Made by a program: the position numbers and the translations under genes. A stretch of DNA of 64,000 nucleotides from Komagataeibacter sp. FXV3 (GTDB lineage: Bacteria; Pseudomonadota; Alphaproteobacteria; Acetobacterales; Acetobacteraceae), in NCBI RefSeq assembly GCF_015155755.1, contig NZ_VWPI01000124.1, positions 1 to 64,000 on the forward strand, read 5' to 3'. Under the pieces are notes generated by a model. It saw only the letters and a program-made list of their open reading frames with translations, had not been told where the DNA came from and did not search any database. Positions 1 through 64,000 of the stretch are shown in pieces (within the stretch, counting starts at the first letter, position 1; each line of letters opens with the position of its first letter).

Positions 1-1373
1 ATCACCACCGCATCCCCCACCGCGCCATAGCCATCACCCTTTGTCACTGACAGCGCCTGGTCCACCACGCTTTCGATATTATGGACCGGCGTTTCCTGTC
101 CCACGGATACCGCCTGCACGCCCCATGCAACCGCCAGCCTGCGGGCAATGTCATCGGTCGGGGTCAGGCCAAGGATGGTGCAGGTGGGCCGTTCACGCGC
201 AATACGCAGCGCGGTGCGACCCGACAGGGTAAAGGCCACCACGGCTGCGGCATCAAGGGTGGATGAAATCTGGCGCGCGGCGGCGGCAATGGCGCCGGGC
301 ACGTCATGTTCCGGATCAGGGCTGGATGTTTCCATCTGGCGACGCCAGACCTCGTCCTCCTCCACCCGGCGCACGATCCGGTCCATGATGGCGACCGCTT
401 CACGCGGGTATGACCCTACCGCCGTTTCAGCCGACAGCATGACGGCGTCCGCCCCGTCAAACACCGCCGTCGCCACGTCCGATGCCTCCGCCCGGGTGGG
501 CGTCGGGGCATGGACCATGCTTTCCAGCATCTGGGTCGCCACCACGACCGGGCGACCAAGCTGCCGGGCAATGCGGATGATGCGTTTCTGCGCCAGCGGC
601 ACGCGTTCGGGCGGCAGTTCGACCCCCAGGTCGCCACGCGCCACCATCACCGCGTCCGACAGGGCGACGATTTCATGCAGGTTGTCCATCGCCTGCGGCT
701 TTTCCAGCTTGGTCATGATCCATGCCCGGCCCGCCGCCAGTTTCCGGGCCTCACGCACGTCCTCGGGACGCTGCACGAAGGACAGGCCGACATATTCGAT
801 GCCAAGGTCCAGCGCGAAGGCCATGTCAGCCCGGTCCTTGTCTGTCAGCGCGGGGATGGGCAGGACCACATCGGGCACATTGACCCCCTTGTGATCCGAC
901 AGCGGACCACCAAGCACCACCTCGGTAAGAAGGAAGTCATCGCCCCGGTCAAATATCCGCAGCGCCAGCCTGCCATCATCCAGCAGCAGCGTGCTGCCCA
1001 CGGCGGCGGCGGTGATGATTTCGGGATGCGGCAGGCAGACCCGTGTCTCGTTCCCCGGCGTGGGATCAAGATCCAGCCGGAAGCGTGCGCCCGCGCTCAA
1101 CTGCACCTTTCCATTGGAAAAATTGCCCACGCGCAGTTTTGGCCCCTGCACATCGGCCAGAATGCCAATCGGGCGCCCCAGTTCGGCCTCCACATTGCGG
1201 ATCACGGCATGACGGGCGGCGTGGTCGGCATGGGTGCCATGGGAAAAATTCAGCCGGAACACATCAACCCCCGCCACCGCCAGCGCGCGAATGGTCGCGT
1301 GGTCCGTGGTGGCCGGCCCCAGTGTCGAGACAATCTTGGTCCGGCGCATGGCGCGATAGGGTTTATCCGGCAT
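1..1373 (-). CDS. pyk: pyruvate kinase (3' end beyond window)
   Basis: Converts phosphoenolpyruvate and ADP to pyruvate and ATP in the last step of glycolysis, in the cytoplasm. About 457 residues are visible and the frame runs off the left edge, so the C-terminal tail is missing. The N-terminus MPDKPYRAMRRTKIV leads into the usual RTKIV/TLGP start of the family. SHG, ADVQGPKLR, the MTKLE catalytic-lysine motif near residue 220, ARGDLG and TQMLESM follow in the expected order. The start is ATG at 1373; a second ATG eight codons in is possible. It reads towards the window edge and is separated by about 30 bases from the SH3 gene on the same strand. Confidence 0.93.
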   Translation of the reverse strand, partial: MPDKPYRAMRRTKIVSTLGPATTDHATIRALAVAGVDVFRLNFSHGTHADHAARHAVIRNVEAELGRPIGILADVQGPKLRVGNFSNGKVQLSAGARFRLDLDPTPGNETRVCLPHPEIITAAAVGSTLLLDDGRLALRIFDRGDDFLLTEVVLGGPLSDHKGVNVPDVVLPIPALTDKDRADMAFALDLGIEYVGLSFVQRPEDVREARKLAAGRAWIMTKLEKPQAMDNLHEIVALSDAVMVARGDLGVELPPERVPLAQKRIIRIARQLGRPVVVATQMLESMVHAPTPTRAEASDVATAVFDGADAVMLSAETAVGSYPREAVAIMDRIVRRVEEDEVWRRQMETSSPDPEHDVPGAIAAAARQISSTLDAAAVVAFTLSGRTALRIARERPTCTILGLTPTDDIARRLAVAWGVQAVSVGQETPVHNIESVVDQALSVTKGDGYGAVGDAVV

Positions 1374-1403
1374 TTTCTTCTCCAGCCCGTTTACGATCAA
1401 CCG

Positions 1404-2366
1404 TCAGGAAGGGGATATGACCTCCTGCGGCAACAGCCCCCACACGGCGCTGCGTTCCAGCCATCCGCTGTACTGCTTGACCGATACCTTGCACCATGAC
1501 GTACCCGCCTGGCACTGCCGCAGCGTGCCTACCACGCCGGGACGCAGCACGGCCACGACGGGCGATGTCGTGCTGGCGTCCGAACGCAGCATGACAGCCC
1601 CCCTGATATCCGCCGCGTCAGCCGCGTCCGCCACATGACCGACAATACGGGTATCCGCCCGGCCGATCACGTCGGTTTCCTTGGCGGCAGGCTGTCCTGC
1701 CTGCTGGGCATCGCCCTGTGGGGGCAGTCCCGGAATGACAAACGTGCGCGTTCCCACCAGGGTTGCCTGATGGACCCAGCCCTTCTGGCCGTCCGAATCC
1801 TCCACCAGGCGCCAGACATCGAATTCGCGCTCGATCTTCACCGGCAGGCCGCGGCGGTGGTACACCCAGTCAATGGGATAGCGCTGGCCCGGCCCGGTGC
1901 GCAGGTTGACCTCATCCGCGCGGAAGGCGGCGAAGCGCGGCAGCGGCAGGCCGGTCACGCTGCCCTTCGTATTGTCCACCGGGGCAAGGGCCGCGGGCGC
2001 ATCCGGCGGCGGGGCCGCATGCGCGGGCGGCGGCGGGGCGCTGCCGGCAACCGCGGCAGCCCCTGCTGTCCCGGCCGCAACCCCCGCCGCCGCACCGGCG
2101 GCAGCGGCTGCGTGATGATGGTGATGCGCCCCGGCCGCATGGGTTTTCTTTTCCTTGCCCGCATGGGCATGGGCGGACGTGGCCTCGGCGGTTTTGGCAT
2201 GGTGGGCATGATGGTGCGTCGTGGCCTGTGCCACGGCACGGTCCATATGCCCACCACCCATGACCAGCACGGCCGCACAGGCTGCCAGATATCCCCGCCG
2301 CACGGGGGTGCGGGACGGCACGCGGGCCGGTCGCGCAAGGAATTCATGCCGCACGCACTGCGCCAT
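1404..2366 (-). CDS. exported SH3-domain protein with His/Ala-rich linker
   Basis: 320 residues. The N-terminus has basic residues followed by a hydrophobic run ending near AVAQ at residues 44-47, consistent with a signal peptide, so the protein is probably periplasmic or envelope-bound. Residues 48-130 are low complexity: His clusters (THHHAHH, HHHHH), then long Ala runs and Pro-rich sequence. Residues 140-210 form a bacterial SH3-like domain (RADEVNLRTGPGQRYPIDWVY, GWVHQATLVG), and a second, weaker SH3-like unit follows with the C-terminal GWLERSAVWG. The family (COG3807-type) is thought to bind peptidoglycan or envelope partners, but no catalytic function is visible. The His cluster could bind metal; that is inference. 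Confidence 0.8.
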   Translation of the reverse strand: MAQCVRHEFLARPARVPSRTPVRRGYLAACAAVLVMGGGHMDRAVAQATTHHHAHHAKTAEATSAHAHAGKEKKTHAAGAHHHHHAAAAAGAAAGVAAGTAGAAAVAGSAPPPPAHAAPPPDAPAALAPVDNTKGSVTGLPLPRFAAFRADEVNLRTGPGQRYPIDWVYHRRGLPVKIEREFDVWRLVEDSDGQKGWVHQATLVGTRTFVIPGLPPQGDAQQAGQPAAKETDVIGRADTRIVGHVADAADAADIRGAVMLRSDASTTSPVVAVLRPGVVGTLRQCQAGTSWCKVSVKQYSGWLERSAVWGLLPQEVISPS

Positions 2367-2381
2367 CGTGTTCTCTTGTCC

Positions 2382-2768
2382 TTACAGGGTTATGATCTGC
2401 CGCCCCCGGGCGGCTTCAAGGAAAGTCGGGACACCCGCCACCTGCACGCAGGGCAGCAGACGGTCCGCAGGAAGATCGCACAGTTTCAGCGCCGCTTCAC
2501 AGGCCATAAATGTCGCATCCAGTTCAATCGCCGCATCACGTAACGTATCCATGCCCGCGACCCCACGCGCGCGCACCAATGCGTCGTCACCCGCATCATG
2601 CAGCCCGCTCCAGTCACGCGCCAGCGCATGCACCCCACGTCCCGCCGCAAACACGATGACGGGCCGGCCAATGGCCAGCGCCCCCGCCGCCAGCACGAAG
2701 GCATAATGCGCACGGGCGTACGCCCCATCATATAACAGGATGGCCATGGCTCCGTCGTCCCCCATCAT
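2382..2768 (-). CDS. DsrE-like small protein
   Basis: 128 residues with the alternating hydrophobic strand/helix pattern of the DsrE/DsrF/TusD-like fold. The segment ATFMACEAALKLCDL near residues 86-100 contains the Cys that many family members use for sulfur relay or protein interaction; a second Cys follows at LLPCVQ. The ATG overlaps the stop of the upstream moeB-like gene by a few bases, so the two are translationally coupled. That coupling suggests a job in sulfur transfer to a ThiF-type substrate, which is inference. Two adjacent Met codons leave the exact start ambiguous by one residue. Confidence 0.72.
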   Translation of the reverse strand: MMGDDGAMAILLYDGAYARAHYAFVLAAGALAIGRPVIVFAAGRGVHALARDWSGLHDAGDDALVRARGVAGMDTLRDAAIELDATFMACEAALKLCDLPADRLLPCVQVAGVPTFLEAARGRQIITL

Positions 2769-3589
2769 GATGCCGTTCCTTCGGGCACGCCACAGGCCAT
2801 GGGGGCGGCGTCACGATGGGCGGACAGATCATGGATGGTGGGGTGTGCGCCACATAATGCGCAGTCGGGATCAGTCGGCAGGGTAATGGTGTGGAAGCGC
2901 ATGGCCAGCGCGTCCCATACCAGCAGCCGCCCGGCAAGACTTTCACCGATACCGAGGATTTCCTTCAGCGCCTCGGTCGCCTGCAACGTGCCCATCACGC
3001 CCGTCACCGCGCCGAACACACCCGCTTCGGCGCAGGATGGCACCGTGCCCGCGGGTGGTGCTTCGGGATACAGGCAGCGATAGCACGGGCCACCGGGGCG
3101 GAAGGTGGACAACTGCCCCTCAAACCGCAGCACGGCGGCGGAAATCAGGGTCCGTCCCTCCAGCGCGCAGGCATCGGCCACCAGGTAGCGGGTGGCGAAA
3201 TTGTCGCAGCCATCACAGACAAGGTCATAGTCACGCACCAGCGTGCGCGCGTTGGCGGCGGTCAGCCGGACGTTATGACAATCCACCCGTGTTCCCGGAT
3301 TGATCGCATGCATGGCGTGGGCGGCCGACTCGACTTTCGGCTGACCGATCCGGTCGGTCACATGCGCGACCTGCCGCTGCAGGTTGGACAGTTCGACCAC
3401 GTCATCATCAACCAGCCCGATGCGTCCCACCCCCGCTGCCGCAAGATACAGGGCAACGGGTGAACCGAGTCCGCCCGCGCCAACAATCAGAACACTGGCC
3501 TTTTTCAGGGCTTCCTGCCCCGTTCCGCCAACTTCGGGCAGCAGGATGTGGCGCGCGTAGCGCTGGATCTCGTCCTCTGAAAAATTCAT
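2765..3589 (-). CDS. moeB: MoeB/ThiF/HesA-family adenylyltransferase
   Basis: 274 residues. Such proteins adenylate the C-terminal glycine of a ubiquitin-like sulfur carrier (MoaD or ThiS) for molybdopterin or thiamine biosynthesis. Visible features are the RYARHILLPEVG N-terminus, the nucleotide loop GAGGLGSP at residues 37-44, VELSNLQRQ, CDGCDNFATRYL, the zinc pairs CYRC and CALC, and the reactive-cysteine region PSCAEAGVFG. I start at the second Met of the longer frame because AGGAGG sits seven bases upstream of it. No moaD or thiS is nearby, so the carrier cannot be told from context; thiF is the alternative name. Confidence 0.88.
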   Translation of the reverse strand: MNFSEDEIQRYARHILLPEVGGTGQEALKKASVLIVGAGGLGSPVALYLAAAGVGRIGLVDDDVVELSNLQRQVAHVTDRIGQPKVESAAHAMHAINPGTRVDCHNVRLTAANARTLVRDYDLVCDGCDNFATRYLVADACALEGRTLISAAVLRFEGQLSTFRPGGPCYRCLYPEAPPAGTVPSCAEAGVFGAVTGVMGTLQATEALKEILGIGESLAGRLLVWDALAMRFHTITLPTDPDCALCGAHPTIHDLSAHRDAAPMACGVPEGTAS

Positions 3590-3786
3590 CCCTGCCTCCT
3601 GCCCCGGCCTGTCACGCAACCATGGCCGATATACCGCGTCCGTTGCGTGATGCAGCCGGAAGCGACGGGCATACGATCACGATTACGTGATAATTTCTTC
3701 AGCCAATCATGAAACCAATGCATGCCGGATATGTTTCCAGTATAGTCTAGGAAAGCCGCGAAACCATATGGGGGGAGTATAAATCA
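3590..3786. promoter_or_regulatory. divergent promoter region
   Basis: 197-base spacer between the leftward moeB-like gene and the rightward DUF2939 gene. It is locally AT-rich (about 3685-3780) with a TATAGT hexamer near 3744 that could be a -10 for the rightward gene. A GGGAG ribosome site lies nine bases before the 3787 ATG. No operator or riboswitch is recognisable. Confidence 0.4.
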
Positions 3787-4410
3787 ATGTCTTATCTTTC
3801 CCGCATGGAAATTCCCGACAGCGTTGCCGCCCTGCGCCGCCAGCAGGCGCGATGGGTCTGCGTCGGCACGCTGGCGGCAGCGACCTCACTCTATGCGGCG
3901 TCGCCATTTTTCACGCTGTGGTCCATCACTTCGGCCATCCGCACGCATGACATGGGCAGCCTGAACACCTGTCTCAAATGGGAATCGGTGCGCAACGGGC
4001 TGAAGACACAGGCGGTCGATAGCCTGATTGGCCCCCCGCATGCGGACGACGAACTGCCGGAATTCGGCGCATCCTTCGCGTCCTCCGCCGTGTCGAACGC
4101 CATTGATGAGGAAGTGCGCCCTGACAAGCTGGGCATGCTGGTGGATCACCTGATGCCGCAGGAACAGCCCAGCACGCCACAGACACTGTTTGGCCTGATG
4201 CGGCATGTACATATGCATTTCACCCATCCGGGCGTGTTCGAGGCAAGCGTCATCATGCCCGGGCATGAAAATGAAACGCCACTGCGCCTGCAGATGCGCA
4301 TCCATGCCTTCCAGTGGAAGATCCATCACATAGACCTGCCTGCCCCCCGGCACGCGCCACTGGTCGAAGCTTCGGCCGGGCCCGTGCCCCAGCCGGTCAC
4401 ACAGCCCTGA
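3787..4410 (+). CDS. DUF2939-type membrane-anchored protein
   Basis: 207 residues. An N-terminal cytoplasmic stretch rich in Arg is followed by one hydrophobic segment (residues about 24-45, VCVGTLAAATSLYAASPFFTLW). Then comes a soluble region beginning SAIRTHDMGSLNTCLKWESVRNGLKTQ, typical of DUF2939 proteins, where a short stalk precedes a periplasmic domain. The function of the family is unknown. It stands alone on its strand, with a GGGAG site in front and a GC-rich hairpin just after the stop. The Pro-rich C-terminal tail looks disordered. Confidence 0.75.
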   Translation: MSYLSRMEIPDSVAALRRQQARWVCVGTLAAATSLYAASPFFTLWSITSAIRTHDMGSLNTCLKWESVRNGLKTQAVDSLIGPPHADDELPEFGASFASSAVSNAIDEEVRPDKLGMLVDHLMPQEQPSTPQTLFGLMRHVHMHFTHPGVFEASVIMPGHENETPLRLQMRIHAFQWKIHHIDLPAPRHAPLVEASAGPVPQPVTQP

Positions 4411-4423
4411 TACGGCTGTAACG

Positions 4424-4443
4424 GGCGGGCGTTCCCGCCCGCC
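4424..4443. terminator. GC hairpin between convergent genes
   Basis: Perfect 8-bp stem GGCGGGCG/CGCCCGCC with a TTCC loop, 14 bases after the DUF2939 stop and 18 bases before the end of the convergent DUF3126 gene. No T-tract follows on either side, so termination is plausible but not certain. Confidence 0.5.
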
Positions 4444-4461
4444 ATGTGGCCAGAAACAGGA

Positions 4462-4689
4462 TTACTTCGGCGCGGGCAGGTCTTCTTCCAGCACGGTCAT
4501 GTGGACAGCATAGGACACTTCACCTTCGTCCTCGTCACGGTGGACGGTACCCACCACTTCACCATTGACCGCCAGTTCAACGGACAGACCGGCACGCGGC
4601 GGCGCATTGACCGTCAGCCCCGGTGAACCCAGCAGACGACGCAGGCAGACCTGAAGACGCGAAATTTCGGAAGAGGACATGGCAGCCAT
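4462..4689 (-). CDS. DUF3126 family small protein
   Basis: 75 residues from the chosen ATG at 4689. The sequence MSSSEISRLQVCLRRLLGS followed by an acidic half with GEVVGTVHRDEDEGEVSY matches the compact DUF3126 family found across alphaproteobacteria. Its function is unknown. A GGAGA element lies eleven bases upstream of the chosen start; a second ATG three codons later (4680) is equally family-like. The longer open frame upstream has no family match and is left out. Confidence 0.8.
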   Translation of the reverse strand: MAAMSSSEISRLQVCLRRLLGSPGLTVNAPPRAGLSVELAVNGEVVGTVHRDEDEGEVSYAVHMTVLEEDLPAPK

Positions 4690-4954
4690 GAAACGTATGT
4701 TCTCCAAAATGGCAGGACCCGCCAGAAACAGGATCGGGGCCGGATATGGCCCGGTAGTCAACGCGCGTGGCAGGTCCGGTCAGGATCGCGCGGCTGCCCC
4801 GTGACATGTGCGGGCATCGCCGCAGGCTATAGGCATATGTGTCCGCCCCTGCAACCGCATGCCCATGATTTTCCCCGGCATCGCCGCGTCCCCGCCACGA
4901 TTCCCCTGTTTCCTGACCATAGCGCAACACCAGTAAGAAGGGAGAACAAAGACC

Positions 4955-5515
4955 ATGTGCCTACGATCTTTTCCCCGGCTGATGCTGCTTGTGGCCCTGC
5001 TTGCTCCCCCCATCGGGCTGACAGCGCTTGCAGCCAGCCTGCCGCAGTCCGGTCCCTCCGCAACCGAAACCGGCATGGACCTGAACGCGCGCACCCTGTC
5101 ACGCCAGATCCATGAAGATGGCGCGGAAGCCACCGTCAGGACACTGGACACGCACCGGGCATGGCCCCGCCTGCGCCGGGCCGTGGCAGCGGGGTGGGAT
5201 GGATGGATTGAACTTGTGCCCGACCTGATCGCCCATACGGATGACGCGACAGCGCGCCAGCTGCGCACGGCCCTGCGGCAGGCGCTGCCACGTAATCCGC
5301 ATGCTGTCCTGTCGGTGCTGGACCCCGGCAACGGGCCACTGCTAGGCGCGGGAGCGCTGTGCACGCCCCATGGCATGCCCGCACGCTGGGCCCATGACAG
5401 CATGCGCGCCATCAGCGCCGAACATGACATTCACCTGACCCATCAGGTCAATGACTGCCTTGCGGCGCTGTCAGCCAGTACGACGGCTACTGGAAAGGCA
5501 AATAGCGGAACGTGA
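4955..5515 (+). CDS. small exported protein of unknown function
   Basis: 186 residues that I do not recognise. The N-terminus has two positive charges and a hydrophobic stretch (LMLLVALLAPPIGLTALAAS), so secretion to the periplasm is likely. The mature part is mostly helical with Arg/Ala-rich stretches and one pair of Cys (GALCTPHG and NDCLAAL) that could form a disulfide. GAAGGGAG lies upstream of the ATG. The 3' end overlaps the 3' end of the convergent porin gene by 29 bases. Genes of this type often encode lineage-specific envelope proteins; no function can be given. Confidence 0.68.
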   Translation: MCLRSFPRLMLLVALLAPPIGLTALAASLPQSGPSATETGMDLNARTLSRQIHEDGAEATVRTLDTHRAWPRLRRAVAAGWDGWIELVPDLIAHTDDATARQLRTALRQALPRNPHAVLSVLDPGNGPLLGAGALCTPHGMPARWAHDSMRAISAEHDIHLTHQVNDCLAALSASTTATGKANSGT

Positions 5516-7280
5516 CGTAAATGGTGTTGCCACCGGTGGTGGGGGATGCCCCGTCACCACCTTTATAGGCCAATTTGCGCAGATAGGTGTACTGCACACC
5601 GCTCATCACCGCGCCATACCCCCCCTGCAGCACATGCCACCAGCCGCCCACCGTCAGGTCGGCCAGGGTATGGGTCTGGGCGTCACAGCTGCCACCGCTG
5701 ATCTGTTCCACGTTGCAGCTGCTCAGCGCGAGGTCATTCACCCCATAGCCATACTGGTAGCCATTCGCGTTATAGGTGCGCCGCCCGGCACTTTCCACGC
5801 CACCATACAGATAGACCAGCAGGTTGGGGGTCGGATGGCCGATCAGCCCCATGCTGCCGATGATTTCGGGAATTGGCGCGGGCGTGCCATTGGCCTTGAA
5901 CGTGGCATCAGGCAGCATGCCGGGGCCATAGCGGCCGATCCCCTCGCCCGCCAGCACGTTACCGGTAAACTGCAGGTAGCGGGGAATGACATGCACCGTC
6001 ACGTCACCACCAACGCCACCGGCGAAGGACACCCGTTCACGGATCGGGCCATTCGGGGCCTGCGCCATGGCCTTGAACCAGCGCGCAAGGCCATAGATTT
6101 CGTAATGGGCGGGCTTGGTGTCCAGCGCGCCTTTCAGCACGATATCAGGGGCGACATCCATACTGTATTTGGCATTGGGGTTGAGCATGCCGGAGCCTGC
6201 GTTGCTGTACAGCAGGGTCGTGCCGGATGATGCGATCGTATCATCGCTTGCCCCCGTCAGCATGGCGTGGCTGCCGCCATTGGCGGCATAGGCCACCTGC
6301 GGCGCTTCCAGCGACAGCCCCAGCCACCATTTGCGCCCGAAATCCTTGATGAAGCGGATCTGCGGCACGCGGGTGAACACGATGCCCGGTATCTGGTTGT
6401 TATCGACCACGGGCGGCAGCTGTTCATGACGCGACAGCAGGCCCTGCGTATAGCCGGTGGTCAGGCTCCATGCCTGCCCCGCCAGCACGTGGAAGCCCCA
6501 TTTCGTGTTGCTGTAGGTCATGTACGCCTGACGGATTCGCGGCGTGTAGCTGTTGGTCTGGTAACTGTTGGCCGTGCCCGCGGCCCCACCGAAATCGGTT
6601 TCAATATAGCCTGACAGGGTCTCGTCCTTGGTGGGAGATCCCTGCAGCAGCACGCTCAGACGCGTCAGCTGCGCGGAGGGACGATATTCCCCCGTATGCG
6701 CATTGGGGCTGTTGGCATAGGGGAAGCTGCCCCAGCTTGTGGCGGGACCGCTGGTCAGGTTCTTGCTGCGGTAGATGTTCGAAAAGTCAATGAAGCCACC
6801 CAGACGCACCGACACCCCGCCAATGCGGAAAATGGGCGGCAGGCTGTCCACGCCCGTCTGGGTAATGGCCAGCGGGCTGGAGGAATCAAGGTCAAGCCTG
6901 GGCTGCGCGGGGACGATGGATTCCGTCATGGTGTTTTCAGCCGCAGCCTGCGCCTGCGCGTCATCCGACAGGGTCGGACCACCAATGGTCAGGCGCGACA
7001 GGTCGGGCATGGCCGTGATCTGTCCCATCGTGCTGCCGCCCGATGTCCCCCCGCCCGACGGGTGGCCGCCGGACCGCAGCGTGCGCCCGGCCAGGACATG
7101 CTGGCTGCCATGCGTCATGCCGTGACGGGATTCCAGCTGTTCGACCTTGGCTTCCAGCCGCCGCATTTCGGCATGAAGGGCACGGATTTCCGCCATGTCG
7201 TCCGCACGCGCATCATCGGCCACGGCCATGCCACCCAGCATGACCATCAACCCGCCGAGCAACAGGCGCGGGCGCCGCAT
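5487..7280 (-). CDS. outer-membrane porin with N-terminal coiled coil (DcaP-like)
   Basis: 597 residues from the chosen start. MRRPRLLLGGLMVMLGG with cleavage near DARA is a clear signal peptide. A short coiled coil (AEIRALHAEMRRLEAKVEQLESR) follows, then a Ser/Gly/Thr linker. From about residue 180 onward, beta-strand repeats rich in Tyr, Gly and Asn end in the aromatic terminus TFRYLPFQ, as expected for a trimeric 16-18 stranded porin. DcaP-type porins carry dicarboxylates or other anions; the substrate here cannot be read. The frame extends 48 codons upstream without a signal-like start, so I use the internal ATG. It overlaps its convergent neighbour. Confidence 0.85.
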   Translation of the reverse strand: MRRPRLLLGGLMVMLGGMAVADDARADDMAEIRALHAEMRRLEAKVEQLESRHGMTHGSQHVLAGRTLRSGGHPSGGGTSGGSTMGQITAMPDLSRLTIGGPTLSDDAQAQAAAENTMTESIVPAQPRLDLDSSSPLAITQTGVDSLPPIFRIGGVSVRLGGFIDFSNIYRSKNLTSGPATSWGSFPYANSPNAHTGEYRPSAQLTRLSVLLQGSPTKDETLSGYIETDFGGAAGTANSYQTNSYTPRIRQAYMTYSNTKWGFHVLAGQAWSLTTGYTQGLLSRHEQLPPVVDNNQIPGIVFTRVPQIRFIKDFGRKWWLGLSLEAPQVAYAANGGSHAMLTGASDDTIASSGTTLLYSNAGSGMLNPNAKYSMDVAPDIVLKGALDTKPAHYEIYGLARWFKAMAQAPNGPIRERVSFAGGVGGDVTVHVIPRYLQFTGNVLAGEGIGRYGPGMLPDATFKANGTPAPIPEIIGSMGLIGHPTPNLLVYLYGGVESAGRRTYNANGYQYGYGVNDLALSSCNVEQISGGSCDAQTHTLADLTVGGWWHVLQGGYGAVMSGVQYTYLRKLAYKGGDGASPTTGGNTIYVTFRYLPFQ

Positions 7281-7629
7281 TCCGTCAGGACGACAGGAAA
7301 AACGATCCACTTTCCAACAGTAATCCATCAGTCTGGCGCGTCTGCCCCTGAACATGCGGTTAATAAAAAAATCTGTACGCACCCGCTGCATGTACTGATG
7401 ATGAATACAGTAACAAACGGACACGGCAGATAAAAACCGATCCCTTCCTTATCCGCCACATGCCGGATGGAATAGAGGAATGGCTCGACACCCTATATAG
7501 AAAAAACGTTCAACTGCTATGCATTAACTATTCTCATGCACGGCATATATTCGCATGATTTCGTTTATTTCACACCATTCCTCCCCTTAACTCAAGACCT
7601 CTACATGCTTGAATGAAGGAGTAATGGAC

Positions 7630-8514
7630 ATGACCGCAGCCCGGCTGCCCGGTTCCCACCCCATTGAGGACCGGCCACTCGCCGGGGCGCCGCACCCCGA
7701 TCATCCCTTTCACTGGAAACTGTATGGCTGCGAACTGGTGGCGACAGTAGCGCTTATGATCTGCGGGATCGTGTCCGTCACGGTACTGACCACACCCTAT
7801 ACCGCCATTGGCCGAATGCTTGCCCCCCACCCGATCGTGCAGACGGCGCTGTGCGGGCTGTTCTTCGGGCTGTCGGGCACGGTTGCGGCGTTCACCCCGT
7901 TCGGGCGGGTCAGCGGGGCGCATGTCAGTCCCTCCGTCTCGCTGGCGTTCAGCCTTGCGGGACGGCTGGGGATTGTGGACCTGTGCGGGTATGTGGCAGC
8001 CCAGATGATGGGGGCATACGTCGCAACCCTGCTGCTTGCGGCCCTGGGGCATGTCCTGCCCGTATGGGGGCGGATGGTGCAGGCTTCTGCCTATGCCGCG
8101 ACCGTGCCCTTTTCAGGGGTCGCCATCATGTGGCCGCTGGTGACCGAAATCGTACTGACGGCACTGCTGGTGCTGATGCTGTGCTATCTTGCGGGCCATC
8201 CCGTGCTGAAATGGGTGACGCCGTGGGCGGGGGGACTGTTCTTCCTTGTGTGCAACCCGGTGTCCGCATGGCTGTCGGGCAACAGTTCCAATCTTGCACG
8301 CAGCTTCGGCCCGGCCATGGTCGCGGGACAGTGGGAGTCGTTCTGGATCTATGCGCTGGGACCCTTCATGGGGGCTGCGCTGGCGATATGGCTGATCCGC
8401 TCCCGCCTGCTGGGCCGGATCGAGGTGGAGGAGGCGCGGCTGGTCAATTTCGGCCATCATGGCCGCATTCCCTCCCTTCTGCATCCCGGTCGCCATGCCG
8501 GGGAGAAGGACTGA
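7630..8514 (+). CDS. aquaporin/MIP-family channel with altered NPA boxes
   Basis: 294 residues with six membrane segments of a major intrinsic protein, probably a water or glycerol channel in the inner membrane. The first half-helix reads GAHVSPSVSLAFSLAGR where the family has GAHxNPAVT, so NPA is replaced by SPS. The second reads SGNSSNLARSFGPA where MNPARSFGPA is usual, so NPA becomes NLA. The flanking residues, including the ARS arginine of the selectivity filter, are kept, so this is a true family member with unusual pore signatures. GAAGGAG lies eight bases before the chosen ATG at 7630; an ATG two codons earlier and a TTG at 7609 are weaker choices. Confidence 0.82.
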   Translation: MTAARLPGSHPIEDRPLAGAPHPDHPFHWKLYGCELVATVALMICGIVSVTVLTTPYTAIGRMLAPHPIVQTALCGLFFGLSGTVAAFTPFGRVSGAHVSPSVSLAFSLAGRLGIVDLCGYVAAQMMGAYVATLLLAALGHVLPVWGRMVQASAYAATVPFSGVAIMWPLVTEIVLTALLVLMLCYLAGHPVLKWVTPWAGGLFFLVCNPVSAWLSGNSSNLARSFGPAMVAGQWESFWIYALGPFMGAALAIWLIRSRLLGRIEVEEARLVNFGHHGRIPSLLHPGRHAGEKD

Positions 8515-8620
8515 AATCACGACAAATTATAGTGGTTAGCCAACGTGGCACTTGCAATTCGTTAAAATCATTCCCAAGATTATTCCACTGAATGGCGAAT
8601 CGGGCGGCAAGCCCGGTCCG

Positions 8621-8783
8621 CAGGCGTTCTCAGGGCGGGGCGAAATTCCCCACCGGCGGTGTTTGTTCCCTGTAACAGGGGCACATAAGTCCGCGAGCGC
8701 CCGGCCGCAGCACATGCGGGCGGGGTCAAGCAGATCCGGTGCAATTCCGGAACCGACGGTTACAGTCCGGATGAGAGAGAACG
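8621..8783 (+). promoter_or_regulatory. FMN riboswitch (RFN element)
   Basis: The conserved RFN core is easy to follow: TTCTCAGGGCGGGGCGAAATTCCCCACCGGCGG-type opening (8627-8660), a variable stem, GTCCGCGAGCG, then GATCCGGTGCAATTCCGGAACCGACGG-type sequence and the closing TACAGTCCGGATGAGAGAGAA. It precedes the four-gene rib operon. In the family, FMN binding lowers expression of riboflavin genes by termination or by masking the ribosome site. Confidence 0.96.
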
Positions 8784-8794
8784 GAAACTATGGT

Positions 8795-8829
8795 CCTGCC
8801 TTCCATCCGTGAAGGCAGGTGGATGGTTT
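8795..8829 (+). terminator. riboswitch expression-platform hairpin
   Basis: Perfect 9-bp stem CCTGCCTTC/GAAGGCAGG with a 7-base loop, twelve bases after the RFN core, followed by TGGATGGTTTTA. The hairpin plus short T-run looks like the off-state terminator of the riboswitch. It lies across an apparent early ATG (8790), which argues that translation of ribD starts further down. Confidence 0.6.
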
Positions 8830-8915
8830 TACGCGCCCTGGGTCCGTCCGGATGGATGGAGTACTGTGTTTTGGACGCGTTGCCACAGGGTGTCACACCC
8901 CCTTCAGGCCCCGAC

Positions 8916-9920
8916 ATGCCAGCCACGATCGCGCACGCCTTTCGTGCGGCGGTGGATGAAGCCGCGCGCCATGTAGGGGCGACCACCCCCAACCCGCCGG
9001 TGGGCTGCGCCCTGCTGGACGCCGCCGGCACGATCCTGGCCGTTGGCGGCCACCACCGCGCTGGCACCCCCCATGCCGAAATACAGGCCATAAACCAGTG
9101 CCGCGAACGCGGGTTGCTGGATCGCGCCCACACGGCGGTCGTGACACTGGAACCATGCAACCATACCGGCCGCACCGGCCCGTGTTCACAGGCGCTGCTG
9201 GCGACGCCGGTGCGTGATGTCTGGATTGGCGTGCGCGATCCCAACCCCCATGTCGAAGGCGGCGGGGCGGACTACCTGCGCCAGCATGACTGCCGCGTGC
9301 ATGTTCTCCACCCCACCGGGCCGCAGGCCGAAATACAGGCCATGTGCCGCAGCCTTCTGGCCCCCTTCGCCCATTTCATGCGCACGGGACAGCCGTGGAT
9401 CACGGTCAAGCAGGCGCTGGACGCCACGGGGTCCATGCTGCCGCCGGCAGGGCGCACCACCTTTACCTCCGCTGCGTCGCTTGACCTTGCCCACCACCTG
9501 CGCCGCGCCACGGATGCGGTGATTACCACAGGGGACACCATCCGCGCCGACAGGCCGGGCCTGGACGTGCGCCGGGTGGCCGATCACCCCGGTCGCGCGC
9601 CACGTGTCCTGGCCATCTGCACCCGGACGGGGGAAGTGGACGAGGCATACCTGCAGGCCGCGCGCGCACGCGGCTTTGCGGTGCAGGTGTGCACCGACAT
9701 CAACGCCCTGCCCGACATGCTGGGCATGGCGGGCGTGACATGGGCGATGGTGGAAGCCGGCCCCCGGCTGCTGGCGGAAATCGAGACCCGTGACCTGTGG
9801 CACGACTGGCTGGCCATCACCGCCCGCCCTGATGGCACGGACCAGTACAGCATACGCGTGCGGGAGGGGGATGTGACGCCGCTACGCCTGTTCCCCGAAC
9901 TGGCCGCCGTGAAGGAGTAA
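8916..9920 (+). CDS. ribD: bifunctional riboflavin deaminase/reductase RibD
   Basis: 334 residues. It deaminates the pyrimidine product of GTP cyclohydrolase II and then reduces its ribosyl chain with NADPH, the second and third steps of riboflavin synthesis. The deaminase half has the zinc site HAE at residues 53-55 and PCNHTGRTGPC (Cys81, Cys90). The reductase half begins around residue 160 (WITVKQALDATG) and contains the substrate-binding GDTIRADRPGL. The start at 8916 gives the usual short lead to TTPNPPVGC; longer frames run back into the riboswitch platform. First gene of ribD-ribE-ribBA-ribH, with the next start three bases after its stop. Confidence 0.92.
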   Translation: MPATIAHAFRAAVDEAARHVGATTPNPPVGCALLDAAGTILAVGGHHRAGTPHAEIQAINQCRERGLLDRAHTAVVTLEPCNHTGRTGPCSQALLATPVRDVWIGVRDPNPHVEGGGADYLRQHDCRVHVLHPTGPQAEIQAMCRSLLAPFAHFMRTGQPWITVKQALDATGSMLPPAGRTTFTSAASLDLAHHLRRATDAVITTGDTIRADRPGLDVRRVADHPGRAPRVLAICTRTGEVDEAYLQAARARGFAVQVCTDINALPDMLGMAGVTWAMVEAGPRLLAEIETRDLWHDWLAITARPDGTDQYSIRVREGDVTPLRLFPELAAVKE

Positions 9921-9922
9921 TC

Positions 9923-10540
9923 ATGTTTTCCGGCATTATTGAACACCAGGGCCGCATCACCGCCGCGCGTCGGCTGGACCGGGACCTGGACATAACCGTG
10001 GCCACCGGCATTCCCGACCTGACACTGGGTGAGAGCATTGCCGTCAATGGCGTGTGCCTGACGGTCACATCATTTGATGCGGCGGGAACGGCCACGTTCT
10101 TCATCAGTTCGGAATCGCTGGACCGCACGGCGCTGGGACGGCTTGCCACCGGGCATACCGTCAACCTTGAACGCGCCGTCACGCCCACCACCCGCCTGTC
10201 GGGTCATATCGTGCAGGGGCATGTGGACGGAACCGGACGGCTTGCGGCGGTAAAACAGGCAGGCGAGGCCCGACACATCACCTTTATCGTGCCTGCCCGC
10301 CTGCGCCGCTACCTGGTGGAAAAGGGGTCGATCACGATCGACGGCATCAGCCTGACGCTGAACGAAGTCGGCGCACCGGGGGAAGATGGCTGTGGTGCGG
10401 ATGAATTCCGCATCGCCCTGATGATCATCCCCCACACATGGGACCACACCACCCTTGGCACCCTGAAGGCCGGGGCCCCCGTGAATATCGAAGTCGATGT
10501 CATCGCAAAATATGTGGAGAGCGTATGTCAGTATCGTTGA
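9923..10540 (+). CDS. ribE: riboflavin synthase alpha subunit
   Basis: 205 residues. Dismutates two 6,7-dimethyl-8-ribityllumazine molecules into riboflavin and the pyrimidine precursor. It shows the family's internal duplication: MFSGIIEHQG and GVCLTV in the first barrel, then GHIVQGHVDG and GISLTLN in the second. An amphipathic trimer helix ends the protein. The ATG follows the ribD stop by two bases, and its own end overlaps the start of ribBA by 16 bases, so the three genes are coupled. The name ribC is used for the same enzyme in some genomes. Confidence 0.95.
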   Translation: MFSGIIEHQGRITAARRLDRDLDITVATGIPDLTLGESIAVNGVCLTVTSFDAAGTATFFISSESLDRTALGRLATGHTVNLERAVTPTTRLSGHIVQGHVDGTGRLAAVKQAGEARHITFIVPARLRRYLVEKGSITIDGISLTLNEVGAPGEDGCGADEFRIALMIIPHTWDHTTLGTLKAGAPVNIEVDVIAKYVESVCQYR

Positions 10541-11790
10541 TGCCCCCGGCACTGGCACAGGCCGTTGCCACCATCCGCCGGGGCGGGATGATCATCCTTG
10601 TGGATGATGAGGACCGCGAGAACGAAGGCGACCTGGTCATGGCCGCCGAACTGGTCACGCCACAGGCCATGAACTTCATGGTCACCCATGCGCGTGGACT
10701 GGTGTGCATGCCCATGTCGCCCGAACGCATTGCGCAGCTCAACCTGCCCATGATGACACAGGTGAACACCTGTCCGCGCGGCACGGCGTTTACCGTGTCC
10801 ATCGAGGCGCGTGAGGGCGTCACCACCGGCATTTCGGCCGCCGACCGCGCCGAAACCGTGCTGGTGGCGGCAGCGCCCGATGCGAAGCCCGGGGATCTGG
10901 TCTCACCCGGTCATATCTTCCCGCTGCGCGCGGTGCCCGGCGGCACGGTGGCACGCCCCGGCCATACCGAGGCCTCGGTCGACCTCGCCCGCATGGCGGG
11001 GCTGATCCCGGCTGCCGTGATCTGCGAGATCATGAACGAGGACGGCACCATGGCCCGCATGGACGACCTGCGTCCGTATGCCAAACGCCATGGGCTGCAG
11101 ATCCTGTCCATCGCTGAACTGGCGAAATGGCTGGAAGCCAACCCGATCGGCGCCACGCCAGAGGCAAAACCCGCCATCGAGCAGGTCGCCCGCGCCCACC
11201 TGCCCAGCCGCTTTGGCGGGCCGGACATGATGATCCACGCCTTTCGCGCGCCCGATGGCACCGAACATGTCGCCATGGTCAAGGGCCAGCCTGACCGCGC
11301 GGGCACCGTACCACTGGTGCGCCTGCATTCGGAATGCGTGACGGGCGATGCGCTGGGATCGCTGCGGTGCGACTGCGGCGCGCAGCTGCAGGGCGCGCTG
11401 GAACAGATCGGGCGCGCGGAATCCGGTGTGCTGGTCTATGTGCGCGGTCATGAAGGGCGCGGCATCGGCCTGGCCAACAAGATCCGCGCCTATGCGCTAC
11501 AGGATGAAGGACTGGATACGGTGGACGCCAACCACCGGCTGGGATTCCAGACCGATGCGCGTGACTGGCAGGCGGCATCTGACATCCTGCGCGCGCTGGG
11601 GGTGAACCGGCTCGACCTGCTGACCAACAACCCCGACAAGGTACATGCGCTGGAACGTCATGGCTTTGACGTGCGTGAACGCATCCCCCTTGCGGTGGAA
11701 CCCAATCCCTTCAACCGGGCCTATCTGGAAGCCAAGCGTACCCGGATGGGGCATGCCCTGTGCGAACCCGCAACAGCGGACGCCCACTGA
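10525..11790 (+). CDS. ribBA: bifunctional DHBP synthase / GTP cyclohydrolase II
   Basis: 421 residues. The N-terminal domain makes 3,4-dihydroxy-2-butanone 4-phosphate from ribulose 5-phosphate (DDEDRENEGD at residues 27-36, GHTEASVD). The C-terminal domain opens GTP and feeds the pyrimidine branch; its zinc cysteines are Cys271, Cys282 and Cys284 in HSEC...RCDCG. GHEGRGIGL and the final GVNRLDLLTNNP are also present. The ATG at 10525 lies inside the end of ribE after GGAGAGCGT; the longer frame begins within ribE and is not used. A dispersed palindromic repeat separates it from ribH. Confidence 0.94.
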   Translation: MSVSLMPPALAQAVATIRRGGMIILVDDEDRENEGDLVMAAELVTPQAMNFMVTHARGLVCMPMSPERIAQLNLPMMTQVNTCPRGTAFTVSIEAREGVTTGISAADRAETVLVAAAPDAKPGDLVSPGHIFPLRAVPGGTVARPGHTEASVDLARMAGLIPAAVICEIMNEDGTMARMDDLRPYAKRHGLQILSIAELAKWLEANPIGATPEAKPAIEQVARAHLPSRFGGPDMMIHAFRAPDGTEHVAMVKGQPDRAGTVPLVRLHSECVTGDALGSLRCDCGAQLQGALEQIGRAESGVLVYVRGHEGRGIGLANKIRAYALQDEGLDTVDANHRLGFQTDARDWQAASDILRALGVNRLDLLTNNPDKVHALERHGFDVRERIPLAVEPNPFNRAYLEAKRTRMGHALCEPATADAH

Positions 11791-11888
11791 CAAAAGTCTT
11801 TGGTGAAGCTTTTTTCCCAAAAAGCTTCGAAGAATGCCGCCTTTTTGAAAAAAGGCGGCACCCAGAAACTCTTGTCATTTTTTATCAA
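11791..11888. repeat. dispersed palindromic repeat, copy A
   Basis: About 98 bases starting right after the ribBA stop. Outer arms (AAAGTCTTTGGTG at the left, CACCCAGAAACT at the right) enclose two hairpins: GAAGCTTTTTT...AAAAAGCTTC and GCCGCCTTTTT/AAAAAGGCGGC. The tail is rich in T and ends TTTTTTATCA. The same element occurs five more times in this window. Confidence 0.85.
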
Positions 11889-11938
11889 AACGTTGTTCCA
11901 GATCCCCTTCTACAACAAAAAACGGAAAACTCCCGGAT

Positions 11939-12424
11939 ATGAGCACCAACATCCCCTCCGCCCCCGCCACGCTTGAATTCGCCCGCCCGCCGCGCGTCGC
12001 CATTGTGGTCAGCCGCTTCAATGAAAACGTGACCCATGGCCTGCGTGATGGCGCGCTGGCATGGCTGGGGGAACATGACATTTCCATGCGTAATGAAGAT
12101 GTCATGTATGCGCCGGGGGCGTACGAACTGCCGCTGCTGGCACAGACGCTGGCACGCACCGGCCGGTACGATGGCGTGGTCTGCCTTGGCTGCGTGATCA
12201 AGGGCGATACGGCGCATTTCGAATTCATAAGCCTGGGTGCTGCCGTGGGCCTGCAGCAGGCGGCGCTGAACACGGAAGTGCCAATCGCGTTTGGCGTACT
12301 GACCACCTACACGGACGAACAGGCGGTGGTCCGTTCGCGTGACGATGTACACAACAAGGGTCGCGAAGCCGTGGCCGCCTGTGTTGAAAGTATCGCATTG
12401 CTTCAGAAAATCAGAGGCTGCTAA
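11939..12424 (+). CDS. ribH: 6,7-dimethyl-8-ribityllumazine synthase
   Basis: 161 residues. Condenses the pyrimidine and the four-carbon unit made by RibBA; the products of the operon therefore complete riboflavin synthesis apart from the phosphatase step. Motifs: VVSRFNE near residue 23, PGAYELP at 59-65, GCVIKGDTAHFEF with the catalytic-type His93, and FGVLTTYTDEQA. The family usually forms pentamers or 60-mer capsids. It lies about 150 bases after ribBA, with a repeat between. A TATGAGC start with little Shine-Dalgarno signal suggests weaker translation than its upstream partners. Confidence 0.93.
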   Translation: MSTNIPSAPATLEFARPPRVAIVVSRFNENVTHGLRDGALAWLGEHDISMRNEDVMYAPGAYELPLLAQTLARTGRYDGVVCLGCVIKGDTAHFEFISLGAAVGLQQAALNTEVPIAFGVLTTYTDEQAVVRSRDDVHNKGREAVAACVESIALLQKIRGC

Positions 12425-12438
12425 GATATGCTGGCAGT

Positions 12439-12470
12439 CCATTAAATGGCTGAAAACAGCCTTTTAATGG
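12439..12470 (+). terminator. long hairpin after ribH
   Basis: CCATTAAA, one mismatch, GGCTG, an AAAA loop, CAGCC, one mismatch, TTTAATGG: 13 paired bases in a tidy stem-loop 15 bases after ribH. No T-tract follows the whole stem, although CAGCC is followed by TTTT. It could end the rib transcript or shield it from decay. Confidence 0.55.
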
Positions 12471-12503
12471 TCCTGTTTGGGGGAACATGGACAGGGATGG
12501 CGA

Positions 12504-13514
12504 ATGCGGCAGCTTACCTTCATTGCCGGGGCATTCGGTATCGGTCTGACGATATGGATGCTGGGGCGTTTTGGCCTGCATGACATCATCCGGCTGATCG
12601 CGGCCGGGGGGTGGAGCATTCCTGCCATCATCATTTTCCACGCAAGCCAGGTCTGTGTTTCGGCGCAGGCATGGCGCCTGCTGGCCCAGAGCGGCCGCCC
12701 CCGCCTGTCCTTTACCGATTTTTTCGCCCTGCGCTGCGCGCGTGAAGGGATCAACAACCTGCTGCCGGTGGCGCAGGTTGGGGGCGAGGTCATTACCACC
12801 CGCCTCATGGCCCGGCGGGAAAACCTTGGCATCAGGCGCGCCGCCGCCGCCACGATCTGTGACCTGACCATTGAACTGCTCAGTCAGGTCACCTTCACGC
12901 TGATCGGGCTTGGGCTGCTGTTCTGCCTGGTCAACCGTTCGCATGTGACGGACGAACTGATGGAAAGTGCCGGGGCGGCCGTAGCACTGGGTGCGGTGTT
13001 CTTCGGCAGCCAGTACCTGGGCGCCATTTCCCTTGTGGAAAAGCTGCTGGTGCGCATCGCCGCCCATCTGGGATGGGACGGGATGGACGACATCCGTGGG
13101 CTGCATGCCGAAATCATCGCCCTTTACCGCACACGTGAAAATTCGCTGCGCGCGGGGAGCCTGCAACTGCTTGGCTGGTCGCTTGGCACGTTCGAGGTGT
13201 TTCTTGTCCTGACCGCCATGGGGCACCCCCTTTCACTGGCTGACAGCTTTGTGATCGAAAGCGTGGGGCAGGCCGCGAAGTCGGCCGGTTTTGCCGTACC
13301 CGGTGCGCTGGGCGTGTCGGAGGGGGGATATATCATCATCGGCAGCCTGTTCGGGCTGTCGCCACAGGTCGGGATCGCGCTGTCGCTCATCAAGCGCCTG
13401 CGGGAGATTGCATGGGGCCTGCCATCGCTCATGGCATGGCAGGTAATGGAAATACGCTGGATCCGCCCCGCCCCGTCCCCCCCGCGGGAGATGCACCTGC
13501 CCGGTCAGTCATGA
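12504..13514 (+). CDS. hpnL: HpnL-like lysylphosphatidylglycerol synthase/flippase-fold membrane protein
   Basis: 336 residues with seven or eight hydrophobic segments and the UPF0104/AglD-type signatures: RCAREGINNLLPVAQVGGE near residue 80 and the C-terminal ESVGQAAKSAGFAVPGALGVSEGG. Proteins of this kind next to hopanoid genes are named HpnL; their reaction is not established and a lipid-handling role is inferred. The ATG at 12504 follows an AGGGA element; the TTG-initiated longer frame is weaker. It precedes hpnN on the same strand by 140 bases, which supports the hopanoid assignment. No squalene-hopene cyclase is in the window. Confidence 0.76.
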   Translation: MRQLTFIAGAFGIGLTIWMLGRFGLHDIIRLIAAGGWSIPAIIIFHASQVCVSAQAWRLLAQSGRPRLSFTDFFALRCAREGINNLLPVAQVGGEVITTRLMARRENLGIRRAAAATICDLTIELLSQVTFTLIGLGLLFCLVNRSHVTDELMESAGAAVALGAVFFGSQYLGAISLVEKLLVRIAAHLGWDGMDDIRGLHAEIIALYRTRENSLRAGSLQLLGWSLGTFEVFLVLTAMGHPLSLADSFVIESVGQAAKSAGFAVPGALGVSEGGYIIIGSLFGLSPQVGIALSLIKRLREIAWGLPSLMAWQVMEIRWIRPAPSPPREMHLPGQS

Positions 13515-13654
13515 TGTCCGGGTATGGCGCGGTACATCGTGTGACAAAGAACCACCTTGCATCGGGACCACATCATGGGCCAAACCGGGCCTCTTCACCG
13601 ACTGCCGCGCTTCATGCGGCACGACGTAGGTTTCTGAAGGGCTGAATACTCGTC

Positions 13655-16249
13655 ATGCTATCGGTACCGCTTGGGCGCCTTGTCGCTTTCTGTTCCCGTC
13701 GTGCCATTGCGGTGGTACTGGCATTCGCCTGCCTGATCGCGGGGGCGACCTATGCCAGTTACGCGCTGTTGGGCGTGACCACGGATACGGGGACAATGTT
13801 CTCATCCTCGCTGGACTGGAAAAAGCGCTCGGACGAGATGGGACGGCTGTTTCCACAGAAACAGGACCAGCTTGTCGCCGTGATCGACGCGGCCCTGCCC
13901 GAAGAGGCACAACAGACCGCGCTGGCGCTGGCGGCAAAGCTGCATGACGACCATGCCCATTTCAATTACGTCACCACGCCCCAGACCGATCCCTATCTGG
14001 TGCGCAACGGCCTTATGTTCCTTAACCCCAAGGCACTGGAGCGGGTGCTCAACACCACCATCACCGCGCAGCCGTTCCTGAGCGAACTGGCCGCCGACCC
14101 GTCGGGGCGCGGCCTGTTCAACGCGCTGAACCTGATTGCGCTGGGCATAAGCCAGGGGCAGGCCGATCTTGGTCCCTTCCATGCGGCGCTGGACGGTTTC
14201 GCCACGACGCTGCAGCATTCGGTATCGGACACGCCCGAACCCCTGTCATGGGAACGCCTGCTGGCGGGTGACCTGGCTGATCTTGGTGGCAAGTACCAGT
14301 TTGTCGTGACCCAGCCCAAGCTGGATTATGATTCCTTCCAGCCCGGTGGCGCCGCGTCGGACGCCATCCGTGATGCCGCCAATGCCCTGCCCTTTGTCAA
14401 GAGCGGCCGGGCGCATGTCCACATTACCGGCGATACCCAGATCGCGGATGAGGAATTCGCCACCGTGGCCGAAGGCATGGTCGCCGGATTGCTGGGGTCG
14501 CTGGTACTGGTCACGCTATGGCTGATCCTGGCGGTGCATACGTGGCGCATCATCGTGCCGATCATCATAACACTGGTGTCCGGGCTGCTGCTGACCACCG
14601 GGTTCGCAGCACTCGTGGTAGGCAAGCTGAACCTGATTTCGGTCGCGTTCGCCATCCTGTTCGTTGGCATCGCGGTGGATTTCGCCATCCAGTTCTCGGT
14701 CCGGTTCCGTGCGCAGGCGCTGCCTGATGGCACGTCACCGGGACTGCTGGACGCGCTTGAGCAGACCGGCAATGAAACCGGGCACCAGATCCTTGTGGCC
14801 GCCATGGCGACATCGGCCGGGTTCCTTGCCTTTACCCCCACCGCCTTTGTCGGCGTGGCCCAGCTTGGCCTGATTGCCGGTTTCGGCATGCTGTTCGCCT
14901 TCATCTGCACGCTGACGCTACTGCCGGCACTGCTGCGGCTGTTCCGCCCGACTTCGGGCCATGGCAAGATCGGGTTCGCCTTTGCCCGCCCGATTGACGT
15001 TGCAATCCGCCATCACCGCAAGCCGATCCTGGGCGCCTTCGTGGTGATCGCGCTGGTGGGCGTAGCCCTTGTGCCCCGCCTGACATTCGACGCCGACCCG
15101 CTGCATACCAAGAACCCCAAATCGGAAGGCATGGTCACGCTGGGCATGCTGATGTCGGAACCGCAGTATTCGCCCTATACGGTGGATGTGCTGATGCCGA
15201 ACCTGGACCAGGCGGCCGCCATGTCCGACAAGCTGTCGGACCTGCCGATGGTGCATGACGCACTATGGCTTGGGTCTCTCGTGCCTACGGACCAGAAGAC
15301 CAAGCTGCCCCTGATCCAGGATGCCGCGAACATCATGCTGCCGACCCTGCTGGTCCCCAACCCCAAACCCGCGCCGAATGCGGACGACCTGCGGACGGCG
15401 GCGGCCAAGACGGCGGCGGCCCTTGGCGGCGTGATGGACAAACTGCCCGCCAATGACCCGCTGCGCCGCATCCAGTCCGCACTGGCCCATCTGTCACAGG
15501 CGGACGACCAGCGCGTGCTGGCCACCAATGAGGCACTGGTGCGCTTCCTGCCCATGCAGCTGAACATGCTGCGCGACATGCTGCAGGTGAAGCCGGTTAC
15601 GATTTCCGATGTGCCCGCGCAGCTGGCGCATGACTATCTGCTGCCTGATGGCCGCGCACTGGTCGAGGTTCATCCGACCAAGGAGATGAAGGGCAACCGG
15701 GCACTGCACACCTATGTGGATGAAATCCAGAAGGTCGCCCCGATGGCGGCGGGTTCCGCCATCGACATCGTGCAGAGTGCGGCGACCATGGTACATGCCT
15801 TTGTCACGGCTGCTGCCGCCGCCATCGTGATGATTGCCATTATCCTTGCCGTCGCCCTGCGCAAGCTGCTGGATACGGCGCTGGTGCTGGCGCCGCTGCT
15901 GCTTTCGGCGCTGATGACGGTCATCCTGATCATCGTGGTGCCCGAACAGCTGAACTTCGCCAACATCATCGCCCTGCCCCTGCTGCTGGGGGTTGGCGTG
16001 TCGTTCAACATCTATTTCGTCATGAACTGGCGCGCGGGGATCAGGCTGCCCCTGTCCAGCCCGACGGCACGCGCAGTGCTGTTTTCCGCGCTGACGACCG
16101 GCACGGCCTTCGGTTCGCTGGCGGCGTCCCACCATCCGGGCACGGCCAGCATGGGCCGGCTGCTGCTGCTGTCGCTGGCGTGCACGCTGGTGGCGACGCT
16201 GATCTTCGTGCCAGCGCTCCTGCCCAAGCGCCCGATCGACGAGGAATGA
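13655..16249 (+). CDS. hpnN: hopanoid-associated RND transporter HpnN
   Basis: 864 residues in the MMPL/RND layout. One N-terminal membrane helix is followed by a large periplasmic domain (about residues 45-270), a cluster of five or six helices with GIAVDFAIQFSVRFR, a second periplasmic domain, then a final helix bundle ending near TLIFVPALLP. HpnN of Rhodopseudomonas palustris is needed to move hopanoids to the outer membrane, and the same job is likely here. Pairing with hpnL supports this. The gene ends just before a strong terminator. Acetic acid bacteria rely on hopanoids for acid and ethanol resistance (family knowledge). Confidence 0.88.
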   Translation: MLSVPLGRLVAFCSRRAIAVVLAFACLIAGATYASYALLGVTTDTGTMFSSSLDWKKRSDEMGRLFPQKQDQLVAVIDAALPEEAQQTALALAAKLHDDHAHFNYVTTPQTDPYLVRNGLMFLNPKALERVLNTTITAQPFLSELAADPSGRGLFNALNLIALGISQGQADLGPFHAALDGFATTLQHSVSDTPEPLSWERLLAGDLADLGGKYQFVVTQPKLDYDSFQPGGAASDAIRDAANALPFVKSGRAHVHITGDTQIADEEFATVAEGMVAGLLGSLVLVTLWLILAVHTWRIIVPIIITLVSGLLLTTGFAALVVGKLNLISVAFAILFVGIAVDFAIQFSVRFRAQALPDGTSPGLLDALEQTGNETGHQILVAAMATSAGFLAFTPTAFVGVAQLGLIAGFGMLFAFICTLTLLPALLRLFRPTSGHGKIGFAFARPIDVAIRHHRKPILGAFVVIALVGVALVPRLTFDADPLHTKNPKSEGMVTLGMLMSEPQYSPYTVDVLMPNLDQAAAMSDKLSDLPMVHDALWLGSLVPTDQKTKLPLIQDAANIMLPTLLVPNPKPAPNADDLRTAAAKTAAALGGVMDKLPANDPLRRIQSALAHLSQADDQRVLATNEALVRFLPMQLNMLRDMLQVKPVTISDVPAQLAHDYLLPDGRALVEVHPTKEMKGNRALHTYVDEIQKVAPMAAGSAIDIVQSAATMVHAFVTAAAAAIVMIAIILAVALRKLLDTALVLAPLLLSALMTVILIIVVPEQLNFANIIALPLLLGVGVSFNIYFVMNWRAGIRLPLSSPTARAVLFSALTTGTAFGSLAASHHPGTASMGRLLLLSLACTLVATLIFVPALLPKRPIDEE

Positions 16250-16267
16250 TCCCGTCCTGCCGGGAAC

Positions 16268-16306
16268 ACAAAAAGGCCGCACCCGAAAGGATGCGGCCTT
16301 TTTTTA
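16268..16306. terminator. bidirectional Rho-independent terminator
   Basis: AAAAAGGCCGCA, loop CCCGAAAGGA, TGCGGCCTTTTTTT. The A-run on the left and T-run on the right let it work for hpnN and, on the other strand, for the convergent oxidoreductase gene. Confidence 0.93.
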
Positions 16307-16371
16307 TACATGCCCCGATCAGGGCGGCTTCCGGCACCCTGCGGATCATGAACAGTTCCAGGCGCAGTTTC

Positions 16372-17457
16372 CTACAGCCCTGCCTGTAGCCAGTCCTGTC
16401 TTTCCTGTTCCGTCAGGGGTAGGGGAAGGGCCATCCGGCGATGGCTGGACAGGACGCAGGTTTCCAGGACCGCCATCAACGCCACGGCCTGTATAGGGGG
16501 TACGGGATTATGGCCCCGGCCCATGATCGCATCGCGCAGCATGGCATAATAGATCCGCTGGTCACCGGGCGGTGCAGGTAGCGCACAGGGTGCAGCGGCA
16601 CCGTCAAACACAAGCATGTCGTCAGGGTCATCGCCCCAGCCCGGATCACCGGGACGCATGCCGGCCCGAAGCTGGTTTTCCTGCTGGTCGGCCTGACGTT
16701 TCACGATCGTGCCACCTGTCCCATGCACGACAAAACGTGGACCGGCCCATGCCGACAGCAGGCTGCAATGCAGGCTGACCCGTCTTTCCCCATAGGTCAG
16801 CAGTACCTGCGCCCAGTCATCGCCGCAGGCATTGTCGCGCTGATGGGCCAGACTGGCCTGCACATGATCCGGCAGGCCAAACAGTTGCAGGGCCTGATCG
16901 GCCAGATGCGGGCCAAGGTCAAACCACAGACCACCGCCCGCTGCATCCGTTTCGCGCCAGCGGTCACGCACCTGCGGACGGAAGCGGTCCATGCGCGATT
17001 CCAGTTCGGTTACCCGTCCGACCTGCCCGGTCGCGATCAGGTTGCGGATGCCAAGGAAATCGCTGTCCCAGCGCCGGTTCTGGAAAACGGACAGGAACCG
17101 CCCCTGTTCACGGGCAACCTGTGCGACCCTGCGCGCCTGTTCCAGCGTTATGGTGAACGGCTTGTCCACCACCACATGCAACCCGGCCCGTAACGCCGTG
17201 ATGGCAAGGTCGGCATGGGTCGCATTCGGCGTGGCGATAACCACCATGTCCAGATCAGGCAGGGCGAACAGGGCATCGGGGGCTGGCGTGACCGTCACCT
17301 TGGGCCAGTCATGCAGCACCGCGTCGCGTTGCCGCGAACAGACAGCGACCAGTTCAAGCCCCGGTGTAGCATTGATCAGGGGGGCGTGAAAAATACGCCC
17401 GGCAAAGCCATAGCCGACAAGGCCGACCCGTAAGGGCCAGCGTGGTGATGTGGACAT
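16372..17457 (-). CDS. Gfo/Idh/MocA-family oxidoreductase
   Basis: 361 residues. The N-terminal Rossmann part begins RVGLVGYGFAGRIFHAPLI, followed by VVIATPNATHADLA and the DKPF dinucleotide/substrate motif (HVVVDKPFT), typical of sugar or cyclitol dehydrogenases. The C-terminal half holds the FDLGPHLADQAL segment with the presumed catalytic residues. The substrate is unknown; YdgJ/IolW-like scyllo-inositol or sugar dehydrogenases are the closest recognisable type. GGAAGG seven bases upstream fixes the start at 17457 rather than the longer frame. It is monocistronic, between a shared terminator and repeat copy B. Confidence 0.88.
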   Translation of the reverse strand: MSTSPRWPLRVGLVGYGFAGRIFHAPLINATPGLELVAVCSRQRDAVLHDWPKVTVTPAPDALFALPDLDMVVIATPNATHADLAITALRAGLHVVVDKPFTITLEQARRVAQVAREQGRFLSVFQNRRWDSDFLGIRNLIATGQVGRVTELESRMDRFRPQVRDRWRETDAAGGGLWFDLGPHLADQALQLFGLPDHVQASLAHQRDNACGDDWAQVLLTYGERRVSLHCSLLSAWAGPRFVVHGTGGTIVKRQADQQENQLRAGMRPGDPGWGDDPDDMLVFDGAAAPCALPAPPGDQRIYYAMLRDAIMGRGHNPVPPIQAVALMAVLETCVLSSHRRMALPLPLTEQERQDWLQAGL

Positions 17458-17532
17458 GCGTCTGCCTTCCCTATGGTTTCCCATGATGCTGGAAACCAGC
17501 ACATGGAGGGCAGAGTATCAAAACAGCCTGCT

Positions 17533-17626
17533 GATAAAAGTTTTTGGGTGCCGCCTTTTTTCAAAAAGGCGGTGTTCTTTAAAGCTTTTTGAAAAAAGCT
17601 TCACCAAAAACTTTTTTAAAATCAGT
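17533..17626. repeat. dispersed palindromic repeat, copy B
   Basis: Near-complete copy in the opposite orientation to copy A: AAAAGTTTTTGGGTG, hairpin CCGCCTTTTTT/AAAAAGGCGG, spacer, hairpin AAGCTTTTTG/AAAAAAGCTT, then CACCAAAAACTTTTTT. It fills the spacer between two leftward genes and ends about 45 bases before the porin stop. Confidence 0.88.
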
Positions 17627-17669
17627 CATGTGCTTCATGGGCAGCTTTTGCTCCATGCCGCCCGTAGCA

Positions 17670-19442
17670 TCAGAACAGCAGGATCATACCGCCCGATGCA
17701 CTGTTGTCGCTTTCCTTGTAAGGGCCGTGGGCAGCCGAACTGGTATGGGCATATTCGGCCACAAGGTTCAGCCAGTCCGTCATTTTATAGTAGGCCGCAC
17801 CCACTTCGGATTCATTGCGGCGGACAAGGTCGGGATTGCTTTCACCCGGGGCAAGGTAGAGGTTACTGACACCATAGCTTCCGACCAGTTTGAACTTCTT
17901 GGTGAAGTTATACATCATCTGGACATAGTAGCCTTCCGACGAACGCTTGCGTCCATTGGCGGCCACGCCGTCAAAGAACAGGCCGGTCGTGCCCAGCCCG
18001 CTGCCACGGTAGTAGTAACCCACGAACTGTGCCGGGCCATAGGTCAGCTTCGTGCCAATTTCGCCCGCTTCCGCCGTGACGCCATGCTTCTGGCCGGGAA
18101 TAACGGAAACATCCGCAGTGCTTGTGCTGGTGTACGGAAATTTCGTAATGCCATCCGCCTCAAGCAATTGGGTCGTGACTGTTGTTGTCTTGCTTACCGT
18201 CAGATCCTGCTGGTGCTGGGTCAGGAAGCTGGCCCAGATGCGTGCGCTCAGGCCACCGATCTTGAAGTCGTATGTCACCTTTCCCTGGATCATGGGCGAA
18301 CTGTGCTGGGTGGACCCGGCAGAATAGGCGGTACCGTTGGGATCATCACCGGAGAAATCGAATTCATCCAGCGGCTGCAGGATACCGATCGTGCCCTGGA
18401 AGCCCTTGATAGTGGGCGACTGATACGAAATCTGCGGGATCCAGTCGGCATACACGTAACCAACGCCGATACGGCCCAGCGAGGTATTGCCCGGGGCCGA
18501 GTTGCTGCCGGTGGAACCGACACTCAGCAGGGTCGCGTCATCGAGGATGGCGTCACCGCCAAAGATGCCAAGATCACGACCGATCTTGAACGTGCCCCAT
18601 TTCTTGTTGCCCGCCGTCACGTAAACCTGACGAAAATCGATGCCGGCGGTGCCAAGGCCTACCGGGCTACCGCCGGTATTGGCGTTGAAGGCGCCGTTCT
18701 TGGCGTTGTCAATGCCGGGATACATGCCCATGACGGCGGCAAGGTCGATACCGTTCTGCGTGGTCGAGAGCTTGAGGATCAGGCCCGCAGGCAGCAGGCC
18801 GTTACGCAGCGCCGAGGAATCGAACCCGCTGGCCCCGGTCGAGACGCCACCGGCAACCGGCATGCCGCCCGCCGGGCTGTTATAGGTATAGAACCCGTTT
18901 ATGAAACCCGACAGGTTGATGTTGATCGGACCTGCCTTGAAGGTCAGGCCTTTGCCTGGCTCATATTTCGCCATGCGAACAAACGAGTCGCCACTACCAA
19001 GGCCCATGGAATGCTGGGTCGCCAGCCATGTCGATTCAGCCGATGCCGCGCTGGCCTGCGCGTTGGCCGCCGCCTGCTGCGCCTGCGCCAGCACATAGTC
19101 GGGGTCCATGCCACCACCGCCAATATCAATCTGGCCGGGGGGCTGGACCGGATGGCCCATGGCGGTACGCACCTGACTGTGGGTGGATGTGGGAACGGCC
19201 ATATGACGCTGTGCAGGCATATACTGCGTCGTGCGGCTGGCGGATGCCGCTTCGCGCACATGCTGCATGTGATGGGCCAGAAGCCCCTTGTACTCGCCCT
19301 GCGTCAGGCTGCCCTTTGCCTTCAGGATGTCGAGAAGTTCACTATAATCGTCAGCCCACGCATCTTCGGGGCAGGCAAGGGACGCGCTCCCGCTTGCCAT
19401 AACAACTACCGCGCCAATACGCGCCAATTTTCCTGCCGACAT
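17670..19442 (-). CDS. outer-membrane porin (second, OprO/DcaP-like)
   Basis: 590 residues. The N-terminus has a signal peptide (KLARIGAVVVMASGSASLA) and then DDYSELLDILKAKGSLTQGEYKGLLAH, a short helical motif seen at the mature end of many acetic acid bacterial porins. The rest is a beta-barrel pattern with repeated Gly/Tyr/Thr strands ending in MILLF, whose final Phe fits BAM recognition. GGGAG eight bases upstream supports the start. The substrate is not readable; phosphate-selective or general diffusion porins are the nearest types. A 420-base upstream region may carry its control signals. Confidence 0.85.
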   Translation of the reverse strand: MSAGKLARIGAVVVMASGSASLACPEDAWADDYSELLDILKAKGSLTQGEYKGLLAHHMQHVREAASASRTTQYMPAQRHMAVPTSTHSQVRTAMGHPVQPPGQIDIGGGGMDPDYVLAQAQQAAANAQASAASAESTWLATQHSMGLGSGDSFVRMAKYEPGKGLTFKAGPININLSGFINGFYTYNSPAGGMPVAGGVSTGASGFDSSALRNGLLPAGLILKLSTTQNGIDLAAVMGMYPGIDNAKNGAFNANTGGSPVGLGTAGIDFRQVYVTAGNKKWGTFKIGRDLGIFGGDAILDDATLLSVGSTGSNSAPGNTSLGRIGVGYVYADWIPQISYQSPTIKGFQGTIGILQPLDEFDFSGDDPNGTAYSAGSTQHSSPMIQGKVTYDFKIGGLSARIWASFLTQHQQDLTVSKTTTVTTQLLEADGITKFPYTSTSTADVSVIPGQKHGVTAEAGEIGTKLTYGPAQFVGYYYRGSGLGTTGLFFDGVAANGRKRSSEGYYVQMMYNFTKKFKLVGSYGVSNLYLAPGESNPDLVRRNESEVGAAYYKMTDWLNLVAEYAHTSSAAHGPYKESDNSASGGMILLF

Positions 19443-19914
19443 AGTATTAAACTCCCTGCCAGCATTCCTGTTGTATAAAACCCTGCGGGTCAATGGCCCC
19501 CTGCAGGCGCAACAGGTGCCGTCCAGCTACATGAAATGCCTGTAATAACACAGGGACTCTTCCCCCCATGAGGGATAAAAGCAGGACATGCATTCCCGTA
19601 TCCGAATGGATTCGTTGGCAAACCTTCCTTCTTTTTCATACAATGTTCAAAATATGGTCAGTAGGGAACACATGTGCGTTTCCCGACCGAAAGCGTACGA
19701 TATCACAGTACGGCAGGGACAGCCGGACGGATAAAAAATCGATACCGTAACATTTTTAAAGATGCATCAAACAATCGTGTGCTTATGTTTTTTCTGACCC
19801 GTGCCCAGTAAAAACCAACACAAGTACGTTATGCGCATTCAGGAATACAGAATATATCATCACAAAGCTGTGTTTGTATTCTACTGGTTAATTATTGACT
19901 GTATCCCTTATGCC
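19443..19914. other. long spacer upstream of the second porin
   Basis: About 470 bases without a convincing gene. It is AT-rich in the 19600-19900 part and holds several T- and A-runs, but I see no riboswitch core, tandem repeat or strong terminator. It probably holds the porin promoter, reading leftward, and a long leader. Confidence 0.4.
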
Positions 19915-20160
19915 CTATCCCGCATTCAGGGTCGTGCGGGCCTGCCGCCATGCGGCTTCCAGTGCATCGATCATCGTGTCGTGGGGTGTGGTCCATTCCG
20001 GCGCATCCTGTCCCGGCATGCCCAGGCGCGCACGCCACTGCCCGGTACCGGCGGGTGAAGGCTGGCGGTCAAGGTTGAGCGTCCAGTCTGCCGGAATGCG
20101 CGCCAGGACGCGGGCCAGCCGTTTTTCCGGTGTCAGCGGTGTTGCGTAATTATGTGACAT
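19915..20160 (-). CDS. small conserved-looking protein, unknown
   Basis: 81 residues, no membrane segment or signal peptide. The sequence has a basic N-terminal helix (PEKRLARVLARIPADW) and an acidic/aromatic centre. It ends with a helix DALEAAWRQARTTLNAG, a layout common in small cytoplasmic proteins of this family of bacteria. AAGGAG five to six bases before the ATG is strong support for translation. It is divergent from the DUF2721 gene, with about 90 bases between them. I cannot name it. Confidence 0.62.
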   Translation of the reverse strand: MSHNYATPLTPEKRLARVLARIPADWTLNLDRQPSPAGTGQWRARLGMPGQDAPEWTTPHDTMIDALEAAWRQARTTLNAG

Positions 20161-20252
20161 GGAATCTCCTTACGTTCGCGCAATATCGACTCTGTCCTTG
20201 ACGTGGGCGGGGATAAGCCCAAAAAACGCAGGCTTTGCCCGTAGCCAAGGAT

Positions 20253-20768
20253 ATGCCTTTCGTGTCTGCCTTCCCCGGCCTTGTTCCCGATGCATCCGTT
20301 GATGGTGTCGCCCACCTGATCCAGACCGCACTGACACCGGTTTTCATGCTGTCGGGTATCGGCACATTGCTGAACATGTTCAATACACGTCTGGCCCGTG
20401 TCAGTGACCATATCGAGACGGTTCGCGACAAGCTGGAAAGTGCTGATGACAAAAACAGCACGGATTCCGTGTTGCTGTTACGCCGGTTGACGCATCTGCA
20501 TTACCGCACCCTGCTGCTGGATGCGTCCATCCTGTTCGCGGGCGTGGGTGGGGCATCGGCCTGTGGTTCGGCCTTTGCGCTGTTCATGGGCAGCGTCCGT
20601 GATGCATCCATTGCGTGGTGGCTGGTGCTGATGTTCGGCAATGCGCTGGTCTGCACTGTCATCGCGCTGGCCATGTTCCTTGGTGACAGCCTTGTTGCGT
20701 GGCATGGCCTGCGGGTCACGACCTTCCTGCCGCACAAGCAGGACATGCTGAACAATATCGTTGACTGA
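20253..20768 (+). CDS. DUF2721 membrane protein
   Basis: 171 residues. An N-terminal segment IQTALTPVFMLSGIGTLLNMFNTRLARVSDH is diagnostic of DUF2721, followed by a charged helix (ETVRDKLESADDKNS) and two more hydrophobic helices (SILFAGVGGASACGSAFALFM and WWLVLMFGNALVCTVIALAMFL). That makes an inner-membrane protein with three helices. Function unknown. I use the ATG at 20253 after CCAAGGAT instead of the upstream TTG. It is convergent with the ThiY-like gene, eight bases between stops. Confidence 0.82.
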   Translation: MPFVSAFPGLVPDASVDGVAHLIQTALTPVFMLSGIGTLLNMFNTRLARVSDHIETVRDKLESADDKNSTDSVLLLRRLTHLHYRTLLLDASILFAGVGGASACGSAFALFMGSVRDASIAWWLVLMFGNALVCTVIALAMFLGDSLVAWHGLRVTTFLPHKQDMLNNIVD

Positions 20769-20776
20769 TATGGCGG

Positions 20777-21742
20777 TCAGGGTGCCGCAGTCTGGTTGAA
20801 CGGATCGATGGCGTATTGTCCCAGCGGGATGTCATGCGTCATCATGCCATGGGCATGCAGGAACGTGGCAAAAGCGGTATAGCGGGGTACGTTCAGCAAC
20901 GCTGGCTGCTTGCAGATGCGCGGCAGGGTGGCCTGCCACGCCGCCCGGTTCAGCGGCGTATCGAATTCCGGGTGGTCATGGATCGTCTGCGCCAGCATGG
21001 TGTCGGGATGGTTGATGAGGGTATTGGCCCCCTCCGCCAGCGCATCCATGAACTGGCGTATCCACGCATCATGCGCATGGTCGCGACCGGCCAGGAAGAT
21101 CAGTTCATCCGACATCGGCACGCCGTGTTCCTCGGGGAAAAACGCGGAAACTTTTATACCCTTCTGCTGCAGGTCGATCAGTTCATATGTGCGCACCGCC
21201 CCGATCACGCCATCCACGGCATGGCTTATGATCGCCTGTTCCAGCTGGAAATTGACATTGACCTGATGCACGTCCCCCATTGCCAGCCCTGCCGAATGCA
21301 GCATGGCGTCCAGTGCCGCGTCATCCACACCCGGCATGGACACGCCAATGGTCCTGCCCTTCAGGTCGGCGATGGTGTGAACCCCTTCCCCCATGATCAG
21401 GACATTCAGCGGGGTATCGATCAGAGTACCCACCCGTACCAGCGGAATATTCTGGTCCGCCAGCATGCCAAGCTGCGTCTGGTAGGATACGGCAAGGTCC
21501 GCCTGCCCCGCCGCAACCAGACGTGCGGGCGATCCGGGGTCGGCCGGGGCGACCAGCTTCACATCCAGTCCGTGGCGGGCGAACGCGCCGCTGTACTGGG
21601 CAGCCAGAAGGGCGGCGTGATCGGCGTTGAGGAACCAGTCCAGCACGACCGTGACCCGCTGGCTGGCGGCATGGGCAGGCGGGGCCATTACCATGCAGGC
21701 CAGAAAACCTGCTGCCCGGAGGGCGCACATGAGGGTTCGCAT
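20777..21742 (-). CDS. thiY: ThiY/NMT1-like periplasmic binding protein
   Basis: 321 residues with a signal peptide (MRTLMCALRAAGFLACMVMAPPAHA). The mature part starts VTVVLDWFLNADHAAL, the sequence pattern of binding proteins for thiamine pyrimidine precursors (ThiY type, NMT1/THI5-like fold), with the GQADLAVSYQTQL and DLKGRTIGVSMPG segments of the two lobes. A TPP riboswitch directly upstream supports a thiamine-salvage role, binding formyl-aminopyrimidine or a related compound. No permease or ATPase gene is adjacent, which is unusual. It lacks the CCCFC motif of true THI5 enzymes, so an enzyme role is unlikely. Confidence 0.82.
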   Translation of the reverse strand: MRTLMCALRAAGFLACMVMAPPAHAASQRVTVVLDWFLNADHAALLAAQYSGAFARHGLDVKLVAPADPGSPARLVAAGQADLAVSYQTQLGMLADQNIPLVRVGTLIDTPLNVLIMGEGVHTIADLKGRTIGVSMPGVDDAALDAMLHSAGLAMGDVHQVNVNFQLEQAIISHAVDGVIGAVRTYELIDLQQKGIKVSAFFPEEHGVPMSDELIFLAGRDHAHDAWIRQFMDALAEGANTLINHPDTMLAQTIHDHPEFDTPLNRAAWQATLPRICKQPALLNVPRYTAFATFLHAHGMMTHDIPLGQYAIDPFNQTAAP

Positions 21743-21756
21743 GGATGATAGGCTCC

Positions 21757-21792
21757 CTTTCCCTGACATCCGTGATCCACGGCAGGCAGGGA
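21757..21792 (-). promoter_or_regulatory. hairpin between TPP aptamer and thiY start
   Basis: On the minus strand TTCCCTG pairs with CAGGGAA around an inner CCGTG/CACGG stem. The AAAGGGAG ribosome site follows at once, so folding could expose or hide it. A second perfect stem TGTCCCG/CGGGACA (21804-21819) lies between this and the aptamer. Together they look like an expression platform acting on translation. Confidence 0.5.
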
Positions 21793-21819
21793 ACGGGTGC
21801 GTATGTCCCGGTCGGGACA

Positions 21820-21892
21820 GCCTCCCTTCGCTGGCATGACCCAGATCAGGTTCAACGGGTATGATCTCAGCCCACGGATCATGGGCACCCCG
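21820..21892 (-). promoter_or_regulatory. TPP riboswitch (THI box)
   Basis: On the minus strand the aptamer reads GGGGTGCCC, then GGCTGAGATCATACCCGTT, GAACCTGATCTGGGTCATGCC and AGCGAAGGGA, all conserved parts of the thiamine pyrophosphate riboswitch in the right order. It sits 80 bases upstream of the thiY-like ATG. TPP binding normally represses the downstream gene. Confidence 0.96.
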
Positions 21893-21964
21893 GTAAGGCA
21901 GGAAGAGTGTGGGCACGGCCTACATCCGTCAAGTCACGGATACAGGACCATGTCCGATGACGTA

Positions 21965-23179
21965 TCAGGCGTCGGGCTGCTGGCGTTCACGGCGTGCGCA
22001 TAGTGGCAGCAGCACAAGGAAATAACCGAAATAATACAGTGCCGCGATCCGGCCCGCGATCATCCAGCCGCCTTCGGCATGGTGGCGGCCCACCAGCCCC
22101 ATCAGCACGAACGAGATGACCAGTCCCACCATGCCGATCCTGCAGGCCGGGCGAAAACGCGCCGAACGGACGGGCGAACGGTCCAGCCATGGCACCGCAA
22201 ACAGGATCAGGATCGACCCCGCCGCCGCCAGCAGGCCGCCAAATTTGGACGGCACGGACTGCAGCAGGCCGTAAAAGGGCAGGAAATACCATTCTGGCTC
22301 GATATCGGCAGGCGTGTGCATGGGGTTGGCGGGGCGGTAGTTTTCCGGCTCGGACAAAAGATCGGGCCACAGGAACGCAAGGGCCACGAACACCAGCGCG
22401 AACAGCACAAGGCCCGTCAGGTCCTTGGTCGTGTAATAGGGATGAAAGGGCACGGTCTGGCGTTCGGGCACCGGCCTGCCATCGGGGTTGTTCGGCCCGC
22501 TGACATGCAGCGCCGCCACATGGAAGGCCACGACGGCCACAATGGCGAACGCCATGAGGAAGTGCAGCACGAAAAAGCGGTGGATGAAGATATCCCCCAA
22601 CTGATCGCTGCCTTCCATGATGTGTTCAAGTGTTGCGCCAATGACCGGCACGGCGCCCACCGCCTTGCCGGCGACATCGGCCCCCCAGTACGACATCTGT
22701 CCCCATGGCAGTACATAGCCCGCGAATGCCGTGACCATGACCATCAGCAGCAGCCCCAGACCGGTCAGCCACAGAATTTCGCGCGGCTGCTTGTATGACC
22801 CGTAATACAGCCCCCGGAACAGGTGAATGTACAGGGCCGCCATGAACAGGCTGGCGCCGGTCATGTGCATCGCGCGCAGCATCCAGCCACCCGGCAGCTG
22901 GCGTTCGATCATCTCCACCGACATGAAGGCCCCGGCGGAGGTGGGGGTATAGTTCATGGCCAGGAAAATGCCCGTGGCCAGCATCAGCACCAGCACCGCC
23001 GTCAGGATCGCCCCGAAATTCCACAGCGCATTCAAGTTCCGGGGCATGCGGAAGTCGATATATTCCTGCCGGAAGCCGCTTACGATCGGAAGCCTGCGGT
23101 CGATCCAGGACAGGATGCCGCCAGAGCGTTCGGATGGCGCATGTGGGGGAATGTTTTCGGGGAGGCTGGACCCGCTCAT
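21965..23179 (-). CDS. petB: cytochrome b of the bc1 complex
   Basis: 404 residues, normal length for cytochrome b. It carries the two b hemes and the quinol sites of ubiquinol-cytochrome c reductase in the inner membrane. Heme ligands are His105/His119 and His206/His220, each pair 14 apart. The Qo motif PEWY is at residues 295-298 and GYVLPWGQMSYWGA is in place, so the protein looks intact. Rieske (petA) and cytochrome c1 (petC) genes normally flank it; neither is here. Upstream is a spacer and tRNA-Arg, downstream the TPP riboswitch. Either the other subunits are elsewhere or this b subunit works in another context. Confidence 0.93.
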   Translation of the reverse strand: MSGSSLPENIPPHAPSERSGGILSWIDRRLPIVSGFRQEYIDFRMPRNLNALWNFGAILTAVLVLMLATGIFLAMNYTPTSAGAFMSVEMIERQLPGGWMLRAMHMTGASLFMAALYIHLFRGLYYGSYKQPREILWLTGLGLLLMVMVTAFAGYVLPWGQMSYWGADVAGKAVGAVPVIGATLEHIMEGSDQLGDIFIHRFFVLHFLMAFAIVAVVAFHVAALHVSGPNNPDGRPVPERQTVPFHPYYTTKDLTGLVLFALVFVALAFLWPDLLSEPENYRPANPMHTPADIEPEWYFLPFYGLLQSVPSKFGGLLAAAGSILILFAVPWLDRSPVRSARFRPACRIGMVGLVISFVLMGLVGRHHAEGGWMIAGRIAALYYFGYFLVLLPLCARRERQQPDA

Positions 23180-23387
23180 TCTTGTTTCCTGAATTCAGAC
23201 GAAAGAAAAATCAGGTAACGGTGTAGCAGCCACACGGACGGCAGGCACCTCATCTTTTTGAATCAGGAACGATTTCATACCATGGCGTCGCCATGCAGCG
23301 ACACGTTCCGCCATGTCGCCGGAAACGCCCGCGGGCACAGACCAGAAAGGGCTGCGCCACAACAGTAATCCTGATTTTAAGGAAAAG

Positions 23388-23464
23388 TGGCGCACCCGAA
23401 AGGACTCGAACCTCTAACCCCCAGATTCGTAGTCTGGTGCTCTATCCAGTTGAGCTACGGGTGC
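23388..23464 (-). tRNA. tRNA-Arg (ACG)
   Basis: On the minus strand a full cloverleaf is visible: acceptor GCACCCG/CGGGTGC, anticodon stem CCAGA/TCTGG with loop CTACGAA giving anticodon ACG, T-arm GGTTCGAGTCC, and an encoded CCA end. It decodes CGN arginine codons after A34 deamination. Confidence 0.96.
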
Positions 23465-23534
23465 GCTGTGAGGCGGCTTTTAACTGACCCTGCCGGACCC
23501 CGCAACCCCTTAATTTTCAATTATCGAAAATTTT

Positions 23535-26500
23535 TCATCCCTTCGTGCGCGACAGCAGCCGGCCCACGGTCCGCCGGGTCCAGATGCGGATACGTTCCAT
23601 GTAAAGGTAGATGACCGGCGTGGTGTAAAGCGTGAGCAGCTGGCTCATCATAAGGCCCCCCACCACCGTAATGCCCAGCGGGCGGCGCATTTCCATGCCG
23701 TAGCCACCGTTGGTGATCAGCGGCACGGCCCCAAGGGCCGCTGCCAGCGTGGTCATGAGGATGGGACGGAAGCGCTGGATGCACGCATCGCGAATGGCAT
23801 GGCGGGCATCCAGTCCCCGGTCGCGTTCGGCATGCAGCGCGAAATCCACGATCAGGATGGCGTTTTTCTTCACGATTCCCACCAGCAGGATCATCCCGAT
23901 CATGGTGATCAGCGAAAACTCCTGCCCCAGCGCCCACAGCGCCAGCACCGCCCCCACCCCGGCCGAAGGCAGGGTGGACATGATGGTCAGCGGGTGGATG
24001 TAGCTTTCATACAGGATGCCCAGCGTCACATAGATCGTGACAAGGGCCGCGATGAAGATCAGCACTTCGTTGATGATGGCGGACTGGAACTGTGCTGCCT
24101 GCCCGGTAAAGCCGCCATGGATGGTCTGTGGCATATGCAGCCGGACCATGGTGTCGGCAATGGTGGCCGCCGCGTCACTCAGCGCCATGCCGGGGGCAAG
24201 GTTGAAGGAAATGGCCGCCGATACGAACCCGCCCTTGTGCGACACGGTAATGGCGGTGGGGCGTGGTTCAAGCCGCGCCACGTTTGAAAGGGGCAGCATG
24301 GTTTCGGTGCTGGATGACACGGCGGACCCGTTTGACGCACCCGTGCCGCCCGCCAGCCTGTTGGCGATTTCGTTGCGGAAGGACTGCTGGCTCAACTGCG
24401 TGCTGGTACTGGCCTGCGTGGTGGTGGCCATGCGGGCGCGGACCGTATTGGACACCGTTCCGCCACCGGGGCTGCCACCGGCGGTGGAAATGCGGAATGA
24501 CTGCAGGATGTCGGGCGATGTGCGGTACTGGTCCGCCACTTCCATCACCACATGGTAGGTGGCAAGCGATGTGGAGATGTTGGAGGCAATGCGCTGGCCA
24601 AACGCGTCATACAGCGTGTTGCTGACCAGTTGTGGCGTAATCAGGTACCGCGCCGCAAGGTCGCGGATGATGTCGGCATGGATGGCAGCGCCATTGTTCA
24701 TCACGTCCGTCGTGACATCGCGCAGGGCGGGGGCCGTGCGCAGCGCCGCCGTCAGGGTAGGCACCCATGTATAAAGGGCATCCGCGTCATCACTGGTCAG
24801 AAGATAGCGATAGGCGCCTTCCTTCTGCCGTCCGCCACCGCCACTTATGTCGCCAGCCGAAAACAGGGACACATCAAGCCCCGGAATGTTGGCCAGGCGT
24901 TTATGGATGCGTTCGATCATCTCATCGGGGCCATCATCGCGCTTCGTGCGGTCCACCATCTGGGCAAAGGCCTGCCCTTCGATATTGGTGTCACCGGAAA
25001 AGGCGATGACTTCCTGCGCATCCCTGTCGACGGTCATCGCGTCGCTTATGGCGCGGATCTTTTGTGTCATGGCGGGAAAGGACGTGGTCTGGTCGGCGCG
25101 GAAGAAGCTCATGACCATGGCCACGTCTTCCTTGGGCAGGATCCCCTTGGGCATGAGTACGATCACCCCGATCATGATCGCAAGGCTCAGCGGCAGGGAC
25201 ACGGCGGTCAGCACGTGGTGGCGCAGCGCCACATCCAGCGTGCGTTCGTAAAACCGCAGCAGGTGCTGGTACCCCGCTTCCAGCCAGTCACCCACGGCCC
25301 GCGGCCAGCGCCGCCACCACGGCGCGCCAGGGGGCAGGGGCGTGTCATGGCTGACTTCCAGCAGCAGGCTGCACATCATCGGCGTCAGGCTGAGGGCAAG
25401 CACCAGCGAGACGGTGACAGTAATGGCCAGCGTCATGGAAAATTCGAAAAAGACCTTGCCCGGCGTTCCCCCCAGCAGCAGCAGCGGCAGGAACACCGCC
25501 ACCAGCGATATGGTGATCGACATGACGGTAAACCCGATTTCACGCGATCCCTTAAGCGACGCCTCCATCCGTCCCATGCCCGCTTCCATGTGGCGGGCGA
25601 TGTTTTCCAGCACCACGATGGCATCATCCACCACGAATCCGGTCGCAATGGTCAGCGCCATGAGGGACAGGATATCGAGCGAGAAATGGAACAGCGACAT
25701 GATCGCCAGCGTGCCTGCCAGCGAAATGGGCACCGTAATGGCCGGGATCAGCGTGGACCGTGGCGTGCGCAGGAACACCAGCACGACAGCCACCACCAGC
25801 AGCACCGATGCCAGCAGCGTCCACTTCGTATCGGCCAGTGACGCGCGGATGGTGATGGAACGGTCCATGGCCGGGGTCAGCGTCACCCCGGCCGGCAGGG
25901 CGGCACGCAATGCGGGAAGACGGGCCTTGATTTCATCGGTTACGCGAATGACGTTGGCGCCCGCCCGCGGGAGGATAATGGCCATGGCGGCCCTGCGCCC
26001 GTTCAGGAAGCCGACCTTGCGTTCGTTTTCCACCCCGTTATGCACGTAGGCCACGTCCTGCAGCCGCACGGGGCGGCTGTCACGGTAGCCGATGACAAGG
26101 TCACGGTACTGCGCCGCACTGCGGGCCTGGTCATTGGTGGCCAGGGTGTAGCGCGTGGTGTCGTTCTCGATCACGCCCTTGGGGGTATTGGCGTTGGCCG
26201 ACGCCAGGGCGGAACGGATGTCCTCGAACCCCAGCCCGTATTTGAACAGCGGCCACGGATTGATTTCCACCCTGACCGCGGGCGCGGAACTGCCCATGAG
26301 TTCGACCCAGCCCACACCCTGCACCTGTGACAGCAGGGGCTGCAGGCGTGTCTTGGCGATATCATACAGTTCCGACATCGGCTGCGTGTCCGATGTCAGG
26401 GCAAGGATCATGATCGGGTTTTCGGAAGGGTTGGCCTTCCAGTATTCCGGCTGTGATTCCAGCGTTGCGGGCATGTCGGCGCGGGCCGCACGCAGGGCGG

Positions 26501-26828
26501 CTTCCACGTCATTGGCGGCGGAATCTATATTGGTCGAATCATCGAATGTCAGCAGGATGAAGGCGCTGTCCTGGCTGGAATCGGATTCGATCTCGCTGAT
26601 ACCCGCGATCTGCCCCAGCCTGCGTTCCAGCGGGGTGGTGACGGAACTGGCCATCTGCTGCGGTGATGCCCCCGGCTGGCTGGCCACGACGTAAATGACG
26701 GGTACCGCGATATCCGGCAGGTCGCCCACCGGAAGGATCCGGTAGGCAAAAAGTCCGGAAAGGACGATGGCCGCCGCCAGCAGGGTGGTCGCAACCGGGC
26801 GCAGGATGAAAATACGGCACAGGTTCAC
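23535..26828 (-). CDS. RND multidrug efflux transporter (AcrB/MdtB-like)
   Basis: 1097 residues with the twelve-helix, two-large-loop RND architecture. The N-terminus NLCRIFILRPVATTLL is typical of HAE-1 pumps; TGFVVDDAIVVLEN near residue 400 carries the paired proton-relay Asp residues. GGTPGKVFFEFSMTLAITVTVSLVLALSLTP and the C-terminal NAILIVDFALHAERDRG follow. Inner-membrane drug/proton antiporter by family. The start is GTG (GTGAACCTG), weakly supported by GGGGA upstream. No membrane-fusion protein or outer-membrane channel gene is adjacent, so it must use partners encoded elsewhere or act without its own pair. Substrates are unknown. Confidence 0.9.
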   Translation of the reverse strand: MNLCRIFILRPVATTLLAAAIVLSGLFAYRILPVGDLPDIAVPVIYVVASQPGASPQQMASSVTTPLERRLGQIAGISEIESDSSQDSAFILLTFDDSTNIDSAANDVEAALRAARADMPATLESQPEYWKANPSENPIMILALTSDTQPMSELYDIAKTRLQPLLSQVQGVGWVELMGSSAPAVRVEINPWPLFKYGLGFEDIRSALASANANTPKGVIENDTTRYTLATNDQARSAAQYRDLVIGYRDSRPVRLQDVAYVHNGVENERKVGFLNGRRAAMAIILPRAGANVIRVTDEIKARLPALRAALPAGVTLTPAMDRSITIRASLADTKWTLLASVLLVVAVVLVFLRTPRSTLIPAITVPISLAGTLAIMSLFHFSLDILSLMALTIATGFVVDDAIVVLENIARHMEAGMGRMEASLKGSREIGFTVMSITISLVAVFLPLLLLGGTPGKVFFEFSMTLAITVTVSLVLALSLTPMMCSLLLEVSHDTPLPPGAPWWRRWPRAVGDWLEAGYQHLLRFYERTLDVALRHHVLTAVSLPLSLAIMIGVIVLMPKGILPKEDVAMVMSFFRADQTTSFPAMTQKIRAISDAMTVDRDAQEVIAFSGDTNIEGQAFAQMVDRTKRDDGPDEMIERIHKRLANIPGLDVSLFSAGDISGGGGRQKEGAYRYLLTSDDADALYTWVPTLTAALRTAPALRDVTTDVMNNGAAIHADIIRDLAARYLITPQLVSNTLYDAFGQRIASNISTSLATYHVVMEVADQYRTSPDILQSFRISTAGGSPGGGTVSNTVRARMATTTQASTSTQLSQQSFRNEIANRLAGGTGASNGSAVSSSTETMLPLSNVARLEPRPTAITVSHKGGFVSAAISFNLAPGMALSDAAATIADTMVRLHMPQTIHGGFTGQAAQFQSAIINEVLIFIAALVTIYVTLGILYESYIHPLTIMSTLPSAGVGAVLALWALGQEFSLITMIGMILLVGIVKKNAILIVDFALHAERDRGLDARHAIRDACIQRFRPILMTTLAAALGAVPLITNGGYGMEMRRPLGITVVGGLMMSQLLTLYTTPVIYLYMERIRIWTRRTVGRLLSRTKG

Positions 26829-26855
26829 TGCCTGTTCCCCGGTTCTGGATGCATG

Positions 26856-27698
26856 CTATTCCTGATTGTTGCAAACGGCGGGGCTGTCTGTTTCCAGCCC
26901 GGTTTCCGCCATGGTGCCCGCCTGTCCCGCAGGCTGGCGATAATAATAGTATTCCGCGACCCGCATCGGCAGCAGGTCCATGAACCGTGATCCCGCCACC
27001 AGCCACCGCGGGAACGAAATACGCCGCCTGCCTGCCGCAACACCCGACAGGATGGCGCGCACGGCATCACCCGTCTGGGTCAGGCCGGGCATGTGGAAAC
27101 TGTTCTGCGTGGTCATGGGGGTGGCGACGAAGCCACAGCATACGCTGGACATGACAATGCCCGCGCGTTTCATGTTGGCCCCTGTCGCCACCATGAAACG
27201 GTCCACAGCCGCCTTTGACGCGCAATAGGACGGCGTACCGGGGAAGGAGACAAGCCCCGCCACCGACGACATGGCGCAGATGCGCCCCCGCACCCCGTCA
27301 CATGCACGGGGCTGCGCGCGCATGACATGGATGGCGGGCAGCACCGTGTTCAGCACGCCATCCATGTTGGTCGCGAACATGCGGCGGACCTGTGCATCGG
27401 GTTCATGCGGTGCTTCGTCTCCCCCCCTGGTGGAGGCGGTAATCCCCGCGCAGGCAAAGACCAGGTCCAGCGGGCCTGCGGTCGTGATCCATTCTTCCAT
27501 GCCCGCCTGTTCACGGACATCCTGCACCCGTATGCGGGCATCCGCGCCGCGTGCGATGCAGTCTGTCGCCACGGCGCGCAGGTTGCCGGCATTGCGTCCA
27601 CCCAGATGCAACGTACGTCCCGGTCGTGCAAGGGCAAGAGCAAGCCCGCGTCCAATTCCGGACGAGGCACCTGTAATCAGTATCGAATCCTGTTTCAT
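26856..27698 (-). CDS. short-chain dehydrogenase/reductase
   Basis: 280 residues, classical SDR. The cofactor loop is TGASSGIG near residue 8, the usual NNAG is ACAG, the catalytic Ser lies in AMSSVAG, and YCASKAA supplies Tyr and Lys. The stretch after residue 190 includes CCGFVATPMT, the usual loop after strand 6. The substrate cannot be predicted. It lies just upstream of the RND pump with 27 bases between, so they may be co-transcribed. The ATG at 27698 starts two residues before the first strand; an ATG five codons further upstream is an alternative. Confidence 0.87.
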   Translation of the reverse strand: MKQDSILITGASSGIGRGLALALARPGRTLHLGGRNAGNLRAVATDCIARGADARIRVQDVREQAGMEEWITTAGPLDLVFACAGITASTRGGDEAPHEPDAQVRRMFATNMDGVLNTVLPAIHVMRAQPRACDGVRGRICAMSSVAGLVSFPGTPSYCASKAAVDRFMVATGANMKRAGIVMSSVCCGFVATPMTTQNSFHMPGLTQTGDAVRAILSGVAAGRRRISFPRWLVAGSRFMDLLPMRVAEYYYYRQPAGQAGTMAETGLETDSPAVCNNQE

Positions 27699-27782
27699 AT
27701 TCGCAGAATACATACACCCTGTTAGAACAGCGCTACCCCGTTTACGCATCCGGCGCGCATTTACACCGCCAAGGAGAACCGC

Positions 27783-28445
27783 ATGACCCAGACAACCACC
27801 CCCACCCGCACACCCGCAGTCGCCCCGGTCCGGCGCCGTGGGGTATGTCTGGTCATTTCAGCGCCATCAGGGGCGGGGAAGTCAACCATTGCGAATGCGT
27901 TACGTGCGTCGGAGCCCCAACTGCTGCATTCCGTGTCCGTTACCACCCGCCAGCCCCGCCCGGGCGAAAGTGATGGAATTCATTATCATTTCCGCAGCAT
28001 GGAAGAATTTACCCGCATGGCCGAAGCGGGTGAGATGCTGGAATGGGCGACAGTGTTCGGTCGTGGCTACGGCACCCCGCGCGCGCCGGTGGAGCAGGCC
28101 CTGGCGGAGGGGCGCGACATGGTGTTCGATATCGACTGGCAGGGACACCGCCAGATCCGCGCCGCCCTGCCGGGGGATGTGATCAGCCTGTTCGTCCTGC
28201 CGCCTTCGATCGCGGAACTGGAACGCAGGCTGCATGGCCGCGCATCGGATGAGGCGGACGAGATCGCACGCCGCATGCAGGCCGCGCGCGACGAAATCTC
28301 GCACTGGAATGAATTCGATCACGTCATCATCAATTCCGACCTTGACCAGGCCATAGCCGAAGCCCGTGCCGTGCTGGTGGCGGCCAGGCTGGAACGCCAC
28401 CGTCAGGTGGGGCTGGCGGACCTGGTAGCCAGCTTCGGGGTCTGA
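27783..28445 (+). CDS. gmk: guanylate kinase
   Basis: 220 residues. Phosphorylates GMP to GDP using ATP, an essential step of purine nucleotide synthesis. P-loop SAPSGAGKST at residues 26-35, the GMP-binding VTTRQPRPGE segment, and the YGTPRAPVEQAL and DIDWQGHRQI regions are intact. AAGGAG seven bases before the ATG. It has about 17 extra residues at the N-terminus compared with short family members. Divergent from the SDR gene. Confidence 0.97.
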   Translation: MTQTTTPTRTPAVAPVRRRGVCLVISAPSGAGKSTIANALRASEPQLLHSVSVTTRQPRPGESDGIHYHFRSMEEFTRMAEAGEMLEWATVFGRGYGTPRAPVEQALAEGRDMVFDIDWQGHRQIRAALPGDVISLFVLPPSIAELERRLHGRASDEADEIARRMQAARDEISHWNEFDHVIINSDLDQAIAEARAVLVAARLERHRQVGLADLVASFGV

Positions 28446-28581
28446 AGTCACCTCCGGCGCTCAGCCATCCATCGGCCGATGCATGTGTTTCATGCGCCAT
28501 GGATGATGGACAAGCCGCCGGGAATTGATATGCGGGTTAGCGCGGCATCAGCCGCGCCCCGCCCTGACCGCCCGGATTCCC

Positions 28582-29820
28582 ATGCCCACGCGCCGTATGC
28601 CCGCCCCCGTCCTGCCATTCTGGATGATTGCCCTGCTGGGGCTGCTTACGGCCATCGGTCCGCTGGCGACCGACATGTATCTGCCCGCCTTTCCCATCAT
28701 GGACGCGGAACTGGCGGGGGGACACGCAGGCGCCAGCCAGGTCACGCTGGCGGCATGGTTCGCGGGACTGGCGGTAGGACAGTTCAGCCTTGGCCCGATT
28801 TCCGACCGGCTGGGCCGCAGGCTGCCGCTGCTGGGGGGGCTGGTGCTGTTTACGGTGGGATCGGCCGGATGCGCCATGGCCACGGGCTTCGACCTGTTCT
28901 GCCTGTGCCGTTTCGTCTCGGCGCTGGGTGGGGCGGCGTGCGCGGTCCTGCCGCGCGCCATCGTGCGCGACGTGGCGACAGGAGCCGTAGGCGCGCGCAT
29001 CATGTCGCAGCTCATGCTGGTGTTCGGGGTCATGCCCATCCTTGCACCCTCACTGGGCAGCCTGGTGCTGATGATGGGGCACTGGCGATGGATTTTCCTG
29101 ATCGCGGTCATTTATGGCGTGCTGGGACTGCTGACGGTGCTGGCGACCATGCCCGACACCATGCCGGTGGAAAAACGCATCGCCTTTTCGCTGACCGGCA
29201 CGATCACCCGTTACGCCGGTCTGGTGCGTGAACCGGTGTTCATGTCCAGCGCGCTGATCAACAGTTTTTCCTCGTTCGTCATGTTCGCCTACATCACCTC
29301 CGCGCCCGTGGTGTTTGAACACCTGCTTGGGTTCACACCCACCCAGTTCGGGGTATTTTTCGGCATGAATGCGGGGATATTCATTGCCTGCGCGCAGCTG
29401 AACGGCAGTCTGGTCCACCGGATCGACCTGTCACGGCTGCTGGATGGCGGCATCGCGTGCAGCGTGGTGGCGGCGGTAGCCTGCCTGGTGCTGTCGCTTG
29501 CGGGCATTGCCGGTCCCGCGCATCCTGTCCTGGTATGCGTGCTGATCAGCTGCATTACCGGCTGTCTGGGGTTTGTGGGACCAAACGCCACGGTGCTGGC
29601 CTTTACCCATCATGGCCACCAGGCGGGCAGTGCGTCGGCGTTGATGGGCACCATCCAGTTTTCCCTTGCGGCGGGCAGCGGTTTCATCCTCGGGCATGTG
29701 CCCTTCCATTCCCCCGCGCCGCTGGCGGTGGTGGTCATGGGGGGCGTGGGCTGCATGGTGGCGTGCAACATGTGGCGCCATGCCTGCAACCGGCGGGTGG
29801 ATGCATCCCACGTGCCCTGA
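28582..29820 (+). CDS. MFS exporter, Bcr/CflA-like
   Basis: 412 residues with twelve hydrophobic segments. The first helix region reads LTAIGPLATDMYLPAFP, a hallmark of the Bcr/CflA drug-resistance subfamily; GPISDRLGRRLPLLGG is the loop 2-3 MFS motif. Such pumps export bicyclomycin, chloramphenicol-type drugs or sulfonamides in exchange for protons; a substrate cannot be given here. The start at 28582 sits just before the first helix; the longer frame adds only uncharacteristic sequence. Monocistronic with a 130-base spacer before mlaE. Confidence 0.88.
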   Translation: MPTRRMPAPVLPFWMIALLGLLTAIGPLATDMYLPAFPIMDAELAGGHAGASQVTLAAWFAGLAVGQFSLGPISDRLGRRLPLLGGLVLFTVGSAGCAMATGFDLFCLCRFVSALGGAACAVLPRAIVRDVATGAVGARIMSQLMLVFGVMPILAPSLGSLVLMMGHWRWIFLIAVIYGVLGLLTVLATMPDTMPVEKRIAFSLTGTITRYAGLVREPVFMSSALINSFSSFVMFAYITSAPVVFEHLLGFTPTQFGVFFGMNAGIFIACAQLNGSLVHRIDLSRLLDGGIACSVVAAVACLVLSLAGIAGPAHPVLVCVLISCITGCLGFVGPNATVLAFTHHGHQAGSASALMGTIQFSLAAGSGFILGHVPFHSPAPLAVVVMGGVGCMVACNMWRHACNRRVDASHVP

Positions 29821-29949
29821 TCGTGCAGCACGCACGACAGGGGGTACGCGCTTTCGCTTTGACGTGGGGGACATGCCGCGCTACGGCAGGAACATGTCTG
29901 CTGAACCTGTTGTCCGGCATGGCGATCACCCACATGCGCGGGAGGCGTT

Positions 29950-30735
29950 GTGAACGGCATTCTCGATTTCATTGCCGGGCTGGGCAGGGCCGTTCTGGAT
30001 ATCGTCCGCATGGCGGGGCGGGTGGCGCTGTTTGCCGCCGTTGCCCTGTCGCATATGGTCCGCCCCCCTTTCTACTGGCGCACGCTGTGGGGCACGCTGG
30101 TGGAAATCGGCTATTTTTCCCTGCCGGTCGTGGCGCTGACCGCACTGTTTTCGGGCGGCGTGATCGCACTCCAGTCCTATACCGGTTTTGCCCAGTACCA
30201 TGCCCAGAACGCCATTGCCGGGATTGTCATCCTGGCGGTCACGCGTGAACTGGGGCCGGTGCTGGCGGGACTGATGGTGGCAGGCCGGGTCGGGGCCGCC
30301 ATGTCGGCCGAAATCGGCACCATGCGCGTGACCGACCAGATCGACGCGCTGTCCACCCTGTCCACCAACCCCATCAAGTACCTGGTCACGCCACGGCTGG
30401 TGGCGGGCACGCTGGCGCTGCCGTTCCTTGTGCTGGTGGCTGACATACTGGGTGTACTGGGCGGGTTTACCGTGTGCGTGATGAAGCTGGATTTTTCGGC
30501 TTCCGCCTATATCACGGCCACGATTGCCTCGCTCAAGGTCATGGACGTGACGGTGGGGCTGGTGAAGGCGGCCATATTCGGGTTCCTGATCGCGCTCATG
30601 GGCTGCTACCATGGCTATCACAGCCGTGGCGGGGCCGAAGGCGTGGGGGCGGCCACCACGGCCGCCGTGGTCGCGGCCTCGATCCTGCTGCTGACGTTTG
30701 ATTACCTTCTGACGGATGTGTTCTTTTCCCAATGA
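29950..30735 (+). CDS. mlaE: MlaE-family ABC permease
   Basis: 261 residues. Inner-membrane permease of a lipid-transport ABC system (Mla/Ttg2/MCE type). Helices appear at about residues 45-75, 95-115, 145-180 and 205-255. The signature GPVLAGLMVAGRVGAAMSAEIGTM and ALSTNPIKYLV-like sequence (LSTNPIKYLVTPRL) identify the family. GTG start after GGGAGG. Its stop overlaps the start of the ATPase gene by the ATGA motif. MlaD, MlaC and MlaB genes are not beside it. Confidence 0.9.
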   Translation: MNGILDFIAGLGRAVLDIVRMAGRVALFAAVALSHMVRPPFYWRTLWGTLVEIGYFSLPVVALTALFSGGVIALQSYTGFAQYHAQNAIAGIVILAVTRELGPVLAGLMVAGRVGAAMSAEIGTMRVTDQIDALSTLSTNPIKYLVTPRLVAGTLALPFLVLVADILGVLGGFTVCVMKLDFSASAYITATIASLKVMDVTVGLVKAAIFGFLIALMGCYHGYHSRGGAEGVGAATTAAVVAASILLLTFDYLLTDVFFSQ

Positions 30736-31526
30736 GTGACGCAACCCCCAAGATCCGCATTCGCGGCCTGAAAAAGGCATTCGGTCCCAAGGTGGTGCTG
30801 GATGGGGTGGACCTTGATGTTATGGGTGGCACGTCATTCGTGGTCATTGGTGGTTCGGGCACCGGCAAGTCGGTGCTGCTGCGCTGCATCCTGGGCCTGA
30901 TTACGCCTGACGCCGGGTCCATCGAGATTGATGGCGTCGATGTCACCACCCTTTCGCCCCGGCAGCGCGAACCCTACATGGCGCGGATCGGCATGCTGTT
31001 CCAGAACGGCGCGCTGTTTGACAGCCTGAGCGTGTGGGAAAACGTGACCTTCGGCCTTGTTGCCGCCGCCCGCGCGGGCCATGGGCCGCGCATTACCCGC
31101 GCACAGGCCCGCATGCGCGCGGGCGCCCTGCTGGAACAGGTGGGCATGGACCCTGCCGTGGGCGCGCTGTCGCCATCCGAACTGTCGGGCGGCATGCAGA
31201 AACGTGTGGGGCTGGCACGCGCCATTGCGGCCCGCCCTGAAATCCTGTTCTTTGATGAACCGACAACCGGGCTTGATCCCATCATGGGCGCGGTGATTGA
31301 CGGGCTGATTGCCGATTGCGTGCGCAAGCTGGGATCGACCGCCATCGCCATTACGCATGACATGGCGTCCGCCCAGCGGATCGGGGACCGGGTGGGCATG
31401 CTGTATGAAGGCAGGCTGATCTGGCAGGGAGCGCCATCAACGTTGTTCAGCAGTGGCAACCCGGTGGTGGACCAGTTTACCCATGGCCGCCGCGAGGGGC
31501 CGATCAAGGTAGACGTTCGTAACTAA
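30732..31526 (+). CDS. mlaF: MlaF-family ABC transporter ATPase
   Basis: 264 residues. ATPase partner of the preceding permease; drives phospholipid movement across the inner membrane. Walker A GGSGTGKSV at residues 40-48, signature LSGGMQKRVGLARA, Walker B ILFFDEPTTGLDP, and the switch His in AITHDM. The C-terminal YEGRLIWQG is typical of MlaF. Directly coupled to mlaE. The gene ends just before a truncated copy of the dispersed palindrome. Confidence 0.92.
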   Translation: MSDATPKIRIRGLKKAFGPKVVLDGVDLDVMGGTSFVVIGGSGTGKSVLLRCILGLITPDAGSIEIDGVDVTTLSPRQREPYMARIGMLFQNGALFDSLSVWENVTFGLVAAARAGHGPRITRAQARMRAGALLEQVGMDPAVGALSPSELSGGMQKRVGLARAIAARPEILFFDEPTTGLDPIMGAVIDGLIADCVRKLGSTAIAITHDMASAQRIGDRVGMLYEGRLIWQGAPSTLFSSGNPVVDQFTHGRREGPIKVDVRN

Positions 31527-31528
31527 TT

Positions 31529-31594
31529 GATAAAAAACATAAAAGTTTTTGGGTGCCGCCTTTCTGAAAAAGCTTCACCAAAAACTTTTTCATG
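31529..31594. repeat. dispersed palindromic repeat, copy C (internally deleted)
   Basis: Same orientation as copy B: AAAAGTTTTTGGGTGCCGCC, then TTTCTGAAAAAGCTTCACC and AAAAACTTTTT. The first half of the GCCGCC hairpin is joined directly to the last half of the AAGCTT hairpin, so about 30-40 bases of the element are missing while both outer arms remain. Lies between mlaF and radA. Confidence 0.85.
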
Positions 31595-31686
31595 TTTTCC
31601 AAAGGGGTTTTCACACGCCCTCTGACTTTCGCGGCCGGTCGTTCCATATATGATATACACGATCTGTTCTTGTCCAAGGAGCCATC

Positions 31687-33093
31687 ATGGCGCGTCGGCC
31701 CGCTAACCGTTTTGTCTGTCAGTCCTGCGGGGCGGTCTTTCCCAAATGGTCGGGCCGGTGCGACGCCTGTGGTGCATGGAACAGCATTGTCGAGGAAACG
31801 GTCGAACCCACGGCAACCGGCGGTACCAACGCCCGCAGGCGCACGGGTGCCCGCATCAACCTTGTCGGTCTTGCGGGCGACACACCACCGCCACCCCGCA
31901 TTGAAACCCGGATCGGTGAACTGGACCGCGTGCTGGGGGGCGGACTGGTTCCGGCATCCGTCGTGCTGGTTGGTGGTGATCCGGGTATCGGCAAATCGAC
32001 GCTGCTGCTGCAGGGGGCCTGTGCGCTGGCGCGGGCGGGGCGCAAGGTCATGTACATATCGGGCGAGGAAGCGGTGGACCAGATCCGCCTGCGCGCGCGT
32101 AGGCTGGGGCTGGAAGCGCCCACGCTGGAACTGGCCGCCGCCATAAACGTGGCTGATATCGTCGCAACGCTGGAGGCGGAAAAGGACCTGGCGCTGGTCG
32201 TGATCGATTCGATCCAGACCATGTGGATGGAAACGGTGGAAAGCGCACCCGGCACCGTAAGCCAGGTGCGCGCCTGCGCGTTTGAACTGATCCGTCTGGC
32301 CAAGCAGCGTGGCTTCAGCCTGATCCTGGTGGGACACGTGACGAAGGAAGGAGCACTGGCCGGTCCCCGTGTGCTGGAACACATGGTTGATGCGGTCATG
32401 TATTTCGAGGGCGATCGCGGCCATCAGTTCCGGATTTTGCGCGCGGCCAAGAACCGCTTTGGCGCGACGGACGAAATCGGCGTGTTCGCCATGACCGATC
32501 AGGGACTGGAGGAAGTGCCCAATCCCTCTGCCCTGTTTCTGGCTGAACGGCGGGGACATATCGCGGGGTCCGCCGTGTTCGCGGGCATGGAAGGCACGCG
32601 CCCCGTCCTGCTGGAGGTACAGGCCCTGCTGTCGCCCAAGGCGGGTGATGGCGGCGCACGGCGCGCGGTCGTGGGGTGGGATACCGGACGGCTGAACATG
32701 CTGCTGGCGGTGCTGGAAGCGCGATGCGGCATCAAGCTCAACGCCATGGATGTACACCTCAATATCGCAGGTGGCCTGCGGGTGGGGGAACCGGCGGCCG
32801 ACATGGCGGTGGCCGCAGCCCTTGTATCCGCCGCCACCGGGCAGCCCACCAGTGCCGGTTCGGTCTATTTCGGCGAAGTTGGCCTGTCGGGCGAGATCCG
32901 TCAGGTCTCGCAACCCGACACACGGCTGAAGGAAGCCCATAAGCTGGGTTTCGAGCATGCATTCCTGCCGCGCCGCATCGCACGCGGCAACCGTAAGCCC
33001 ACGGCCCCCGATGGGCTGGGCATACAGGAGATCGGCCATCTGGGCGATCTGGTCAGCCTGTTTACCGGGGCAATGGAGGAGGCGGAGGCGTGA
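31687..33093 (+). CDS. radA: DNA repair protein RadA
   Basis: 468 residues. Branch-migration helicase that helps RecA-dependent recombination. It has the N-terminal zinc finger Cys11, Cys14, Cys25, Cys28, the Walker A GDPGIGKST at residues 97-105, the RadA-specific KNRFG motif at 255-259, and a Lon-protease-like C-terminal domain (residues about 290-460) that lacks proteolytic function in the family. AAGGAG precedes the ATG. The stop overlaps the GTG of the next gene. Confidence 0.96.
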   Translation: MARRPANRFVCQSCGAVFPKWSGRCDACGAWNSIVEETVEPTATGGTNARRRTGARINLVGLAGDTPPPPRIETRIGELDRVLGGGLVPASVVLVGGDPGIGKSTLLLQGACALARAGRKVMYISGEEAVDQIRLRARRLGLEAPTLELAAAINVADIVATLEAEKDLALVVIDSIQTMWMETVESAPGTVSQVRACAFELIRLAKQRGFSLILVGHVTKEGALAGPRVLEHMVDAVMYFEGDRGHQFRILRAAKNRFGATDEIGVFAMTDQGLEEVPNPSALFLAERRGHIAGSAVFAGMEGTRPVLLEVQALLSPKAGDGGARRAVVGWDTGRLNMLLAVLEARCGIKLNAMDVHLNIAGGLRVGEPAADMAVAAALVSAATGQPTSAGSVYFGEVGLSGEIRQVSQPDTRLKEAHKLGFEHAFLPRRIARGNRKPTAPDGLGIQEIGHLGDLVSLFTGAMEEAEA

Positions 33094-33716
33094 GTGCGCC
33101 CGAACGCTTCATGCTGCGCGAACCCGCGATGCTGGAGCGGGAGGTAAAGAAAAGCATTTTCCTTGCACAGGCTGCTCCCGTTTCAACCCCTGCGCAAGCC
33201 ATGGAATTCATCGCATCCGTCAGTGACCCTGACGCCACTCATAACTGCTGGGCCTATCTGATCGGCCAGACCTATCGCAGTGATGACGCGGGGGAACCCG
33301 GTGGCACGGCGGGTCGCCCCATTCTGCAGGTGATCGAGGGGCAGGGTTTCGATCGCACCGTGGTCGTGGTCACGCGGTGGTTTGGTGGCACCAAGCTGGG
33401 GGCTGGTGGTCTGGTGCGTGCCTATGGCGGCACGGCTGCGGAATGCCTGCGCACGGCGGAACGCGTCCCGATCGTGGAAATGGTGTCCCTGACATTTGGC
33501 TGCGGTTTTTCCGACCATGCCCTGCTGCGTGCGCGGCTGGAAAGCATGGACTGCCAGATCAAAAGCGAAGACTTCGGGGCCGCAGGGGTCGACATGCAGA
33601 TCGCCCTGCCCGCGATACGCGAGGCGGAGGTCCGTACCCGCATCACCGACATCACCCGTGGGCAGGCCACCATCCGCGTGGTGGAGGAAGACGTGACACC
33701 GGGTGTTGGAGACTAA
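33090..33716 (+). CDS. yigZ: YigZ/IMPACT family protein
   Basis: 208 residues. The N-terminal domain has the IMPACT signatures SDDAGEPGGTAGRPIL and VVVTRWFGGTKLGAGGLVRAYGG. The C-terminal DUF1949 part is about 60 residues. The biochemical role is not settled in bacteria; eukaryotic IMPACT regulates translation, so a ribosome-linked role is possible. GTG start overlapping the radA stop by four bases, indicating coupling. The start is supported by GGAGG in the radA end. Confidence 0.9.
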   Translation: MSAPERFMLREPAMLEREVKKSIFLAQAAPVSTPAQAMEFIASVSDPDATHNCWAYLIGQTYRSDDAGEPGGTAGRPILQVIEGQGFDRTVVVVTRWFGGTKLGAGGLVRAYGGTAAECLRTAERVPIVEMVSLTFGCGFSDHALLRARLESMDCQIKSEDFGAAGVDMQIALPAIREAEVRTRITDITRGQATIRVVEEDVTPGVGD

Positions 33717-33775
33717 CGCTATTGCCGCTATGTCAGACAGCGTTTCACGTTCACCATACGGAAAAAAGACCAACC

Positions 33776-34012
33776 ATGACCGATACCCCGCCGGACCGTC
33801 TGTCCGTCAATCCCGCCAGCCCCTTTTACAACGAGTCCCTGCTTGATCGCGGCATTGGCGTGCGTTTCAAGGGCATCGAGAAAAATAATGTCGAGGAATA
33901 CTGCATAAGCGAAGGCTGGGTGCGTCTGGCCGTGGGTCGCGGCACCGACCGTTTCGGCAACCCGATGGCCATGAAGGTCAAGGGACCGGTCGAGGTCTGG
34001 TTCAAGTCCTGA
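33776..34012 (+). CDS. DUF3297 family small protein
   Basis: 78 residues from ATG at 33776. The sequence MTDTPPDRLSVNPASPFYN... with GIGVRFKGIEKNNVEEYCISEGWVRL and GNPMAMKVKGPVEVWF matches the DUF3297 family found in many proteobacteria; function unknown. It is a compact, probably beta-rich cytoplasmic protein. Preceded by 60 bases after yigZ; no clear ribosome site beyond GGAAAAAAG. Confidence 0.83.
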   Translation: MTDTPPDRLSVNPASPFYNESLLDRGIGVRFKGIEKNNVEEYCISEGWVRLAVGRGTDRFGNPMAMKVKGPVEVWFKS

Positions 34013-34126
34013 CCCTATCCTGAAAAGAAACAGGGGGCTGGCACAGGTAAGCCGATAACGGCTTGATATGCGGCATGAAATTACATCATCGCAGCCGGCC
34101 GGCCCTTACTGCCTCAAGATCTCCTT

Positions 34127-34163
34127 CTGGAGTACTTCGTCGCAGGCGCATGAAGTACTCCAG
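34127..34163. repeat. perfect 12-base inverted repeat
   Basis: CTGGAGTACTTC and GAAGTACTCCAG around a 13-base loop, in the 326-base spacer after DUF3297. It is not followed by a T-run on the + strand. A smaller AAGCCG/CGGCTT stem occurs about 80 bases before it. Could be an operator, a remnant of a mobile element end, or an RNA hairpin. Confidence 0.6.
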
Positions 34164-34256
34164 AGATTATCGGCGTCAGTCGCAATACAGCGTTCCTGTT
34201 CTGCCGCAGGCTTTGAGACATCATTGCCGGGCATAATGCCCTGAAAGAAAGAATCA

Positions 34257-34336
34257 TCAGAAAGTTTTTGGTGAAGCTTTTTTCAAAAAGCTTCGAAGAA
34301 CACCATCTTTTTGAAAAATGATTATTTTTTATCAGT
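34257..34336. repeat. dispersed palindromic repeat, copy D
   Basis: Same orientation as copy A: AAAGTTTTTGGTGAAGC, hairpin AAGCTTTTTT/AAAAAGCTT, CGAAGAAC. The second hairpin has decayed (CACCATCTTTTTGAAAAATGAT) and the right outer arm is replaced by an AT-rich tail ending TTTTTTATCA. Ends at the stop of the leftward glycosyltransferase gene. Confidence 0.82.
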
Positions 34337-34338
34337 GC

Positions 34339-36006
34339 TTATGGCGTGGACGATGGGACGACAGCATACAGCCCGATTTCCAGATGTTTGCCAGTCGAGT
34401 AATTCAATCCCGTCTGCTGTCCCAGTTCGTGCACATCCAGACCATTTTCCATGATGCGGGCACTGAAAGCGCCCAGATCCTGCGCCCCTACCAGCGCCAT
34501 GCCGCATCTGGGGTTCTGCTGCAGGAAATCTGCGGCGGCCGTGGCATTGATCAGGCGCGTATCCTGACCCAACAGGAATACAAGGCTGGGTTCCGAATCT
34601 GATGTCGAGGCCACGATAGTCCGCGCGCAGGGACGGTGTGCATCCACCATCGCCGCAAGGCGTGGACTGAGCCAGATGGTCTGCAACCGGGGAATGACGG
34701 TCGTGAACAGCCCGACATGGATGATGACGGCAGCCGCTACGGCCGCCATGGCCGCCCGCAGCGCATCACGGTGCAGGATCAGGTAACCCGACAGGCCCAG
34801 CAGCGGCAGCGCACCGGCAGGCACCAGCATGGCAGCAGGGGAAACCATGCCTTCCATGCGCCACAGCAGCACCGGCCCCGCAAACGCAAGCACCGACCCG
34901 ACCGTAAACCAGATCAGCCCATAAGCCGCAATCAGGCTACACCCCCATATCGCCCGTGGCCATTCCCAGTCTGTCGGAAAGGAAACAATCGCCGCCGCTG
35001 TCAGGATGGCAATGGCCGGATAGGTCGGCAGCACGTAATGCGGCAGCTTGGTCGCAATAGCCTCGAACACCATCCAGTGCGGCACGATCCAGCACAGCAG
35101 ATAACGCACATGCGGCTGAAACCGGCGTTCCCATACAAAAGGCAGGCTCATGGCCGCAAAAACCGACCCGGGCCAGAAGGAAATGGCAAAGACAATCAGA
35201 TGATAGCCCGGCGGCAGGCCATGCGTTTCCTGCCCGCTGGCGACCTTGCCCAGAAAATTGCGCCCGACCGCCCGTGAAAAGAAATCGCCGTGACTGATAA
35301 CCCCGATGGCGATGCACCATGGCAGCACAATGGCCAGCATGACCAGCCAGCCCCATGCCGGCCGCAGCCGTTTCCACCAGTCAATACGCCGTTCCACCAG
35401 CGCCAGCGCAAGGGGGGTGCCAAAACCCGGAATCAGGATAACCGGCCCCTTGAGCATCAGCCCGCACCCCAGCGCGGTCCAGTACAACAGGGCCGCGGCA
35501 AGCGGGGTGGCAAGGTCACGTTCACGGTCCAGATATGCCCGCAGCAGCCCGCATTGTGCCAGCAGCACAAACAGCAGCAGGGTCGTATCAATGGTGGCCA
35601 TCCGGCCTTCGGCCGTCATCAGCACCGATACCGCCAGCAGTGCCGCCCCCAGCAGGCCACACATGGGGCCGAACAGGGCCGCGCCAATCCACGCGGTCAG
35701 CACTGCGGAACCGGTCACCGCCAGAAGCGAAGGAATACGATAGGGCCAGACCGCATGCGCGTCCTGCATGCCCGTCAGGCGAACAGCCGTGGCTTCAAGC
35801 CAGTATATGCCAGCAGGCTGGAGATAGCGGGGCTGATCCAGAAACCGGACATCGACATAGTTGCCGCTGTGCAGCATCTGTGCCGTGGCTTCCATGTAAC
35901 GCGGTTCATCACGGTCCAGCGGTGGAAGCGACGCACGCCCCGGCAGGAACAGGAAAAATACGGACAGCGCCACAAGGATATAGTGACGCAATGTCAGACG
36001 CGTCAT
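34339..36006 (-). CDS. GT39-family glycosyltransferase (ArnT-like)
   Basis: 555 residues with about twelve hydrophobic segments. The N-terminal loop LDRDEPRYMEATAQML carries the Asp-Glu pair typical of polyprenol-linked sugar transferases (PMT/ArnT, GT39), followed by PRYLQPAGIYWLEA. These enzymes take a sugar from an undecaprenyl- or dolichol-phosphate carrier and add it to lipid A, a protein or an envelope glycan on the periplasmic side. The start at 36006 fits AAGGGA nine bases upstream. It follows the GT2 gene by 13 bases on the same strand, so the two form a donor-maker/transferase pair. The acceptor is unknown. Confidence 0.86.
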   Translation of the reverse strand: MTRLTLRHYILVALSVFFLFLPGRASLPPLDRDEPRYMEATAQMLHSGNYVDVRFLDQPRYLQPAGIYWLEATAVRLTGMQDAHAVWPYRIPSLLAVTGSAVLTAWIGAALFGPMCGLLGAALLAVSVLMTAEGRMATIDTTLLLFVLLAQCGLLRAYLDRERDLATPLAAALLYWTALGCGLMLKGPVILIPGFGTPLALALVERRIDWWKRLRPAWGWLVMLAIVLPWCIAIGVISHGDFFSRAVGRNFLGKVASGQETHGLPPGYHLIVFAISFWPGSVFAAMSLPFVWERRFQPHVRYLLCWIVPHWMVFEAIATKLPHYVLPTYPAIAILTAAAIVSFPTDWEWPRAIWGCSLIAAYGLIWFTVGSVLAFAGPVLLWRMEGMVSPAAMLVPAGALPLLGLSGYLILHRDALRAAMAAVAAAVIIHVGLFTTVIPRLQTIWLSPRLAAMVDAHRPCARTIVASTSDSEPSLVFLLGQDTRLINATAAADFLQQNPRCGMALVGAQDLGAFSARIMENGLDVHELGQQTGLNYSTGKHLEIGLYAVVPSSTP

Positions 36007-36019
36007 GGGCACGGTCCCT

Positions 36020-36769
36020 TCAGCGTTCGGTAACGCGTTTCGGTATCCTGGCGCGGTTGTTAAGCCACATTACACCCAATATGTCCCGGATGCCGACAAT
36101 GGCCCGTTTGAGATTGGTATATTTGGAAGATCCATGCAGCCGGTTACGGTGATCGACCGAAAGACAGGCCAGCGGTACGCCCCGCCTGCCCATAAGGGAC
36201 GGCAGGAAGCGGTGCAGCCCCTCAAACTGGGGCAGCCCAAGGAAATCCACGCGCCGGAATGCCTTCAGCGACGCCCCGGTATCAGGGCAACCATCATCAA
36301 GCAGGCGACGGCGCAGGCCATTGGCAAAACGTGAGGCCAGCCTGCGCGACATGGTATCACGCCGTCTGGTTCGCACGCCCACAACCAGGGGCGCGCGCCC
36401 TTTTGCCATGCGGCACATTTCCAGCATGGCGGCGAAATCAGCAGGATTATCCTGTCCGTCACCATCCATCAGGATGACCCACTCACCGCGCGCGGCTTCA
36501 ATGCCGGTGCGCAGGCCAGCGGATTTTCCGTAAACCGTATCATGACCAAGGATACGCAGGTCAGGCAGGATGCCGTCACGCCTTACGGCTTCAAGCTGTG
36601 CGACCGTATCGTCTGTGCTGCCATCATCAACGAAAATGACTTCAGCCCCGGGCAACTGGCCAAGGACATCGGAAATTTCCTGACATACAGGCCGAATATT
36701 CGGCCCTTCATTCAGTACTGCCGCGATAATGGAGACAATGGGACGGTCGTCCGCCCCATTACCTGACAT
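36020..36769 (-). CDS. GT2 glycosyltransferase, polyprenyl-phosphate sugar synthase type
   Basis: 249 residues. The N-terminal GT-A fold shows IVSIIAAVLNEGPNI, VIFVDDGSTDDT and ILMDGDGQDNPADF, the DxD-containing pattern of dolichyl/undecaprenyl-phosphate sugar synthases (DPM1, ArnC-type). The C-terminal DHRNRLHGSSKYTNLKRA matches the same group (R-SKY motif). It has no C-terminal membrane helices of long GtrB types. It likely loads a sugar onto a polyprenyl carrier for the ArnT-like gene next door. I choose the ATG at 36769 since the longer frame starts with TTG. Confidence 0.88.
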   Translation of the reverse strand: MSGNGADDRPIVSIIAAVLNEGPNIRPVCQEISDVLGQLPGAEVIFVDDGSTDDTVAQLEAVRRDGILPDLRILGHDTVYGKSAGLRTGIEAARGEWVILMDGDGQDNPADFAAMLEMCRMAKGRAPLVVGVRTRRRDTMSRRLASRFANGLRRRLLDDGCPDTGASLKAFRRVDFLGLPQFEGLHRFLPSLMGRRGVPLACLSVDHRNRLHGSSKYTNLKRAIVGIRDILGVMWLNNRARIPKRVTER

Positions 36770-36790
36770 GCCGGTTGTCACCAATGATGA

Positions 36791-37285
36791 TCAGGCAGCA
36801 CGCTGGGACAGGGCCGTCGGCAGGTCACCGATGGACTTGTCAATAATCTTGCCGTCCGTATCTGCGGGCAGGCTTGCAGCCAGCGTTTCACGCGTGGCCT
36901 GAATGGCGATATCAACAGCCGTCTCACGCACTTCGCGCAGGGCGGAACGTTCTGCCGAAGCAATCCGGTCCTTTGCCATCTGTTCGCGCCGTGCGGCGAT
37001 TTCCTCGGCGTCCTTGCGGGCCTTCAGTGCGATATTGGCGGCTTCGCGCAGGGAATGTTCAACCAGTTCCTTGGCTTCGGCCAATGCCGCTTCGCGGTCA
37101 CGCGTCGCGTCCTCAAGCATCTGCTCGGCTTCACGGCGCAGGCGCGCTGCTTCATCAAGCTCTGCACGGATGCGCTCCGCCCGTCCGTCCAGCGCGCTCA
37201 CCAGGGGTTTCCATAGTGAACGCCCGAACAGGACAAAAAACAGGACAAAGGCAACAGCCGACCAGAAACGGGGATCATGAAACAT
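36791..37285 (-). CDS. atpF: ATP synthase F0 subunit b
   Basis: 164 residues. Peripheral stalk subunit: an N-terminal membrane helix (FWSAVAFVLFFVLFGRSLWKPL) followed by a long charged helix that pairs with subunit b' to hold F1. Last gene of the F0 cluster atpI-atpB-atpE-atpF'-atpF, 30 bases after b'. ATG at 37285. Confidence 0.93.
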   Translation of the reverse strand: MFHDPRFWSAVAFVLFFVLFGRSLWKPLVSALDGRAERIRAELDEAARLRREAEQMLEDATRDREAALAEAKELVEHSLREAANIALKARKDAEEIAARREQMAKDRIASAERSALREVRETAVDIAIQATRETLAASLPADTDGKIIDKSIGDLPTALSQRAA

Positions 37286-37315
37286 GATTATGACCTGTCT
37301 GTCTTGGGCAGCGGG

Positions 37316-37930
37316 TCAGAGACCACGTGCTGCCGCAGCAGAACCGACCTTTGCCGTCACGAAATCGGCCGGGGCGGCAATGCCGGATAACTGATGGATC
37401 AGCGTTTCCGCCGTCGTTGTCGAAATCTCGCGCACGGATGCCAGCGCCTGCCCGCGTGCCTGGGCAATGCGGGTTTCGGCATCCTGGATTTCCGTCGCCA
37501 GACGCGCGTTCATTTCCTCGGCCTGCCGGGCGGCGGCAAGACGCGCCTCCTCGACAACCTTGTCCACATTGGCCTGTGCATCAGCCAGTGCCTTGCGGCG
37601 GGCTTCATGCAGGTCGGCCACTGCTTCATCAGCGCGGGTCTTGGCCTTGTGCGCAATCCCGAGATCCGTCTCGATCGTCTGGCGACGCAGCGACAGGACC
37701 TTTTCCACCTTCGGCAGGGCCGAACGGCTCAGCAGAAGGTAAAGTACCAGGAAAATGCCAGCGCCCCATACCACCTGTCCGATGACATAGGGATTGCCGA
37801 AATCAAGCTGGGGCATGCCCTCGGCGCGCGCGCCAGGGGCAACCATGGCCATCAGCGGCAGAGCCAGCGCGGACGAGGCCAGAACTGTCCCCGCCCTTCG
37901 GATGTTGTCATACATCACGGCGCGCGCCAT
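37316..37930 (-). CDS. atpF2: ATP synthase F0 subunit b'
   Basis: 204 residues, somewhat longer than most b' subunits because of an N-terminal hydrophobic stretch (TVLASSALALPLMAMVAPGARA) that looks like a signal peptide ahead of the real membrane helix (VVWGAGIFLVLYLLL). The remainder is a long stalk helix with heptad-like Ala/Glu/Lys repeats. GGAGG six bases before the ATG. Alphaproteobacteria commonly carry two different b-type genes (also named atpG/atpX). Confidence 0.92.
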   Translation of the reverse strand: MARAVMYDNIRRAGTVLASSALALPLMAMVAPGARAEGMPQLDFGNPYVIGQVVWGAGIFLVLYLLLSRSALPKVEKVLSLRRQTIETDLGIAHKAKTRADEAVADLHEARRKALADAQANVDKVVEEARLAAARQAEEMNARLATEIQDAETRIAQARGQALASVREISTTTAETLIHQLSGIAAPADFVTAKVGSAAAARGL

Positions 37931-37946
37931 GTTCGCCTCCAGCGTA

Positions 37947-38171
37947 TCAGACGAACAGGATCAGGAACGCGATCAGAAGCGCATACAGGGCGACGGCTTC
38001 CGTCAGAGCGAAGCCCAGCATGCCGAGACCGAACACGTGCGGACGCGCGGACGGGTTGCGCGCGATGCTGCTGACCAGCGTGGAGAAGATGTTACCCAGG
38101 CCAATGCCAACGCCAGCGAGGGCGATAACGGCGATACCGGCACCAATTTCACGGGCTGCTGCGATATCCAT
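37947..38171 (-). CDS. atpE: ATP synthase F0 subunit c
   Basis: 74 residues, two helices joined by a polar ARNPS loop. The proton-binding carboxylate is Glu58 in [14 protein letters not shown]. It forms the rotating c-ring in the inner membrane. No Na+-binding pattern (a second Glu or Gln in the first helix) is evident, so proton coupling is likely. AAGGA upstream. Confidence 0.97.
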
Positions 38172-38232
38172 GTCTTGTTTTCCTTGTTTCAGACGTTCTG
38201 GATTGAAATAGATGGAAGCGGGGTTGGGGCCT

Positions 38233-38982
38233 TTAGTGGGCCACCGCCTCCCTCAGATAGATGCAGGTAAGGATTGCAAACACGTAGGCCTGCAAGGCAC
38301 CGACCAGCAATTCGAGTGCCATCAGCGCGATATTGATGACCACGGGACCAACGGCGATGATGTCACCGAAGAAGCCCAGACCGGCCAGCATGATCGTGAA
38401 GGCGGCAAACATGTCGAACATCACGTGACCGGCGACCATGTTGGCAAACAGACGGATCGACAGGCTCACGGGACGCGAAAGAAAGGAAAGGATCTCGATC
38501 GGGATCAGCAGCGGGGCCAGTGCCTTGGGGGCGCCGGCGGGCATGAAATGGGCGAAGAACTTCGCCCCCTGCACCTTGAGCGACACGATGATCGAGAGGC
38601 AGAACACCATCAGCGCCAGCGCCAGCGTCACGGCGATATGGCTGGTGAAGGCAAAGGAAAAAGGCAGCAGGCCAAGGTAGTTGCCAGCCAGGATGAAGAA
38701 GAACAGCGTGAACACGAACGGGAAGAAGGCCCGGCCTTCCGGACCAATCGTATCAACCGCCATGTTATGGATGAAGTCGTAGCACATTTCAGCTGCGGAC
38801 TGCAGCCGGCCCGGCACCACCGCCGCGGGACGCATGCCCACGTACAGGAATGCCAGAACCACAATGGCGGCAACAATCATCATCATGGGGGACTGGCTGA
38901 ACCGCAGGGATTCGCCAAGTGCACCCAAAACTGGATGGAGCTCGAACTGACCGAGCGCGTCGATGGATGATCCGGCCGCCAA
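38233..38982 (-). CDS. atpB: ATP synthase F0 subunit a
   Basis: 249 residues. Stator subunit that forms the proton half-channels beside the c-ring. The essential Arg lies in [12 protein letters not shown] and the C-terminal helix contains [20 protein letters not shown]. The start appears to be TTG at 38982 (reads [17 protein letters not shown]), with GGGAAG about seven bases before it and no in-frame ATG close by; this N-terminus matches those of related enzymes. Part of the F0 operon; 12 bases after atpI. Confidence 0.95.
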
Positions 38983-38994
38983 CTTCGTTCTTCC

Positions 38995-39336
38995 CTATAT
39001 CCGTCCAGAGCCGTCGTCCGGCCCCTTTGCCTCAGTGTTTATGGCATCGGGCCTGACAAGACGCCAGACATTAAGCACACCTGCCACACCACCCAGAAGC
39101 GAAAAGACGATCAGGAACCAGGGCTTCGTATGCAGCCAGTGGTCAAGCCCCCAGCCAATCGCAACCCCGACCACCAGCGCCGATACAAGTTCCGTTCCCG
39201 ACCTGATCACCAGGCCCAGATCGGACAGCGTCCCACCGGTGTCGCGGGCAGCGGGCGCGGGCGGGTTCATACGCTCGCGGGCTGCTTCCAGTCGCCGGTC
39301 AAAGGACTCGTCGGACGGGTCGTTATCCTTATCCAC
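38995..39336 (-). CDS. atpI: ATP synthase subunit I (AtpI-like)
   Basis: 113 residues, two predicted membrane helices (ELVSALVVGVAIGWGLDHWL and WFLIVFSLLGGVAGVLNVWRL) after a charged N-terminus. AtpI assists c-ring assembly and heads F0 operons of alphaproteobacteria. I take GTG at 39336 because GGGAGG lies eight bases before it; another GTG three codons earlier is too close to that site. First gene of the five-gene F0 cluster; F1 genes are outside the window. Confidence 0.85.
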   Translation of the reverse strand: MDKDNDPSDESFDRRLEAARERMNPPAPAARDTGGTLSDLGLVIRSGTELVSALVVGVAIGWGLDHWLHTKPWFLIVFSLLGGVAGVLNVWRLVRPDAINTEAKGPDDGSGRI

Positions 39337-39459
39337 TTCTCGCACCTCCCAAGGGTGCAGGCGCTAGCTAACGATGCTGCAATAACCTGTCAAGCAAGGG
39401 GTGGCAAACAAACGTGCCATCCCTGCATCTTTTTTCCCCGGTGGGGGTTCAATATGCCC

Positions 39460-40236
39460 TTATTCGCCGGAAGAACCACCGGGAATGACATCATAACCGG
39501 CGCTGCCGGGAAACGCGCCGGGCGGCGGGGCGTCGGCGGGTTCGACATGGATGGCCTGGTTGACGTCAGGCCCGATCTCACGCGCGTTGATGGCGGTTCC
39601 ATGATCCCCTGTCACACCGGTGCCGATGGCGTGCAGCGTCGCCCCCGGCTTGAGCCACGCGACAAGACGGGTTGCATTCTTTTCACCCACATACACGACG
39701 CTATGGTCACGCATGATCACACCCTGCGCCTTGCCCTGCATGTCATACAGGGGGGCCAGGATGGTCCCGTCCACCGGCACGTCGGGGCCGATGCTGGGGG
39801 AATCAATCACCGGGGCCGTGGCGGATGCGGGCGGATGCACGTCGGCGATACGGCGCCCACGCGGGCCGCTGACGGCATAGGCACGCACGATCGGCTGGCT
39901 TATGCCCTTCAGGCCATTGACGCTGACCTGTTCACCCGGCCGGGCGATGGTGGACAGTTCTTCCCCCAGATCGTGGGAAAAGAAAACCTGTGTCCCGTCC
40001 CCCAGCAGCATGCCGGACACCTGGCCCGCCGGGGTCAGGATATACTGCACAAGCTGCCCCGTGGTGACCGGCAGCGGCGTCATGTCGAACACCGGGGTTA
40101 CCTGCGCCGCGGCCGGCGCGGCCGGCGCGGGCTGTGCGCCACCCCTGCTGGCGGCATGGGCACCGCCCGCCGCCAGACTGCCAGCCACAAGCACGCCCGC
40201 AAGCAGGCGGCAGGAGGAACGTCGATGAATGTCCAT
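39460..40236 (-). CDS. exported protein of unknown function
   Basis: 258 residues with a signal peptide (CRLLAGVLVAGSLAAGGAHA). The mature sequence is rich in Val, Gly and Pro. It contains two similar halves built around GxxVxxLxxKG-type stretches: TGQLVQYILTPAGQVSGMLLGDGTQVFFSHDLG and QGVIMRDHSVVYVGEKNATRLVAW. This looks like two copies of a small beta-barrel/OB-type unit. Such proteins are common as periplasmic factors in acetic acid bacteria; no function is known to me. Upstream of the F0 operon and separated from it by a 110-base spacer. Confidence 0.7.
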   Translation of the reverse strand: MDIHRRSSCRLLAGVLVAGSLAAGGAHAASRGGAQPAPAAPAAAQVTPVFDMTPLPVTTGQLVQYILTPAGQVSGMLLGDGTQVFFSHDLGEELSTIARPGEQVSVNGLKGISQPIVRAYAVSGPRGRRIADVHPPASATAPVIDSPSIGPDVPVDGTILAPLYDMQGKAQGVIMRDHSVVYVGEKNATRLVAWLKPGATLHAIGTGVTGDHGTAINAREIGPDVNQAIHVEPADAPPPGAFPGSAGYDVIPGGSSGE

Positions 40237-40334
40237 GCGGGTACCCGTCTTTCGTCTGTCTTAACCCCGGTCGTCCACCGGGCGTGCTATCTCATGCCAT
40301 CCCCGGCGCACAGGCAAGGGGCCTTGCTGTAGGA

Positions 40335-41915
40335 TCAGTGCCGGAAATGGCGCATACCTGTGAAGACCATGGCGATGCCGGCCTTATCGGCGGCGGCAAT
40401 CACCTCATCATCACGGATGGAGCCACCGGGCTGGATCACGGCTGTCGCCCCTGCGGCGATTGCGGCTTCCAGACCGTCCGCGAAGGGGAAGAACGCATCC
40501 GACGCCACGACACTGCCCTGGGTCAGCGGATGGTCGATGCCCGCGGCCTTCGCGGCGTCAGCGCTTTTGGTGGCGGCGATGCGCGCGGAATCAACGCGGC
40601 TCATCTGCCCCGCGCCAATTCCCACCGTGCTCTGGTCCTTGGCATAGACAATGGCGTTCGACTTGACGTGCTTGGCCACACGGAAGGCAAAGATCAGATC
40701 CGCCATTTCCGCCGGAGTCGGCGCGCGTTTCGTCACCACCTTCAGCGCATCGGGCGTGATGCGGCCGTTATCGCGTGTCTGGGCCAGGAAGCCACCCGCC
40801 ACCGAACGCACCACCACACCACCGGCCGCCGGGTCAGGCAGGGCGCCGGTCAGCAGCAGGCGCAGGTTCTTCTTGCGCGCAAGGATCTCACGCGCTTCGG
40901 CACTGGCATCGGGGGCGACGATCACCTCCGTGAAGATCGCGGCGATGCGTGATGCCGCCTCGGCTTCCAGCGTGCGGTTGAGTGCCACGATCCCGCCAAA
41001 GGCCGAAACCGGGTCGCAGCGCAGCGCCTGGTCCCATGCTTCGGCCTGCGTCGCCGCCACGGCCACGCCACAGGGGTTGGCGTGCTTGACAATCACGACG
41101 GCCGGGGCGTCAAATTCGGCCACGGCCTCGAATGCCGCGTCGGTGTCATTGATGTTGTTGTAGGACAGGGATTTGCCCTGCACCTGCGTTGCCGTGGCCA
41201 CGCCGGGGCGGGTGGAGCCATCGGTGTAGAAAGCCGCCTTCTGGTGCGGGTTTTCGCCATAGCGCAGGCTTTCGCGCTTCTCACCCGCCACGATCATGCG
41301 CGGGGGCAGCACCTCGCCTTCCTGCTTTGCAAACCATGCGGCAATGGCGGCGTCATAGGCGGCCGTGCGGGCATAGGCCGCACCGGCAAGCTTCTTGCGC
41401 TGCGCCAGCGTGGTGCCACCATTTTCCAGCGCGGTGATGATTTCACCATACTGCGCCGGATCGGTCACGATGGCGACATGGGCGTGGTTCTTGGCCGCCG
41501 CACGGATCAGGGCCGGACCGCCAATGTCGATGTTCTCGATGCAGTCCTCCGCTCCCGCGCCGGACGCCACCGTGGCCTCGAACGGGTACAGGTTGACGGC
41601 CACAAGGTCGATCGGGGCGATCTTGTGTTCTTCCATCTGGCTGACATGCGTGGGCAGGTCACGCCGGCCAAGGATGCCACCATGCACCTGCGGCACCAGT
41701 GTCTTGACGCGCCCATCAAGGATTTCCGGAAAACCGGTATGTTCGGACACATCACGCACCGGGATGCCGGCTTCGCGCAGGGTACGGGCGGAACCACCCG
41801 TCGAGAGGATCTCCGCGCCATGGGCGACAAGGGCGCGGGCAAGGTCAAGCAGGCCCTTCTTGTCGGAAACGGAAATCAGGGCACGCCGAACCGGCACGGT
41901 CTTCGGGGGGGTCAT
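40335..41915 (-). CDS. purH: bifunctional AICAR transformylase/IMP cyclohydrolase
   Basis: 526 residues. Catalyses the last two steps of de novo IMP synthesis. The N-terminal IMP cyclohydrolase has [22 protein letters not shown] and [17 protein letters not shown]. The C-terminal transformylase has [11 protein letters not shown], the catalytic KHANPCG, and [31 protein letters not shown]. It ends in the family C-terminal GMRHFRH. The ATG at 41915 is chosen; a GTG six codons upstream is the alternative. Genes around it are all on the same strand. Confidence 0.96.
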
Positions 41916-42028
41916 CAGCAGGTGACCTTTCACGCAAGCTGGAAATGGGCCAATCCGGGTGGATTAGTCCAACCGCGTGATGCGGGGCAATAAGCGAAAT
42001 GCCATAACTGCTCCATTCTGGGCGGAAA

Positions 42029-42841
42029 TCAGCCCTGACAGGCCGCCCGGAGGGTCGCCAGCAGGTCGGGACGGCGTGGCAATGCAACCCCGTCCCATGC
42101 CACGACTTCCCGCACGGACAGGCTGTTGAGGGTGAAGACCGCCGCCGCCTGACGCAACCGCGCGGGTGAAATACGCCCCACTTGCACGATCCCTGCATCC
42201 ACCAGCACCCCACGGGCCGTTCCGGGCAATGCGCCATCGCTGACCGGGGGGGTGACAGGCTGCCCGTCAAGGCAGGCGACCAGCGTGCTGGCGCTGGTTT
42301 CAGCCACGAAACCCGCATGGTTGAGCAGGATGGCATCATCCGCACCCTGTTCCGCCGCCTCCATCCGCGCCAGAATGGATGGCAGGTAATTCAGGCTTTT
42401 TATCCGTGACAGGATGCTGCACTCATCACGCCGGTGGGATGCGGTGACCAGACGCACCGGGGTTGCGGGCGGCAGGCCGGATGAAGTGGTCAGCAGCACT
42501 GTTGGCGAGACCTGTGCGGGCGGCAGCAGGCCGCGTGGTCCCACCCCACGGGTGCAGGTCAGGCGCAATGATCCCGTTTGCAGCCCGCTGGCATCCAGCA
42601 GGGCCGCAATACCCGCCGCAATGGCCGCCCGGTCAGGGGATGGCAGCCTGATGGCCGCCGCCCCCTGCGCCAGACGGTTCATGTGGCGATCGAAATGCCG
42701 GACCTGTCCGCCCGCAACCCGCATGGTCTCGAACAGGCCATCGCCCAGCAGGAAGCCCCGGTCCGCCGTGTCCACGCATGCGCCGCCCGCGGGCAGGATC
42801 CGGCCATTGAGCCATATGGGCAGGGAAACGGGTACGGTCAT
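42029..42841 (-). CDS. pabC: aminodeoxychorismate lyase (class IV aminotransferase fold)
   Basis: 270 residues. PLP enzyme that splits 4-amino-4-deoxychorismate to p-aminobenzoate and pyruvate for folate. The fold-type IV markers are DRGFLLGDGLFETM near residue 27, the PLP lysine in RIKSLNYLPS, and the ETSASTLVA loop. A branched-chain or D-amino acid transaminase is the other reading, but its start overlaps the stop of pabB by four bases, which strongly supports PabC. Confidence 0.87.
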   Translation of the reverse strand: MTVPVSLPIWLNGRILPAGGACVDTADRGFLLGDGLFETMRVAGGQVRHFDRHMNRLAQGAAAIRLPSPDRAAIAAGIAALLDASGLQTGSLRLTCTRGVGPRGLLPPAQVSPTVLLTTSSGLPPATPVRLVTASHRRDECSILSRIKSLNYLPSILARMEAAEQGADDAILLNHAGFVAETSASTLVACLDGQPVTPPVSDGALPGTARGVLVDAGIVQVGRISPARLRQAAAVFTLNSLSVREVVAWDGVALPRRPDLLATLRAACQG

Positions 42842-44220
42842 GGAGATCCTCCATCCGGGCTGTCATGGAAAATATCCAGCAGGGCCGCGATTTTCAGCTG
42901 CATTTCACGATATTCACGCATCGGGTCGGATTCAAAGGTGATGCCCCCGCCCGCCGCCGCGATGATGCACTCCGGCGTCATGGACAACGCGCGGATGATG
43001 ACGGAACTGTCCATGGCCCCATCGCACCCGATCCATGCCACCGTGCCGCAATAGGCCCCACGGGCGGAGGCCTCCAGTTCATCAATGATCTGCATGGCGC
43101 GATGCTTGGGCGCGCCCGTAACCGAACCCGGCGGCAGTGTGGCGGCCAGCAGGTCGAAGGCATCACAGCCCGTACGCAGTTGCCCCGTGACCTCGGACAC
43201 CAGATGGTGGACATGGGCAAACCGTTCCACGCCAAACAGTTCGGGCACGCTGACGCTGCCGATACGGGCCACACGGCCGATGTCATTGCGCATGAGGTCC
43301 ACGATCATCAGGTTTTCGGCCCGTTCCTTCGCATCATGGCGCAGGTGACGGGCCAGTTGCGCATCTTCCGCCGCCGACCGGCCGCGCGGGGCGGTGCCCT
43401 TTATGGGCCGGGTGCGCACCGTGCCATCGGGACCAAGGGCGATGAACCGCTCGGGCGAGGCACTGAGCAGGGCAAATGCCCCATCACATGACAGGAAAGC
43501 CCCGAACGGCGCGGGGGACCCGGCCCGCAACGCACGATAGACATCCACCGGCCCAAGCCCGGCGGGTCGGGCGGCATACATGCGCCCGGTCATGTTGACC
43601 TGAAACACCTCGCCCACCGCGATCCGTTCCACCGCCTGCGCCACACCGGCGCAATAGGCCGCGCCATCCTGATCCGGCCTGAAAGGCAGGGCGGGCAATG
43701 CGGGGATCGCCCCTGCCGGACCAACCGCTTCCCACTGCGCCACCAGACGGGCAACCCGATCAGCAGGCAGGGCCACAGGGTCATGACCCGCCAGCCACGC
43801 CCGGCCCTGCAGACGGTCAAGGACAAAGGCATGGTCATAAATACCGAACGCAGCCTCCGGCTGCGTCGGGTCATCCTTATGCCGGGTCATGATCCCCGTC
43901 CCGCGCAGCCCTGCGCCGTAACCGGCAAACCCGATCGCCCCACCGGCAAAAGGCAGACCAGCAGGACAGCCACCAACCGGCAGAGCGTCCCGCAGCACCG
44001 CCAGCAGGTCACGGTCCACCGCCACGCCATCCAGCCGGCATCGGCCTGCACGCTGGACCACCACATGCACCGGGTCACGGCAGATGATGACCCAGCGCGC
44101 CCGGTCACCAACCGTGCCCCCGCTATCCAGACAGGCAAGCCATGGCAGGTGTCCCCACGCCGCCAGTATGGCGTCCACATCCCGCCAGGGCAGGGGCAGG
44201 CTTACGCCGTCCCTAGCCAT
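42838..44220 (-). CDS. pabB: aminodeoxychorismate synthase component I
   Basis: 460 residues. Converts chorismate plus ammonia to aminodeoxychorismate. The chorismate-binding domain shows FQVNMTGRMYA, the P-I-K-G-T segment RTRPIKGTAPRG, ENLMIVDLMRNDIGRV, PGSVTGAPKHRAMQIIDELE and GGGITFESDP. The PIKGT lysine favours PabB over anthranilate synthase, which has PIAGT. The start at 44220 sits inside the end of the EI gene; the longer frame is antiparallel to nothing and lacks homology. The glutamine amidotransferase partner PabA is not nearby. Confidence 0.92.
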   Translation of the reverse strand: MARDGVSLPLPWRDVDAILAAWGHLPWLACLDSGGTVGDRARWVIICRDPVHVVVQRAGRCRLDGVAVDRDLLAVLRDALPVGGCPAGLPFAGGAIGFAGYGAGLRGTGIMTRHKDDPTQPEAAFGIYDHAFVLDRLQGRAWLAGHDPVALPADRVARLVAQWEAVGPAGAIPALPALPFRPDQDGAAYCAGVAQAVERIAVGEVFQVNMTGRMYAARPAGLGPVDVYRALRAGSPAPFGAFLSCDGAFALLSASPERFIALGPDGTVRTRPIKGTAPRGRSAAEDAQLARHLRHDAKERAENLMIVDLMRNDIGRVARIGSVSVPELFGVERFAHVHHLVSEVTGQLRTGCDAFDLLAATLPPGSVTGAPKHRAMQIIDELEASARGAYCGTVAWIGCDGAMDSSVIIRALSMTPECIIAAAGGGITFESDPMREYREMQLKIAALLDIFHDSPDGGSP

Positions 44221-46054
44221 CCCCGGGGTGCCGCAGGTCGTGGGTGTAGGTTGCCAGCATGGTGCGGACTTCATCCCCATCCGTCGCTTCCAGCGCGCGG
44301 CAGGCCATGCGACGGCAGTCATCCATGGCGGCCGCCCGGATCGCCCGCTTCACCCGTGGCACGGCGGAGGCATGCATGGAAAAGGACCGCACCCCCAGCC
44401 CCACCAGCAACGGCACCGCCAGCGGGTCGGACGCCAGTTCCCCACAGACGGAAACCGGCCTGCGCTGGCGCAGCCCCGCATCCGCTGTCATGCGCACCAG
44501 CCGCAGCACCGCCGGGTGCAGCGGGTCATACAGGGCCGCCACATCCGCTGCCGCCCGGTCGGCGGCAAGGGCGTACATGGTCAGGTCATTGGTACCGATG
44601 GCCAGGAATTCGGCTTCCTGCGCCAGCACATCGGCCATGAGGGCGGCGGCGGGCGTTTCAATCATGATGCCAAGCGGCGGTAACGGGTCGGGTATTTCCA
44701 TCCCTTTACGCCGCAGCCTGCGCCCGACGCGGGTATAAATGTCACGTGCGGCCCGTACTTCCCCCACCCCGGACACCATGGGCAACAGGACCCGGACCGG
44801 CCCCGCATGGGCCGCGCGCAGGATGGCGGCGAACTGCGTTTCCAGCAGGGCGCGATGCTGAAGCAGCAACCGGATGCCCCGCACGCCCAGCGCCGGATTG
44901 ACATCGCCCCCATTGCCAATACCCACGACGCGTGACAGGGCATCGCTGTTCTTTTCACTGCCCCAGTCCACCACGCGGATCGTGACCGGGTCGCCCGCCA
45001 TGGCCTCGATCAGGGGCAGGTAGATGGCTTCCTGCCGCGCTTCATCAGGCAGGGTATCGGTATTCATAAACAGGAATTCGCTGCGCAGCAGGCCAATGCC
45101 CGCCGCCCCCGACTGCGCCACCATCGGCAGTTCGGCCGGGATTTCCAGGTTGGCCTGCAGCGTCAGCACTTCCCCGCTGGACAGGCGGGCGGGCAGCCGG
45201 CGCAGCCGGCCCAGCATCTGGCGTTCACGCGCATAGGCCGCGACATCCACCCGTGCCGCCGCCGCCGTGCGGCTGGAGGGGCGGATAATGACCTGCCCCG
45301 TTGTCCCGTCCACCACCAGGCGCGTGCGCCGCCGCACCTGCGCCAGCAACCCGTGGGCAGCCAGCACGGCGGGAATGCCCAGCGCACGCAGCAGGATGGC
45401 GGTATGCCCGGTACTGCCGCCTTCTTCCGTCACGACGGCGGCAATGCGGGAGGGATCGATCAGGGCGGCATCGGCGGGGCGCAACTGCTCGGCGACCAGA
45501 ATGGCCCCGTCCGGCAGGGCGGAAAAGGAACGATAGGGCGTGCCACTAAGGTTACGGACCAGCCTGCGCCCGATTTCACGGAATTCGCCCGCCCGCCTGC
45601 GGGCCGCCACCGCGTCCTCGCCCTGTGGCGCGGGACGGTCGGGCGGTGCGAGCATGTGGGCGGCCAGCGCCTCGGTTTCCTGCATGACGGCGGCTTCGGC
45701 CAGCATGCCGTGTTCCAGCCGCCCCTCGATCCCGCGGCGCAGGCGCGAAGGTCCCAGCATGCGCCGATAGACTTCCAGCAGGGAGCCAATTTCAACCTGC
45801 CCGTCTTCCGGCAGCAGGGCCAGACGGTCATGCAGCCGACCAAGCTGGGCCACGGAACGGCTTATGGCATCATGCAGACGGGTACGTTCATGCGCCGGGT
45901 TACAGTCCCGGCGCGCCATATCCACTGGCGGGGGGACCGGTTCATGCGCGACAGCGGCGTAACCGATCGCGACACCGGGGGAGACAGGCTGGCCTTCCAG
46001 CCGTATTTCTCCCGCGCGGGGACGCTGCTGCGGACGGCGTTCAGTCGCCTTCAT
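44213..46054 (-). CDS. ptsP: phosphoenolpyruvate-protein phosphotransferase (EI)
   Basis: 613 residues. Transfers phosphate from PEP to HPr. The phosphohistidine is His217 in EEGGSTGHTAILLRALGIP, and the PEP-binding barrel has LRSEFLFMN, DWGSEKNSDALS and the cysteine-bearing VCGELASDP. There is no N-terminal GAF domain, so it is the short EI form. It is the last gene of hprK-rapZ-EIIA-HPr-EI on the minus strand. No sugar permease is present, so phosphate flow must be regulatory. ATG at 46054 overlaps the HPr gene by 14 bases. Confidence 0.93.
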   Translation of the reverse strand: MKATERRPQQRPRAGEIRLEGQPVSPGVAIGYAAVAHEPVPPPVDMARRDCNPAHERTRLHDAISRSVAQLGRLHDRLALLPEDGQVEIGSLLEVYRRMLGPSRLRRGIEGRLEHGMLAEAAVMQETEALAAHMLAPPDRPAPQGEDAVAARRRAGEFREIGRRLVRNLSGTPYRSFSALPDGAILVAEQLRPADAALIDPSRIAAVVTEEGGSTGHTAILLRALGIPAVLAAHGLLAQVRRRTRLVVDGTTGQVIIRPSSRTAAAARVDVAAYARERQMLGRLRRLPARLSSGEVLTLQANLEIPAELPMVAQSGAAGIGLLRSEFLFMNTDTLPDEARQEAIYLPLIEAMAGDPVTIRVVDWGSEKNSDALSRVVGIGNGGDVNPALGVRGIRLLLQHRALLETQFAAILRAAHAGPVRVLLPMVSGVGEVRAARDIYTRVGRRLRRKGMEIPDPLPPLGIMIETPAAALMADVLAQEAEFLAIGTNDLTMYALAADRAAADVAALYDPLHPAVLRLVRMTADAGLRQRRPVSVCGELASDPLAVPLLVGLGVRSFSMHASAVPRVKRAIRAAAMDDCRRMACRALEATDGDEVRTMLATYTHDLRHPGDG

Positions 46055-46337
46055 CAAACCCGGCCCCGACCAGCCGCACCAGCGCCGCAAGCGCCTGCGG
46101 CCCCTGGGGACCGGTGGTGGTGATGGTGATCGTCTCGCCCCTGCCCGCGCCCAGCATCATGAGTCCCATGATGGAATGGCCCGAAACCGTCATGCCCGCA
46201 TGGGTTACATCAACACCCGCATCGAATTTTTCCGCGACCGTCACAAATTTTGCGGCAGCCCTGGCATGCAACCCGCGCTGGTTCACGATCTCCGCATCCA
46301 TCCGGTGCGGCACGGGCTGTGTCGCTGTTTCAGCCAC
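46041..46337 (-). CDS. ptsH: HPr phosphocarrier protein
   Basis: 98 residues from a GTG start that overlaps the end of the EIIA gene (GTGGCTGA), with an AGG element before it; an ATG twelve codons on (46301) is the alternative. Phosphohistidine is His24 in NQRGLHARAAAKFV, and the regulatory serine for HPr kinase lies in SGHSIMGLMML. HPr accepts phosphate from EI and passes it to the EIIA of this operon. The pairing with hprK shows serine phosphorylation is likely as well. Confidence 0.93.
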   Translation of the reverse strand: MAETATQPVPHRMDAEIVNQRGLHARAAAKFVTVAEKFDAGVDVTHAGMTVSGHSIMGLMMLGAGRGETITITTTGPQGPQALAALVRLVGAGFDEGD

Positions 46338-46788
46338 CGTGGCCTGCCACGCTGTCCGCCTCACCCACGCATTCCCCCACACCCGACAGGCATGCCGCCG
46401 GCAGGTGGGACGCCACGGATATGTAACGCCTGCCCGCCGCTTCCGCGCCGTTGAGGCATTCGCGCATATCCGCCTGCCCGCGTATCTGCGCCAGCTTGAC
46501 CAGCATGGGCATGTTTACCCCCGCCAGCACTTCCACCCGGTCGTTTTCCAGCACGGAGACCGCAACATTCGATGGCGTGCTGCCGAACATGTCGGTCAGC
46601 AGGATGACGCCCTGCCCGCTATCGACCGAGTCGATGGCCCGTTGCAGGGCATCGCGGCATGTGCCCGGCACAGCGGTGGTGGTCACGTTGAACACCGCGG
46701 TCTGCGCCTGCGGGCCGACCACGTGTTCGAGTTCCCCCTTCAGGGTCTCACCAAGGATACCATGCATCACGAACACAAGACCGATCAT
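46330..46788 (-). CDS. ptsM: PTS EIIA component, mannose-family (regulatory)
   Basis: 152 residues. The family phosphohistidine is His9 in IGLVFVMHGILGETL; VILLTDMFGSTPSNVA and the Cys-rich C-terminus follow. It resembles EIIA-Man domains that, in alphaproteobacteria with no matching permease, act as regulatory phospho-relays for carbon and nitrogen state. Translation is coupled to rapZ, whose stop is 3 bases before the ATG, and to HPr. Confidence 0.88.
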   Translation of the reverse strand: MIGLVFVMHGILGETLKGELEHVVGPQAQTAVFNVTTTAVPGTCRDALQRAIDSVDSGQGVILLTDMFGSTPSNVAVSVLENDRVEVLAGVNMPMLVKLAQIRGQADMRECLNGAEAAGRRYISVASHLPAACLSGVGECVGEADSVAGHGG

Positions 46789-47768
46789 TTCGGGTCCGTC
46801 TGCTCCGTTGTTTCCGACAGCCCGCGTGGCCGATTGGCCCACCGCCAGCTGCTGCGGCCCTGACGGGCCAGTTCACGATGCATGATAACAACAGGCCATG
46901 CATCATGTGGATGGGTATTGTCCGCACGTTGCGCAAGCCTGCGGGCCAGTGCCTCCACCAGTGTGACGGAACGGTGCCGCCCGCCCGAACAGCCTATGGC
47001 GATGGTGGCGTATTTCTTTCCTTCGCGCACAAAACGCGGCAGCACCAGTTCCAGCAGCCCTACGATACGGTCGAGGAATTCCTGATAATCTGGATCACGG
47101 GCGACATAGGCCGCCACGTCCGCATCCAGGCCGGTCATGGCGGACAGGGTGGAATCATAATAGGGATTGGTCAGGAAACGGGCATCGAACACCATATCCG
47201 CTTCACGCGGGAGGCCTGCCGGAAAGGCAAATGACATGAGGGCGACTGTCAGGCCATCGAGTCCCCCCGCCGTCCATTCCCCGAAACGGGCCTCGACCAG
47301 CTGCCGCAGTTCCGGCGGTGGCAGGTCGGAGGTATCGATCACCACATCCGCCGCTTCACGCAGGGGGGATGTCAGGGCGATTTCGGCCTCGATCCCTTCC
47401 TTTACGGTGCCATGGACGGCCTGCGGATGACGCCTGCGGGTGGCGGTATAGCGACGCAGCAGCACGCTTTCCTCGGCCGTTGCGTAAATCAGTTCAGCAT
47501 TCAGGCCCGGGTTGACGCGCAGCCGCGCCAGCGCAGCCAGCACGGCAGATGCATCGAACCCGCGCGTGCGGGAATCCACCCCCACCGCCACGGGACGTTC
47601 GGCACGGGCCACGATTTCATCCAGCATGCCCAGCGGCGGATTATCGATCACTTCGTGCCCCAGATCCTCCAGAATGCGCAGAATCGAGGACTTGCCCGCG
47701 CCGGACAGCCCGGTGACAAGCAGGATACGACGGGGAAGTGGCGTATCTTCATGCATGGTGTCAGTCAC
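46785..47768 (-). CDS. rapZ: RNase adapter RapZ / nucleotide-binding protein
   Basis: 327 residues. The P-loop GLSGAGKSS is at residues 20-28, followed by the DSRTRGF segment, and GCSGGRHRSV in the C-terminal domain. In enterobacteria RapZ binds GlmY/GlcN6P signals and guides RNase E; in alphaproteobacteria it sits in PTS loci and its partners are less clear. A GTG start at 47768 is favoured since CAGGG lies six bases before it; an ATG four codons on is the other choice. Its stop overlaps the EIIA start. Confidence 0.9.
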   Translation of the reverse strand: MTDTMHEDTPLPRRILLVTGLSGAGKSSILRILEDLGHEVIDNPPLGMLDEIVARAERPVAVGVDSRTRGFDASAVLAALARLRVNPGLNAELIYATAEESVLLRRYTATRRRHPQAVHGTVKEGIEAEIALTSPLREAADVVIDTSDLPPPELRQLVEARFGEWTAGGLDGLTVALMSFAFPAGLPREADMVFDARFLTNPYYDSTLSAMTGLDADVAAYVARDPDYQEFLDRIVGLLELVLPRFVREGKKYATIAIGCSGGRHRSVTLVEALARRLAQRADNTHPHDAWPVVIMHRELARQGRSSWRWANRPRGLSETTEQTDPK

Positions 47769-47890
47769 ACAAAACCCTGACTTCTGTCAGCCCCATGGCC
47801 AATGACAGATCGCTGTATCATGGCGGGATCGAAACCTTTTCATGAACCCATTGTTCCCTGAACGGGCGACAATGGAAAGTGGTGACGATA

Positions 47891-48334
47891 TCACATCTGC
47901 CTTTCATCAAGCAGTTGCCTGCGACCGGCAACACAGTCCAGCACCAGCCCGATCCGGGCAACGGCGGAAGGCCATGCCGGATCAATGAAAAACACCGGCT
48001 GCCCCACGACCTTATCACGGTGTGGCGGCGGGGGGAGTCGCGGCGGATGGTCAGCCGGTGAAACCAGCCTTGCAACCGCCACAACACGCACGCGCGCCCG
48101 ATAGCGCATGCGCACGATCCCGATACCGCGCACCTCCAGCAGTCCGGACAGGGCTGCGGGCGCGCTGGCCCAGCCTTCGTGCAGGCAGACCCGGTCATCG
48201 GCCACCAGGTCATAGCCTGCGTCAATCAGGCGCAGCAGCAGGTCGGACTTTCCCGCCCCCGACGGGCCGGTCAGCACGATACCCTGCGCCCCCCGCGCCG
48301 CACAGGACGCATGGATCTGGACCGGATCATTCAT
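47891..48334 (-). CDS. hprK: HPr kinase/phosphorylase, short alphaproteobacterial form
   Basis: 147 residues, only the C-terminal catalytic domain. The P-loop is GPSGAGKS at residues 23-30, followed by LVADDRVCLHEG and the family signature LLEVRGIGIVRM. The N-terminal domain of Gram-positive HprK is absent, as in most alphaproteobacteria. It would phosphorylate the HPr serine in this operon. 122 bases separate it from rapZ. The start has no clear ribosome site upstream. Confidence 0.88.
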   Translation of the reverse strand: MNDPVQIHASCAARGAQGIVLTGPSGAGKSDLLLRLIDAGYDLVADDRVCLHEGWASAPAALSGLLEVRGIGIVRMRYRARVRVVAVARLVSPADHPPRLPPPPHRDKVVGQPVFFIDPAWPSAVARIGLVLDCVAGRRQLLDERQM

Positions 48335-48433
48335 GGAAAGGAGGTTTATCCGAAAGTCGTCATTTCGGGGATGGAAAATTTTTTATGGACAAAACATGAC
48401 CATTTTGTGATTCTGGCCTCAATGGAAGAAAAC

Positions 48434-48769
48434 ATGCCGTTCCACCCTTCGCCGGAAGTACATATCCGGTGCCTGACCGGCGTCGATGCCACGACCGGGC
48501 AATTCCCGACCGAGCTGTTTCCCCAGATCAGGCAGGCACTGGCCACGGGCATGACCCGGCTGGGCCAGCATGGCATGACTGCGGAAAACGTGACCCGCGT
48601 CACCTTTACCCTGCGTGAGACCGATGGCTTCAGCGCCTGCTTTCCCCTGCTGAATGACCTGTTCGGCCGGACCTGTCCTGCAACGACGCTGCGACTGGTC
48701 AGACAGTTCGAACATATGGGGCAACTGGCTGAAATCGAACTGGTGGCCATGCCCCCTGCCGACGATTGA
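48434..48769 (+). CDS. RidA/YjgF-family protein
   Basis: 111 residues. RidA proteins hydrolyse reactive enamine/imine intermediates from amino acid metabolism. The sequence includes NVTRVTFTLRETDGFSACFPLLNDLFG and ATTLRLVRQFEHMGQLAEIELVAM. The catalytic-type Arg of true RidA sits before the last strand; here the region reads RQFEHMGQLAEIELVA, so the family assignment is good but activity is uncertain. GGAAG precedes the ATG at 48434; an ATG four codons upstream is possible. Confidence 0.75.
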   Translation: MPFHPSPEVHIRCLTGVDATTGQFPTELFPQIRQALATGMTRLGQHGMTAENVTRVTFTLRETDGFSACFPLLNDLFGRTCPATTLRLVRQFEHMGQLAEIELVAMPPADD

Positions 48770-48837
48770 GAAACGTAAACGCCGCCAGTCATGGACTGGC
48801 GTTCAACCGGATCAGGTTTTTATCGGAAGAAGGATGG

Positions 48838-48913
48838 TGGTGGAGCTGAGGGGAATCGAACCCCTGACCTCCTCATTGCGAACGAGGCGCTCTCCCATCT
48901 GAGCTACAGCCCC
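48838..48913 (-). tRNA. tRNA-Ala (CGC)
   Basis: Acceptor GGGGCTG/CAGCTCC, D-arm AGCTCAGATGGGAGAGC, anticodon stem CCTCG/TGAGG with loop TTCGCAA and anticodon CGC, T-arm GGTTCGATTCC, and an encoded CCA. Confidence 0.96.
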
Positions 48914-49057
48914 ACAATCCTCGCGCGATACATACCGTGCGCAGGCCGCAAGTCAAGGCCCATTTTTGGTATGCCAATCGCTTTCTTTCCCTGCCCGCCG
49001 CGTTCATGGCAGTTGTATGCGGGCGTGACGGACACTAAATTCCAGTTCCCATCATCC

Positions 49058-49378
49058 ATGAAGGTTGGCCCGTTGATCACCATTATCTTTAACCTGCTGG
49101 CTGAACTCATACAGCTTTATTACTATGTGGTGATGCTGGCCTGTCTGTTCAGCTTCCTGCTTGGGTTCGGCATCCTGGATCCGCGCAACCAGATTGTCTG
49201 GAATATCTCGAACTTCCTGTTCCGCATGACCGAACCGGTCCTGCGTCCCATCCGGAACATCATGCCCAATATCGGCAACATCGACCTCAGCCCGCTCGTC
49301 CTGCTGCTGCTGCTGCAGTACGTGGTGATGCCGGTCATGGGCAAGATTTACGGAATGCTCATGGTCGGTATTGCATAA
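49058..49378 (+). CDS. YggT-family membrane protein
   Basis: 106 residues, two hydrophobic helices (LYYYVVMLACLFSFLLGFGIL and LVLLLLLQYVVMPVMG) around the loop VWNISNFLFRMTEPVLRPIRNIMP, the family's signature. YggT proteins influence cell shape and division in plastids and bacteria; the exact role in proteobacteria is unsettled. No clear ribosome site; the chosen ATG gives the normal family length. Confidence 0.85.
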   Translation: MKVGPLITIIFNLLAELIQLYYYVVMLACLFSFLLGFGILDPRNQIVWNISNFLFRMTEPVLRPIRNIMPNIGNIDLSPLVLLLLLQYVVMPVMGKIYGMLMVGIA

Positions 49379-49480
49379 AAGCCGTGGCTACGGGCTATCC
49401 CCTGTGCGCCGTAGACGGATATAACAGGTCATACAGGCCTTGGTTTTCCTTCGGCCCGGATTTCAGGAGTTTATCATCAC

Positions 49481-49927
49481 ATGAAAAAAATGAACCGTTT
49501 CCTGGCTCTCGCCGCGGCCCTGCCACTTGCTGCCGCACTGTCCGGCGCGCCCGCGCATGCACAGGGTTTCGGTGACCTGACCGGTGGTTCGGGTGGGCTG
49601 GGCAAGGCGAGCAGCCTGCTTTCGGGCAGCGGCCTGAACGTGCCGTCTGTCTCATCGCTGGCCCCTTCCAACGTCACGGGCCTGCTGAGCTACTGCGTGC
49701 AGAACAACTACCTGCAGGGTAACAGCCCCACCACCCTGCTGTCATCACTGAAGCAGAAGGCGGGTCTTGATACCTCCAGCAGCCAGTATTCCAACGGCCA
49801 GAACGGTATTCTTGATACCGGCAACGGCAATACGTTCTCTCTGTCATCGCTCAGCGGCAACCTGAAGCAGAAGGTCACGACCAAGGTCTGCAACGCCGTG
49901 CTGAAGCAGGGCAAGTCCCTGCTCTGA
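49481..49927 (+). CDS. DUF2501 (YjjA-like) exported protein
   Basis: 148 residues with a signal peptide cleaved near APAHA. The mature half is Ser/Gly/Leu-rich (GGLGKASSLLSGSGLNVPSVSS), then a domain with CVQNNYLQGNS and VTTKVCNAVL whose two Cys likely form a disulfide. This is the DUF2501/YjjA layout. Function unknown; probably periplasmic. AGGAG is eleven bases before the ATG. Convergent with hemJ. Confidence 0.8.
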   Translation: MKKMNRFLALAAALPLAAALSGAPAHAQGFGDLTGGSGGLGKASSLLSGSGLNVPSVSSLAPSNVTGLLSYCVQNNYLQGNSPTTLLSSLKQKAGLDTSSSQYSNGQNGILDTGNGNTFSLSSLSGNLKQKVTTKVCNAVLKQGKSLL

Positions 49928-49941
49928 TCCGGCAAACGGAT

Positions 49942-49967
49942 GTCCGCCCGGTTCAGAACGGGCGGAC
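49942..49967. terminator. hairpin at the convergent ends of DUF2501 and hemJ
   Basis: GTCCGCCCG and CGGGCGGAC, nine perfect pairs with an eight-base loop, lying just after the DUF2501 stop and over the last codons of hemJ. No long T-run, so it may work as a barrier or weak terminator for the + strand gene. Confidence 0.5.
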
Positions 49968-50402
49968 AACCACCATGATCACGATGATCATCATGAGAAC
50001 GGTCGGCACTTCATTCGCCATGCGATAGAACCGTTCGGGCCGCGTATTGCGGTCATTGGCAAAATCCCGCCGCCAGCGCCCGCATGCGCCGTTAAATCCC
50101 GCCATTGCCAGCACACAGGCAAGCTTGGTGATCCACCAGCCCGAATGCCAGTCGATCAGCCCGGGAATGGCCGACAGCAGGCCCCCGAACAGGAATGTGC
50201 TGATCATGGCCGGCATCATGATGAAACGCAGCAGCTTGTATTCCATCACCTTGAAGCGTTCGGATTCAGCCGTGCCCGCCGCCACCTGGCAGTGGTAGAC
50301 AAACAGCCGCGGCAGATAGAACAGCCCCGCCATCCATGCGATGAACGACATGATGTGGAATGCCTTCAGCCACAGCATGATGGAAGCCAGCGCGTCAATC
50401 AT
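49953..50402 (-). CDS. hemJ: protoporphyrinogen oxidase HemJ
   Basis: 149 residues, four predicted membrane helices. HemJ oxidises protoporphyrinogen IX to protoporphyrin IX in many alphaproteobacteria. The conserved His in LWLKAFHIMSFIAWMAGLFYLPRLFVYH and the Lys-rich end of the third region (WWITKLACV) fit. The start at 50402 overlaps the end of the HAD gene by eight bases. Together with hemE and hemN, the window holds three of the late heme pathway genes. Confidence 0.9.
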   Translation of the reverse strand: MIDALASIMLWLKAFHIMSFIAWMAGLFYLPRLFVYHCQVAAGTAESERFKVMEYKLLRFIMMPAMISTFLFGGLLSAIPGLIDWHSGWWITKLACVLAMAGFNGACGRWRRDFANDRNTRPERFYRMANEVPTVLMMIIVIMVVVRPF

Positions 50403-51111
50403 GCGCGACACCCTGCTGTTTCTGGCTATCCAGTATACGCCGCAGCAGCGGCACGAATTCATTCAGATGCGTGATCCGCAGCAGTCCCGGCCATGATGGC
50501 GCGGGCAGTTCGGCCGGCCGCAGCAGCACACATCCCATGCCCGCCGCCTGCGCCGCGCGCGCACCGGTATCGGTATCTTCCAGCACGATGCAGTTTTCAG
50601 GCGAAACACCCTGCGCCTTCGCCGCCGCCAGATAGACTGCCGGGTCCGGCTTGGGCTGGCCCATGTCGCGCGCGGAATGGATATGCGCGGGCGCGATCAG
50701 GGCATCCAGACCGGTACGGCCGAATTTCGCTTCCATTTCCATGACCGAGGAATTGGAACCGATACGGTAGGGTAGCCCAAGGCCCGCCACGCCACGCAGC
50801 ATGGCGGGAGCACCGTCTATGGTTTCCGCCTCACTCCGCATGAGAATGACAAGATTGCGCTGCATCTGCGCAGGCCAGTCATCGGGTAGGGCAATGCCCT
50901 CCGCCTGCTCGATTTCATGCTTCAGCGCCGTCAGGGCATGGCCCGCAAAACGGTGGACCGCGTCCTCATCGCTTATGGCAAGGCCATATTCGCGCAGGTT
51001 GCGGGCAATCATGCGGCATGACGGCCCTTCGCTGTCGATCAGGACACCATCACAGTCAAAAATGACCAGCTTGAGCGCGCCATCAGGACGCAGGGCGGCA
51101 GGCAGCATCAT
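50395..51111 (-). CDS. HAD-superfamily hydrolase
   Basis: 238 residues. Motif I is DCDGVLIDS with nucleophile Asp19 and acid Asp21; motif II is IGSNSS, the lysine is in MGQPKPDP, and motif IV is VLEDTDTG. It resembles phosphoglycolate phosphatase or beta-phosphoglucomutase-like enzymes with a small cap. Located between hemE and hemJ with no gaps; whether it serves heme synthesis is unknown. The ATG follows directly on the hemE stop. Confidence 0.88.
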   Translation of the reverse strand: MMLPAALRPDGALKLVIFDCDGVLIDSEGPSCRMIARNLREYGLAISDEDAVHRFAGHALTALKHEIEQAEGIALPDDWPAQMQRNLVILMRSEAETIDGAPAMLRGVAGLGLPYRIGSNSSVMEMEAKFGRTGLDALIAPAHIHSARDMGQPKPDPAVYLAAAKAQGVSPENCIVLEDTDTGARAAQAAGMGCVLLRPAELPAPSWPGLLRITHLNEFVPLLRRILDSQKQQGVAHD

Positions 51112-52173
51112 TCATACATCCCGTATGGTCTTGATCAGATCGCCCACATGTTCGGGGGGTGTTGTCGGAATGACCCCGTGGCCAAGGTTGAACACGTGGG
51201 GGCGTCCCTTCATCGCATCACGGATGGCGCGGGCTTCGGTGCGCATGCCTTCCCCCCCGGCCAGCACGCGGATCGGGTCCAGGTTGCCCTGCAGCACCAG
51301 CGTATCCGGCACCTTTTCCGCCACGGCCTTCATGTCGGCCCCGGTATCGAGCGCCATCGCGTTCACGCCCGTCACGTGGCCGTATTCAATCGCCATAAGC
51401 CCGGCCAGGCGCGGAAAGCCGATTACCGGCACATCGGGGTGGCGTGCATTGATGATTTCGGTAATCCGGCGCGCGGGTTCGATGACATGCTTGCGGAACT
51501 GCGACGGCGGCAGAAGCCCCGACCAGCTGTCGAACAGCATGACCGCTTCCGCCCCGGCCGTGATCTGGTCGCACAGCATGTCCGCCGTGGATGTGGTCAG
51601 CAGGTCGATCAGCCGGTCAAAGAATGCCGGGTCGGTATAGGCCAGCCTGCGCGTTTCCTCGAACTCACGCGAGCCATGGCCTTCCACCATGTAGCACGCC
51701 ACCGTGAACGGGGCGCCGGCAAAGCCGATCAGCGTGACCTGTCCCGGTTTTGCGGGGCCGATCGCCTCCGGCCCGTCAACAGCTTTGCGCAGCCGGGACA
51801 GCGTTTCCATGACCGGCTGCGTTGCCTCTTTCACCCGCGTGGGGTCCAGACGCTCCAGGTCGGCCATCGAACGGACCGCCCCGAGGACGGGGCCACGACC
51901 CGGCACGAATTCCAGTGATTGCCCCATTGCCCATGGCAGGATGAGGATATCGGAAAACAGGATCGCGCCATCCATGCCAAAACGGCGGATGGGCTGCAGC
52001 GTGATATCCACCGCCATGTCCGGTGTCATGCAACGGGTTATGAAATCCGCCTTTTCACGCAGTGCCCGGAATTCTGGCAGGAACCGGCCCGCCTGCCGCA
52101 TCAGCCATACCGGAGGTGGCCATGTCGCCTCTCCCAACAGGGTGGCGAGCAGGGGTTTGCGTGTTTCAGTCAT
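51112..52173 (-). CDS. hemE: uroporphyrinogen decarboxylase
   Basis: 353 residues. Removes four carboxyl groups from uroporphyrinogen III to give coproporphyrinogen III. The start motif PPVWLMRQAGRFLPEFR, then ILFSDILILPWAMG, GFAGAPFT, and the LFDSWSGLL segment are all present. First gene of hemE-HAD-hemJ. Its start faces the origin region. In Caulobacter crescentus and Rickettsia the origin lies next to hemE (established knowledge). Confidence 0.97.
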   Translation of the reverse strand: MTETRKPLLATLLGEATWPPPVWLMRQAGRFLPEFRALREKADFITRCMTPDMAVDITLQPIRRFGMDGAILFSDILILPWAMGQSLEFVPGRGPVLGAVRSMADLERLDPTRVKEATQPVMETLSRLRKAVDGPEAIGPAKPGQVTLIGFAGAPFTVACYMVEGHGSREFEETRRLAYTDPAFFDRLIDLLTTSTADMLCDQITAGAEAVMLFDSWSGLLPPSQFRKHVIEPARRITEIINARHPDVPVIGFPRLAGLMAIEYGHVTGVNAMALDTGADMKAVAEKVPDTLVLQGNLDPIRVLAGGEGMRTEARAIRDAMKGRPHVFNLGHGVIPTTPPEHVGDLIKTIRDV

Positions 52174-52579
52174 CGATCCGTCGTTCTGTTTCGTTGTGGC
52201 CGGACTATCTCGTACTTTCGTCGTGACGGATAGCGGGCAGGTGAGACGCGCGCGCCTCTTTCAAAACAATAAAAGAAAAGAGAAAGAAATTTTTTGATGT
52301 GCTTTAAGTGCTGTGGATGACGGGGTACCCACGTTTCCGAAAATGTACCCCACTTTTCCCACAGAGTGTACAGTTTCCGACTCCAAGGATTCCCGTGGCC
52401 GTGGGGAGTTATCCAGATTGTACCGACATGGGCCTGTGTACAACCCACCGCGAACGGAGGTGTACCCGTTGTCCACGGTACTCGGTACGGCGCAGAATTG
52501 TTTGGAGTACTGTCCCCATGTACCCCAGTACTCGAACGCACCGAATTTCGTGTTTCACTTCGACAGTACGGAGAGGGTG
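52174..52579. other. candidate chromosomal replication origin (oriC)
   Basis: 406-base spacer between hemE (leftward) and maf (rightward). Position 52257-52298 is an A/T-rich tract, a candidate unwinding element. DnaA-box-like 9-mers are at 52312 (TCATCCACA on the minus strand, one mismatch to TTATCCACA), 52409 (TTATCCAGA, one mismatch), and weaker ones at 52355, 52435 and 52469. The tetramer GTAC occurs 12 times in 52325-52566. Genes read away from the region on both sides. No CtrA-type TTAA-N7-TTAA pair was seen. Confidence 0.8.
52325..52569. repeat. GTAC tetramer array inside the origin region
   Basis: GTAC starts at 52325, 52345, 52368, 52420, 52438, 52462, 52478, 52485, 52507, 52520, 52528 and 52566, and further copies at 52212, 52601 and 52643. 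Many are in TGTACCC or AGTACTG/AGTACTC contexts. One copy per about 256 bases is expected by chance. Confidence 0.85.
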
Positions 52580-53224
52580 ATGCCAGACGACTCGAATTTA
52601 GTACTAAAGCCGCCGCCATTACAGGCGGAGTCGCCGCCGATAGTACTGGCCAGCCGCTCTGCCGCGCGGCGGAGTCTGCTGGAATCAGCGGGGATTCGGG
52701 CGGATTACCGTGCGGCGGATGTGGACGAACATGTCATTCGCGACCGTGCCCGCGCCTGCGGGATGGAAGCAGGCCAGACAGCCCTCGAACTGGCCCGGGC
52801 CAAGGCGCGCGCCATCAGCGTGGACAATGGCGCGGCCGTGATTGGCGCGGACCAGATGCTGTCATGCGATGGGGCATGGTTTGACAAGCCGGAAAGCATG
52901 GACGCCGCCCGACAGCAGTTACGCACGCTGCGCGGCAGGCCCCATATGCTGCATACGGCGGTGGTGATGCTGCGTGACGGGGCCGAGGTCTGGCGGCACG
53001 TTGCCTGCCCCGTGCTGCACATGCGTGCCTTCAGCGATTCCTTTCTGGAGCGTTACCTGGCGATGGAGGGCAATGCGATTCTGTCCTGTGTCGGGTGTTA
53101 CCGGCTGGAAGGTATGGGCATTCACCTGTTTTCCCATATAAAAGGCGAACATTCCGCCATCATGGGATTGCCCCTGCTGGCGTTGCTGCAGGCGTTGCGG
53201 GCACAGCGTATCATCATGCAATAA
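52580..53224 (+). CDS. maf: Maf-like nucleotide pyrophosphatase
   Basis: 214 residues. Maf proteins hydrolyse non-canonical or unneeded nucleoside triphosphates and are linked to division control. Signatures: IVLASRSAARRSLLESAG near the N-terminus, GADQMLSCDG, the FDKPESMDAARQQLRTLRGRPHMLHTAV stretch. I start at ATG 52580 after GGAGAGG; the long frame extending back across the origin is not a gene. The common alphaproteobacterial neighbours aroE, coaE and dnaQ do not follow; a tRNA-Ala does. Confidence 0.88.
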   Translation: MPDDSNLVLKPPPLQAESPPIVLASRSAARRSLLESAGIRADYRAADVDEHVIRDRARACGMEAGQTALELARAKARAISVDNGAAVIGADQMLSCDGAWFDKPESMDAARQQLRTLRGRPHMLHTAVVMLRDGAEVWRHVACPVLHMRAFSDSFLERYLAMEGNAILSCVGCYRLEGMGIHLFSHIKGEHSAIMGLPLLALLQALRAQRIIMQ

Positions 53225-53322
53225 ATTGGTTTGCGGGGGGTTGCATTGCCAGGATCTTACGGTTATACCCCGCGAACCAGACCACGGCGGGCCATGAAAA
53301 ATGGCCGGTCAGTCAGGACAGT

Positions 53323-53398
53323 GGGGCCATAGCTCAGTTGGGAGAGCGCCTGAATGGCATTCAGGAGGTCAGGGGTTCGACTCCCCTTGGCTCCACCA
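53323..53398 (+). tRNA. tRNA-Ala (GGC)
   Basis: Acceptor GGGGCCA/TGGCTCC, anticodon stem CCTGA/TCAGG with loop ATGGCAT and anticodon GGC, T-arm GGTTCGACTCC, encoded CCA. Second alanine tRNA in the window, 100 bases downstream of maf. Confidence 0.97.
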
Positions 53399-53456
53399 GA
53401 TTCCTTATCTGGTAACCCCCCTTGAATATAAAATCCGACAGGTCACCTAGTAGGCT

Positions 53457-53541
53457 GATAAAAGGTCTATGAACTGAAATGTCCTGAAGAAGCTTTTTTC
53501 AAAAAAGCGGCACGCAAAAAATTTTATTACTTTTTTATCAA
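53457..53541. repeat. dispersed palindromic repeat, copy E (degenerate)
   Basis: Recognisable remains only: GATAAAAG, AGAAGCTTTTTTCAAAAAAGC, then CGGCACGCAAAAAATTTT and the tail ending TTTTTTATCA. Parts of both hairpins and the outer arms are eroded. It sits in a 344-base spacer (53399-53742) where no convincing gene is seen; the small leftward frame over it is not supported. Confidence 0.65.
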
Positions 53542-53742
53542 CGGCTTTTGCACCAATGCATAAAATCTGTTTCCGATCTGCCTTAATCGGTTCGTAACAC
53601 GTGCTGCGTTAAAACTGCATTTCATACGAATGAAACGCGTGACCGGTCCGGCATGCGTCCGACCGAATGAAAAGCAGATCCGGATGCAGATTTTAAATGA
53701 TGACCCATCCATGCCCGCATCGGGGCATGACCGCCTGTCCAT

Positions 53743-54360
53743 ATGTCGGGCACGCCGTGGATGATGGACAGGAATCCCGTCCTGCCTGTCGCGTCCGCCG
53801 GGTATGGGGGGCAGGACGCTGAACTGGCGGCACTGTCGCTTAGCGGAGTGTATGTACTGACATCCCGATCAGGTCACCATGCCGATCCGGATGCCGCCCT
53901 TTTGCACCGGATCGGTATGGAAGGGGATTTCTCATACAAGACCTGCCTCCTGTCGCATCACAGGAATCACGTCAGGGGTCTGTCCTGTCAGATAGAACCC
54001 GCCCCGCAGGGCAGACTCCTGCAGTGTGAACGTGGCGCGGTGTGGAGCGTGGTGGTGGATGTGCGCACTGGCTCCCCTACCTTCGGGCAATGGGTCGCGG
54101 AAACCCTGAGTGCCGGAGATGGCCGACAGTTATGGATTCCGCCGGGATTCCTGCACGGGTCATGCACGCTGGATGACCGGACGGCGATCCGTTACCACTG
54201 CACCATTCCTCCACAACGGCAGTATGAACGGACCGTGCGCTGGAATGATGAAGCACTGGGGATCGGGTGGCCCGTGGCGGACATGCAGGCTGTCCTGTCC
54301 CAGCGGGACCTGTTGGCAGCGCCTTTTTTCAGTGTGATCAACTGGTTTGAGTATGCCTGA
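53743..54360 (+). CDS. RmlC-like cupin (dTDP-4-dehydrorhamnose 3,5-epimerase family)
   Basis: 205 residues. The core GAVWSVVVDVRTGSPTFGQWVAETLSAGDGRQLWIPPGFLHG and VRWNDEALGIGWP are clear family signatures. Active enzymes have RGLH in the first motif, where the His is the general base; here it reads RGLSCQ, with Ser in place of His. The usual Tyr before the barrel end (K-x-T-x-Y-Y) is also not there (YHCTIPPQ). So sugar epimerisation is doubtful and another cupin role is possible. No rml genes are nearby. ATG at 53743; ATG at 53761 is the alternative. Confidence 0.8.
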   Translation: MSGTPWMMDRNPVLPVASAGYGGQDAELAALSLSGVYVLTSRSGHHADPDAALLHRIGMEGDFSYKTCLLSHHRNHVRGLSCQIEPAPQGRLLQCERGAVWSVVVDVRTGSPTFGQWVAETLSAGDGRQLWIPPGFLHGSCTLDDRTAIRYHCTIPPQRQYERTVRWNDEALGIGWPVADMQAVLSQRDLLAAPFFSVINWFEYA

Positions 54361-54362
54361 TT

Positions 54363-54461
54363 ATAAAAAATGAAAGTTTTTGGGCACCGCCTTTTTTCAG
54401 GAAGGCGGCGTTCCCTGAAGCTTTTTGAACAAAGTTCCACCAGAACTTCTTTTCTTTATCG
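54363..54461. repeat. dispersed palindromic repeat, copy F
   Basis: Starts right after the RmlC-like stop, orientation like copies B and C: GAAAGTTTTTGGGCACCGCC, hairpin ACCGCCTTTTTTCAGGAAGGCGG, GTTCCCTGAAGCTTTTTGAAC, and a right arm GTTCCACCAGAACTTC that has diverged. Ends just before the MATE gene stop. Confidence 0.75.
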
Positions 54462-54480
54462 TTCCGGGGATGTCGGCTTG

Positions 54481-55941
54481 TCAGGTGGAATGATCAAGTT
54501 CGTCGAGTTCGATCATGCCAGCTTCCCCCGTCTGGGCGGGCGGGATAACCGGCATGGCCTGTTCCGTTGCCCTGTCACCCGGATGCAGCCTACGGACCAC
54601 GCCAAAGGCGGTCATGACCGCGCAGGATCCGAACAGGACACACCCCAGCACCTGTCCCACCTGCACCCCCGCGGGACCGAATTTCATTCCGAACCAGACA
54701 AACGGAATGGTGCCCAGTGTCGCCCGACCCCAGTTGAACAGGGTGGAATAAAGTGGGAAGCCCAGATTGTTGAACGCGGAATTGGCGACAAACAGCATGC
54801 CGATAAAGACATAACCGGCAATGGTCCAGTTACAGAACAGGTGGATCAGCATCGCTGCCGTACCCTGCGCCGAAAAGACCCGCACAACCATGTTCTGGGT
54901 CAGGAACAGGACAATCCATGTAATCGCCACGCATAACGCCACCAGCCACAGGGACGCCACCAGCGTGGCGCGCACCCGGTCCAGCTTTCCGGCCCCCAGG
55001 TTCTGCGACATGATCGGTCCCACCGATCCCGTCAGGGCAAAGACGAAGGCGAACGCCACCGGCACGATCCGGTCAATCGTCGCCTGTCCCGCCACGGCGG
55101 CCAGGCCAAAGCTGGCCATGGCATGGGTGACGAACACACCGCCGACGGGGGTTGCCAGATTGGTCAGGATGGCGGGCATGGCCACCTGCGCCACCAGCCG
55201 GGTGTCCGTGATGACATGGGTGCGCACCGGCAGCGCCAGCAATCCGTGACGGCGCGCGCACAGGAAACCCGCAACCGCTACAGCCAGGCGCGACAGGATG
55301 GTGCTGATCGCCGCCCCCTTCAGTCCAAGCCCCATCACCACGATCAGCAGCGGATCGGTAATGGCCGAGATCATGGCCCCCATCAGGGTCACGTTCATGG
55401 AAATGCGTGCCGCCCCGATGGCGCGCAGCAGGCCCGAACACCCCATGCCTGCCGCGATCAGCGGCAGGCCGGGTGAGATGATTTCAAGGAAAAGGGTGGC
55501 CTGACGGGCTGCTTCCCCCTTTGCCCCCAGCAGCGCAAGCAGCGGTGCCGCCAGCCATGCAGTGAACATACCGATCACCAGACACACGCCGATCATGAAA
55601 ATCCCGAAGGAGGACGCGACCCGCTGCGCCTGCTCCATCCTGCCCGCGCCGATCAGCCGCCCGGTAATGGCCCCGATGCCGATGGACAGGCCAATGGACA
55701 CGGCAATCTGCACATAGCTGATTACGCCCGAAAACCCGATGGCCGCGGTCAGTGCGGGATCCCCCAGCCAGGAGATGTAGAAAAGGTTCAGCAGGTCAAC
55801 AATGAAGACAGCCATGAGCCCGATGGCCCCGGTCCCCGCCATGACAACGACGTGGCGGACAATGTGCCCCGTGCAGAAGGCGGCTTTTGGTCGGGTTGCG
55901 GTATGTCCCCCCATTCGGGTGTCCTGTCTGCTGGCGTTCAT
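54481..55941 (-). CDS. MATE-family efflux transporter
   Basis: 486 residues, twelve membrane helices in two homologous halves. Helix one carries VDLLNLFYISWLGD, similar to the family Asp-containing TM1, and ITGRLIGAGRMEQA with MSQNLGAGKLDRVRA are the paired half signatures. NorM-like or DinF-like drug/cation antiporter, inner membrane. The substrate is unknown. The start lies about 140 bases from a pair of tandem direct repeats that could be an operator. Confidence 0.88.
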   Translation of the reverse strand: MNASRQDTRMGGHTATRPKAAFCTGHIVRHVVVMAGTGAIGLMAVFIVDLLNLFYISWLGDPALTAAIGFSGVISYVQIAVSIGLSIGIGAITGRLIGAGRMEQAQRVASSFGIFMIGVCLVIGMFTAWLAAPLLALLGAKGEAARQATLFLEIISPGLPLIAAGMGCSGLLRAIGAARISMNVTLMGAMISAITDPLLIVVMGLGLKGAAISTILSRLAVAVAGFLCARRHGLLALPVRTHVITDTRLVAQVAMPAILTNLATPVGGVFVTHAMASFGLAAVAGQATIDRIVPVAFAFVFALTGSVGPIMSQNLGAGKLDRVRATLVASLWLVALCVAITWIVLFLTQNMVVRVFSAQGTAAMLIHLFCNWTIAGYVFIGMLFVANSAFNNLGFPLYSTLFNWGRATLGTIPFVWFGMKFGPAGVQVGQVLGCVLFGSCAVMTAFGVVRRLHPGDRATEQAMPVIPPAQTGEAGMIELDELDHST

Positions 55942-56077
55942 ACGGTCAGGCCAGAGCTGCCGCGATCTCTGGGTGCATGATGCGGGCCAATGAAATCTGG
56001 CACAAGAGCCATGTCATGCCTGCCTTTTCCATGTAGCCTGAAAAAATCTTGTGATGTCGTGTCTATATTGTCAGCGC

Positions 56078-56120
56078 ATTGTGCGGTGCAAAATAAACAG
56101 AGTGATTGTGCAGTGCAAAA
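56078..56120. repeat. tandem direct repeat, possible operator
   Basis: ATTGTGCGGTGCAAAA at 56078 and ATTGTGCAGTGCAAAA at 56105: 16 bases with one mismatch, 27 bases apart, inside an A/T-rich promoter-like stretch. Could be a tandem regulator site for the leftward MATE gene or for the RNA element to the right. Confidence 0.6.
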
Positions 56121-56184
56121 AAAAGTAAAATTTCATTTTTATTTATATTTATGTTGACCAGTTAAAATAAGCATGGCATACAGA

Positions 56185-56315
56185 ATCACACGAAGCGATC
56201 AGGCTTCCATAAATACAAAGAACACTCGGTAAAAATACCGAAATGGATGCAACACCCCCAGTGTCAGCATTCCACTGACAGGGTTCCCCTTATAACGGGG
56301 GAACCCTGTTTTTTT
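56185..56315 (+). ncRNA. candidate structured small RNA
   Basis: No + strand gene lies upstream of a very strong terminator here. Within about 130 bases there are four stem-loops in tandem: GAAGC/GCTTC (56192-56207), TCGGTA/TACCGA with loop AAAA (56226-56241), TGTCAG/CTGACA (56262-56280), and the terminator CAGGGTTCCCC/GGGGAACCCTG plus seven T (56279-56315). A TTGACC hexamer at 56154 followed 17 bases later by CATACA is a possible promoter. I infer a stand-alone RNA; the boundaries are estimates. Confidence 0.55.
56279..56315 (+). terminator. strong Rho-independent terminator
   Basis: 11-bp stem CAGGGTTCCCC/GGGGAACCCTG, loop TTATAACG, followed by seven T. Terminates the candidate small RNA. 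Confidence 0.93.
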
Positions 56316-56437
56316 GCGTATGGCATAAAATAATGGGGTGCCATCCGTCTTTTACGTATCTTGTCGCCATTGGCTTTCTCTACCCTGTCGCTGGTTTCCA
56401 CGCCTGTGGAAGCCATTCCGTTTAGGGAGGAATACCA

Positions 56438-56641
56438 ATGTCCAGACTGACTGCGGCCGAACGCAACGCCTTGCCGGATTCAGCCTTTGCCCTGCCGGGG
56501 CGGCGTTATCCGATACCGGATGCAACCCACGCGCGTGACGCGCTGGCCCGTGCCAGTGAAATGCTGCATCGCGGTGACCTGACACAGCAGGAATACGATA
56601 CCGTGGTCGCCCGTGCCCATGCCGTGCTGGAAGACGAATAG
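56438..56641 (+). CDS. small protein, DUF6582-like
   Basis: 67 residues, no signal peptide. It reads SRLTAAERNALPDSAFALPGRRYPIPDATHARDALARASEM then a C-terminal helix GDLTQQEYDTVVARAHAVLED. The first half (LTAAERNxLPDSxFALPGxRxYPI) is a widespread small motif seen alone or at the ends of phage capsid proteins (DUF6582 type); its function is unknown. AGGAAT lies six bases before the ATG. It stands alone between the small RNA and a shared terminator. Confidence 0.72.
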   Translation: MSRLTAAERNALPDSAFALPGRRYPIPDATHARDALARASEMLHRGDLTQQEYDTVVARAHAVLEDE

Positions 56642-56650
56642 CTTCGCATG

Positions 56651-56685
56651 AAAAAGGGGCGCGGAAGTTTCCCTCCGCGCCCCTT
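56651..56685 (-). terminator. terminator between the small gene and etfA
   Basis: 11-bp stem AAGGGGCGCGG/CCGCGCCCCTT. On the minus strand the stem is followed by TTTTT, so it suits the leftward etfA transcript best; on the + strand it has only TT. Both genes end beside it. Confidence 0.85.
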
Positions 56686-56712
56686 CGGCGTGCTTTATGA
56701 AGCGTTCTGGCT

Positions 56713-57651
56713 TCAGCCCGCCTTGTCCAGTTCCGCTTCAAGCTGCGGCAGGATGGTGAACAGGTCGCCCACGATCCCGTAATCCGCCACCTGGAAAATT
56801 GGCGCTTCGGGGTCCTTGTTGACCGCAACGATGACCTTGCTGTCCTTCATCCCGGCCAGATGCTGGATCTGGCCCGAAATCCCCATGGCGATATACAGTT
56901 CCGGCGCCACGATCTTGCCGGTCTGGCCCACCTGGTATTCGTTTGAAACGAAGCCCTTGTCCACGGCCGCGCGCGATGCGCCAATGGCGGCACCCAGACG
57001 GTCGGCTAGCGGTTCCAGCAGCTTGAAGTTTTCACCGTTCAGCATGCCGTTGCCACCCGATACGACCACGCGGGCGGATTCCAGTTCGGGCCGTTCGGAT
57101 TTCGACAGTTCAGTGGCGATGAAGGTCGATCCACCCGGCCCCGCGGGCAGGGCTACTTCCTCGATCGTTGCAGTGCCGCCTTCGCTTGCAACCGGGTCGA
57201 AGGAGGACGCACGGACCGTGATGATTTTCTTCGCATCCGCCGATTTGACCGTCGCCAGCGCGCTGCCGGCATAAATGGGACGGACAAAGGTGTCAGCGTC
57301 GTTGATGGCGACGATATCGGGGATCGGCTGCACATCCAGCAGGGCGGCCGCGCGCGGCAGGACGTTCTTCGCCGTGGCGGAAGACGCCGCCAGGATATGC
57401 GTGTAACCCGCCGCCAGTTCCGCCAGCAGGGCTGCTACCGGTTCCGCCAGTTCGCTGTTGCCGGTGGTGTCGGTCACCTGCAGCACCTTCTTCACGCCCG
57501 GAATGGCGGCAGCGGATTTTGCAGCGGCAGCCGCGTCCGGCCCGGTGACCAGCACATCGACATCACCCAGCCTGCTGGCTGCGGCAATGGCGGAACGCGA
57601 TGCCTGGCGGATCGCCCCGCCTTCATGATCCAGATAAACGAGTACGGTCAT
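56713..57651 (-). CDS. etfA: electron transfer flavoprotein alpha subunit
   Basis: 312 residues. With EtfB it carries FAD and moves electrons from acyl-CoA and other dehydrogenases to ETF-quinone oxidoreductase. The C-terminal FAD domain has [56 protein letters not shown] and [12 protein letters not shown], all standard. Start 3 bases after the etfB stop, so the genes are co-transcribed. Confidence 0.97.
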
Positions 57652-57653
57652 GA

Positions 57654-58403
57654 TCAGATCACCTTTGCTTCGTTACGCAGACGCGACACCAGTTCCGCTG
57701 CCGAGTCGAGCTTGATCCCCGCCTTGCGTTCGGGCGGCTCGGCAACCGAGACCACGCTCAGCCGCGGCGTCATGTCCACGCCCAGGTCGGCAGGCGTGAT
57801 TTTTTCCATCGGCTTCTTGCGCGCCTTCATGATGTTGGGCAGCGAGGCATAGCGCGGTTCATTCAGACGCAGGTCGGCGGTGATGATGGCCGGCAGCGCC
57901 AGCTTTACGGTCTGGGATCCGCCATCAATCTCGCGCGTGACCGTGACAGCGCCGTCAGCCACGTCCACCTTGGATGCAAAGGTGGCCTGCGGGCGGCCCA
58001 GCAGCCCGGCCAGCATCTGCCCGGTGGCGTTCATGTCATCATCAATGGCCTGCTTGCCAAGAATGACCAGGTCGGACTTTTCCTTTTCCACCAGTGCCTT
58101 GAGCACCTTGGCCACCGATAGCGGCTCGGTCACCACATCGGTTTCCACCAGGATGGAACGGTCGGCGCCCATGGCCATGGCCGTGCGCAGCGTGTCCTGC
58201 GCCTTGGGCTCACCAATCGAAACCGCGATGATTTCGCTCACCACGCCTTTTTCCTTCAGGCGTACGGCTTCCTCGACCGCGATTTCATCAAACGGATTCA
58301 TGGACATCTTGACGCCGGCGGTTTCAACACCGGAACCATCGGCTTTCACTCGCGGCTTGATGTTGTAATCAATCACGCGCTTAACGGGTACAAGAACCTT
58401 CAT
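57654..58403 (-). CDS. etfB: electron transfer flavoprotein beta subunit
   Basis: 249 residues. The AMP-binding and recognition-loop patterns are present: [14 protein letters not shown] at the start, [39 protein letters not shown], and the [29 protein letters not shown] signature of the family. Forms a heterodimer with EtfA. Lies 70 bases after ETF-QO on the same strand. Confidence 0.97.
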
Positions 58404-58475
58404 TGCATATTTGCCTGTCTGTCTTCGGATAAGGGCAATCGGTGTGGCGGACTACATACCGTACCCGCCGCATGA

Positions 58476-60140
58476 TTACATCCCGCCGGGATAGTTCGGA
58501 CCGCCTGCCCCCTCCGGCGTGACCCAGTCGATGTTCTGGGCGGGGTCCTTGATGTCGCATGTCTTGCAGTGGACGCAGTTCTGCGAATTGATCTGCAGAT
58601 GCGGGTCCGTGGCCTCATCCGCCACTTCATACACGGCTGCCGGGCAGTACCGGCTTTCGGGCGCGCGGAAGACATCCCAGTTCACCGTCTTCCACAGCGA
58701 CATGTTGCGGACCTTCAGGTGGACCGGCTGGTCTTCTTCATGGTTGGTGTTGGACAGGAATACCGATGACAGGCGATCGAACGTGATCTTGCCATCGGGC
58801 TTGGGGTAAGTGATCTTTTCCGAAATCGAGGCCGGTTCCAGCACTTCGTTGTCGCTGTGGCGCGTATGCAGCGTCCATGGCGCGCGCCCGCGCAGCAGCA
58901 TGGCGTCGATACCGGAATACAGCGCGCCGCCCTTCATGCCGAATTTGGCGAAGGCGGGGCGGATGTTGCGCACCGAACGCAGTTCCGTCCACAGCCAGGA
59001 ATCCCGGATGCGGCGGGTATAGGATCCCGGTTCCACCCGGTCTGTCGCCAGCGCTTCCGCCACGGCTTCCGCCGCCAGCATGCCCGACTTCATGGCTGTG
59101 TGGGTGCCCTTGATCTTGGGCACGTTCAGGAAGCCCGCCGTATCGCCAATCAGCGCCCCGCCGGGAAAGGTCAGGCGTGGGATCGACTGGATCCCCCCCT
59201 CGGACAGCGCACGCGCGCCATAGGCGATGCGACGCCCGCCCTCGAAATACGGGCGGAAGGCCGGATGCAGCTTCACGCGCTGCATTTCATCGAATGGCGA
59301 CAGCCAGGTGTTGGGATAATCCAGCCCCGTGACAAAGCCGTAGGACACCAGGTTGTCCCCGAAATGGTACATCCATGCGCCGCCATAGGTCCGGTCATCC
59401 AGCGGCCAGCCAAAGCTGTGCTGCACCAGGCCGGGACGATGCATTTCCTTGGGGATTTCCCACAGTTCCTTGATCCCCAGCCCGTAGGTCTGCGGGTCCA
59501 CGCCCTTGCGCAGGTTATACATCGCCGTGACCTGCTTGGTCAGCGATCCACGGCAGCCTTCGGCAAACAGGGTGTATTTCGCGCGCAGTTCCATGCCCGG
59601 CGCGTAATTGTCGCTCGGCTGGCCATCGCGACCGATCCCCATGTCACCCGTGGCGACACCGGTCACCCGGCCGCTGTCATCCACCAGCACTTCCGCACCG
59701 GCAAAACCGGGATAGATTTCGACCCCCAGTTCCTCGGCCCGGCCCGCAAGCCAGCGGCAGAAATCGCCCAGGCTTACGATATGGTTGCCGTGGTTGCTCA
59801 TATGCGGCATCACGCGGTCAAGGAACGGGATTTCAAGGCTGCCCTTCTGTGTCAGGTAGAGCATCTGCTCCTCTGTCACGGGGGTGTTCAGCGGGGCCCC
59901 TTCCTCGCGCCAGTGTGGCAGGAGTTCCTCCAGCGCGCGCGGTTCGATCACGGCGCCGGACAGGATATGGGCGCCAATCTCGCTGCCTTTTTCAATCAGG
60001 CAGACGCTGGCATCGGGTGCGACCTGTCGCAGCCGGATTGCCGCAGCCAAGCCCGATGGGCCGCCGCCGACAATAACGACATCAAATTCCATAGTCTCGC
60101 GCGGGGTCTCGCTCATACCTCTGTTGTCCTCTTGCGTCAT
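58476..60140 (-). CDS. etfD: electron transfer flavoprotein-ubiquinone oxidoreductase
   Basis: 554 residues. Inner-membrane enzyme that oxidises reduced ETF and reduces ubiquinone. The FAD motif is VVIVGGGPSGLAAAIRL near residue 20; the C-terminal 4Fe-4S ligands are the Cys of YCPAAVYEV and the cluster NCVHCKTCDIKDP. All four cysteines are present. ATG at 60140; ATG at 60116 is an alternative just before the conserved sequence. First gene of the ETF operon. Together with etfB and etfA it provides the electron route from fatty-acid and amino-acid oxidation. Confidence 0.95.
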   Translation of the reverse strand: MTQEDNRGMSETPRETMEFDVVIVGGGPSGLAAAIRLRQVAPDASVCLIEKGSEIGAHILSGAVIEPRALEELLPHWREEGAPLNTPVTEEQMLYLTQKGSLEIPFLDRVMPHMSNHGNHIVSLGDFCRWLAGRAEELGVEIYPGFAGAEVLVDDSGRVTGVATGDMGIGRDGQPSDNYAPGMELRAKYTLFAEGCRGSLTKQVTAMYNLRKGVDPQTYGLGIKELWEIPKEMHRPGLVQHSFGWPLDDRTYGGAWMYHFGDNLVSYGFVTGLDYPNTWLSPFDEMQRVKLHPAFRPYFEGGRRIAYGARALSEGGIQSIPRLTFPGGALIGDTAGFLNVPKIKGTHTAMKSGMLAAEAVAEALATDRVEPGSYTRRIRDSWLWTELRSVRNIRPAFAKFGMKGGALYSGIDAMLLRGRAPWTLHTRHSDNEVLEPASISEKITYPKPDGKITFDRLSSVFLSNTNHEEDQPVHLKVRNMSLWKTVNWDVFRAPESRYCPAAVYEVADEATDPHLQINSQNCVHCKTCDIKDPAQNIDWVTPEGAGGPNYPGGM

Positions 60141-60262
60141 GACCGGGATGACATGGGATGAATGGGATTACATTTTATAACTGTGCTTCCTAGAACCGTT
60201 TGGGGCACGAATAAAGGCTTGTTGCGCATTCCGTGCCCTACGGGCGTGCAATCGAGGTGCGT

Positions 60263-60904
60263 TTACACCGCCTGTATCCTGCGGGCCAGTTCTTCGCTCG
60301 CCCGCCATTCGGGGCCAACGTAATTGACGATCAGTGTCCTGCGGGTGGCTGCCAGCGGGCGGGGGACGAAGCCGTGCCATGAATGCGCGGACGGAATGAA
60401 CAGCAGCCCCGAATTGAACAGGCCCGAAGCCCGCGCAACCGGATCGCCCTGCGGTGTCATGAGGTCCGTTCCCCATTGTGCCGCCTGCGCCCCCATGGAC
60501 AGCGGGACCAGCAGCGTCAGCCGCTTGGCCCCGATATCGGTATGGGGTTCCAGCCAGAACCCATCCGTATCAAGGCATAGTTCAAGCCGCAGGGCCGCGT
60601 TTTCAAGGTGTGCGCCGCATATGTCGGTAAAGGCGGCACGGGTCTGGGTATTGTCAAACAGGGCTGCCAGTTGCGCCAGCGCTGTGTTGGCCGCCTGCTG
60701 GGCCGGGGTGATGAACAGCCGGTGTCCGTTGCGTCCCGCCCGCTGTCCACCACTGTCACCCCCCATGAAATGGGGATCCGGGACCCATGCCATCAGTGCG
60801 GCAGCCACCGGGGCCGGCAGCACATCATACAGTTGCCAGTGCGGAAAGGGCCGTGGCGTGACCGGTGTGGTGGCAAGGGCCGCGATGACGCAATTCGTTT
60901 CCAT
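60263..60904 (-). CDS. 2OG-Fe(II) oxygenase
   Basis: 213 residues with a double-stranded beta-helix core. The iron ligands are His121 and Asp123 in LEPHTDIGAK and a later His in SAHSWHGFVPR (His177 by spacing). The 2-oxoglutarate arginine is in ATRRTLIVNYV. Members hydroxylate proteins, lipids or small molecules; the substrate cannot be deduced. It is monocistronic on the minus strand, with a 122-base spacer to the ETF-QO start. Confidence 0.83.
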   Translation of the reverse strand: METNCVIAALATTPVTPRPFPHWQLYDVLPAPVAAALMAWVPDPHFMGGDSGGQRAGRNGHRLFITPAQQAANTALAQLAALFDNTQTRAAFTDICGAHLENAALRLELCLDTDGFWLEPHTDIGAKRLTLLVPLSMGAQAAQWGTDLMTPQGDPVARASGLFNSGLLFIPSAHSWHGFVPRPLAATRRTLIVNYVGPEWRASEELARRIQAV

Positions 60905-60958
60905 GAACGGGGATTCTGCTGCTTGGGCTATTTTGCCACGGGGGATTGCGGCCTGAGG

Positions 60959-62326
60959 TTACAGGGCGCTGGCGTGGCGGGTGGCGCTGTCGGCCGTCAG
61001 GTAACGGTCAAAGACAGCCGCGACGTGGCGTACGAAACTACGCCCCTTCTCCGTGACCTGCACCTGCTGGCCCGCAATGTGGACCAGTCCGTCCGCCACC
61101 ATGGGGGCAAGACGGGACAGTTCGGGGGCAAAATGGCTGTCAGGCAGGTGGTGCTGCGCACAGACCTGTCCCAGATTGACCTGCATGTCGCACATCACCT
61201 GTTCTATGATCGCAGCGCGGACATGATCGTCCGGTCCCAGGCGCACCCCACGCACGATGGGCAGCGTATCCGCATTTGCGGCCATAAGCCGGGCATAGGC
61301 GGCGGATGACGCCGCATTCTGTGTCATGCCGCCGGGCAGCGAGGAAATGGCCGATGCCCCGATCCCGATCAGGTTCGGCGCGCTGTCGGTGGTATAGCCC
61401 TGGAAATTGCGGTGCAGTGTGCCCGTGGCCAGGGCGCGGGCCATGCTGTCACGCGGGCTGACGTAATGATCCAGTCCGACAGGCAGGAACCCTTCGTCAC
61501 GCAGGACCGCGTCAATCGCCGCGCGCTGGTCGATGCGTGCCTGCGGGCCGGGCAGGTCGCCCACCGGCATCAGGGTCTGGCGCTTCTGCTTCCAGGGCAC
61601 ATGCGCGTAACCGAAGACCGCCAGCCGGTCCGGGCGCAGGCTGGCCACCGCGCGCGCCGTCCGCGCCACGCCTGCCGTATCCTGCCGTGGCAGGCCATAG
61701 ATCAGGTCGATGTTGATGGAGTCGACCCCCGCCGCCCGCAGGGCGTTCAGGCAGTCGCTGGTCTGTTCCCAGCTCTGGATCCGGCCACAGGCATCCTGCA
61801 CGTCCGCATCAAGATCCTGCACGCCCATGCTTGCGCGATTGAACCCGAGTTCATGCAGCAGGGCCGGGTAGTCGGGCGGAAGGTGGCGGGGATCGACCTC
61901 GATGCTGATTTCAGCATCCGGGGCAATGTCGAAATCCCGGCGGATGGCCTGCATCACGCGGCGCATGGCGCTGCCCGGCAGGGTCGTGGGCGTGCCGCCA
62001 CCCCATTGCAGGTGAGTGACGCGGCGACCGGGGCCGATCAGGGCGATGATGCGGCGCAGTTCCTCATGCAGCAGGGCGGCATAAGCGGCCCGGGCATCCG
62101 CATTGCGCAGCACGGCGGTATTGCACCCGCAGAACCGGCACAGCGTGTCACAGAAGGGAACATGCAGGTAAAGGGAGACCGGCTGGTCCGCCGGGAGGGA
62201 GGACAGCCATGTGCGGCTGTCCTGCGGTCCCACCGCATCACTGAACTGCGCTGCGGTGGGGTAGCTGGTGTAACGCGGCAGGTTGCCCCCATAGCGGGAA
62301 AGCAGGGAACTGTCCGCCGCATTCAT
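60959..62326 (-). CDS. hemN: oxygen-independent coproporphyrinogen III oxidase
   Basis: 455 residues. Radical-SAM enzyme that decarboxylates coproporphyrinogen III without oxygen. The cluster motif is FCDTLCRFCGC at residues 58-68 (Cys59, Cys63, Cys66), preceded by YLHVPF, and the N-terminus PRYTSYPTAAQF is characteristic of true HemN as opposed to the HemW type. GGGTPT follows. The ATG at 62326 lies 5 bases after the OmpW stop, so both genes form an operon under the FNR box upstream of ompW. hemE and hemJ lie 9-12 kb away. Confidence 0.95.
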   Translation of the reverse strand: MNAADSSLLSRYGGNLPRYTSYPTAAQFSDAVGPQDSRTWLSSLPADQPVSLYLHVPFCDTLCRFCGCNTAVLRNADARAAYAALLHEELRRIIALIGPGRRVTHLQWGGGTPTTLPGSAMRRVMQAIRRDFDIAPDAEISIEVDPRHLPPDYPALLHELGFNRASMGVQDLDADVQDACGRIQSWEQTSDCLNALRAAGVDSINIDLIYGLPRQDTAGVARTARAVASLRPDRLAVFGYAHVPWKQKRQTLMPVGDLPGPQARIDQRAAIDAVLRDEGFLPVGLDHYVSPRDSMARALATGTLHRNFQGYTTDSAPNLIGIGASAISSLPGGMTQNAASSAAYARLMAANADTLPIVRGVRLGPDDHVRAAIIEQVMCDMQVNLGQVCAQHHLPDSHFAPELSRLAPMVADGLVHIAGQQVQVTEKGRSFVRHVAAVFDRYLTADSATRHASAL

Positions 62327-62330
62327 GCCA

Positions 62331-63134
62331 TTAGAACCGGTAGGCGATACCGGCGGAAACGACGGTCGGGTCCAGCGAGTCGTGGGCCGTGACGCGGGGC
62401 ATTTCCTGTGCATTGTTGCCTTCGGCCCATGCGTGCATGCGCACGAACATCTGCTTCACGTCGAAGTTGAAGAACCAGTTGCCAACCAGCTGGTAATCCA
62501 CACCGGCATTGATGGACGGGCCACCGGTGAAGCCTGCGTTCAGCTTGCCGGTAATGCCGTTGTTCGCAGCGCTCATGTTATGGAACCACATGAACGTGCC
62601 GCCAACACCCACATACGGGTTCAGGCGCTTGTGCGGACGGAAATGCCACGCGACGGTCACCGTCGGCGGCAGCACCCAGGCGCTGCCCACGTCAAGCTTG
62701 CCACCCACCCGGCCACCTTCGGCCGCCACTTCATGACGGGTGCTGGTCGCGATCAGGTCCAGCGAGATGTTGTCGGTCAGGAAGTATTCGAACGTCAGTT
62801 CCGGCATGACCTGGTTGGTGGTCTTGATGCGGGTGCCGTTCAGCGGGGTATAGCCGCTGCCGGTGTTCAGCCATGCACGGCTGTCACGATCTTCCGGCAG
62901 GACGCCAACGGCGGACAGACGGATCATGAAGTCACCCTTGCCCAGGCCGATCTTGGTGGTGGAGCAGGTCTGGAAGATACCGCAGTGACCCTTGGGCTGC
63001 GCCACCGGTACGGGCTGCGCCAGCGGTGCGTTGACGTAGGTGGAGGGCGCTGTCGTCTGCGCATGGACCGCGACGGGGGCCAGTGCCGTGGCGCCCAGTG
63101 CAGCCGACATGGCGAGTTTACGGATGTTCTTCAT
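62331..63134 (-). CDS. OmpW-family outer-membrane protein
   Basis: 267 residues with a signal peptide (KLAMSAALGATALAPVAVHAQ). The family pattern GKGDFMIRLSAVGVLPED, then eight strands ending AGIAYRF with the C-terminal Phe is complete. A loop insert (QTTAPSTYVNAPLAQPVPVAQ and a Cys pair CGIFQTC) precedes the barrel. OmpW proteins make small hydrophobic channels; in E. coli ompW is FNR-controlled. It shares a transcript with hemN. Confidence 0.9.
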   Translation of the reverse strand: MKNIRKLAMSAALGATALAPVAVHAQTTAPSTYVNAPLAQPVPVAQPKGHCGIFQTCSTTKIGLGKGDFMIRLSAVGVLPEDRDSRAWLNTGSGYTPLNGTRIKTTNQVMPELTFEYFLTDNISLDLIATSTRHEVAAEGGRVGGKLDVGSAWVLPPTVTVAWHFRPHKRLNPYVGVGGTFMWFHNMSAANNGITGKLNAGFTGGPSINAGVDYQLVGNWFFNFDVKQMFVRMHAWAEGNNAQEMPRVTAHDSLDPTVVSAGIAYRF

Positions 63135-63239
63135 CGTGAGCGGACCCTAGTTTATTCCGGCTGGCATGCAGGCGGGATCGTTAAGAATGTTCAATTTGAT
63201 TTGTCAGGTGCAGAAATCACGCCCACCTAACATTCGGCT

Positions 63240-63253
63240 TTGATGTGAATCAA
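63240..63253. promoter_or_regulatory. FNR/ANR box upstream of ompW-hemN
   Basis: TTGATGTGAATCAA is a perfect match to the consensus TTGAT-N4-ATCAA. It lies about 107 bases upstream of the ompW start and directly after the stop of the GNAT-like gene. FNR-type regulators bind when oxygen is low. Confidence 0.88.
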
Positions 63254-63718
63254 TCAGGATGGGTGAAGTATTTCCTTATTAGGGTCCAGCCTGACTGTTC
63301 TTTCGGTAATGTGGCTTGTTGAACACAGTTTCCGGACCGTGGCGTCCTGATTTAGCACCCGGTTACTATGGGACAGTGTGCGTATTGCATCACACCCCAT
63401 TTCCCGGGCCAGTGTTTCCATGGCGGGTAGCAGTGCATCAATGATCTGCTGCTGGTGGGTATAGGACAGGGTCAGGATATAATCCGCCGTCAGCGTGTCG
63501 CCTGAATACAGGTCGAACCCGCGGCGGAAGGTGGCCATGGCGCATGGCGGGCGGCCGGGGCCGTAATGGGCGACCAGGATGCCCTCATGCACGCGGGTCC
63601 CCGACCGGGTCATCCTGCGTCCGATGCGTATCCAGTCCCGCAGCGAGATATGCGGCAGCGATATCCGGATCAGGGGATAAAGGAGCGGCACATCTGTTCG
63701 GTCCAGTCGTCGGACCAT
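63254..63718 (-). CDS. GNAT-like protein of unknown function
   Basis: 154 residues from ATG at 63718. The start MVRRLDRTDVPLLYPLIRISLPHISLRDW, the central beta stretch with HEGILVAHYGPGRPPCAMATFRRGFD, and the later helix/strand pattern resemble an N-acetyltransferase fold, but no classic acetyl-CoA loop is visible, so function is unknown. It lies between two FNR boxes, one just downstream and one upstream, suggesting low-oxygen expression. A TTG 13 codons earlier and a GTG seven codons earlier are other possible starts. Confidence 0.55.
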   Translation of the reverse strand: MVRRLDRTDVPLLYPLIRISLPHISLRDWIRIGRRMTRSGTRVHEGILVAHYGPGRPPCAMATFRRGFDLYSGDTLTADYILTLSYTHQQQIIDALLPAMETLAREMGCDAIRTLSHSNRVLNQDATVRKLCSTSHITERTVRLDPNKEILHPS

Positions 63719-63818
63719 GGGCGGGGGGACGGCCTGCACGCGTCGGATTTTCCTCAAGAGCTTGGGGATTTTTTCTATGATACGTGTCTGTTTACCTGAT
63801 ATTTCCCGGCGGGACGCA

Positions 63819-63832
63819 TTGATTTACATCAA
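63819..63832. promoter_or_regulatory. second FNR/ANR box
   Basis: TTGATTTACATCAA is a second perfect consensus match. It lies between the leftward GNAT-like gene and the rightward small frames, so it could control either. A TATCAT hexamer on the minus strand at 63777-63782 is a possible -10 for the leftward gene, although the spacing is not the classic -41.5. Confidence 0.85.
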
Positions 63833-63892
63833 ACCATCCGCCATACTCGGCGCTCTTGGCAAATGCATTAGTGTATTTCTAGGGAGCCAGGC

Positions 63893-63940
63893 ATGTCCGG
63901 TTACTTCGGCGCCGGAACGCAGGCGCCTGAAAGTGATTAG
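63893..63940 (+). CDS. possible 15-residue leader peptide
   Basis: ATG TCC GGT ... TAG encodes MSGYFGAGTQAPESD. AGGGAG sits seven bases before the ATG, a strong ribosome site, and the stop is eight bases before the start of the next frame. It may couple or attenuate translation of that gene, or be a tiny protein in its own right. It is short enough to arise by chance. Confidence 0.35.
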   Translation: MSGYFGAGTQAPESD

Positions 63941-63948
63941 GAATAATT

Positions 63949-64000
63949 ATGTCGGATATGCCTTCGTGTCAGTTTGAATCGAGGCCTCGGCGTATCGTCA
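63949..64000 (+). CDS. start of a gene running off the right edge
   Basis: ATG at 63949 follows TTAGGAATAATT and begins MSDMPSCQFESRPRRIV before the window ends. Seventeen codons cannot be assigned to a family. The good ribosome site and upstream FNR box suggest a real, oxygen-responsive gene. Confidence 0.4.
   Translation, partial: MSDMPSCQFESRPRRIV

Follow-up and report, generated by a model that had tools for sequence, protein, structure and literature searches.

Introduction

The main text of Blow et al. 2016 describes clusters of orphan-methyltransferase motifs at replication origins: GATC, TTAA in Arthrobacter, CTCGAG in Nocardia, and CTAG carrying m4C in Haloarchaea (PMC4752239). Neither GTAC nor Acetobacter appears in that main text (PMC4752239). 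As for GTAC, M.RsaI yields m4C at this tetramer in Rhodobacter blasticus 28/5 (PMC6256690), and the known GTAC enzymes M.PabI and M.CviQI make m6A (PMC4357717). GTAC methylation in acetic acid bacteria was not found described in the main texts of the open-access literature searched, and methylation data for any Acetobacteraceae were not found in the literature searched. SMRT sequencing of Acetobacter pasteurianus SKU1108 has yielded raw reads (PMC5158111).

I analysed a window of 64,000 nucleotides from Komagataeibacter sp. FXV3 ("the window" is this whole stretch of DNA, positions 1 to 64,000 of contig NZ_VWPI01000124.1). A preliminary description of the window had pointed to a dense GTAC array in a putative origin and had guessed at a role like that of GATC and SeqA, a guess that is supported by the present analysis. 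It was found that acetic acid bacteria have 8-16 GTAC copies packed at their putative replication origin. The array occurs only in species that also keep one particular methyltransferase, and this suggests that chromosome copying is timed by a switch, based on methylation, that has not been described before.

The GTAC array in the hemE-maf spacer

The array lies between two divergent genes, and its layout in the window is as follows.

51112..52173, minus strand: hemE, uroporphyrinogen decarboxylase, flanking the array (PF01208, E 8.5e-111)
52212..52215, no strand: outlying GTAC on the hemE side, found in 10 of 29 aligned spacers
52322..52350, plus strand: invariant double site GGGGTACCC-N14-GTACCC, found by pattern search
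52325..52569, no strand: core GTAC array of 12 GTAC palindromes, starting at 52325, 52345, 52368, 52420, 52438, 52462, 52478, 52485, 52507, 52520, 52528 and 52566
52580..53224, plus strand: maf, flanking the array (PF02545, E 2.9e-43)
52601..52604, no strand: outlying GTAC within the 5' end of maf, found in 19 of 29 aligned spacers
52643..52646, no strand: outlying GTAC within the 5' end of maf, found in 11 of 29 aligned spacers

The preliminary description had reported twelve GTACs in about 242 bp of the hemE-maf spacer, 7-52 bp apart, with three more just outside. The spacings and the three outliers (52212, 52601 and 52643) are as it claimed, the flanking genes match the two expected families, and the twelve core sites occupy 245 bp at confirmed positions. 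The Poisson probability of at least 12 copies in this length is about 1e-14, or 6.6e-10 once corrected for all positions of the window. Elsewhere in the window, GTAC occurs about 1.5 times per kb with at most 4 copies per 300 bp; the total for the window, 111 copies where shuffled sequences average 93, is not striking once the array is set aside. In the genome as a whole, 8 of the 21 forward clusters of three GTACs fall in the hemE-maf array, and no rival locus comes close. Among all 256 tetramers, GTAC ranks first in 21 related spacers (232 observed against 39.8 expected from dinucleotides). The two comparisons that the preliminary description had proposed, with GTAC density in the rest of the window and genome and with the spacers of related genomes, thus left the array standing: GTAC is sparse elsewhere, and related genomes keep the array. 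It is not due to chance or composition.

In 29 aligned spacers, six GTAC sites are kept in at least 90%, and the remaining tetramers kept at that level mostly overlap these six sites. Besides the shared copies, there are up to 7 private copies per genome, indicating turnover of GTAC. The double site GGGGTACCC-N14-GTACCC was found in 122 of 299 Acetobacteraceae genomes and in 18 of 65 genera; it is present in a single copy per genome, with the exception of G222.

Two further observations concern the surroundings. A group of four GTACs in 66 bp lies at G000:C163:41166-41231 (L160:5167-5232), between kdsA-like and glycosyltransferase-like genes. The hemE-maf region itself is flanked by tRNA-Ala genes with the anticodons ggc and cgc (window positions 53323-53398 and 48838-48913).

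Origin features of the spacer

The preliminary description had placed the GTACs among DnaA-box-like sequences, and five such sites, each with one or two mismatches, were indeed found in the spacer, together with an AT-rich tract.

52260..52308, no strand: AT-rich tract adjoining the array, candidate unwinding element (68-75% AT in 40-base windows)
52312..52320, minus strand: DnaA-box-like TCATCCACA, 1 mismatch to TTATCCACA
52355..52363, plus strand: DnaA-box-like TTTCCCACA, 2 mismatches
52409..52417, plus strand: DnaA-box-like TTATCCAGA, 1 mismatch
52435..52443, minus strand: TTGTACACA, a GTAC overlapping a DnaA-box-like 9-mer (7 of 9 matches), within the invariant CTGTGTACAAC
52469..52477, plus strand: DnaA-box-like TTGTCCACG, 2 mismatches

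The alignment of spacers likewise has a conserved purine/AT-rich tract beside the array. The close relatives by HemE are Komagataeibacter; the GC skew was followed in 20 sampled stretches of one complete relative chromosome, that of Gluconacetobacter diazotrophicus PA1 5 (G009). Its cumulative minimum lies between 2.04 and 2.24 Mb, and hemE lies at 2.13-2.14 Mb. The dnaA gene of this chromosome, which starts at base 77 (G009:C1:77-1429), is near the skew maximum and far from hemE. The paper on Acetobacter pasteurianus 386B puts oriC near dnaA (PMC3751514). With its DnaA-box-like sites, its AT-rich tract and the skew minimum at hemE in G. diazotrophicus, the hemE-maf spacer fits a chromosome replication origin of the hemE-linked kind, as the preliminary description had supposed.

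An orphan methyltransferase accompanies the array

Several methyltransferase genes were found in the genome: a CcrM-like one beside rnhB, one of the D12 class adjoining the CcrM-like one, and two more for N6_N4 enzymes. The D12-class methyltransferase was the first candidate and was rejected, being sporadic and absent from most array genomes. Its gene (L081:2-1141; G000:C183:15413-16552) directly adjoins the CcrM-like gene in genomes of Komagataeibacter and of the Novacetimonas type, whereas most other acetic acid bacteria lack it.

The METHYLTRANSFERASE that tracks the array is an orphan enzyme encoded outside the window, at G000:C69:10142-11029 (L082). All 47 named genomes tested were positive for it, and a search of 80 further genomes at 1e-20 gave matches in 34, of which two are weak. 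It is present in all array genomes, and most genera that lack the array have no match; among about 380 other alphaproteobacterial genomes, no match was found at E 1e-45. The gene adjoins mltA at the same place in seven genera, with tim44-like, cytochrome c peroxidase and Smr-like genes as neighbours. No nuclease gene lies beside it in these seven genera, and a phage nuclease query found no resembling gene in 34 genomes in a search that had no positive control. Since there is no adjoining nuclease and the gene is conserved across genera at a fixed chromosomal place, the enzyme is an orphan and not part of a restriction system. Acetobacter thailandicus (G042) has an array of 10 GTACs, although its methyltransferase shares only 47% identity with that of Komagataeibacter.

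Which sequence does this enzyme recognise? The nearest relatives found for it in the phage collection are 43-51% identical (43% over 259 aa), among them the enzymes of the Synechococcus phages Syn19 and ACG-2014j. In these two phages, the gene of the methyltransferase relative overlaps a gene annotated as R.RsaI endonuclease, a name given to the phage genes by their depositors. The nuclease of Syn19 fits one of the PADLOC models for type II nucleases (E 1.6e-11); that of ACG-2014j matches no PADLOC model and is 36% identical to the Syn19 protein. Motif IV of the enzyme is TSPPY, which is conserved in 34 orthologues that were collected with that motif, and its best PDB matches are N4-cytosine enzymes. 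Homology and co-occurrence thus suggest a beta-class methyltransferase of the RsaI-associated type, with the GTACs of the array as its putative targets. Its product is most likely N4-methylcytosine, although M.PabI and M.CviQI make m6A on GTAC.

The distribution of the two traits was laid over a HemE tree of 96 rows. The array was called at a cut-off of 5 GTACs per 300 bp, chosen by the author, and the named rows were all scored array-positive, four of them (L053, L065, L072 and L078) indirectly, on the ground that all g14 genomes carry the pattern at a relocated site. Array and enzyme occur together in 52 rows, neither occurs in 36, the enzyme alone in 8 and the array alone in none. The eight genomes with the enzyme and no clear array are G203, G201, G225, G270, G329 and G231, with G223 and G252 as partial cases, and every genome that lacks the enzyme has at most 3 GTACs per 300 bp. 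In a comparison that needs no cut-off, the 700 bp upstream of hemE hold a mean of 9.6 GTACs with the enzyme and 0.53 without it (p 1e-13, a value that ignores relatedness). The same contrast within the outgroup clade alone, where the enzyme is scattered, gave 6e-5, also with relatedness ignored. On the HemE tree, there are 3-4 independent contrasting pairs, none of them contrary, and a sign test is not significant. The co-occurrence of array and enzyme therefore rests on few independent events.

Both traits are absent from G050 and G194, which are nested in the Gluconobacter/Bombella clade next to G085, a genome with both. The hemE-maf spacers of G050 and G194 are still present. That of G050 holds 14 perfect TTATCCACA DnaA boxes, an extreme density for one origin, and that of G194 holds two perfect TTATCCACA boxes and several near-perfect ones. 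G050 and G194 are both long branches that the tree puts together, so the joint loss may be one event or two.

Proposed mechanism and alternatives

I consider it likely that the hemE-maf spacer is a replication origin in which the GTAC array acts as a switch controlled by methylation through the orphan enzyme. The methyltransferase would methylate the GTACs of the array, among which weak DnaA boxes are scattered. Once the origin has fired, the dense GTAC sites would turn hemimethylated, and refiring of the origin would be blocked until the enzyme has remethylated them; this timing by hemimethylation and the block to refiring (sequestration) are proposed by analogy with Dam/SeqA. The block may be exerted by a reader protein that binds hemimethylated GTAC. 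Alternatively, weak boxes that overlap a GTAC, such as TTGTACACA (52435-52443), may bind DnaA differently as a direct result of the methyl group. The SeqA family PF03925 was absent from 26 array genomes, with a positive E. coli control. The block would thus require either a reader other than SeqA or a methyl group that acts on DnaA directly.

On a broader reading, towards which the balance tips slightly, an RsaI-type methyltransferase was fixed as an orphan in acetic acid bacteria and gave them, in addition to CcrM, an independently evolved origin that is gated by GTAC methylation, probably with m4C and a reader other than SeqA. Loss of the enzyme would take the array with it, and the origin would have been rebuilt with consensus DnaA boxes in at least one case. 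If this is true, a methylation-controlled origin has evolved independently in industrially used bacteria whose control of initiation appears little studied. Gain and loss of the switch would then have occurred naturally, with the matching change of the origin directly readable. The target is compact, consisting of one gene, one 4-base motif and one 245-bp region.

The preliminary description had left two possibilities side by side, a binding site of an unknown initiator and a methylation site. A dedicated initiator or regulator might read GTAC regardless of methylation, the correlation with the methyltransferase being a by-product of shared ancestry. The gap of the double site is always 14 bases in the 122 genomes, and the 7-base spacing of the sites 52478 and 52485 is held in the aligned spacers. 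Such fixed spacing suggests a constraint beyond mere methylation density, and a fixed protein-DNA architecture would provide one; the small number of independent co-changes of array and enzyme also leaves room for this reading. However, each position flanking GTAC carries at most 0.12 bit in 21 spacers, so that the unit is the bare palindrome. This is unusual for a site of the transcription-factor type, and a bare four-base unit is what is expected of a methyltransferase site. Moreover, the array is never seen without the enzyme, and G050 and G194 are without both. The initiator reading is therefore unlikely and less favoured than the methylation site, for which the lack of flank preference and the co-occurring orphan methyltransferase, with its phage relatives that have a partner nuclease annotated as RsaI, provide specific support.

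It is improbable that GTAC is simply part of diverged DnaA boxes, such that the DnaA of this clade binds sites like TTGTACACA and the array is a plain DnaA-binding region. TTGTACACA does agree with the DnaA box in 7 of its 9 bases and occurs widely, and the same spacer in G050 holds perfect TTATCCACA boxes. On the other hand, most GTACs of the array lack the TT...ACA flanks, and DnaA-box-like sites persist beside them. The recognition helix RDHTTVMHA is identical in species with and without the array, save for the array genome G005 (RDHTTVIYA), and the keeping of this standard helix argues against a changed DnaA specificity.

A still more doubtful idea is that the array controls the transcription of hemE, maf or both and is unrelated to replication. 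The divergent arrangement of the two genes would suit it, as would the intergenic position of 13 of the 15 sites (12 core and 3 outlying). The case of Bombella and its relatives speaks against it. These had been taken for losses of the array, a view that was dropped when the pattern search found the array 20-26 kb from hemE. In these Bombella-like genomes (g14 and g37; L302, L303 and L304), neither hemE nor maf stands alongside, and the relocated array adjoins GMC-oxidoreductase-like and rho-like genes, so named from the look of their sequence. Since the array is parted from both genes in this lineage, it is not their promoter element; the DnaA-box-like sites, the AT-rich tract and the skew minimum at the hemE locus of G. 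diazotrophicus also point to replication. Compositional or chance enrichment, with the Poisson value, the conservation across genera and the first rank among tetramers all against it, has a negligible probability and was already refuted by the conservation of the array.

Comparison with known systems

With the RsaI restriction-modification system of Rhodobacter blasticus 28/5, the system proposed here probably shares the recognition sequence, and the enzyme has relatives in phages whose partner nucleases bear the annotation R.RsaI. The proposed system differs in the lack of an adjoining nuclease in seven genera, the fixed chromosomal place and the conservation across genera. CcrM/GANTC of Alphaproteobacteria is likewise an orphan methyltransferase of the same bacterial class, and the genome analysed here has a CcrM-like gene of its own. 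The GTAC-associated enzyme, however, is encoded by a gene of its own and lacks the C-terminal RAMA domain, and the motif enriched in the spacer is GTAC, not GANTC. Counts of GANTC, which range from 0 to 13 per 700 bp, do not separate genomes with the enzyme from those without.

There is also a likeness to Dam/SeqA at oriC of Escherichia coli and its relatives. In each case the origin contains a dense palindromic tetramer with DnaA boxes in between, a conserved orphan methyltransferase is present, and the motif cluster follows the presence of the enzyme (no array without it in the 96 rows). The motif here is GTAC instead of GATC, and the enzyme is of the TSPPY type, probably an N4-cytosine enzyme, whereas Dam is of the D12 class. 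SeqA is lacking, and no GTAC enrichment was found upstream of dnaA, unlike in E. coli.

The clusters in the main text of Blow et al. share with the array a non-coding motif cluster at a putative origin, at orthologous places, and a conserved orphan methyltransferase, whose specificity is here a predicted one. Among them, CTAG of Haloarchaea provides a precedent for m4C (PMC4752239). The present case differs from those of that main text in its motif, in its lineage and in showing array and enzyme lost together. An origin cluster with an orphan methyltransferase is thus of a known kind, and the GTAC version in acetic acid bacteria, with its putative methylation step, is new.
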